A stretch of 32,805 nucleotides of DNA. Origin: Anaerovorax odorimutans (GTDB lineage Bacteria > Bacillota > Clostridia > Peptostreptococcales > JAAYPU01). Made by a program: the position numbers and the translations under genes. Within the stretch, counting starts at the first letter, position 1. The number at the start of each line of letters is the position of its first letter. This document shows, piece after piece, positions 1-32,805 of this stretch. Below the pieces are notes generated by a model. The model saw nothing but the letters and a program-made list of their open reading frames with translations. It had not been told where the DNA came from and did no database searches. Where the stretch lies: positions 1 to 32,805 of the forward strand of contig JAENZQ010000035.1 of the NCBI GenBank assembly GCA_016841185.1, in the 5' to 3' direction.

Positions 1-229
1 TACAGCAATACAGTTAAGCAAAAAAACCGTCAGAAACATCAAACAGAATTTGTTCTGGGCCTTTGCATACAACTCTGCCGGGATACCCATTGCGGCAGGT
101 TTGTTACTTCTGTTTGACGGGCCAAAACTTAATCCTATTATTGCTGCCGGGGCCATGTCATTCAGTTCTGTTTCTGTATTAATGAATGCTTTAAGGCTGA
201 AAAGTTTTAAACCTCTAAATAAAAAATGA
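1..229 (+). CDS. copA: Copper-translocating P-type ATPase, C-terminal fragment
   Basis: The 5' end lies outside the window; 75 residues remain in the frame starting at base 2. They match the C-terminal membrane part of CopA-type heavy-metal ATPases: the [18 protein letters not shown] helix segment, an AAGLLL membrane stretch, then [18 protein letters not shown] and a short basic tail. In this family the Met/Ser-containing MSxSSxxVxxNALRL segment belongs to the last membrane helices, which contribute to the Cu(I) sites. The protein exports copper across the cell membrane. A CopZ chaperone gene starts 34 bp downstream, which fits a copper export operon. The fold and family are clear; copper rather than another metal is inferred from the neighbour. 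Confidence 0.93.
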
Positions 230-263
230 GATAATACTTATTTAAAGAAAGGATGGTCATAAA

Positions 264-470
264 ATGATAAAAAAAATTGCCATTGAAGGAATGAGCTGCG
301 GGCATTGTGTGATGCATGTGGAAGAAGCACTGAAAAGCCTATCGGGTATCAAATCGGTAAAAGTCGACTTGGAAGGAAAATCTGCAACAGTTGAGTTGGC
401 TTATGAAGTAGAAGATGAAAAAATAATAGCGGCCGTAGAAGATGCGGGCTATGAAGCAATTGTCAAATAA
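264..470 (+). CDS. copZ: Copper chaperone CopZ (HMA domain)
   Basis: This 68-residue protein is a single heavy-metal-associated domain. The metal-binding loop GMSCGHC is at residues 9-15, with Cys12 and Cys15 as the Cu(I) ligands. The ferredoxin-like pattern follows, with VEEALKSLSGIKSVKVDL and a final AVEDAGYEA. CopZ carries Cu(I) in the cytoplasm to the CopA pump. It follows copA by 34 bp with an AAAGGATGG ribosome site, so the two are probably cotranscribed. No CsoR or CopY regulator gene is visible; it may lie upstream of the window. Confidence 0.95.
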   Translation: MIKKIAIEGMSCGHCVMHVEEALKSLSGIKSVKVDLEGKSATVELAYEVEDEKIIAAVEDAGYEAIVK

Positions 471-495
471 AAGCAAAGGAAAAGGGTAAGTATAA

Positions 496-524
496 TTGAT
501 GTTTGGTGGGCTTTATGGTATAAC
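496..524 (+). promoter_or_regulatory. Probable sigma-A promoter of tcdA
   Basis: TTGATG (496-501), a 17-bp spacer and TATAAC (519-524) with an extended TGG just before the -10. It lies 73 bp upstream of the tcdA start, after the copZ stop, so tcdA is likely transcribed separately from the copper genes. Confidence 0.55.
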
Positions 525-596
525 ATTTTTATCAAAGCAGGAAAGATAAGAAATAAAGATAAGATAATCTATATATAAATTTTTAAGGAGAATCAT

Positions 597-1355
597 ATGT
601 TGCATGAGTTTTCAAGGACTGAGCTTTTAATTGGCGCAGAAGGGGTAGAAAAATTAAAAAAAAGCCGGGTTGCCATTTTTGGAATTGGCGGGGTCGGCAG
701 CTTTGCAGCAGAAGGCCTTGTAAGGTCAGGTATAGGTAAATTTGTTCTTGTTGATGATGATGTCATCAGTCCAACCAATATAAACAGACAAATACATGCA
801 ACAAGCAAAACGGTTGACAGACCGAAAGTTGAAGTAATGAAAGAGAGAATGCTGGAAATAAATCCAAAAGCCGAAATAGAAACCTACCAATGTTTTTATA
901 TGCCTGATGATCCTAAAGGACTTATTAGAAGTGATTATGACTATATCATTGATGCAATTGATACGGTAACCGCCAAGATAGGTCTTGTCTTACAGGCGAA
1001 AAAGGCAGGCCTTCCTATTATAAGTTCCATGGGAGCGGGCAACAAAATGGACCCTACAAAGTTTGAAGTTTCCGATATTTATTCTACTTCAATTTGCCCC
1101 CTTGCTAAAGTAATGAGAAAAGAGCTCCGGCAGAGGAATGTTGAGTCTTTGAAAGTTGTATATTCCAGGGAAAAGCCAATCAAACCCATTGATAGCGAAA
1201 AGTCCGTTTGTAGAACAAACAGCAAATGTCCTGAGGACACAGCAAAGAAAAATACCATCCGGCGGCAGGCGCCGGGAAGCATTTCTTTTGTACCTTCTGT
1301 TGCAGGCCTTATTATCGCAGGGGAAGTTATTAAAGACATTATAAATTGGTCTTAA
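597..1355 (+). CDS. tcdA: tRNA threonylcarbamoyladenosine dehydratase TcdA
   Basis: A 252-residue E1-like (ThiF/MoeB/HesA) enzyme. The family converts t6A37 of ANN-decoding tRNAs to its cyclic form ct6A using ATP. Visible motifs are the Rossmann nucleotide loop GIGGVGS (29-35), VDDD (52-55), the NINRQ segment (61-65) and DAIDTV (119-124), then SSMGAGNKMDPT (143-154). It lacks the C-terminal domains of ThiF-like sulfur-transfer E1 proteins, and the length is normal for TcdA (about 250-270). The start is the ATG after a TAAGGAGAAT ribosome site. It stands alone between copZ and cysK; a nearby cysteine desulfurase such as E. coli csdA is not visible. MoeB/ThiF is the alternative, but residues and length favour TcdA. 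Confidence 0.9.
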   Translation: MLHEFSRTELLIGAEGVEKLKKSRVAIFGIGGVGSFAAEGLVRSGIGKFVLVDDDVISPTNINRQIHATSKTVDRPKVEVMKERMLEINPKAEIETYQCFYMPDDPKGLIRSDYDYIIDAIDTVTAKIGLVLQAKKAGLPIISSMGAGNKMDPTKFEVSDIYSTSICPLAKVMRKELRQRNVESLKVVYSREKPIKPIDSEKSVCRTNSKCPEDTAKKNTIRRQAPGSISFVPSVAGLIIAGEVIKDIINWS

Positions 1356-1529
1356 AGAATATCCCAAATGTATGCAATACAGCGGATAAAAATAAATGTA
1401 TCATTTATCTCATCAATATAATTGTTTAAATATCCAAATATCCAATCAGTAAAGAGAATAAGTGTGATGATTTGGAAGAAAATATCGACCAAAAGTATCC
1501 GTTCCAAGTTTTAAAAGGAGGCGCCGAAA

Positions 1530-2462
1530 ATGAAAATTGCAAAGCATCTAACGGATTTGATCGGGAATACTCCTTTGCTTGAATTATCCAATTTTAATAA
1601 AGCAAATAATTTAGAAGCAAAGGTAATTGGAAAACTTGAATACTTTAATCCTGCAGGAAGCATAAAGGACAGAACAGGCTATGCAATGATTAAAGATGCA
1701 GAAGAGAAAGGAATTATCAAAAAGGATTCAGTGATTATTGAACCTACCAGTGGGAATACCGGGATCGGGTTGGCGTTTGTTGCTGCAGTCAAAGGGTACA
1801 AGTTGATCTTGACTATGCCGGATACCATGAGTATGGAAAGGAGGAGCCTTTTAAAGGCTTTAGGAGCTGAACTGGTTTTAACACCCGGTAATGAAGGGAT
1901 GTCGGGGGCGATTAAAAAAGCTGAGGAAATTGCCGAGGAGACACCCGGATCTTTTGTTCCGCAGCAGTTCAATAATCCTGCTAACCCGGAAATCCACAGA
2001 AAAACGACGGCTGAAGAAATATGGAGAGATACAGACGGTGAAGTTGATATCATTGTAGGCGGTGTTGGCACCGGAGGTACTATAACCGGTGTTGGAGAAG
2101 CATTGAAAGATCACAAACCGAGTATCCAGATTGTTGCAGTCGAACCTTTTGATTCGCCGGTTTTGTCGGAAGGCAAAAAAGGTCCGCACAAAATACAGGG
2201 TATCGGAGCAGGATTTATCCCGGACGTTCTTAATAGAGGAATTATAGATGAAATCTATAAAGTCAGGAATGAGGAAGCTTTCAAAACAGTTAAAAGTATT
2301 GCAAAACATGAAGGCTTACTTATTGGTATTTCATCGGGAGCAGCAGCATTTGCAGCGGCTGGGATTGCAAAAAGGCCGGAGAATAAAGGAAAGAACATTA
2401 TTGTTATCTTTCCGGACACGGGGGAAAGATATTTGTCTACATCTCTATTCCAGGAAGAATAA
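1530..2462 (+). CDS. cysK: Cysteine synthase (O-acetylserine sulfhydrylase)
   Basis: A 310-residue PLP enzyme that makes cysteine from O-acetylserine and sulfide. The PLP lysine is Lys46 in NPAGSIKDR; the substrate loop is TSGNTG (73-78); the phosphate-binding loop is GVGTGGT (178-184); the [12 protein letters not shown] segment (220-231) is typical of CysK; SSG (268-270) and [10 protein letters not shown] (295-304) close the active site. The length matches the family. The ribosome site AAAAGGAGG is 8 bp before the ATG. No cysE lies next to it, and the 174-bp upstream spacer shows no T-box or S-box core that I can recognise. Confidence 0.96.
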
Positions 2463-2475
2463 ATAGAGAATAGGC

Positions 2476-2504
2476 TTGACATTTCAAGCAAAGAAAAATA
2501 AAAT
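2476..2504 (+). promoter_or_regulatory. Strong sigma-A promoter P1 of ylxM-ffh
   Basis: Consensus TTGACA (2476-2481), exactly 17 bp, then TAAAAT (2499-2504). The expected start near 2511 falls inside the perfect palindrome at 2509-2534. It is 57 bp upstream of the ylxM ATG. Confidence 0.7.
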
Positions 2505-2508
2505 AACG

Positions 2509-2534
2509 AGTGTCAAGTATATATACTTGACACT
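2509..2534. promoter_or_regulatory. Perfect 26-bp palindrome at the ylxM promoter (candidate operator)
   Basis: Two 13-bp arms, AGTGTCAAGTATA and its exact complement, meet without a spacer. It covers the expected P1 start. It is AT-centred and has no T-run, so it is a poor intrinsic terminator for cysK. An operator or a 5' stabilising hairpin on the ylxM-ffh transcript fits better. Confidence 0.6.
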
Positions 2535-2555
2535 TAATTCATGGTAGGGTATGAT
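2527..2555 (+). promoter_or_regulatory. Possible second promoter P2 reading into ylxM
   Basis: TTGACA (2527-2532) is formed by the right arm of the palindrome, followed by 17 bp and TATGAT (2550-2555). The predicted start would coincide with the ylxM ATG at 2561, giving a nearly leaderless transcript, so this may be chance. Confidence 0.3.
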
Positions 2556-2560
2556 GGTGT

Positions 2561-2914
2561 ATGTTCGAAAAAGTGATTCAAATAAGTATGTTATATGATT
2601 TTTACGGGCAGCTGCTGACAAAAAAGCAAAGAGAGATTATGCACTTTTATTATGAAGATGATTTTTCCCTTGGAGAAATATCAGAGAATTTAAAAATCAG
2701 CAGACAGGCAGTATATGATACGATAAAAAAGTCAGAAAAGATTTTACAGGAATATGAAGAAAAACTTAAACTTTACCAACGATTTAAAGAATCAGAAGAA
2801 ACATATAAAATGGTGTTGAAAAAAATTGATGAACTGATTGAAAAAGATAAGTCGAATACGGATATAAAAATGAAACTATATGAGATTAAAGAGATGATTC
2901 AAAACAATCGTTAA
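2561..2914 (+). CDS. ylxM: SRP-associated helix-turn-helix protein YlxM
   Basis: A 117-residue protein of the YlxM/p13 family, encoded next to ffh in many Bacillota. In streptococci YlxM associates with SRP; its exact job is not settled. The start MFEKVIQISMLYDFYGQLLT is the family's conserved N-terminus. A sigma-factor-like helix-turn-helix lies at about 36-60 (FSLGEISENLKISRQAVYDTIKK), and a charged coiled-coil tail follows. ffh starts 13 bp after the stop. The ribosome site is weak (TAGGG), which may keep levels low. Confidence 0.9.
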   Translation: MFEKVIQISMLYDFYGQLLTKKQREIMHFYYEDDFSLGEISENLKISRQAVYDTIKKSEKILQEYEEKLKLYQRFKESEETYKMVLKKIDELIEKDKSNTDIKMKLYEIKEMIQNNR

Positions 2915-2927
2915 AAGGGGTGTACAC

Positions 2928-4268
2928 ATGGTATTTGAAGGATTATCCGAAAAACTTCAGAATACGTTTAAGAAATTAAAAGGAAAAGGAAAACTTTCAG
3001 AAAAAGACATAAATGAAGCCATGAGAGAGGTGAAATTGGCTCTTTTAGAGGCTGACGTTAATTTTAAGGTTGTTAAAAAATTTATTAACAGTATTAAAGA
3101 AAGAGCTGTAGGAGTCGAGGTTCTTGAAAGCCTTACGCCGGCACAGCAGGTTATCAAAATCGTCAATGAGGAAATGACGCAGTTGATGGGCGGAACACAA
3201 AGCAAATTAACCTTTTCCTCCAGAGGGCTTTCGGTTATTTTAATGGCAGGCCTTCAGGGAACCGGTAAAACCACTACCTGTGGAAAACTGGCATTGTATT
3301 TAAAGAAAATGAATAAGAATCCTATTTTAGCAGCCTGTGATGTGTATCGTCCTGCTGCTGTCGATCAGCTGAAGGTGGTAGGAGAAAAATCAGGTGTGCC
3401 TGTTTTTACTATGCCGCAGGGCGCCAAGGCAGAGGAGATTGCAGAAAATGCATTAAAAGCTGCTCAGAAAGAGGGGTATGACGTACTCATCATTGATACA
3501 TCCGGACGCCTTCACATCGATGACCAGTTGATGGATGAATTAGACCGGATAAAAGCATGTGTGATGCCCCATGAGATTCTGTTGGTAGTAGATGCCATGA
3601 CAGGACAGGATGCGGTGAATGCCGCACAGGGCTTTAATGAAAAGCTTGGGATTGACGGGATCATTATGACGAAGCTGGACGGAGATACAAGAGGCGGAGC
3701 AGCGTTATCGGTGAAGGAAGTTACCGGAAAACCCATTAAATTTATAGGTGTTGGAGAAAAAGCAGATGCATTGGAACCATTCTATCCGGATCGAATGACA
3801 TCACGGATTCTCGGAATGGGAGATGTACTGAGCCTGATAGAGAGGGCTCAGGAGAGCTATGATGACAAGAAAGCTAAAGAGCTTGAAAAAAGAATAAGAA
3901 ACCAGGATTTTAATCTGGAGGATTTTTTGGAACAGCTGCAGCAAATGAAGAACATGGGGTCTATGAATCAGATTTTGGAAATGATACCGGGAGTGAATAA
4001 AAAAGCCCTTGGCGGGATGCAATTAGATGAAAAAGAAATTGTTCATATCGAAGCCATTATAAATTCTATGACAAGAAAAGAAAGGTTGAATCCGTCGATT
4101 ATTAACGGAAGCCGAAGAAAAAGGATCGCATCAGGCTGCGGAATGCCTGTAAGCAAGGTAAACAGTGTTCTTAAACAATTTGAACAGACAAAGAAAATGA
4201 TGAAACAATTTTCAAACATGGGCAAATTAAAGAAGAAAGGGAAGTTTGGATTCCCTCCGTTTATGTAA
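2928..4268 (+). CDS. ffh: Signal recognition particle protein Ffh
   Basis: The 446-residue SRP54 GTPase binds signal peptides on ribosomes and delivers them with 6S/4.5S-type SRP RNA to FtsY. The N domain spans about 1-90. The G domain has the P-loop GLQGTGKTTT (108-117), DTSGR (190-194), TKLDGDTRGGA (248-258) and the closing GVGEK. The methionine-rich M domain runs from about 300 to 446, with the RNA-binding element RRKRIASGCG (396-405) and many Met residues in the last 100 positions. The length is normal. The SRP RNA gene is not in the window. Confidence 0.98.
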   Translation: MVFEGLSEKLQNTFKKLKGKGKLSEKDINEAMREVKLALLEADVNFKVVKKFINSIKERAVGVEVLESLTPAQQVIKIVNEEMTQLMGGTQSKLTFSSRGLSVILMAGLQGTGKTTTCGKLALYLKKMNKNPILAACDVYRPAAVDQLKVVGEKSGVPVFTMPQGAKAEEIAENALKAAQKEGYDVLIIDTSGRLHIDDQLMDELDRIKACVMPHEILLVVDAMTGQDAVNAAQGFNEKLGIDGIIMTKLDGDTRGGAALSVKEVTGKPIKFIGVGEKADALEPFYPDRMTSRILGMGDVLSLIERAQESYDDKKAKELEKRIRNQDFNLEDFLEQLQQMKNMGSMNQILEMIPGVNKKALGGMQLDEKEIVHIEAIINSMTRKERLNPSIINGSRRKRIASGCGMPVSKVNSVLKQFEQTKKMMKQFSNMGKLKKKGKFGFPPFM

Positions 4269-4287
4269 TAATTATTTTCAATCCGGT

Positions 4288-4306
4288 TAAATTCTAAGAA
4301 TTTAAT
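4288..4306. promoter_or_regulatory. 19-bp palindrome between ffh and rpsP
   Basis: TTAAATTCT and its exact complement flank one central A. No T-run follows, so it is not a normal terminator. It sits 40 bp before the rpsP ATG and could be an operator, RNA hairpin or processing site. Confidence 0.4.
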
Positions 4307-4345
4307 ATATAGGCAAATAGAGTGATTTTTAAAGGAGGTGAAAAA

Positions 4346-4615
4346 ATGGCAGTAAAAATCAGATTAAAGAGAATGGGTGCAAAGAAAAAACCTTTTTACC
4401 GTTTGGTGGTTGCAGATTCCCGTTCGCCAAGAGACGGCAGATTTATTGAAGAAATTGGTTATTACAATCCTGTTTCTGAACCTGTTGAAGTAAAAATAGA
4501 TGATGAGAAAGCTGTTAAATGGCTGAAAACAGGAGCAATGCCTACAGATACAGTTAAAGATTTGTTTTACAAACACGGTGTATACCAAAAACTGGAAGGT
4601 GCTGACCAAGAATAG
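4346..4615 (+). CDS. rpsP: 30S ribosomal protein S16
   Basis: The 89-residue S16 protein begins [20 protein letters not shown], the family signature, with [22 protein letters not shown] following. I place the start at the ATG at 4346, 5 bp after a perfect AAAGGAGGTG; an in-frame GTG at 4322 would put the ribosome site inside the gene. It lies 77 bp after ffh and 21 bp before khpA, in the usual order. Confidence 0.97.
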
Positions 4616-4636
4616 TTTTCTAAGAGGTGTGAATAG

Positions 4637-4867
4637 ATGGTAGAATTAGTAGAAACGATTGCCAAAGCATTGGTGGATCATCCGAATGATGTTTATGTGA
4701 ATGAAGTAGAAGGCAGACAGTCAATTATTATCGAGTTGAAAGTTGCACCAGAAGACATGGGAAAAGTAATTGGTAAACAAGGCAGAATTGCAAAAGCAAT
4801 AAGAACTGTTGTAAAGGCTGCGGCAAGTAAAGATAACAAAAGAGTTGTCGTTGAAATAATTCAATAA
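4637..4867 (+). CDS. khpA: RNA-binding KH-domain protein KhpA
   Basis: A 76-residue single KH-domain protein (YlqC/UPF0109 family). The RNA-binding GKVIGKQGR loop, a GxxG motif, is at 42-50. KhpA pairs with KhpB (Jag) in related bacteria and affects cell elongation and small-RNA biology. It lies 21 bp after rpsP with an AAGAGGTG ribosome site. A terminator-like hairpin follows the stop. Bacillus has ylqD next; here rimM follows directly. Confidence 0.93.
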   Translation: MVELVETIAKALVDHPNDVYVNEVEGRQSIIIELKVAPEDMGKVIGKQGRIAKAIRTVVKAAASKDNKRVVVEIIQ

Positions 4868-4884
4868 GCTTATAACAAAAGTTT

Positions 4885-4921
4885 TGCCCATCGATAAGAT
4901 TCATGATGGGCATTATTCTTC
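4885..4921 (+). terminator. Intrinsic terminator after khpA
   Basis: TGCCCATC (4885-4892) pairs perfectly with GATGGGCA (4905-4912) around a 12-base loop, followed by the T-rich TTATTCTTC. It separates khpA from rimM, suggesting partial termination or a separate rimM promoter. Confidence 0.6.
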
Positions 4922-4980
4922 TTTGGCTTGAAAAGAAAGAAAAATAATAGTAGGAAATCCTTGTTGGGTTGGTGATAGCT

Positions 4981-5484
4981 ATGGTGGAACAGTTTAATAT
5001 CGGGCAAATTGTTAATGTGGTAGGGATAAAGGGTGAATTGAGGGTCTATCCCCTTACAGATTATAAAGAGAGATTTGAGGAAATAGATTCTGTTCTGATT
5101 CAAGATCAGTACTATACTATTGAAAACGTCAGGTATCATAAAGAGCTGGTTGTTCTTAAACTGAAAGGTATAGATGACCGCAATACTGCTGAAAAGTATA
5201 AAACGCAGTATCTTAAAATTGATAGGAAAGATGCTCGAGTGTTACCGGAGGATACTTACTATATAGCAGATTTGGTCGGGTGTGAAATCTATTCCATAGA
5301 AGGCGAATATATCGGTATATTAAAAGATGTGGTACAAAATTCCGCTCAGGATTTATATGAAGTAGAAACAAAAAATAGTTCAAAGCGAATCCTTATTCCG
5401 GCAGTTGATGAATTCATAAAAGAAGTCGATATAGAGAACCGTATCATAAAAGTTCAATTAATAGAAGGAATGATGGATGTATGA
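4981..5484 (+). CDS. rimM: 16S rRNA processing protein RimM
   Basis: A 167-residue 30S maturation factor that binds S19 and the 16S 3' domain. The N-terminal RimM domain opens with FNIGQIVNVVGIKGELRVYPLTD. The PRC-barrel domain follows (about 90-167), with YYIADLVGCEIYS, GILKDVVQNSAQDLYEV and LIPAVDEFIKEVD. I choose the ATG at 4981, which leaves the usual short N-terminus; an in-frame TTG at 4969 preceded by AGGAAAT would add four residues. The stop overlaps the trmD start by 4 bases (ATGA), so the two are translationally coupled. Confidence 0.94.
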   Translation: MVEQFNIGQIVNVVGIKGELRVYPLTDYKERFEEIDSVLIQDQYYTIENVRYHKELVVLKLKGIDDRNTAEKYKTQYLKIDRKDARVLPEDTYYIADLVGCEIYSIEGEYIGILKDVVQNSAQDLYEVETKNSSKRILIPAVDEFIKEVDIENRIIKVQLIEGMMDV

Positions 5485-6233
5485 ACATTGATATCCTGAC
5501 ACTTTTTCCGGAAATGCTCAATGCTGTTTTGAATACAAGTATCATTGGAAGAGCTCGGGAGAAAGGCCTGGTCAGTATTAATTTAATCAATATCAGAGAT
5601 TTCAGTGAGGATAAACATAAGCGTGTTGATGATTATCCTTTCGGCGGCGGGTTAGGTATGGTTATGCAGGCACAGCCGGTATTTTCAGCCATGAAGAGCT
5701 TGAAAATCCAAGGAGCAAGGAGGATTTATTTTTCTCCAAAGGGCAAACTTTTTTCTCAGGAGACAGCAAAGGAACTGATACAGGAAGATCACCTGATATT
5801 GCTTTGTGGTCATTATGAAGGTATTGACCAAAGAATCATCGATTATTGGATTACGGACGAGATTTCTATTGGTGATTATGTGTTGACCGGAGGAGAGATC
5901 CCGGCCATGGTGCTTGTGGACGCTGTTGCTCGAATGATTCCGGGGGTATTGAGCAGCCAGGAGGTTTATGAAAATGAATCTATTTATTCAGGTTTGCTGG
6001 AATACCCGCACTATACCAGGCCAAGAGTATATGAAGAAATGGAAGTGCCGGAAATTCTATTATCTGGAAATCACGGGAAAATAGAAGAGTGGAAGTATAT
6101 GAAATCTCTGGAGATGACCCGAAAGAGAAGACCTGATCTTTTTGAAAAATATTTACAAAGGAAGAATGAATTACTTGAAAAGAAGCAAAAAATAATTGAA
6201 ACATTTCTTGATCATGCAGACAGAAAAAAATAG
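5481..6233 (+). CDS. trmD: tRNA (guanine37-N1)-methyltransferase TrmD
   Basis: A 250-residue SPOUT enzyme that methylates G37 of tRNAs reading CNN codons with SAM, preventing frameshifts. The trefoil-knot motifs are present: YPFGGGLGMVM (52-62), CGHYEGIDQR (109-118), SIGDYVLTGGE (129-139) and LLEYPHYTRP (172-181). The catalytic arginine (E. coli Arg154) aligns with Arg151. The E. coli Asp169 of the DSF motif aligns without gaps to Glu166 here, a conservative change at the proposed catalytic base that may be lineage-typical. It overlaps rimM by 4 bases. Confidence 0.97.
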   Translation: MNIDILTLFPEMLNAVLNTSIIGRAREKGLVSINLINIRDFSEDKHKRVDDYPFGGGLGMVMQAQPVFSAMKSLKIQGARRIYFSPKGKLFSQETAKELIQEDHLILLCGHYEGIDQRIIDYWITDEISIGDYVLTGGEIPAMVLVDAVARMIPGVLSSQEVYENESIYSGLLEYPHYTRPRVYEEMEVPEILLSGNHGKIEEWKYMKSLEMTRKRRPDLFEKYLQRKNELLEKKQKIIETFLDHADRKK

Positions 6234-6244
6234 AATTGTTTCAC

Positions 6245-6273
6245 TTGTATAAAAAAATCATCTGTGGTATAAT
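6245..6273 (+). promoter_or_regulatory. Promoter and leader of rplS
   Basis: TTGTAT (6245-6250), 17 bp, then perfect TATAAT (6268-6273) with an extended TGG. The start near 6280 gives a leader of about 70 bases with a small hairpin, TGGAT (6301-6305) pairing with ATCCA (6314-6318). An L19-type autoregulatory leader is known in Bacillota; I cannot confirm that this one belongs to it. Confidence 0.7.
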
Positions 6274-6349
6274 TTATCACGGTGTAAACGGGCGGTCCTC
6301 TGGATTTATCAGTATCCATGAACGTCTATGAAGAAAGGAGGAATATAGA

Positions 6350-6688
6350 ATGAACGTAATTCAGTCAATAGAGCAAGAGTATTTGAAAGAGGATATACCA
6401 GAATTCAAAGTAGGAGATACAGTTAAAGTACACCTTAAAATCAAAGAAGGCAATAGAGAAAGAATCCAGATTTTCGAAGGATTTGTGCTTAAAAGACAGA
6501 ACGGTGGTTTAGGAGAAACATTTACTGTCCGCAGAATTGCTTCAGGTGTCGGGGTAGAAAAAACTTTTCCTGTTCATTCTCCCAAGATCGATAAAATTGA
6601 GCTTGTGAGAGAAGGAAAAATCAGAAGAGCCAAGCTTAACTACATGCGTGATAGAAAAGGTAAGGCTGCTAAAATTAAATCCATATAA
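6350..6688 (+). CDS. rplS: 50S ribosomal protein L19
   Basis: The 112-residue L19 protein sits at the 30S-50S interface. The family pattern is clear: [55 protein letters not shown], and [19 protein letters not shown] at the C-terminus. The start follows an AAAGGAGG ribosome site. It has its own promoter 77-105 bp upstream and a hairpin just after the stop, so it can be a monocistronic unit despite following trmD. Confidence 0.98.
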
Positions 6689-6692
6689 AAAT

Positions 6693-6716
6693 AAAGGGAC
6701 TGTTAACAGTCCCTTT
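6693..6716 (+). terminator. Terminator-like palindrome after rplS
   Basis: AAAGGGACTGTT and its exact complement are joined directly, forming a long stem 4 bases after the rplS stop. The T-run is poor (ACATTTCAATTT), so termination may be partial. Confidence 0.6.
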
Positions 6717-6724
6717 ACATTTCA

Positions 6725-6830
6725 ATTTACAATGGAGAATTGACAATTGACAATGATGAAAGAAATTCAGCTTAATGGCTGAATTTCTAACATAGCTATT
6801 ATCTGTTATCTTTTATTTATTATCTCATGA
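6725..6830. repeat. Heptamer repeat tracts between rplS and rbgA
   Basis: Bases 6725-6759 form five in-phase 7-bp units of ATTGACA type, two of them exact and adjacent. A perfect 11-bp hairpin follows (6761-6771 with 6778-6788, AGAAATTCAGC arms). Bases 6798-6825 read on the minus strand as GATAATA/GATAACA-type heptamers. The spacer holds no gene. Confidence 0.65.
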
Positions 6831-6855
6831 ATTGTTTCAAAATGGAGGTGGTTGC

Positions 6856-7701
6856 GTGGAAAATATCAATTGGTATCCTGGGCACATGAAAAAAACCAGA
6901 GAATTGATTAAAGAAAACCTAAAACTGGTAGATGCGGTTATAGAAGTCCTGGATGCAAGATTGCCGATTTCCAGCAGTAACCCTGTAATAGATGAATTGG
7001 TCAAAGACAAAAAAAGAATTATACTTTTAAATAAATATGACCTTTCCGATTCCGTGATTACTGAAAAATGGATACAGGTATATCGGAAAAAAGGAATTAC
7101 AGCTATACCGATGAATTCGGTAAGCGGAGATGGTCTTAAACAATTGGTACATATATTAGATGAACTTAATGAACAAATAAATGAAAAAGGAAAAAGAATC
7201 AGGCCTTTAAGAGTTATGATCGTTGGGATTCCCAATGTAGGGAAATCATCTCTGATTAACAGATTTGCAGGTAAAAGAAGTGCAAGGATTGGAAATAAAC
7301 CTGGGGTCACCCGCGGGAAACAATGGATCAGCATAAAAGGGAATATTCAGCTTCTTGATACACCTGGGATATTATGGCCTAAATTTGAAGATCAGCAGAC
7401 TGCCCTTAAACTTGCTTTTGTAGGCTCTATTAAAGATGAAATATTAAATATTGAAGACATTGCATTCAAGTTTGTTGAATTCTTACAAATGAATTACCCG
7501 AAGCTTCTTAAAGAAAGGTATAAATTAGAGGATTTAAAAAATACACCTTTGGAGATCATGGATGATGTCTGCATGAAAAGAGGTTTTATCCGGTCAGGAG
7601 GCAAAAATGATTACGAAAGAGTGTCCAAAACCATTATGGATGAGTATCGCAGCGGAAAGATCGGAAAGATCAGCATAGAGAAACCAGAAAGTTGTATTTA
7701 A
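6856..7701 (+). CDS. rbgA: Ribosome biogenesis GTPase RbgA (YlqF)
   Basis: A 281-residue circularly permuted GTPase that promotes a late step of 50S assembly. The G-motif order is permuted: NKYD (59-62, G4) precedes the P-loop GIPNVGKSS (124-132, G1), then Thr152 (G2) and DTPG (168-171, G3). The N-terminus ENINWYPGHMKK is the family signature. A C-terminal ANTAR-like helical region follows. I choose GTG at 6856, 5 bases after GGAGGTG; a TTG at 6832 would place the ribosome site inside the gene. Confidence 0.95.
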   Translation: MENINWYPGHMKKTRELIKENLKLVDAVIEVLDARLPISSSNPVIDELVKDKKRIILLNKYDLSDSVITEKWIQVYRKKGITAIPMNSVSGDGLKQLVHILDELNEQINEKGKRIRPLRVMIVGIPNVGKSSLINRFAGKRSARIGNKPGVTRGKQWISIKGNIQLLDTPGILWPKFEDQQTALKLAFVGSIKDEILNIEDIAFKFVEFLQMNYPKLLKERYKLEDLKNTPLEIMDDVCMKRGFIRSGGKNDYERVSKTIMDEYRSGKIGKISIEKPESCI

Positions 7702-8029
7702 ATTATGGTTCTATTAAAGAAAATGTTAAACAGTAAGTTAATGAATTATATTATAGAGGTTAGAGTTTTAGAGTCAGATAACAGATAACGGTTAATAGAT
7801 AACAGTACGGTCAAAAATTATTGCCTTCGACAAATAATTTCTATCTTTAAAACATTAAGATTTTGCTTTAACAAAATTTTTCCTAAACTCTTATCTCTTA
7901 TTTATTATCTCTTATCTTTCTTTACTCTCTGATACCTTATACTCTATGCCTTAAACCTTAAGGCTTAAACCATAAAATAGTGATGTGTTAGATATTACAT
8001 CAAAAATCTCTAATCCGGAGGATTTGAAT
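7702..8029. repeat. Gene-free spacer with two long heptamer tracts before rnhB
   Basis: Bases 7756-7804 contain seven in-phase heptamers, with GATAACA at 7777-7783 and again at 7798-7804. Bases 7888-7978 are 13 consecutive in-phase heptamers drifting from CTCTTAT units (7888, 7895 and 7909) to TTAAACC units (7951 and 7965). Both are degenerate and AT-rich. I see no gene or clear promoter in the spacer. Confidence 0.7.
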
Positions 8030-8812
8030 ATGGATACCAGAGCATTGTCGACTCACGATATTCAAGAATTGATAAGTGAAATGAAAATAGAAGAATATCC
8101 CCTGTACATAGATTTGTTTTTGAATGACTCCCGAAAAGGTGTTCAAAAAATTGGAAAAAAATTAGAGACTAAGTATAAAAGAATGCTTCATGAAAAAAGA
8201 AGAATCGAAAAGATGAAGCAATTTGAAAACAGGCTCTATCTTTCCGGATGCACAGTCATTGCAGGAGTAGATGAAGTTGGAAGGGGGCCTTTGGCGGGGC
8301 CTGTTGTTGCTGCGGCTGTAATTCTTCCAAAAAGCTTCAGCCTTTTGGATGTGAATGATTCCAAAAAACTTAATAAAAAGAAAAGAGAGGAATTGCTGTA
8401 CTATATTGAAAAAGATGCCCGGGACATCGGCATAGGGATAGTTCATCAGGAAATCATCGATGAAATAAATATTTTAAATGCTTCGAAGCTTGCCATGAAA
8501 AAGGCTGTTGAGGACCTCAAGATAAAACCGGAACATGTTCTGGTAGATGCTATTACCATAGATGACCTTGGAGTCAATCAAACAGGTATTATTAAAGGGG
8601 ACCAGAAATGTTTATCTATTGCAGCAGCTTCTATTGTTGCAAAAGAAAATAGAGATCATTTCATGATGAAACAGCATAACATTTACCCACAATATGATTT
8701 TATTAACAATAAAGGCTATGGAACAGAAAAGCACTACGAAGGTCTTCGAAGATATGGTCTGTGCCCTCTGCATAGAAGATCATTTTTGAAAAATTTCAAC
8801 CATGAATTTTAA
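8030..8812 (+). CDS. rnhB: Ribonuclease HII
   Basis: A 260-residue enzyme that cuts RNA in RNA-DNA hybrids and single ribonucleotides in DNA. The catalytic residues are visible: Asp81 and Glu82 in GVDEVGRGPLAGPV (79-92), Asp173 in LVDAI, plus SIAAASIVAKENRD (196-209) carrying the fourth acidic position and the GYGT loop (229-232). HRRSF (248-252) closes the family pattern. About 70 residues precede the catalytic core, as in Bacillus RNase HII. The ATG at 8030 follows CGGAGGA; an in-frame GTG at 7985 lacks a ribosome site. Confidence 0.95.
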   Translation: MDTRALSTHDIQELISEMKIEEYPLYIDLFLNDSRKGVQKIGKKLETKYKRMLHEKRRIEKMKQFENRLYLSGCTVIAGVDEVGRGPLAGPVVAAAVILPKSFSLLDVNDSKKLNKKKREELLYYIEKDARDIGIGIVHQEIIDEINILNASKLAMKKAVEDLKIKPEHVLVDAITIDDLGVNQTGIIKGDQKCLSIAAASIVAKENRDHFMMKQHNIYPQYDFINNKGYGTEKHYEGLRRYGLCPLHRRSFLKNFNHEF

Positions 8813-9094
8813 TCTTCCCATCTCTCATTATGAATCAGTATATAGAGTATAGATTATAGAATAGGTTCGTGGTTAGAGAATCGCTGTAGGGAAAGGGATT
8901 GCCCTTGCCCTTCCTTCTTTTATCTTTCCTGGTTCTTCAGTCTTCCAACACTCAAACTTTCTATCCCTCTTTTCTCTCTTATCTTATTATTTAGGGTTTT
9001 AATTTATATTTTACCAACCAAATAGTATCTGATTGGTTCTGTTATTCATAGAATAAACTAAGTGAAAAAATCATAATGACAGGAGGTTTGTTTC
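8813..9094. repeat. Spacer with TATAGAG heptamers and a GC hairpin
   Basis: Three tandem 7-mers, TATAGAG, TATAGAT and TATAGAA, occupy 8841-8861. At 8888-8911 AGGGAAAGGG pairs imperfectly with CCCTTGCCCT. A pyrimidine-rich stretch (8930-8993) includes the TCTCTTATCT word seen in the other tracts. A sigma-E/K-like element lies at 9047-9055. Confidence 0.5.
9047..9055 (+). promoter_or_regulatory. Mother-cell sigma-like -10 element
   Basis: CATAGAATA fits the sigma-K -10 consensus CATANNNTA exactly and the sigma-E -10 consensus CATACAAT at 7 of 8 positions. It lies 40 bp before the start of the 137-residue gene. The -35 is not convincing. Confidence 0.35.
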
Positions 9095-9508
9095 ATGAGT
9101 AATGGATGCACCAGAAATTTCAGCAATTCTGTACCATCTGCTCAATTACAGCAGTTAGAGTCCATGTATCCTGATGTATATCGAGCTGTATATCCTGAAG
9201 TTATCAGGCATTGCAATATGCTGGACCGTGCTTATGGTCAGGCGTATATACCAAATCGAGAACAATTGGAACCAGTTATAGAGGACATATATACAAATGT
9301 AGATAAAAAGATAAATAATAAGCCTATTGAAGACAGGGGACAGGATAAAACACTGCAATATAGAAGGGGCGGCTTTTTAAATGACATCGTTTGGATTATA
9401 TTTTTAAATGAGCTGTTGGGACGAAGAAGGCGTTACAGGCCATTTTCTCGGCCATATAGGCCCTATGGTTATGGTCCTTTTGCACCATTTGGCCCCTTTG
9501 GATTTTAA
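9095..9508 (+). CDS. Small Arg/Pro/Tyr/Phe-rich protein, possibly spore-associated
   Basis: I do not recognise this 137-residue protein by name. Residues 15-50 hold a helical YPDVYRAVYPEVIRHC segment that resembles patterns seen in small spore-surface proteins. Residues 55-90 are charged. The tail from about 108 is low-complexity: RRRRYRPFSRPYRPYGYGPFAPFGPFGF. A hydrophobic helix (DIVWIIFLNELL) precedes it. The start follows a strong AGGAGG. A sigma-E/K-like -10 lies upstream, supporting but not proving expression in the mother cell. It stands alone between rnhB and pfp. Confidence 0.75.
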   Translation: MSNGCTRNFSNSVPSAQLQQLESMYPDVYRAVYPEVIRHCNMLDRAYGQAYIPNREQLEPVIEDIYTNVDKKINNKPIEDRGQDKTLQYRRGGFLNDIVWIIFLNELLGRRRRYRPFSRPYRPYGYGPFAPFGPFGF

Positions 9509-9828
9509 AAACGAACAGTTATTTATTTGTAAAGAGGAAATATTAAAAAATTTTTTTTCGCATATTTATGACATAAAAGCATACTATTTTATATTTCCTC
9601 CTTTGTTTTTTTTGAGATATTTTCATTTATGATGTCAGATTACCTTGTATATACGTTTGTTTTAAACAAGATAGCCCGGATTAATGTGTATTTTTAAGCT
9701 AATCGATAAATACTATTTCATATAGGGGATTTTTGACAAAAGAGATTATGTTAAGTAAAATAGGGTTGCAATCAGCTGAAAATAATTTCAAAAAATAAAA
9801 AAACACAATAGAAAACGGAGGTACTGAA
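9509..9828. other. Gene-free spacer before pfp
   Basis: The spacer is 320 bp and very AT-rich. GAGGAAATAT (9534-9543) pairs exactly with ATATTTCCTC (9591-9600) across a 47-base loop. The pfp promoter is at 9733-9761, and an 11-of-15 CodY-like sequence is centred near 9777. I see no gene. Confidence 0.5.
9733..9761 (+). promoter_or_regulatory. Strong sigma-A promoter of pfp
   Basis: Perfect TTGACA (9733-9738), 17 bp, then TAAAAT (9756-9761), the same element pair as ylxM P1. The start is expected near 9768, about 60 bases before the ATG. Confidence 0.75.
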
Positions 9829-11043
9829 ATGGAACTCAAAGGTAAAGTTGTTATTGCTCAGGGCGGCGGCCCGACGGCTGTAATAAATCAAAGCTTGGTG
9901 GGTGCGGTATTAGAGTCAAGAAAATATCCTCAGATAACAAAAGTTTATGGTGGATTAAATGGTGTGGAAGGCATTATAAATGAAGAATTCTTGGATTTAT
10001 CTCAGGAAACTACACATAATCTGGAACAGGTTGCCAATACTCCGGCTTCGGCGCTTCTTTCTACAAGGATAAAACCGGATGAAAAATACTGTTCGGAAAT
10101 TTTTAAAGTTCTGAAAGCACATGATGTAAGATATTTCTTTTATATAGGAGGAAATGATTCTTCTGATACCGTTAGAATTGTAAATGAAAATGCAAGATTA
10201 TCCGACTATGAATTCAGAGCCATACATATTCCAAAAACCATCGATAATGATTTGGTATTAAATGATCATACTCCGGGATATGGTTCGGCAGCAAGATATG
10301 TTGCTCAGGCTTTCATGGGGATCAATCTGGATAATCGTGCTCTTCCCGGAATCCATATTTGTGTCGTTATGGGAAGACATGCAGGATTTTTGACTGCAGC
10401 TTCTTCAATAGCTCAAAAATATCCGGATGATGGACCGCATTTGATTTATATGCCGGAGAGAGTTTTTGATATAGACCAATTTCTTAGAGACGTCAAAGAG
10501 ACTTATGATAAATACGGCAGATGTATCATAGCCGTATCTGAGGGAATACAGGATAAGAATGGTGAAACTATTGCCACAAAACTTACGGAAAAGGTTGAGA
10601 AGGATGCCCATGGGAATGTCCAGCTTTCAGGAAGCGGTTCATTGGGTGATATGTTGGCAGACTTAATAAAGAAAAAATTGAATATCAGTAGAGTGAGAGC
10701 AGATACTCTGGGGTATCCCCAAAGGAACTTTATAGGAAGTATATCCGATGTGGATCAGCATGAGGCAAGAGAAGTAGGCGAAAAAGCAGCCCAATTTGCC
10801 ATATGGCATAACATCGACGGGTCCATTACTATTCAAAGAACCGGTTATTATTCAGTAGACTATCAACTGATGGCATTGGAAAAAATTGCGGGTAAGACCA
10901 AGGTAATGCCGGATGAATTTATAAATGCTCAAGGCAATAATGTTACGGATGCTTTCAAATTTTATGTGAGACCGCTGCTGGGATCAGGATTGCCATCTGC
11001 AAACCGGCTTCGTGCACCCATGGCAGAAAAGATATTGAAATAG
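9829..11043 (+). CDS. pfp: 6-phosphofructokinase, probably PPi-dependent
   Basis: A 404-residue group A phosphofructokinase converting fructose 6-phosphate and fructose 1,6-bisphosphate in glycolysis. Motifs are GGGPTAVIN (12-20), GGNDSSDT (107-114), PKTIDND (135-141), GYGSAAR (150-156) and MGRHAGFL (181-188). ATP enzymes have GGDGS and PGTIDND; here Asp110 replaces the Gly and Lys136 replaces the Gly of the second motif, the two changes linked to PPi use. Asn109 instead of Asp is a further variant. The gene has its own strong promoter and terminator. Phosphoryl donor is inferred, not tested. Confidence 0.88.
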   Translation: MELKGKVVIAQGGGPTAVINQSLVGAVLESRKYPQITKVYGGLNGVEGIINEEFLDLSQETTHNLEQVANTPASALLSTRIKPDEKYCSEIFKVLKAHDVRYFFYIGGNDSSDTVRIVNENARLSDYEFRAIHIPKTIDNDLVLNDHTPGYGSAARYVAQAFMGINLDNRALPGIHICVVMGRHAGFLTAASSIAQKYPDDGPHLIYMPERVFDIDQFLRDVKETYDKYGRCIIAVSEGIQDKNGETIATKLTEKVEKDAHGNVQLSGSGSLGDMLADLIKKKLNISRVRADTLGYPQRNFIGSISDVDQHEAREVGEKAAQFAIWHNIDGSITIQRTGYYSVDYQLMALEKIAGKTKVMPDEFINAQGNNVTDAFKFYVRPLLGSGLPSANRLRAPMAEKILK

Positions 11044-11067
11044 AAAAGACATTCATTTAAGGATACT

Positions 11068-11104
11068 AAAAACGGCTTTGGTGAAACAAAGCCGTTTTTT
11101 TTTT
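11068..11104 (+). terminator. Strong intrinsic terminator after pfp
   Basis: AAAAACGGCTTTG (11068-11080) pairs perfectly with CAAAGCCGTTTTT (11087-11099) around loop GTGAAA, and the T-run reaches 11104. Confidence 0.93.
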
Positions 11105-11162
11105 GTATAGAAATTGTTTAATTATAGAAAATAATATAGAACATTATTCAAAGGAGCAGACA

Positions 11163-11846
11163 ATGGTAGAGACTGTTGTGAATACAGCTTTAAGGGCGGC
11201 CATAGCATATATTTTGTTGTTAGTGATCACACGGCTGTCAGGAAGGAAAATGATTTCACAAATGACCTTTTTTGACTTTGCGGTGGCCATAACTTTAGGT
11301 TCTTTAACGGCAAATTTAGGAATGGGTTCACAAAATACATCTTTATCTGCAGGAACAGTAATGGTCACGATAGCAATCTTAGCAATCCTTACAGGTTTTT
11401 TTGCAACTAAAAGCTTTACCTTCAGAAAGCTTATAGATTCTGAACCCGTCATACTGGTTCAAAATGGACATGTAATACAGAAGAATATGAAAAAAGCACG
11501 TATCACCATTAATTTACTCAATATGCTTTTACGTGAAAAGAACGTTTTTTATATCGGAGATGTTGAATTTGCCATTTTGGAGAATAACGGCAAGCTGTCG
11601 GTACTGCCAAAGTCTCAGAAAAAACCGTTGACACCTTCAGATATAAAGGTTGGTACGACTTATCAAGGTCTTACAAAAGACATTATTATAGACGGAAATA
11701 TTATGCGTGATAATTTACAAGACGCTAATTTGGATGAAAAGTGGCTTTTGGAACAATTAAAAAATAAGGGTATCCATAATATAAGGGATGTATTTTTTGC
11801 AGGCCTGGATACTTCAGGAAATTTATATGTCTCAAAAAAAGATTGA
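11163..11846 (+). CDS. DUF421 (YetF-family) membrane protein, first copy
   Basis: A 227-residue protein with three hydrophobic segments (about 9-24, 38-52, 62-82) followed by a cytoplasmic-type region. The DUF421 hallmarks are SGRKMISQMTFFDFAVAITLGS (26-47) and ENNGKLSVLPKS (140-151). The family's function is poorly known; a YetF-like protein in Bacillus spoVA-2mob elements (2Duf) affects spore resistance and germination. I use the ATG at 11163 after AAAGGAG; an upstream in-frame start at 11103 lies in the pfp terminator. It is the first of three genes with a DUF4363 protein and a second DUF421 protein. Confidence 0.88.
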   Translation: MVETVVNTALRAAIAYILLLVITRLSGRKMISQMTFFDFAVAITLGSLTANLGMGSQNTSLSAGTVMVTIAILAILTGFFATKSFTFRKLIDSEPVILVQNGHVIQKNMKKARITINLLNMLLREKNVFYIGDVEFAILENNGKLSVLPKSQKKPLTPSDIKVGTTYQGLTKDIIIDGNIMRDNLQDANLDEKWLLEQLKNKGIHNIRDVFFAGLDTSGNLYVSKKD

Positions 11847-11951
11847 AAGATAAATAAATACCGGTATCAAATTAATATGCAAATATATACATGTTTAAAA
11901 AAGACATGGATAAATTATATCTAATAAATAGTTGAGAAAGGATGTTATTGG

Positions 11952-12326
11952 ATGAACAGCAAAAGGATCAATTTGAGTATTGGCATTATTATTATTCTTT
12001 TCTTTTCAGTTTCTTACTATATACAAAATGTAATCCTTGATAAGGATGACCGGATAAAAGTCCTTTTAAATGGTATTTCACAGGCAGCACAGCAGAAGGA
12101 GTGGGATAAAGCTCAAGCTCTATATGATGAATTTGACAAGTTGTGGAAACAGGGAAAATATATCGTTTCTCTGAATAATGGGGAACAGGATTATTCTGAC
12201 TTCAGAGATGAAATACATGGCATAGAAAAAGGCATTGAGGTGCAGGATGATAAAAGCGTTCCTGAAAGAATCGGTATGTGCATCGGTTTGTGGGAAAATA
12301 TGAAGAAGCTTGTACCTGAACCATAG
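11952..12326 (+). CDS. DUF4363 protein, single membrane anchor
   Basis: A 124-residue protein with one N-terminal membrane segment (about 8-25, IGIIIILFFSVSYYIQ) and a helical, charged outside domain. Residues 38-75 (VLLNGISQAAQQKEWDKAQALYDEFDKLWKQ) resemble the family's helical repeat-like pattern. Function is unknown. It ends 11 bp before the second DUF421 gene and follows the first by 105 bp, an arrangement suggesting that the small protein partners with the DUF421 proteins. The family call is from remembered pattern and context. Confidence 0.75.
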   Translation: MNSKRINLSIGIIIILFFSVSYYIQNVILDKDDRIKVLLNGISQAAQQKEWDKAQALYDEFDKLWKQGKYIVSLNNGEQDYSDFRDEIHGIEKGIEVQDDKSVPERIGMCIGLWENMKKLVPEP

Positions 12327-12337
12327 GAGGTGTATGA

Positions 12338-13042
12338 ATGGAAGCTGTTTCCTTTGGGTTAAGATGTACGATTATGTTCTTTGTCTGCTGGCTGGGGATA
12401 CGTCTGATAGGTAAGAAATCCATTGCTCAGATGACTTCCTACGAGTTAGCAGGGATTCTCTTACTTTCAACCGCTGCGGCTGAGCCACTTGTATATAAAA
12501 TTCCTGCAAAAGCAACGGAAGCGGTATTTATTGTGGTATTCATAACCATTCTGGTTGGAAAGCTTTCGTTAAGTAAGAAATATTATAATGCTGATATGAA
12601 GCCCAGCCTCTTGATTATAAACGGTAAGATCGATAAAGAGGAATTGAAGAAAAATAACATGAATCTGCCCTTCTTATTTTCTCAGTTAAGACTAAAAAAC
12701 TATGCAAGTGTTTCCGAAATAGAATATGCTATTATTGAGCCTAATGGGCAATTATCTGTTATTCCCAAGTCCCAGGAACGTGCAATCAAGCCTAAAGATA
12801 TGCAGATCGAAACAAAATACGAAGGGCTTGGTATCCCCCTGATCTTGGATGGGGAAATACAATATAACAATTTAAAATTTATGAACTTGAATGTACAATG
12901 GCTGGATGATGAAGTTCAAAAAGTAGGAGGGAATTCACTTGAGGAAGTATTTTTGGCACAAATCGATACCCAAGGGAAACTTTATGTAGATTTATATCAT
13001 GATATTGATACATCTGCAGTGAAGTCCCCGGAAATTTTTTAG
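12338..13042 (+). CDS. DUF421 (YetF-family) membrane protein, second copy
   Basis: A 234-residue paralog of the gene at 11163. It has hydrophobic segments at about 8-24, 36-50 and 60-76, IGKKSIAQMTSYELAGILLLS in place of the first copy's motif, and EPNGQLSVIPKS (134-145). Both copies end with a small globular pattern (FFAGLDTSGNLYV versus FLAQIDTQGKLYV). It starts 11 bp after the DUF4363 stop with AGGAGG, so coupling is likely. The two copies are divergent, so this is an old duplication or a heteromer rather than a recent copy. Confidence 0.88.
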   Translation: MEAVSFGLRCTIMFFVCWLGIRLIGKKSIAQMTSYELAGILLLSTAAAEPLVYKIPAKATEAVFIVVFITILVGKLSLSKKYYNADMKPSLLIINGKIDKEELKKNNMNLPFLFSQLRLKNYASVSEIEYAIIEPNGQLSVIPKSQERAIKPKDMQIETKYEGLGIPLILDGEIQYNNLKFMNLNVQWLDDEVQKVGGNSLEEVFLAQIDTQGKLYVDLYHDIDTSAVKSPEIF

Positions 13043-13135
13043 TATACAGAATATGCCACAGAAGCAGAATCAATTGAAATGAATCAAGTGCTTTTATATA
13101 ATTTCTTGCATATCGAAAAAAATGGGGAGTAAAGA

Positions 13136-13483
13136 ATGAATCTGGGAGAAAAGGGAGAAGAAATAGCCAAGAAATATCTGATAAAGAAAGGGTATCGTAT
13201 TATTGAAAGAAACTACCAGACAAAATTTGGGGAAATCGATATTATTGCAAAGAGAAAAGAAAAGTTTTATTTTATAGAAGTTAAAACACGCACCAATAGA
13301 AGTTATGGCCGCCCCATAGATGCCATGACACCATACAAAATAAAGCATCTGATAAGAAGCGTTCAAGTTTATATTGCTAAAAAACAACTGGAGGGAACAG
13401 AGGTGAGCATAGATGTTATTGAAGTGGAAAAGGTCAATGGGCAGTGGATAATCAACCACATAGAAAATGCCATATGGCTATAG
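13136..13483 (+). CDS. yraN: YraN/UPF0102 nuclease-fold protein
   Basis: A 115-residue protein with a restriction-endonuclease-like fold. The motif GEIDIIAKRKEKFYFIEVKTR (37-57) carries the Asp-(X)n-Glu-X-Lys pattern of this nuclease superfamily. N-terminal GEKGEEIAKKYLIKKGYRIIERNY is the family signature. Its biological role is unresolved; it often lies near rnhB, as it broadly does here. The start follows GGGGAG, and a strong terminator follows the stop. Confidence 0.93.
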   Translation: MNLGEKGEEIAKKYLIKKGYRIIERNYQTKFGEIDIIAKRKEKFYFIEVKTRTNRSYGRPIDAMTPYKIKHLIRSVQVYIAKKQLEGTEVSIDVIEVEKVNGQWIINHIENAIWL

Positions 13484-13532
13484 CAGAAGTTGTGCTTCAG
13501 TATAAAAAATGTAATTGGAATGTAAGACTCTT

Positions 13533-13566
13533 AAGCCTTGTGAAAAATTTTCACAAGGCTTTATAA
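13533..13566 (+). terminator. Intrinsic terminator after yraN
   Basis: AAGCCTTGTGAAAA (13533-13546) is complementary to TTTTCACAAGGCTT (13548-13561), followed by TATAATATT. It separates yraN from the chemoreceptor unit. Confidence 0.8.
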
Positions 13567-13615
13567 TATTATAAGCACAAAAAGGTATTAAATTACATTA
13601 ATAGAAATATTTAAT

Positions 13616-13644
13616 TTGTGTAAGTCTTGCTAATGTTGTATAAT
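13616..13644 (+). promoter_or_regulatory. Probable promoter of the chemoreceptor leader
   Basis: TTGTGT (13616-13621), 17 bp, and perfect TATAAT (13639-13644). The start near 13651 implies a leader of about 270 bases before the receptor ATG, containing a terminator-like hairpin and a short ORF. Confidence 0.5.
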
Positions 13645-13734
13645 AATGTCGAATAGTGTCTATATTCATCAAAAATAATTAACACAAGAAAAAGCTCGAG
13701 AGGATGGAAAACGCTTTGGGCCTGAAAAACGGTG

Positions 13735-13759
13735 AACCGGATATCCGGTTGATTTTTTT
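13735..13759 (+). terminator. Terminator-like hairpin inside the receptor leader
   Basis: The perfect palindrome AACCGGATATCCGGTT (13735-13750) folds to a 6-bp stem with loop ATAT, followed two bases later by seven Ts (13753-13759). It lies downstream of the leader promoter and upstream of any known ORF, so it may act as an attenuator. Confidence 0.6.
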
Positions 13760-13786
13760 ATTTATGTATGAAGGGGAGGAATGTGT

Positions 13787-13846
13787 ATGGAAGTAGTAAG
13801 GCAACTTTTTTTTAAACCTTATGATACTATCATAATACTTTTATAA
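13787..13846 (+). CDS. Putative 19-codon leader ORF
   Basis: ATG at 13787 reads MEVVRQLFFKPYDTIIILL and stops at TAA (13844-13846). An excellent ribosome site, AAGGGGAGG (13771-13779), is 7 bases upstream. It lies between the leader hairpin and the chemoreceptor, 76 bp before the receptor start. It may be a regulatory leader peptide or a small hydrophobic peptide. I recognise no family; the support is the ribosome site and its position. Confidence 0.4.
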   Translation: MEVVRQLFFKPYDTIIILL

Positions 13847-13922
13847 AAATAGCCGTCGTTAGCAAAATTATTCTGAATAAGTTGTTGATCCAACTAAAAT
13901 TTAAAACAGAAGGAGACCTGTT

Positions 13923-16715
13923 ATGTTTAATTTTAAAAGCATCAGAACAAAACTTATTATAATTTTCTTTCTATTGATTTTTCTTCCAATGGCTGCTTTG
14001 GGAATAACGATTTATACCATTACCTACCAATCTTTTGAAGATGTAACCGCATCATCGGCCGAAATGATCATGTCCAGTGCCGCCCGCGAAATGGAATCCC
14101 AGTTTGACCACATGAAAAATTATCTGCGAGTACTCAGCACCAATGATAATTTAGTTGAAAGCATTATTACCGGCGATCCGGTAGCGAAAGATAATGCTTA
14201 CAATCTTCTTTCTCAAGAGCAAAAAGGAAATTCCGACCTCATTGAGGGTTTGGTTACTACGGATACAAATGGAATAGCCGTCACCGATTCATCAGGAAAA
14301 GATTCGGCTATAGATTTACATGACCGACAATATGTTCAGGATGCACTTGCCGGAAAGGTTTCCGTGAGCAGCAATGTCCTGACATCTAAAATGTCAGGTG
14401 AAAATATTATTACGGTGGCAATGCCTTTGAAAAAGGATGATACAATCGTCGGTACGCTGGTTGGCGTTATGAAGTTCGAAAAGCTTATAGAATCTATAAA
14501 GGATATTACTATTGGACAAAAAGGGTATGCTTTTATGATTGATAATACCGGACTGATTATTTCACATCCGGTCAAAGAAAAGGTGCTTAGCGAAAATTTA
14601 AGTGAGGCCGGAGGCGAAGGGCTGAAAGAAGTTGTAGCCCATATGACGGCAGGTGAAACTGGATCGGGTATGTATACCTATGAAGGTGAAGAAAAATTTG
14701 TCAGCTATACGCCGGTGGGAAGTTTCAGCCTTGCTTTGGAAGATCCTAAAAGCGATTTCATGGCTACTGCAAATAAGATCGGACTGATCGTTGTTATTCT
14801 GGCCCTTGCTGCAATTGTTGTTGCAATGGGTATTGCATGGGTATTTTCAAGGAGAATGGTTAGAAACATACATAAGCTTCAGTCCTCTGCCGAAAAATTG
14901 GCAAAAGGCAATACGGATGAGGATATTCATATTGAATCTAAAGATGAATTCATGCTTCTTGGTGAGTCATTTAAATCTGTTGCGCTAAATATCAATCAGC
15001 TTATTTCTGAGATACAGATGATGACTCAGAACATTATTGAAGGTAATCTGAATGAGAGAGGAAACCCGGATGAATATGAGGGCGGCTATAAAGCGATTAT
15101 TGAGGGAATCAACGGAGTCATGGATACTATGGCTGCACATATTGATGCAATCCCGATGCCTTTGGCACTCTATGATAAGGAAATGAACATCAAATACGTT
15201 AATAAAGCCGGGACTTCGGCTGTAGGCAAAAGCTCCGAAGAGTTAAGAGGAAAAAATTGCGGCGATATTCTATGCACGGATGTGTGCCATAACGATAAAT
15301 GTCCGGGCAGAAAATCTCTGGCAGAAGGCATCGGATCATCGGCAGAAGCTAAGGTCGGGGAAAATGAAATGCAAATCTTTACGGTGCCGTTTAAAGATCC
15401 TGGCGGCAATATCAAGGGATTATTGGAAATCATTACCGATCAGACGGACATTAAAAAGGCCCAAAGAGAAGCCCGAAGACAGGCTGAGGTCATTGAGAGC
15501 CAGATGACGGTGGCTAAGAAACAGACGGAATATCAAAAGGGAGAAGTTCAGAAGCTTATAACAAATTTAGAGAAGCTTGCTAACGGATATTTGGATATCA
15601 GTACTTCTATCAGTGATTCGGATGAGGATACGGAAGAAATCGCTGAAAATTTCAGAAAGATCAATTCCAGTCTGGAAACCAGTACGAAGGCTATTAAATC
15701 CTATATAGACGAATTATCTGATATCCTTGGGAAGATAGCGGATAAAAACCTTTCAGTAGGGATCGACCGTGAATATATGGGTGATTTTGTTACCCTGAAG
15801 GATTCGATCAATAATATTATTTTGCAGTTGAATGACATATTGGCTGAGTTTAGCGCATCGGCCGAACAGGTAGAAACGGGTTCCTCTCAGGTGGCTTCGG
15901 CCAGTCAGAATCTGTCACAGGGTTCGTCGGAACAGGCGGGATCCGTTGAAGAAATCAGCGCCAGCATAACACAAGTGGCGGAACAAACAAAAGAAAACGC
16001 GGAAAAAGCTGCAGAAGCCAATGATTTATCGGAAAAAGCCAAAAAGGACGCTCAGGACGGCAACAGGCAAATGGAAGGAATGCTGGATGCTATGAATGAT
16101 ATTAAAGAGTCTTCACAGAGCATTTCAAATATCATAAAAGTTATAGATGAAATTGCCTTCCAGACCAATATACTTGCGTTGAATGCCGCAGTGGAAGCAG
16201 CCAGAGCCGGTGAGCACGGCAAAGGATTTGCCGTAGTAGCGGAAGAAGTCAGAAATCTTGCAGCACGAAGTGCAAAAGCTGCAAAAGAAACGACGGAGCT
16301 TATTGATAATTCCAATAATAAAGTGGAAGACGGGTATAGAATCGCCAATGAGACTGCCGGAGCTTTAGAACAGATTGTGGCCGGCATTGCCAATGCTGTT
16401 GAAATTGTAGGAGCCATTGCAGATGCTTCCAATGAACAGGCCAATGCTATCAATGAAATCAACCAGGGCATCGAGCAGATATCACAGGTGACTCAGAGCA
16501 ATACTGCCACAGCAGAAGAAAGTGCTTCGGCAAGCGAAGAGATGGCGGGACAAGCCCAGATGCTGAAAAATATGATTCAGGAATTTAAGTTGAAGGACAG
16601 CGGAAAATCATTTTCGGCAGATACATTCAGCAAAAACAGCACAAGGCTGCAGGCCCCGAAAGAGAATGAAAAGAAAGAGATTGATCTGGATGATGACAGC
16701 TTTGGAAAATATTAA
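13923..16715 (+). CDS. Methyl-accepting chemotaxis protein with dCache, HAMP and Cys-rich PAS
   Basis: A 930-residue membrane receptor. Membrane segment 1 is at about 10-32. A dCache-type ligand domain follows (about 40-280, with [12 protein letters not shown] and [16 protein letters not shown]). Membrane segment 2 is at 285-308, then HAMP (308-360). A PAS domain (about 402-512) carries four cysteines (446, 451, 455, 460), possibly a metal or redox site. A second HAMP-like linker (540-640) leads to the signalling domain, with hairpin tip [20 protein letters not shown] (743-762) and [15 protein letters not shown] (763-777). The ligand is unknown. cheW follows by 39 bp. There is no C-terminal CheR-binding pentapeptide. 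Confidence 0.95.
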
Positions 16716-16754
16716 AACATCCTACATTGAATTAATTTAAGCGAGGTGAAAAAA

Positions 16755-17201
16755 ATGAACCAACATTTGATCTTTTTGATAGAGAACGACTATTACGGGA
16801 TAGATATTGCTTCCGTTAGAGAAATAATTGGAATGCAGAAAATTACAGCCATGCCGGAGCAGCCGGACTATGTGAATGGCGTTATCAATTTAAGGGGTAA
16901 AATCATTCCTACTATTGATGTAAGAACACGTTTTTCAAAAGAAAAGGCGGAATACAACGACAGGACCTGTATTATTGTAGTCGATGTAAAAGAAACCATG
17001 GTGGGATTTATTGTTGACAGTGTGGATGAAGTTATGACTTTATCCGAAGATTGTGTTTCCCATCCGCCTGCATTTAATAAAGACTTCAAAGACAAGTATG
17101 TTAGAGGGATTGCTCAGGCAGAGGAGAAAATCATCATGCTTCTGGACAGTGGGCTGTTGCTTAATGATGAAGAATTGGACAGCGTCAGAGAAATTGCATA
17201 G
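16755..17201 (+). CDS. cheW: Chemotaxis coupling protein CheW
   Basis: A 148-residue SH3-like CheW that links receptors to the CheA kinase in cytoplasmic arrays. The family pattern is FLIENDYYGIDIASVREI near the start, then GVINLRGKIIPTIDVRTRF and IVDSVDEVMTLSEDCV. I use ATG at 16755, 6 bases after GAGGTG; an in-frame GTG at 16746 overlaps that ribosome site. It is 39 bp behind the receptor and probably cotranscribed. No cheA is in the window, so the pair may serve a kinase encoded elsewhere. Confidence 0.95.
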   Translation: MNQHLIFLIENDYYGIDIASVREIIGMQKITAMPEQPDYVNGVINLRGKIIPTIDVRTRFSKEKAEYNDRTCIIVVDVKETMVGFIVDSVDEVMTLSEDCVSHPPAFNKDFKDKYVRGIAQAEEKIIMLLDSGLLLNDEELDSVREIA

Positions 17202-17220
17202 ATCATAGTATATTAATGAA

Positions 17221-17275
17221 TTAAAATACACCAATGGTGATCATTGGTGTATTTTAATTTATCTTTATTTATTTT
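17221..17275. terminator. Bidirectional terminator between cheW and the minus-strand genes
   Basis: A perfect 16-bp stem, TTAAAATACACCAATG (17221-17236) with its complement (17242-17257), loop GTGAT. T-rich flanks lie on the right for the plus strand; the left side is usable for the minus strand. Confidence 0.9.
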
Positions 17276-17293
17276 TCATACTACGAGAAAAGA

Positions 17294-17548
17294 TTATCGG
17301 TATGGGCAAAAAGGCCTGGTTCCGGGGCCGTATCCCGGTCTCGGGCCATACCCCCGGCCAGGGTTGAACCAGGGTCCGAGGCCTGGACGAAAACCGGGGC
17401 CAGGCCGAAAGCCGGGTCTAAACCAAGGCCCATAGCCGGGGCCGAACCCGGGGCCAGGAAATCTATCCCAGTCATCTCTATCGTCATCCCAATCCCAGTC
17501 CGGATCTCTATAGGGTCTTCTATATAAATCATCATCATAAGGACACAT
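17294..17548 (-). CDS. Small Asp-rich, Gly/Pro/Arg-rich protein (coat-like)
   Basis: I do not recognise the family. The 84-residue protein has an acidic head (CPYDDD at 2-7, WDWDDDRDDWDR at 18-29) and a low-complexity tail of GPGF/RPG units from 30 to 80, with GPWF twice (40-43 and 58-61). CPY motifs stand at both ends (2-4 and 81-83). The region is far more GC-rich than the rest of the window. The start is supported by AAAGGTG upstream and a sigma-E-like promoter 33 bp away, suggesting spore-coat or surface use. The GC-rich tract also opens frames on both strands; this one has the ribosome site. Confidence 0.65.
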   Translation of the reverse strand: MCPYDDDLYRRPYRDPDWDWDDDRDDWDRFPGPGFGPGYGPWFRPGFRPGPGFRPGLGPWFNPGRGYGPRPGYGPGTRPFCPYR

Positions 17549-17580
17549 TATTATCTCACACCTTTTTTTAGTTATATAAC

Positions 17581-17607
17581 ATATTATGCTTATAAAAGCT
17601 TAATATG
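17581..17607 (-). promoter_or_regulatory. Sigma-E-like promoter of the small Gly/Pro protein
   Basis: On the minus strand CATATT (17607-17602), 13 bp, then CATAATAT (17588-17581), close to sigma-E elements (ATATT and CATACAAT). It lies within an imperfect hairpin (17579-17608). The expected start is about 27 bases before the gene. Confidence 0.45.
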
Positions 17608-17659
17608 TGCCTATCAGATGGATTTATCATTATAGCGGAATAAACGGGCAAATAAAAAG

Positions 17660-19492
17660 TCATCGTAAATTATAAATATCGGAAAATTCTATATTGATTT
17701 TTTCAATATTATTGTACTCCTTAGGTTCGTCCTTTAATACAATTTCTTCCTCGGATACTTTCTTTGAGGGGATTTCGATGATAAATTCAGTTCCCTTTCC
17801 AAATTTGCTTTTCACATTTATTATACCATCATGTAATTCTACCAAAGATTTAACCAGTGAAAGGCCGATGCCGCTTCCTTCATTGACTTTGTTTAATTTT
17901 TTATCCGCTTGCCTGAATCGGTCAAAAATAAGAGCGCACTTTTCTTCCGGAATACCTTTGCCGGTGTCTTTGACAGATATCAATACTACGGCTTGTTTCT
18001 CCTTTATTTTGACTTTTATCGTGCCCCCCGGGTTTGTGAATTTAATGGCATTGGATAAAAGATTTAAAATGATTCGTTCAATACTGTCTAAATCACAGGC
18101 AATTATTTTTTCTTCTACATTTGTGTCAAAAATAAGTTCAATCCCCTTATTTTTTATATAGTCCGATACCGATAAAGTGATGTTTTCTACCACGCTTATG
18201 ATATCATGATTTTGAAGTTTGATTTCGAAAAAACCGGAATCGATTTTAGTAATATCGATCATGTTGTTAATCAGCCTGAGCTGCCTGTAACAATTTTGTC
18301 TCATGATACCATAGAGCTTGGTGAGATTCTTTTTTTCATGACCGGTATCGCTTTCCAAAAGCTGCAGAGTGCTCATGATAACGTTTAAAGGGGTTCGAAG
18401 CTCATGGGAAAGATTACTGAAAAAAACATTTTTAAGTTCATCTATAGCAAGGGTTTCGCTTATGAGTTTTTTCTGTTTTTCATTATCCAGCCGTAGTTCC
18501 ATTTCTATTTTTTGCGGAGTTACATCTCTGATGATGAGAAGTTGGGAATCTTTCTCTTCAAAAGAAAAAGGCATTGATGTAATATCCACATAAATTTTGG
18601 AGCCGTCCGGACGGATGATTTCGGTTTCCTCATTTGGATTAGCCGGATTAAAGTATAATAACTCATCGATTGACTTCCCTATTAGAGATTCCATACTTTC
18701 CATCTGAAATAAATTGAGCCCTGCCGTATTAGAAAAAAGTATTTTGCCTTGATAGATAATGATGATCGTAAAAGGAGAGAGCTCTATAAGTTTTTTAAGT
18801 TCTTTATTGGTACCGTGTATTCTTTCATTGGCCAACAGAGGATGACCTGTATATTGTAATATTATTTCCGGCATGTCTTTAGGGGCAGAAATGAAATCGC
18901 AGATATGTGCTGAAATAACGCTGTTGGGCATACTGTTGAATTTTGCAGTCCCGGCATCCTGGGCCAGAATAACGCCTCCGGATTCTTTTATGGCTCGGCA
19001 TCCCAAAGTGCCGTCGCTGCCTGTACCTGACAATATGATGCCAATGGCCTTTTTATGTGCGTCTTCAGCAAGAGATTTAAAAAAGGAATTAATTAAAAAG
19101 CTGGGTTTTTTTAAGGATTGATGTTCTTTCAGATACAGACGATTTTTTGAAATTGTAACAGTATATTTAGGAAGATTCAGATAAATACATCCCGGTTCAA
19201 CGGGCATGCCGTTTTGTATCTTGAAGATTTTCATTTTGGTAATCTGGGACAAAATATCCTGTGTAAAGCTGTTATAATCGGGAGATAAATGATGAATTAC
19301 TATAAAAACCATATTATTATCGGGAGGCATATTTTTGAAAAAATCTTTCAGTGCATCAAGACCTCCGGCAGAAGTACCGATTCCAACAATAAATGAATCC
19401 TTGTTGTTTTTATTTGAGATATTTTTTTTATATTCTGGTTCTATGTGAATACAGGAATTATTATTAGGGAAATTGCTTTTTCTCATCATCAT
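17660..19492 (-). CDS. CheB methylesterase-PAS-histidine kinase fusion
   Basis: A 610-residue cytoplasmic protein. Residues 33-215 are a CheB catalytic domain with Ser41 in GTSAGG, His68 in IHHLSP and Asp160 in SGTGSDGT as triad. A PAS domain follows (about 235-335). A histidine kinase occupies 345-575: His363 in SHELRTP, N box NLLSNAIKFT (477-486), DTGKGI (509-514) and GSGIGLSL (539-546). The usual CheB receiver and the CheR domain of common fusions are absent. It may demethylate receptors under kinase or PAS control. It is divergent from yifB and convergent with the receptor-cheW unit. Start: ATG at 19492 after AGGAG. Confidence 0.9.
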   Translation of the reverse strand: MMMRKSNFPNNNSCIHIEPEYKKNISNKNNKDSFIVGIGTSAGGLDALKDFFKNMPPDNNMVFIVIHHLSPDYNSFTQDILSQITKMKIFKIQNGMPVEPGCIYLNLPKYTVTISKNRLYLKEHQSLKKPSFLINSFFKSLAEDAHKKAIGIILSGTGSDGTLGCRAIKESGGVILAQDAGTAKFNSMPNSVISAHICDFISAPKDMPEIILQYTGHPLLANERIHGTNKELKKLIELSPFTIIIIYQGKILFSNTAGLNLFQMESMESLIGKSIDELLYFNPANPNEETEIIRPDGSKIYVDITSMPFSFEEKDSQLLIIRDVTPQKIEMELRLDNEKQKKLISETLAIDELKNVFFSNLSHELRTPLNVIMSTLQLLESDTGHEKKNLTKLYGIMRQNCYRQLRLINNMIDITKIDSGFFEIKLQNHDIISVVENITLSVSDYIKNKGIELIFDTNVEEKIIACDLDSIERIILNLLSNAIKFTNPGGTIKVKIKEKQAVVLISVKDTGKGIPEEKCALIFDRFRQADKKLNKVNEGSGIGLSLVKSLVELHDGIINVKSKFGKGTEFIIEIPSKKVSEEEIVLKDEPKEYNNIEKINIEFSDIYNLR

Positions 19493-19935
19493 TAATCACT
19501 CCTATAGTTGAAATAATGTTTCTGTAAAAAAAGACTCTGGAGAAATGTAGCAATTAGCATTCTTTTCCATATAAATGATACTCTGAAAAGTGACATAATG
19601 CAATCTATTATGACAGGGATAAATAGGTTTATAATTGGCTATCTGAAGCTGAACTGCCTGAAATCTTAATAATCACGCATTATTAAATTATTGCAAAATA
19701 CTTTTATATTTTGTAAAAATGTAAATAATTTGTAATATTTTTGCAGGAAATTCTGATAAAATAGCGAATAGTAAGTAATAGGTGAGCAGTGGTCAAGAGT
19801 AAAAAAGATAAGAGAATAATAAATAATAGATAAGAGATTGGTGAATTTTGTTACCAAAATTTTTATTTTAAAACTCATACTCATACTTTTACTTTATAAA
19901 TCTTAAATCATAAATCTTGACTGGGGGTATTTATT
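19493..19935. repeat. Gene-free spacer with heptamer tracts between the CheB-kinase and yifB
   Basis: It has GATAAGA-type units at 19806-19839 and three tandem heptamers (ATAAATC, TTAAATC, ATAAATC) at 19896-19916, just before yifB. A weak CodY-like sequence (11 of 15) is at 19577-19591. A promoter is possible at TGATAAAAT (19754-19762) but not convincing. Confidence 0.55.
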
Positions 19936-21471
19936 TTGTATGCAAGAGTAATAAGCTGTTCTTTAAAAGGAATAGAATCGGAAGTCACTATAGTGGAAGT
20001 GGATCTATCCAATGCCATACCTGCTTTTCATATTGTAGGGCTCCCTGATGTAGAAGTAAGGGAGTCAAAGGAGCGGGTACGTTCAGCTATTATCAATACC
20101 GGTTTCAGATTTCCTTCAAAGAGGATTACCATCAATTTATCACCTGCTCACACAAAAAAAGAAGGAACGCATTTTGACCTGCCTATGGCTGTGGGGATTA
20201 TGTCTGCTTTGGAGTATATCAAAGGATCATGTGTTCAGGAGTATGCAGTTATCGGGGAATTGTCTCTGGACGGAAAAATCAATGGAATTAACGGAGCACT
20301 TCCTTTAATTATAGGCCTCAGAAATCAGGGGAAAAAGAAGGTCATACTGCCAAGATCCAATGCAGCAGAAGTTTCTATTATAGATGATCTGGTACTTTAT
20401 CCTTTTGATCATTTGAAAGAAGTGGTGGATTTTTTTAAGGCTCCTGATTCAATAAAACCTTTTGAAAAAAAAGAGATTGTAAAAAGTATTATAAAGGAAG
20501 AAAAAAAAGAAGATTTTTCTGAAGTCGCGGGTCAGGATTCCGTAAAAAGAGCCTTGCAAATTGCCGCTGCCGGTGCCCATAATGTCATGATGATCGGTCC
20601 GCCCGGAGCCGGAAAGACCATGTTAGCCAGGAGAATCCCGGGGATTTTGCCGGAAATGAGTTATGAAGAAAAACTTGAAATCACTAAAATATACAGTGTT
20701 GCAGGGAAGCTATCAGAGAAGAAAACACTTATTGCCGAAAGACCTTTCAGAGCACCTCACCACACCATATCACCAGTAGCGATGGTGGGAGGCGGACGTA
20801 TTCCCAAGCCCGGAGAAGTATCGTTAGCACATTATGGTGTTTTATTTTTGGATGAGCTTCCTGAATTCAACAGAAATGTCATTGAGATGCTCAGGCAGCC
20901 TATGGAAGATGAGGTGGTGAGTATTTCAAGAGTCAATGCATCCTTCACATTTCCATCCAAATTTATTTTTGCGGCGAGTATGAATCCATGTCCCTGTGGG
21001 TATTATGGTGACCCTACTCATGAATGTACGTGCAGTATCGGACAGATTACCAAATATATGGCTAAGATTTCAGGGCCGCTTATGGACAGGATCGATATGC
21101 ATATTGAAGTTTTTCCTGTTAAATATGAAGCTTTATCTTCTGATACACCTTTTAAAAGTTCTTATGAGATGCGAAAAGAGGTGGAAAATGCGAGAAGGCT
21201 TCAGATAGAAAGGTATAAAAATGATAAGATTTTGTACAACTCTCAGCTCCGGCCGGCCCAAGTAAAAAAGTATTGCAAACTGGAGGCTAAAAGTATGCTG
21301 CTTCTGGAATCGGCATTTAAAAAAATGTCATTAAGTGCCAGAGCCTATAACAGGATTATAAAACTGAGCAGAACAATTGCGGACTTAAACCAATCGGAAG
21401 CTATCAAATCGGAACACGTAGCGGAGGCCATTCAGTACAGAAGCCTAGATAAGAAATTCAGAGGATTATAA
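19936..21471 (+). CDS. yifB: YifB/ComM-family Mg-chelatase-like ATPase
   Basis: A 511-residue AAA+ protein. The N-terminal LonB-like domain (about 1-175) begins YARVISCSLKGIESEVTIVE. Walker A is GPPGAGKT (221-228), Walker B is LFLDEL (303-308), and a CPCG...CTC cysteine set (352, 354, 364, 366) is typical. ComM helicases in naturally transformable bacteria extend branch migration during integration; the function in Clostridia is not established. Neighbouring dprA fits a DNA-uptake theme. The start is TTG at 19936, 6 bases after GGGGGTA; no in-frame ATG fits as well. Confidence 0.93.
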   Translation: MYARVISCSLKGIESEVTIVEVDLSNAIPAFHIVGLPDVEVRESKERVRSAIINTGFRFPSKRITINLSPAHTKKEGTHFDLPMAVGIMSALEYIKGSCVQEYAVIGELSLDGKINGINGALPLIIGLRNQGKKKVILPRSNAAEVSIIDDLVLYPFDHLKEVVDFFKAPDSIKPFEKKEIVKSIIKEEKKEDFSEVAGQDSVKRALQIAAAGAHNVMMIGPPGAGKTMLARRIPGILPEMSYEEKLEITKIYSVAGKLSEKKTLIAERPFRAPHHTISPVAMVGGGRIPKPGEVSLAHYGVLFLDELPEFNRNVIEMLRQPMEDEVVSISRVNASFTFPSKFIFAASMNPCPCGYYGDPTHECTCSIGQITKYMAKISGPLMDRIDMHIEVFPVKYEALSSDTPFKSSYEMRKEVENARRLQIERYKNDKILYNSQLRPAQVKKYCKLEAKSMLLLESAFKKMSLSARAYNRIIKLSRTIADLNQSEAIKSEHVAEAIQYRSLDKKFRGL

Positions 21472-21562
21472 GAGTAAAGCGAGGTTATTAAATGAAGTAA
21501 GCCCCATCAGTGAGAGCTTCAGACGCTCCTATTAATATTGAAAGAATAATAAGGGAGGAAAA

Positions 21563-22633
21563 ATGGATACCGTAGTATTTGATATCTGGTTGAAAGAATT
21601 ACCACATTTGAGTTCACAAATGAAGATTCATCTGGTAAAGTGTATGGGAGACAGTGAAAAAGTATTCCATGCATCAAAAAGAGATCTGGGCGACGTAGAA
21701 GGTATAAATCAAGATACGTTAAATAATATATTATTAAATAAAGATTTGTATAATGCAAAAAATATTTACGATACTATGAAAGAAGAGGAAATAAAGAGTG
21801 TTTCCTATTTCAGCGAGTATTATCCCGAAATTTTAAAAGAGATATATGATCCGCCTTTTTTATTTTATATAAAGGGGAAATTAACGAAAACCGATAAAGA
21901 TGCTATTGCTATTGTCGGAGCAAGAAAAGCTACTTCCTATGGGAAATGGGCAGCGTATAATATTGCATGCAGACTGGCCGAGTACAATAAAACTATTATC
22001 AGCGGAATGGCATTCGGTGCCGATACTTTTGCACATCGGGGTGCATTGGACGGTAAAGGAAGGACCATTGCCATACTGGCATGCGGAGTTGATATTTGTT
22101 ATCCTAAAAGTAATGATAAACTTATGAAAAGAATCATAGAAAATGGCAGTGTTATTTCGGAGCAAGCACCCGGGACACGGCCTTTACCCCGATATTTTCC
22201 GGCAAGAAACAGAATTATCAGCGGATTATCAAAGGCTGTGGTGGTAGTGGAAGCAGGTCTTAAAAGCGGCTCCCTTATTACCGCAGATTATGCAATAGAG
22301 CAGGGAAGGGATGTTTATGCTGTTCCGGGTAATATCGAAAGTATTTACAGTAAAGGGACCAATAAACTGATAATGGAAGGGGCTGTTCCTATTATCGGTA
22401 TAGAGGAATTTATACAAGAATTAAATTTGGGAGGAGAATCGCCTTCAGAAATATCCCTGAGTATGTATGAGAAAGATTTGATAAATATTGTTCGAAAGCA
22501 TCAGCCGGTCAGTATTGATGTACTATTATATAAATTGGACTCAACGCCTTCAGAAATCAATGCATTATTGACAGTTCTGGAGATAAAAGGAATGATTGAG
22601 ATGATGCCCGGCAAAATAATTATTGCAAAATAA
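21563..22633 (+). CDS. dprA: DNA-processing protein DprA
   Basis: A 356-residue DNA-binding protein that loads RecA on incoming single strands during transformation. The Rossmann-like core holds GARKATSYG (119-127), SGMAFGADTFAHR (147-159), FPARNRIISGLS (212-223) and SGSLITA (235-241). A C-terminal winged-helix (from about 300) completes the protein. Ribosome site AGGGAGG precedes the ATG. It follows yifB by 91 bp and precedes topA, as in Bacillus. Confidence 0.96.
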   Translation: MDTVVFDIWLKELPHLSSQMKIHLVKCMGDSEKVFHASKRDLGDVEGINQDTLNNILLNKDLYNAKNIYDTMKEEEIKSVSYFSEYYPEILKEIYDPPFLFYIKGKLTKTDKDAIAIVGARKATSYGKWAAYNIACRLAEYNKTIISGMAFGADTFAHRGALDGKGRTIAILACGVDICYPKSNDKLMKRIIENGSVISEQAPGTRPLPRYFPARNRIISGLSKAVVVVEAGLKSGSLITADYAIEQGRDVYAVPGNIESIYSKGTNKLIMEGAVPIIGIEEFIQELNLGGESPSEISLSMYEKDLINIVRKHQPVSIDVLLYKLDSTPSEINALLTVLEIKGMIEMMPGKIIIAK

Positions 22634-22696
22634 ATCTTTAATGCATATAATCAAAAAAGCAGTTGTTGGAATAATAAGAAATTATGGGGTGAAGTA

Positions 22697-24766
22697 ATGG
22701 CACGAAAATCTTTAGTAATTGTCGAATCACCGGCAAAGGCAAAAACCATCGGGAAATTTTTAGGAAACAGATATAAGGTCGTCGCCTCTGTGGGTCATGT
22801 CCGGGATCTTCCTAAGAGTAAAATGGGGATAGATATAGACAATAATTTTAATCCGCAGTACATTAATATCAGAGGAAAAGGCGATGTTATAAAAGAGCTG
22901 AAAAAAGAAGCCAAGAAAGCAGGTAAAGTTTTACTTGCAACAGACCCTGACAGAGAAGGGGAAGCCATTTCTTGGCATATTGCATATCTGTTAGGTATTG
23001 ATGAAAATGAAAAATGTAGGATAGAGTTCCATGAAATCACCAAAAATGCAATTGCAAATGCTATCAGATCGGCAAGGCCGATACATATGGGACTTGTGGA
23101 TGCCCAACAGGCTCGGAGGGTATTGGATCGATTGGTGGGGTACAGTATAAGCCCCCTGCTATGGAAAAAAATCAAGAGAGGGTTAAGTGCCGGCAGAGTA
23201 CAATCCGCTGCTTTAAAAATCATATGTGATAAAGAAAAAGAAATCCAGAACTTTATACCTAAAGAGTATTGGGTCATTACTGCTTTATTGTCTAAGAAAA
23301 AAAATAATAAGTCTTTTGAAGCAAAATTAAGCGATTATAATGGCAAAAAAATTACAATTCATAATAAAGAGGAAGCAGATGCGGTTTTAGCAGCACTTGA
23401 TTCAAAAAATTACAAAGTGGTAAAGATGGAGACAAAGGAGAAAATCAAAAAACCGCAACCGCCTTTTACAACGAGCTCTTTACAGCAGGAAGCATCCAAT
23501 CGATTGGGTTTTTCAGGAAAAAGAACGATGATGGCTGCTCAGCAGCTTTATGAAGGTATTGACATTAAAGGAGAAGGTACAGTCGGATTGATCACATATA
23601 TAAGAACAGACTCTATAAGGATTTCCGATGATGCCAAAAAAGCAGTAAAACAATATATAGAGGAAAAATATTCCTCAGATTATGTTGGAAACCATGTTTA
23701 TTCAAATAAGAAGAAAGATATTCAAGATGCCCATGAGGCCATAAGGCCCACATCTGTAACCATGCATCCTGATGATATAAAGGACTCTTTGAGTAGAGAC
23801 CAGTATAAATTGTATAAACTGATTTGGGAAAGGTATACTGCAAGTCAGATGAGCAGTGCCGTTTATGATAGTAATACGGTGGAGATACTAAACAATGGAT
23901 ATCTCTTCAAGGCTTCCGGTTCACAGTTAAAATTTGAAGGTTTCCTTAAAGTATATTCATTTATGGAAGCTTCAGATAAAATGATTCCCGCAATGAATGA
24001 AGGAGATTTGCTTTACTGTTCGGATGTTACTTCCGAACAACGCTTTACACAACCCCCTTCCAGATTTACTGAAGCAAGTCTTGTAAAAGAATTAGAGGAT
24101 AAAAATATAGGACGGCCCAGCACATATGTCCCTATTATAACAACTTTGCTGACTCGGAAATATATTAAAAGAGATAAGAAGACATTATTCCCAACAGAAT
24201 TAGGATTTATTGTAACGGGTTTAATGGAGAATTATTTTAAAAATATTGTAGACATTGGATTTACTGCAGATATGGAAGAGAAGCTTGATGATGTCGAAGA
24301 AAAGGCAGTTGAATGGAAAAAAGTTGTAGGGGATTTTTATTCCACTTTTAGGAAAGAACTGAAAGAAGCGGACGAAGAAATTAGAAGAATAGAAATACAG
24401 GATGAGTTAACGGATGAAAAATGCGAATTATGCGGTAAACCAATGGCCATAAAACAAGGACGGTTTGGTGAATTTTTAGCTTGTTCAGGATATCCTGAAT
24501 GCAAAAATACAAAGCCGATTATTTTAAAAACAGGGGTAACATGTCCCGAATGCGGTAATGAACTTATTGAGAGAAGAAGCAGAAAAGGAAGGATATTCTA
24601 TGGTTGCAGCGGCTATCCTGAATGTCGGTTTACTTTATGGAATAAGCCTGTTGACAAAAAATGCCCTGAGTGCGGATCTCTCATGGTGGAGAAAAAAACT
24701 AAAAAGACAGATTATCAGTGTTCAAATAAGGCTTGTAATTATAAAGAGAAAGTAACGGAGGAATGA
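22697..24766 (+). CDS. topA: DNA topoisomerase I
   Basis: A 689-residue type IA enzyme that relaxes negative supercoils. The Toprim domain holds [12 protein letters not shown] (9-20) and DPDREGEA (83-90). The catalytic Tyr301 is in ITYIRTDS. The C-terminus carries three zinc ribbons, each with four cysteines, starting [16 protein letters not shown] and CPECGSLM; the first two also have CSGYPEC. The gene ends 4 bp before the hslV ATG. Bacillus has trmFO and xerC between these genes; both are missing here. Confidence 0.98.
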
Positions 24767-24770
24767 ATTG

Positions 24771-25319
24771 ATGTTTCATGGAACAACCATCGTAGTGGTA
24801 CGACGAAATGAAAATGATATCTGCATAGGAGGTGACGGTCAGGTTACCTTTGGCGAGTCATCCATAATGAAACAAAATGCTAAAAAAGTTAGAAAGATAT
24901 ATAAAAATAAAGTTCTTTCGGGCTTTGCAGGTTCAGTGGCAGATGCTTTCACATTAACAGAGAAATTTGAAAATAAGTTGGAGGAACATGGTGGAAATCT
25001 TAAGCGGGCAGCTGTTTCTTTAGCACAGGAATGGCGTAAGGATAAAATTCTGAGGCGGTTGGAAGCCTTGATGCTGGCAGCGGATAAAGATGATATTTTA
25101 TTGATTTCAGGAAATGGCGAGGTGATTGAGCCGGACGACAATGTTCTGGCTATTGGTTCAGGAGGGAATTACGCTTTTGCTGCTGCGAAAGCTCTATATG
25201 ATAATACCGGATTAGGAGCAGAAGAAGTTGTACGAAAATCTCTTGAAATTGCTTCTTCTATATGTGTATATACTAACAATAATATCACTATCGAATCTTT
25301 AGGAGGAGATAAGGAATGA
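24771..25319 (+). CDS. hslV: ATP-dependent protease subunit HslV
   Basis: The 182-residue threonine protease of the HslUV complex, proteasome-like. The mature enzyme should start at Thr5 after removal of MFHG, giving the nucleophile in [18 protein letters not shown] (21-30) and the [12 protein letters not shown] segment (around 123-134) follow. The ATG at 24771 is used; a TTG one codon upstream is less likely. The ribosome site GGAGG lies in the end of topA. The stop overlaps the hslU ATG (ATGA). Confidence 0.95.
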
Positions 25320-26704
25320 AAAATATGACACCTAAGGAAATCGTAAAAGAACTGGATAAATATATCATTGGACAGGAAAAAGCAAAAAAATCTGTTGCCG
25401 TTGCTTTACGAAACAGATATCGCCGAAGTTTGCTTCCGGATGAAATGAAAGACGAAATCACGCCTAAAAATATATTAATGATGGGACCCACCGGTGTAGG
25501 AAAAACAGAAATAGCAAGGCGCCTGGCAAAGCTGATCGAAGCCCCTTTCGTTAAAGTGGAAGCAACAAAATATACGGAGGTAGGATATGTGGGCCGTGAT
25601 GTAGAGTCCATGGTCAGAGACCTTGTTGAGACGTCCATCCGTTTGGTAAAGCACAACAGAATGCAGGAAAAATATGAAATCGCCGAACAAATTGCCGAGG
25701 AGAAAATAGTAGAAGCCATTGTTCCCGGAAAGAAAAGGACTTCTTCCATAAAAAATCCCTTTGACTTTATTATGAACAACCAATATGGCGGTAACCAGAA
25801 CAAAGAAGAGTCTGAAAATGACAAAAGTGATCTGGAATTACAACGGGATCAGGTAAGGGAACAATTGAAAAAAGGGCTTCTGGAGGATCAATTGATTGAA
25901 ATAGAAGTAAACAGCAACCAAAACATGAACATGATGGATTTGGGAAATGAAGCCATCAGCATCAGTATTGGAAATATCTTTGGAGATATGGTCCCGCAGA
26001 AAAAAAAGAAAAAGAAAGTGTTTATTAAGGATGCCCGAAAGATTTTAAGAGAGCAAGAAGCCCAAAACCTTCTTGATATGGATCAGGTTACCAGCGAAGC
26101 CCTTGAGAATGCCGAACAAAATGGTATTATCTTTATTGATGAAATAGATAAAATAGCATCTCCAAATTTTAAAGGAGGAGCAGATGTATCAAGAGAAGGT
26201 GTTCAAAGAGATATACTTCCCATCGTTGAAGGAAGTGTTGTTAATACCAAATATGGGCCTGTAAAGACAGATCATATTCTCTTTATTGGAGCCGGCGCGT
26301 TCCACACTTCAAAAGTCACCGATCTGATTCCTGAGCTTCAGGGTAGATTTCCTATAAGAGTGCAATTAGAGAATCTTACAAAAGAAGTTTTCAGACAGAT
26401 ACTGGTCGCTCCGGAGAATGCTTTAATTAAACAAAATAAAATGCTTTTAGAGACAGAAGGCATCAATATTGTCTTTACCGACGACGCTGCAGATGAAATT
26501 GCAAATGTGGCTTTCTTGATCAATGAACAAACTGAAAATATAGGAGCAAGACGACTTCATACGGTTATGGAAAACCTTCTGGAAGATATTTCATTTAATA
26601 TATCCGATATGCAAGAAGATACTTTTACAATTGATGCGGAGTATGTCCGTAAAAAATTTGCAGAGACCGTATATATCGATGAAATTGACAAATATATCTT
26701 ATAA
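25316..26704 (+). CDS. hslU: HslU ATPase subunit of HslUV
   Basis: A 462-residue AAA+ unfoldase that feeds proteins to HslV. The N-terminal [21 protein letters not shown] is typical. Walker A is GPTGVGKT (57-64); Walker B is IIFIDE (271-276). An I domain spans about 110-240, with a lysine run at 229-234. The C-terminus ends DEIDKYIL, the tail that docks into HslV. It is translationally coupled to hslV. Confidence 0.97.
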
Positions 26705-26717
26705 TTTTCAGGAAAAT
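26703..26717. promoter_or_regulatory. Near-consensus CodY box upstream of codY
   Basis: AATTTTCAGGAAAAT matches the CodY consensus AATTTTCWGAAAATT at 13 of 15 positions. It overlaps the hslU stop and lies 13 bp before the codY promoter -35. Autoregulation is inferred. Confidence 0.55.
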
Positions 26718-26729
26718 AGTAGAAATTGC

Positions 26730-26759
26730 TTGCTTCATACCGGATAGGACGGATATAAT
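26730..26759 (+). promoter_or_regulatory. Probable codY promoter
   Basis: TTGCTT (26730-26735), 18 bp and perfect TATAAT (26754-26759). The start near 26766 is about 30 bases before the ATG. Confidence 0.55.
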
Positions 26760-26796
26760 GATGATGAGAAATAAAGGAGACAAAGGAGGATTGAAG

Positions 26797-27576
26797 ATGC
26801 TGGTAGAGTTGCTTGAGAAGACGAGAAGACTGAATGCGGTATTGCAGATGACAAATAATGAAGCAGTTTCCTTTAGCGATTTATGTGGAATATTGAGTAG
26901 CCTTCTTGATTCAAATGTATATATCATTAGTAAAAAGGGCAAGGTTTTAGGGTTGAAGCTCTTAATAAAAGCCGACAGCCCGATCATTATAGATCCGGAA
27001 ACAGGAACCGAGAAATTTCCAAAGGAATATAATGATGAATTGCTTAAAATCAGCGAAACAAAAGTGAATATTACAGGTGAAGAATCCCTTAAAATATTCA
27101 AGTACGATTACAATACCATGGATAAATATTTGACCATTATTCCTATATATGGTAATGGTCAAAGACAGGGAACTTTGATTGTAGCCCGGTATGATATGGA
27201 ATATGGTGTTGAGGATGTTATTCTGGGAGAATATGGGGCAACAATTGTAGGAATTGAAATACTTAGAGCCAAAACCCTTGAATTTGAGGAAGAAGCAAGA
27301 AAAAAAGCGGTGGTTCAAATGGCAATAGGTACATTATCATATTCCGAACTTGAAGCGGTCCAAAACATTTTCGCAGAATTAGAAGGAAATGAAGGATTGC
27401 TTGTTGCAAGCAAGATAGCAGACAGAGTAGGCATTACTCGGTCGGTTATCGTAAATGCTTTAAGAAAGTTTGAAAGTGCCGGTGTTATTGAATCCAGATC
27501 TCTCGGAATGAAGGGGACACATATTCGGGTCTTGAATGATAAACTAATGGCTGAACTGGAACGTCTGGAGATATAA
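26797..27576 (+). CDS. codY: Global nutritional regulator CodY
   Basis: A 259-residue regulator that senses branched-chain amino acids and GTP. The GAF-like domain (about 5-155) opens [13 protein letters not shown] and [12 protein letters not shown]. The winged HTH (204-229) reads [20 protein letters not shown]. The ATG at 26797 follows AAAGGAGGA; an earlier in-frame ATG at 26758 would place the ribosome site inside the gene. A CodY-like box lies upstream. The hslVU-codY order is shared with Bacillus. Confidence 0.97.
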
Positions 27577-27601
27577 TATTTGAAAACCATATATTTTCTG
27601 T

Positions 27602-27635
27602 AAAAGAGTAGATTTTTATTTACTCTTTTTTCACA
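27602..27635 (+). terminator. Terminator after codY
   Basis: AAAAGAGTA (27602-27610) pairs with TACTCTTTT (27621-27629), a 9-bp stem with a 10-base loop, followed by a T-rich run. Confidence 0.75.
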
Positions 27636-27646
27636 TTTTTTTTCCT

Positions 27647-27667
27647 CCATAATATTATATATTATGG
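27647..27667 (+). promoter_or_regulatory. Palindrome and sigma-E-like -10 of yunB
   Basis: CCATAATAT and its complement flank TAT. It contains CATAATAT (27648-27655), the same octamer as the -10 of the small Gly/Pro gene. The start near 27661 leaves a leader of about 19 bases, but the -35 is weak. Confidence 0.4.
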
Positions 27668-27679
27668 GGAGGAATTGTC

Positions 27680-28366
27680 TTGAGGAGAAAAAATAAGTAT
27701 AAAAAAAGTACCTCTGCCCTCAAAGTTTTTTTTTCAATTATTATAATTATTTTAATAAGTATATATGGGTTTATATACTTAGACACCAAAATAAAACCTG
27801 CTGTGTTCAATATTGCTGAAATGAGAGTTAAAGAAATTGCGACAAAGGCAGTGAATGAATCCGTATATGAAGAATTTGCGCAAAACATAAATTACAGTGA
27901 TCTGATTCAAATTGAAACGGATAAGGACGGAAAGATTATTTCACTGCAGGCAAATACGGTATTAATGAATACTTTAGCAGCAGATATGACTTTACTGATA
28001 CAGAATAATATTCAGAACGTTACTTCTTCGCAAGTTCAGATTCCTATTGGAAGTATTATGGGAAGCCAAATCCTTTCGCAATACGGACCGATGATAAAAC
28101 TGAACATTATTCCTATCGGAATGTCAAAAGTGAATTTCAAAACTGAGTTTGAAGATTGCGGCATCAATCAAACACGACACAAAATATTCCTTGAAGTTGA
28201 AACCTATGCAAAAATCATTGTTCCTTTCAATACGGATACCATTAATATTCAAACGGTTGTTCCTATAGCCGAAACTGTTATTGTCGGGGAAGTCCCCCAG
28301 AGTTACATATTTATACCGGAAAAAGAAGTACCGAACATAATCGAACCTAGCGATACAATAGACTGA
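27680..28366 (+). CDS. yunB: Sporulation protein YunB
   Basis: A 228-residue protein with one N-terminal membrane segment (about 16-34) and an outside domain. YunB is a sigma-E-dependent, mother-cell protein needed for efficient sporulation in B. subtilis; its biochemical role is unclear. Residues 40-120 (NIAEMRVKEIATKAVNESVYE, IQIETDKDGKIISLQANTVLMN) fit the family. The start is TTG at 27680, 7 bases after GGGGAGG. It is direct evidence of a spore former. Confidence 0.93.
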   Translation: MRRKNKYKKSTSALKVFFSIIIIILISIYGFIYLDTKIKPAVFNIAEMRVKEIATKAVNESVYEEFAQNINYSDLIQIETDKDGKIISLQANTVLMNTLAADMTLLIQNNIQNVTSSQVQIPIGSIMGSQILSQYGPMIKLNIIPIGMSKVNFKTEFEDCGINQTRHKIFLEVETYAKIIVPFNTDTINIQTVVPIAETVIVGEVPQSYIFIPEKEVPNIIEPSDTID

Positions 28367-28396
28367 AGGTGTAGTGGCGGATCTCTGTGCCCGCCA
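28367..28396 (+). repeat. GC-rich hairpin after yunB
   Basis: TGGCGG (28375-28380) pairs with CCGCCA (28391-28396) across a 10-base loop. There is no T-run, so it is not a good terminator. A related GC hairpin with a TGTAGGG lead lies at 8885-8911. Confidence 0.4.
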
Positions 28397-28456
28397 GTCC
28401 TCAAAAAAGATGAAAGAAAATTAATAAGGATTTTGTTTTATAAAAATCGATTATCC

Positions 28457-28477
28457 ATAAACTATAAACCATAAACT
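28457..28477. repeat. Three tandem heptamers upstream of hflX
   Basis: ATAAACT, ATAAACC and ATAAACT are exactly contiguous, ending 20 bp before the hflX ATG. The same arrangement with variant units lies before rnhB and yifB. Confidence 0.6.
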
Positions 28478-28496
28478 GACTTAAAAGGAGAAGAGG

Positions 28497-29789
28497 ATGG
28501 AGATTTTCTCAATGGAAATAGAACAACGTGCAATTCTTGTAGGGGTCGAAATGGGAGCAGATATAACATATTATATGGACGAGCTGTCACAGCTTGCTGA
28601 AGCGGCAGGTTGTGAGGTTGTAGGAGAACTGATACAAAAAAGAGAAAGAATTGATCCGGCCTATTATATCGGCAAAGGAAAACTTGAAGAATTAAAAATA
28701 GCCTGTAATGATCTGGGGTCGAATATCATCATATTTAATGACGAATTGTCCGGAGTCCAGTTGAGAAATATTGAGGATTATCTTGAGGTAAAAATAGTGG
28801 ACAGGGCCATATTAATATTGGATATTTTCTCCAAAAGGGCAGTATCAAAGGAAGGAAAATTGCAAGTAGAATTGGCCCAGCTTCAGTATCGCATTCCAAG
28901 ACTTGTCGGCTTGGGAAAATCACTTTCGCGAACGGGTGGCGGCATAGGAACCAGAGGACCTGGTGAAAAAAAACTGGAAACCGACAGACGCCATATTCTT
29001 AGAAGAATGGCGGATATTAAAAGAGAATTGGAAGAGATCAGAAAGAATAGACTGACACAAAGGGCAAAAAGAAAAAAATCAGAAATCTCTGTAGTTGCAT
29101 TGGTAGGATATACCAATTCCGGTAAATCTACGATTATGAACAGATTGCTGCAGATTGCCGACAAGAAAGAAAAGAGTGTTTATGAAGAAGATATGCTTTT
29201 TGCAACACTGGATACATTTCAAAGAAAAATAAAACTTGAAACAAAAGAAGAATTTATTTTAATAGATACCGTAGGTTTTGTAAGTAAGCTGCCGCATATG
29301 CTTATCGATGCCTTTAAAGCAACACTTGAAGAGGTACTTTATGCAGATTTGCTCATTCAAGTGGTAGACGCTTCTTATGAACATTTTCCTTTTCAAATGG
29401 AGGTAACAGAAAAAGTTTTAAAAGAAATTAAAGCTGAAGACAGAAAAAGAATAACGGTTTTTAACAAAATAGATAAAATTAATTATGATGAAGGGATAAT
29501 ACCGTCGGGAGAAGACATATTATATATTTCTGCTAAAAACGGTGATGGCATAGATGAATTTGTATCTAAGATAAAAGAGATTATTTTTTCGGACATGGTA
29601 AATGCTGCTTTGTTGATACCATTTCAAAACGGCGATGTTTCTTCCTATTTATGCCACAATACGACAGTTAGTAAAATGGATTATACTGAAAAAGGCGTAT
29701 ATATCGAAACAAAGCTTCTTAAATCAGACTATAACCGATACAAACAATTTGTCATTGAAAAGAGGAAAGAGGATGGGGAAAGAATATAA
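28497..29789 (+). CDS. hflX: Ribosome-associated GTPase HflX
   Basis: A 430-residue GTPase that binds 50S subunits and splits stalled 70S ribosomes. The N-terminal domain includes YYIGKGKLEEL and GGGIGTRGPGEKKLETDRR (147-165). G1 is GYTNSGKST (204-212), G3 is DTVGF (257-261) and G4 is NKIDK further on. The ATG at 28497 follows AAAGGAG. The last 17 bases overlap the next gene. Confidence 0.96.
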   Translation: MEIFSMEIEQRAILVGVEMGADITYYMDELSQLAEAAGCEVVGELIQKRERIDPAYYIGKGKLEELKIACNDLGSNIIIFNDELSGVQLRNIEDYLEVKIVDRAILILDIFSKRAVSKEGKLQVELAQLQYRIPRLVGLGKSLSRTGGGIGTRGPGEKKLETDRRHILRRMADIKRELEEIRKNRLTQRAKRKKSEISVVALVGYTNSGKSTIMNRLLQIADKKEKSVYEEDMLFATLDTFQRKIKLETKEEFILIDTVGFVSKLPHMLIDAFKATLEEVLYADLLIQVVDASYEHFPFQMEVTEKVLKEIKAEDRKRITVFNKIDKINYDEGIIPSGEDILYISAKNGDGIDEFVSKIKEIIFSDMVNAALLIPFQNGDVSSYLCHNTTVSKMDYTEKGVYIETKLLKSDYNRYKQFVIEKRKEDGERI

Positions 29790-30417
29790 AACAGCAGAAA
29801 AATATGCAGAAGCAGAAACTATAATTGAAAAATCAAGGTTTATAGGATATGTTCAGCCTGTAGACAATGAAGATCAAGCAGAGGCTTTTGTTTCAATGAT
29901 AAAAAGCAGGCATAAAGATGCCACTCACAACGTTCCTGTGTATCTTATCGGTGAAGATTATAAAGTACAGAGATACAGTGATGATGGAGAACCCAGTGGA
30001 ACAGCCGGCATTCCTGTGTTGGAGATGTTGAAAAAAGAAGGTATCACGAACATTGCAATGGTAATTACAAGGTATTTTGGAGGTATTAAACTTGGTACAG
30101 GAGGCTTGGTTCGTGCATATACAAATGCAGCAAAACTTGCTTTAGATCATGCCAATATTATAAAGAAAATAGAGCATCAATTGAATAAAGTCAATATTGA
30201 TTATACTTTTTTAGGTAAAGTTCAAAGTGAATTATTGAACAAAGGTTATATTATAAAGGACATTGAATTTTCTGATCATGTTGGGATATTTGTCTATTCA
30301 CAAAGTAAAAAAACTTCAGATTTACATAACATATTAGTTGATTTAACCAATGGACAATGTCATATTGAATCACTGAATCTTGAATATATAAGCTTTAAAA
30401 ATGGGCAAAAAGTATGA
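29773..30417 (+). CDS. yigZ: YigZ/IMPACT-family protein
   Basis: A 214-residue UPF0029 protein. The family signature TRYFGGIKLGTGGLVRAY stands at about 98-115, preceded by YSDDGEPSGTAGIPVLE. The C-terminal UPF0029 domain follows. The bacterial function is unknown, though eukaryotic IMPACT affects Gcn2 signalling. I use the ATG at 29773, which overlaps hflX by 17 bases; a longer in-frame start at 29635 would run inside hflX. Confidence 0.93.
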   Translation: MGKEYKTAEKYAEAETIIEKSRFIGYVQPVDNEDQAEAFVSMIKSRHKDATHNVPVYLIGEDYKVQRYSDDGEPSGTAGIPVLEMLKKEGITNIAMVITRYFGGIKLGTGGLVRAYTNAAKLALDHANIIKKIEHQLNKVNIDYTFLGKVQSELLNKGYIIKDIEFSDHVGIFVYSQSKKTSDLHNILVDLTNGQCHIESLNLEYISFKNGQKV

Positions 30418-30768
30418 ACTTGCAGGTATAGCTAATATATTATGGCTTAGGTTTGCTTACAGGCGTCCTGCCTGTTCACGGCTTTTCTACCTTATCTTTC
30501 CCCTCAATTTTTTAACCAAACAGATAAAAGTCACTCATATTAACACAATAGTATTCAATTCATAAGTTACTTTGTTTTCAGCTTGTAGCCCTGTCATAAA
30601 CAGGGCTTATTTGTTTTGAGCAATAATCAATGGATATCTAAACAACCTGAATTAACGTAGAATATTATTTCTGATTACTTTTAATGAATAGAATAGATAT
30701 TAATGGGTAAATAAGAAACAAGATTGAAGAATTTTAGATAGCCAATAAATTAGCAGGAGGAATTATTT
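30418..30768. other. Gene-free spacer
   Basis: It holds a small hairpin, ACAGGC with GCCTGT (30459-30475), and the terminator at 30587-30618. No gene or clear promoter is visible. Confidence 0.5.
30587..30618 (+). terminator. Intrinsic terminator in the yigZ-CoA-binding spacer
   Basis: AGCCCTGT (30587-30594) pairs with ACAGGGCT (30600-30607) around CATAA, followed by TATTTGTTTT. Confidence 0.75.
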
Positions 30769-31173
30769 ATGAATGAAAAATTAATGAAGGAAATGCTTTC
30801 AAAAAAGAAGTGGGCTGTGATTGGAGCAACGCCAAACAAGGAAAAAACAGGCAATAGAATCGTAAAGAAACTACTGAATCATGGATATGACGTGTATTGT
30901 GTCAATCCAAATTATGATGAAGTTGAAGGACTTATTTGCTACAAAGATATTGAGAGCGTGCCTGTCATACCGGATTGTATAGATTTTGTTGTGCCTCCGA
31001 AAGTAACTAAGAAAACCATAGAAAAGATAGATTCAAGTAAAATAGAATATCTTTGGTTTCAGCCGGGTTCTTACGACGATGAGACTCCAAAGATTGCAGA
31101 AGATAAAGGATTTCACGTTGTTCATGAAGGTGCCTGTGTGATGATGGCAGTTGACATAATAAATGAATTATAG
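30769..31173 (+). CDS. CoA-binding domain protein (YccU-like)
   Basis: A 134-residue Rossmann protein of the stand-alone CoA-binding family. WAVIGATPNKEKTGNRIVKKL (14-34) carries the GAT/S-type loop; VYCVNPNYDEVEG, PDCIDFVVPP and HEGACVMM follow. It lacks the ligase partner domains of succinyl-CoA synthetase. The function is unknown. Strong AGGAGG precedes the ATG. It is convergent with the transporter genes, 8 bp apart, with no terminator between. Confidence 0.9.
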   Translation: MNEKLMKEMLSKKKWAVIGATPNKEKTGNRIVKKLLNHGYDVYCVNPNYDEVEGLICYKDIESVPVIPDCIDFVVPPKVTKKTIEKIDSSKIEYLWFQPGSYDDETPKIAEDKGFHVVHEGACVMMAVDIINEL

Positions 31174-31181
31174 CTTTTGGA

Positions 31182-31532
31182 TTATTTTGTTTTAGAAAAA
31201 AATTCGATTAAACCAACAATAAAAAGAAATATTCCGAAGAGTTTTTTCAGAAAATCCGGGGGAATATATACAGCTAATAACGAGCCGCCAATTGCCCCTA
31301 TAACACCTGCAAGAATAATGGGTAAAGTCATTTTATATTCAATATTTTTATTCTTATGATGAATGATCAATGCTGAAATCGCTGCAGGTATAAAGACTAC
31401 CAGATTAATACCCTGGGATTGTTGTTGTGAAAGAGGAGAGAAGAGGACGAGTGCGGGAATCAGAATGGTTCCTCCGCCTATTCCCATACCGCTGATTATC
31501 CCGGAAAGCAGCCCTATTATAAAGTAAAGCAT
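31182..31532 (-). CDS. TauE/SafE (TSUP) half-protein, second gene
   Basis: A 116-residue membrane protein of the sulfite-exporter TSUP family, half the usual length of about 250. The start MLYFIIGLLSGIISGMGIGGGTILIPALVLF carries the family's glycine motif. It has about four hydrophobic segments. The ATG overlaps the stop of the upstream half by one base (TAATG), so translation is coupled. The two genes together make a normal transporter. The substrate is unknown. Confidence 0.88.
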   Translation of the reverse strand: MLYFIIGLLSGIISGMGIGGGTILIPALVLFSPLSQQQSQGINLVVFIPAAISALIIHHKNKNIEYKMTLPIILAGVIGAIGGSLLAVYIPPDFLKKLFGIFLFIVGLIEFFSKTK

Positions 31533-31876
31533 TAAAACACCATCCTTAAAGCAGCAATGATCAGAACGATTCCAAAAAATTTTCTCAACATTTTGGAAGA
31601 TATTTTATTTAGTGTTTTAGCTCCGATTATGCTGCCCAGAATACTGCCCCCTGCTACTTTAAGGACTGGGGACACTTCAATGTATCCATTTTTAAGGTAG
31701 ATAAGTGTGCTGATAACAGATAACGGAAAAATTATTAGGATTGCCGTAGCATGTGCCTTATGCTCTTCCAGTTTATGTATGAATTCTAAAGCCGGAACAA
31801 CTATCGTGCCTCCGCCGGAGCCGAAGAAGCCATTAAGAAATCCTGAAACAATGCCGGTAACGAATTTTTTAAACAT
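31532..31876 (-). CDS. TauE/SafE (TSUP) half-protein, first gene
   Basis: A 114-residue partner of the gene at 31182. It has the parallel glycine motif (GFLNGFFGSGGGTIVVPALEF, about 12-32) and four hydrophobic segments. TSUP proteins arose by internal duplication; here the halves are separate genes, each starting with the same motif. The upstream leader contains a terminator-like hairpin. The ATG at 31876 follows AAAGGGT. Confidence 0.88.
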   Translation of the reverse strand: MFKKFVTGIVSGFLNGFFGSGGGTIVVPALEFIHKLEEHKAHATAILIIFPLSVISTLIYLKNGYIEVSPVLKVAGGSILGSIIGAKTLNKISSKMLRKFFGIVLIIAALRMVF

Positions 31877-31934
31877 TTGATTACCCTTTCAGATTAGTTT
31901 TCCACTGGAAACATTCTAACCTATATTATTTAAC

Positions 31935-31964
31935 AAAATCTTGAGTTTATCCTCAGGATTTTTT
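31935..31964. terminator. Terminator-like hairpin between divergent genes
   Basis: AAAATCTTGAG (31935-31945) pairs with CTCAGGATTTT (31952-31962) with one G-U pair. T-runs exist on both sides. It lies upstream of the transporter start and of the promoter of the next gene, so it is not a usual gene end. Confidence 0.6.
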
Positions 31965-32007
31965 GCTTTCATTGAATAATCAATTATAATTGTAGGCACA
32001 TTAATAA

Positions 32008-32036
32008 TTGCATACAATTTATTTTTAATATATAAT
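32008..32036 (+). promoter_or_regulatory. Promoter of the small membrane protein gene
   Basis: TTGCAT (32008-32013), 17 bp and perfect TATAAT (32031-32036), about 30 bp before the ATG at 32066. Confidence 0.65.
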
Positions 32037-32065
32037 TGTTATACCAATGAATTAGGGGGAAGAAA

Positions 32066-32404
32066 ATGACAGTATTATCAAGCACATTTGCTTTTTTTGT
32101 TTCAATTGTAAGTGTTATATATTTAGCACTTAAGTTCAAGTATTTCAGGGATAATAAAGATAATATCCGGAAGAAGAGATTAAAGAATGTTATAGATCTG
32201 ACTTTCTCCGTTTCAATTCTTATTTTTTCTGTACTGCATGTTAATTCATTTATAAACTCGTTACAGAATGAAATGGAACCGGAATCTTATATCCGATATA
32301 TTGTTATATTGATAATGGCATATTTTGTATGGGCTTATTTGAATGTAAGACAATTCAGAAAAGAGCGCGAAAACGTTGGAAACACAAGGAAGAAAAGAAA
32401 ATAG
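32066..32404 (+). CDS. Small three-segment membrane protein, unknown
   Basis: A 112-residue protein I do not recognise. Hydrophobic segments lie at about 4-23, 44-62 and 80-94, followed by a basic tail ending KKRK. The start follows TAGGGGGA. It has its own good promoter and precedes the tRNA cluster. It could be a small regulator or a membrane-stress protein; no motif decides. Confidence 0.75.
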   Translation: MTVLSSTFAFFVSIVSVIYLALKFKYFRDNKDNIRKKRLKNVIDLTFSVSILIFSVLHVNSFINSLQNEMEPESYIRYIVILIMAYFVWAYLNVRQFRKERENVGNTRKKRK

Positions 32405-32432
32405 AATGCAGCAAAAAAAAACAAAAATTGCG

Positions 32433-32461
32433 TTGACAAGGGTAAATTCTTGTGTTAATAT
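32433..32461 (+). promoter_or_regulatory. Promoter of the tRNA cluster
   Basis: Perfect TTGACA (32433-32438), 17 bp and TAATAT (32456-32461), with TATAAT also present at 32461-32466. It lies 34 bp before tRNA-Asn. Confidence 0.65.
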
Positions 32462-32495
32462 ATAATTCGTGCTCACCCAAAAGGAGAATGAATAT

Positions 32496-32570
32496 TCCAG
32501 AGTAGCTCAATGGTGGAGCACCCGGCTGTTAACCGGTAGGCTGTGGGTTCGAGTCCCACCTCTGGAGCCA
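32496..32570 (+). tRNA. tRNA-Asn (GTT)
   Basis: A 75-base cloverleaf including encoded CCA. The acceptor TCCAGAG pairs with CTCTGGA; the anticodon loop CTGTTAA gives GTT (Asn). The T arm has GGTTCGAGTCC. Confidence 0.96.
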
Positions 32571-32573
32571 TAA

Positions 32574-32648
32574 GGCCCTATGGTCAAGCGGTTAAGACAC
32601 CGCCCTTTCACGGCGGTAACCCGGGTTCGAGTCCCGGTAGGGTCACCA
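32574..32648 (+). tRNA. tRNA-Glu (TTC)
   Basis: 75 bases with CCA. The acceptor GGCCCTA pairs with TAGGGTC (one G-U); anticodon arm CCGCC-CTTTCAC-GGCGG gives TTC (Glu). It starts 3 bases after tRNA-Asn. Confidence 0.96.
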
Positions 32649-32656
32649 AAAATTCA

Positions 32657-32740
32657 ATTGACAATTGATAATGGACAATTGATAATGAAGAGGTAATTTT
32701 ATTAAAGATAATTTACAATTTTCAATTATCAACTGTCAAT
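32657..32740. repeat. Inverted pair of heptamer tracts inside the tRNA cluster
   Basis: Bases 32657-32691 are five in-phase heptamers of consensus ATKGAYA or close variants (ATTGACA, ATTGATA and ATGGACA in the first three). On the minus strand, 32740-32706 gives a second five-unit tract starting ATTGACA, GTTGATA. The outer 21 bases (32655-32675 and 32722-32742) are complementary at about 18 positions. It separates tRNA-Glu from tRNA-Val. Confidence 0.65.
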
Positions 32741-32752
32741 TAATACAAGTGG

Positions 32753-32805
32753 GGGCGTATAGCTCAGCTGGGAGAGCACCTGCCTTACAAGCAGGGGGTC
32801 ATAGG
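32753..32805 (+). tRNA. tRNA-Val (TAC), truncated by the window end
   Basis: The first 53 bases: acceptor GGGCGTA, D arm GCTCAGCTGGGAGAGC, anticodon arm CCTGC-CTTACAA-GCAGG (TAC, Val) and the start of the T arm. The 3' part is outside the window. Confidence 0.93.

Follow-up and report, generated by a model that had tools for sequence, protein, structure and literature searches.

A chemoreceptor leader in Anaerovorax odorimutans that resembles a decayed c-di-GMP-I riboswitch

The window, i.e. the whole stretch of 32,805 nucleotides analyzed here, corresponds to contig C50, one of 88 contigs in a genome of 3.56 Mb, and the features described below lie on its + strand unless stated otherwise. 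The leader in question precedes a gene for a 930-aa chemoreceptor (pos. 13923–16715) with dCache_1, HAMP, PAS_4, HAMP_2 and MCPsignal domains, and the gene directly after the chemoreceptor encodes CheW (pos. 16746–17201). A Pfam scan identified a gene on the − strand (pos. 17660–19492) as a fusion of CheB methylesterase, PAS and histidine kinase (HisKA, HATPase), and detected no CheR domain in it. Together, the receptor, cheW and CheB–PAS–HisKA–HATPase genes fill 6.5 kb (pos. 13484–19935) between yraN and comM. Eleven of the 80 available ComM loci were examined; the yraN match ends 18–204 nt upstream of comM in ten of them, and yraN was not found in the other (L129). Since yraN and comM are close neighbors in 10/11 ComM loci and are 6.5 kb apart here, the receptor–cheW–CheB kinase block looks like a lineage-specific insertion.

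Upstream of the leader, yraN ends at 13483, in agreement with the statement in the initial annotation that no gene stands before the terminator; beyond it lies an inverted repeat (pos. 13533–13562). Both this repeat and a putative promoter (pos. 13616–13644) were read from the sequence; the latter consists of TTGTGT (13616–13621), a 17-nt spacer and TATAAT (13639–13644). The −35-side hexamer is weak (3/6 consensus matches), and the promoter is missing from the promoter scan list because this value is under the scan minimum. With the start at 13651 estimated from the position of the −10 hexamer, the leader RNA (pos. 13651–13759) ends in the T-run of an intrinsic terminator (pos. 13735–13759), composed of the hairpin AACCGG-ATAT-CCGGTT (13735–13750), GA and T7 (13753–13759). 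The terminator scan revealed two terminator-like sites between 13400 and 14000, which are a single palindrome seen on both strands, compared with 0.2 ± 0.5 in shuffles, and the six terminator pairs have computed probabilities of 0.97–0.999 in the 13651–13759 RNA. The fold energy of the 115-nt leader as a whole was unremarkable (z −0.62; 50/200 shuffles as good). The description of the leader as structured is thus valid for the terminator hairpin, which exceeds chance, and not for the whole 115-nt leader. TATAAT, the CCGG hairpin, T7, the Shine-Dalgarno-like box AAGGGGAGG (pos. 13771–13779, downstream of the T-run) and a 19-codon ORF, all named in the initial annotation, were found at their positions. 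Its label "unclassified" holds for Rfam, which gave no match at gathering scores and nothing credible up to E 10; specifically, no RF01051 (c-di-GMP-I, also GEMM-I) match to the leader appeared at the gathering threshold, or when permissive filters were used and matches up to E 10 admitted.

Analysis of the other chemoreceptor genes in the same genome revealed 12 MCPsignal matches, and ten receptor leaders besides that of the window were compared (the twelfth match, on C22, yielded no ORF resembling a receptor gene). RF01051 produced 13 rows up to E 10 in this genome, 11 of them over the cut-off; three of the latter (C20a, C20b and C20c, on contig C20) lie directly before receptor genes, each with a T-run. 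A family genome (G002) also has one such leader in intact form, and the pattern of the short-P3 form was found in 18/386 genomes of the order. C20a, C20b, C20c and the G002 leader served as intact references, and a covariance model (R1) was built from these four with the window copy left out; 7/19 of its pairs are changed on both sides. Among the ten other leaders of the genome, three are intact and two look eroded (C20d; C24 in locus L046), and no R1 match up to E 10 was obtained in the remaining five. By total score, the closest paralogue of the window receptor in its own genome is that of C20a (59% identity over residues 298–930), and the receptors of C20b and of C24 are 78% and 71% identical to it over residues 579–930 and 579–927, respectively. 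C20a and C20b, whose receptors are close paralogues, both carry intact leaders; the C24 receptor, also close over this part, has an eroded-looking one, which counts against a link between close paralogues and the intact switch. An operator-like inverted repeat, ATGCAACATATTAAGTATATTGTTGCAT, is located upstream of both the C20a and the C20b leader (L044). Elsewhere in the genome, four c-di-GMP-I riboswitches stand in series as two close pairs (G000:C14:50224–50859; L052, L053, L055, L056), and this series runs directly into an ORF for a protein that, judged by eye, looks secreted.

Comparison of the window leader with the four intact leaders revealed a likeness along its length that exceeds chance, although the covariance model supports it marginally and its strength is modest once the T-run is removed. 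Pairwise local alignments scored 170–189 versus shuffle means of 101–109, and 0/500 shuffles reached any of these scores; the summed score was 502 versus a shuffle mean of 271 (sd 34), with 0/2000 shuffles as high. When all 2180 tiles of the window on both strands were ranked, the tiles covering the leader came first and second. The T-run contributes to this result: after its removal, 29/2000 shuffles reached the score of the leader, so that the aptamer body alone gives modest support. To control for similarity due to nothing more than a shared hairpin and T-run, we also scored 191 stretches with a terminator, taken from the loci collected in this analysis, after dropping four loci that repeat the window. 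The window leader ranked second (501; next, 425), and the first was a real c-di-GMP-I riboswitch from another genome.

With R1 and filters off, the leader was the best match in the window (pos. 13669–13768; 21.7 bits, E 0.0074), followed by an 18.8-bit match inside cheW that must be due to chance. In 91 kb of sequence, it ranked fifth (E 0.02), behind three training leaders and C20d, and in 1.42 Mb (the window plus the 80 ComM loci) it was the top match at 21.8 bits and E 0.31, with the next stretch at 20.6 bits. By itself, the R1 score is marginal; the place, the gene and the register of the T-run add support. An unrelated intrinsic attenuator or short RNA that happens to look like a c-di-GMP-I leader would account for this marginal score, for the modest similarity left without the T-run, for the silence of Rfam and for a whole-leader fold no better than shuffles. 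We nevertheless regard such a coincidence as unlikely, since the leader still ranks second of 191 against controls matched for hairpin and T-run, the type of gene and the place are right, and the closest receptor paralogues carry the intact switch.

The alignments place the elements of the c-di-GMP-I aptamer along the leader and reveal which of them have changed. A possible 5′ arm of an A/T-rich P1, AATTAAC (pos. 13677–13683), can form 7/7 standard pairs by eye with GTTGATT (13748–13754). In the R1 alignment, AAGAAAAA (pos. 13686–13693) replaces the conserved first pocket stretch GGCAAACC, and the base aligned with G20 is A; this equivalent was placed by counting 27 nt back from A47, with residue names as in PMC4744006, and is therefore a probable assignment. 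Both the leader alignments and R1 put GAGA (pos. 13698–13701) where P2 would carry its GAAA tetraloop, so that a GNRA-type loop sequence is in position, but the P2 helix beneath it is lost: only 1/6 pairs is kept, five 3′-arm bases are deleted in the R1 alignment and 5/6 stem pairs are unformed. The second pocket stretch may have fared better. GATGGAAAAC (pos. 13703–13712) stands where GACGCAAAAC belongs, and GAUGGAAAAC, opposite GACGCAAAAC in the R1 alignment, keeps 8/10 bases, among them the A47-equivalent, which would mean that the pocket is not wholly lost; the pairwise alignments instead split this stretch with gaps. The P3-equivalent (pos. 13718–13738) pairs GGGCC (13718–13722) with GGT (13731–13733) and CC (13737–13738) in 5/5 standard pairs, though it overlaps the 5′ arm of the terminator and is outcompeted by it in the computed fold.

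Mutation of G20 lowered binding 30,000-fold in Vc2, and the equivalent change in Vc1 is reported not to abolish binding fully (PMC4744006). Since P2 is gone in addition to the change at the G20-equivalent, binding of c-di-GMP by the window copy seems unlikely on this alignment. Substitution of G20 can also alter the choice of ligand, in that a G20A class I mutant is able to bind cGAMP (PMC7288161) and a G20A/C92U mutant c-di-AMP (PMC9049102). The leader might on these grounds be a functional variant riboswitch, with the GEMM-I scaffold remodeled for a different ligand and still in control of the terminator; the A at the G20-equivalent, the second pocket stretch as retained in the R1 alignment with its A47-equivalent, the kept P3 pairs and the improved terminator all fit such a variant. 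This appears distinctly improbable given that P2 retains a single pair and lacks five bases, that P1 and P3 have negligible pairing probability beside the terminator and that no orthologue was present in the genomes searched.

Computed folds also distinguish the window copy from its relatives at the 3′ end. In the three intact leaders that were folded (C20a, C20c and G002), P1 is continuous with the U-run, and none of them has the GC-rich hairpin that precedes the T-run in the window copy. A 30-nt 3′ tail of the window copy has a fold energy of −10.7 kcal/mol, versus −2.2, 0 and 0 for the 32-nt tails of these three leaders. In the full window leader, the drawn P1 and P3 have probabilities of at most 0.007 and 0.005, respectively. 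As computed, the stop signal of the window would be independent of the aptamer fold, because the terminator pairs reach 0.97–0.999, P1 and P3 are negligible and the tail folds alone.

The two eroded-looking leaders of the same genome were compared in the same way. The C20d leader (− strand of L044, locus pos. 3836–3931) scored 55.4 bits with R1, and a direct scan of it yielded no RF01051 match up to E 10. A receptor in the family genome (G002:C6; L101), whose best match in the window's own genome is the C20d receptor (70% identity over 353 residues), carries an intact riboswitch. To judge from the sequences, a second leader of this genome, that of C20d, thus seems to have eroded, and its G002 counterpart is intact. 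The C24 leader gave no RF01051 match and matched R1 weakly at the expected position (17.8 bits, E 0.21); its T-run is interrupted, and another T7 lies some bases further on. Alignment of the window leader with C20d was not significant (126/500 shuffles as good), and that with C24 was weak (17/500).

Searches for orthologous leaders covered the genome itself, the family and the order. The leader DNA had no match in its own genome beyond itself, and among the three family genomes (E 0.001) only its own matched, with none in the two others. In the order, 365/393 genomes matched at E 1, with two candidates scored per genome, and the matches listed outside the leader's own locus were short (about 17–43 bases). 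The receptor N-terminus (306 aa) matched 152/386 genomes of the order, its own included, at E 1e-10 with at most five candidates scored per genome; among the matches listed, the best outside its own genome had 37% identity, and 0/23 candidate stretches in genome contigs were confirmed. Of 29 homologue loci (L064–L092), 20 were scanned with Rfam, and two of these have a c-di-GMP-I hit on the gene strand, about 650–700 bases before the receptor match. Ten of the 13 genomes reached through ComM loci contained a receptor match at E 1e-20 (best, 37%), and the nearest genome by ComM (83%; MAG Soudan_22) contained none at that threshold. Searches of this scope therefore revealed no orthologous leader, and hence no set of conserved homologues with covariation of the kind that defines a new class. 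There is a slender chance that the window leader, perhaps with those of C20d and C24, marks the beginnings of a new class of switch built on the GEMM-I scaffold: the c-di-GMP pocket would have changed, the terminator would have been rebuilt and another ligand, or translation, would have taken over control, leaving paralogous chemoreceptors of the same cell to answer different signals.

Two short ORFs, one after the terminator and one across it, were considered. The 19-codon ORF MEVVRQLFFKPYDTIIILL (pos. 13787–13846; 21 codons from an in-frame ATG at 13781) has GGAGG 7 nt upstream of the ATG at 13787, and a 30-codon ORF (pos. 13704–13796) runs through the terminator hairpin; on inspection, the purine box of the latter touches its ATG, which makes its translation doubtful. 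The 19-codon ORF starts after the terminator and is thus unable to control it, and it has no counterpart in the six related leaders. A Shine-Dalgarno-like box within about 25 nt of the T-run is common to the window copy and 6/6 related leaders (the box patterns were picked after the leaders had been seen), and ATG, GTG or TTG within 14 nt after the box was present in the window copy only (0/6 related leaders); the box of C20a overlaps an ATG, from which a frame of 2 codons starts. STAB-SD elements are described as interacting with 16S rRNA and stabilizing mRNA without directing initiation (PMC4113751), and the resemblance of the box after the T-run to such a stabilizer is a lead by analogy. 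A peptide-controlled leader, as proposed initially, would have translation of a short ORF set readthrough or receptor translation, with the 19/21-codon and the 30-codon ORF as candidates; it can draw on the GGAGG ahead of 13787 and on the overlap of the 30-codon ORF with the terminator, but it is hardly credible with the one ORF behind the terminator and not shared by relatives, no start codon behind the box in any of these, and the other ORF starting against its own purine box.

Taken together, we consider it probable, at about 0.65, that the window leader is a decayed c-di-GMP-I leader that would now act as a ligand-blind partial terminator. Of the earlier reading, a terminator leader of riboswitch type in front of a chemoreceptor gene stands; the suggestion of a new class is probably wrong, given the resemblance to an eroded c-di-GMP-I (GEMM-I) leader. 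The stretch at about 13651–13759 would descend from the type of c-di-GMP-I riboswitch leader that precedes several chemoreceptor genes here. In the intact relatives, P1 leads into the U-run without a gap, so that a ligand-stabilized P1 should stop transcription and hence act as an off switch. The window copy appears to have lost its P2 helix and first pocket stretch through decay, so that binding of c-di-GMP should be poor, and a self-contained GC-rich hairpin would have arisen before the same T-run. This hairpin and T-run would be expected to terminate a fraction of the transcripts at any c-di-GMP level, and the resulting ligand-independent partial terminator would most likely set the basal level of the receptor–cheW message. 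The likeness to the intact leaders, the loss of conserved parts and the additional hairpin are apparent from the sequence itself. The gain of a better terminator could mean that the leader has a selected function, since an unselected leader should tend to lose its terminator and this one gained a better one.

Intact and eroded versions of one type of chemoreceptor leader thus coexist in a single genome, and for one of the eroded versions the intact counterpart is present in a family genome; together, these make it directly testable how a receptor family loses riboswitch control, including which part of a riboswitch decays first and whether the freed terminator stays useful. The case also cautions against taking an orphan terminator leader for a new class, since it may be a known switch that has worn down. 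Eroded c-di-GMP-I leaders of chemoreceptor genes were not described in the open-licence literature searched, including the excerpted text of PMC12564702, which is weak evidence of absence.

Among known systems, the ghost aptamers of glycine riboswitches are likewise degraded aptamers retained in a leader, but they are reported to adjoin a working aptamer and serve its structure (PMC6944388), whereas no working aptamer was found here. Clostridioides difficile is reported to have 12 copies of class I riboswitches (Cd1 etc.), of which seven are functional and terminate transcription at high c-di-GMP, and the non-functional ones are less well conserved (PMC6366702); these are experimentally tested off switches, whereas the window leader is known from sequence only. 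The junction of P1 with the U-run in the intact leaders would fit the same off logic. Bc1, the c-di-GMP-I riboswitch before mcpE in Bacillus thuringiensis, is, like the window leader, a riboswitch-type leader with intrinsic termination in front of a chemoreceptor gene; it differs in having two terminators and an aptamer for which structure probing showed a response, and it reportedly has little effect on its genes (PMC11218506). Compared with the c-di-GMP-I leaders C20a, C20b and C20c (RF01051), the window leader has lost P2 and the GGCAAACC stretch, lacks an Rfam match and has, as its predicted terminator, a GC-rich hairpin of its own in place of P1 plus the U-run, but it shares with them the type of gene, the length, the P3 pairs, the place of the tetraloop, the T-run and the purine box that follows it, and in the R1 alignment it may also share most of the second pocket stretch.
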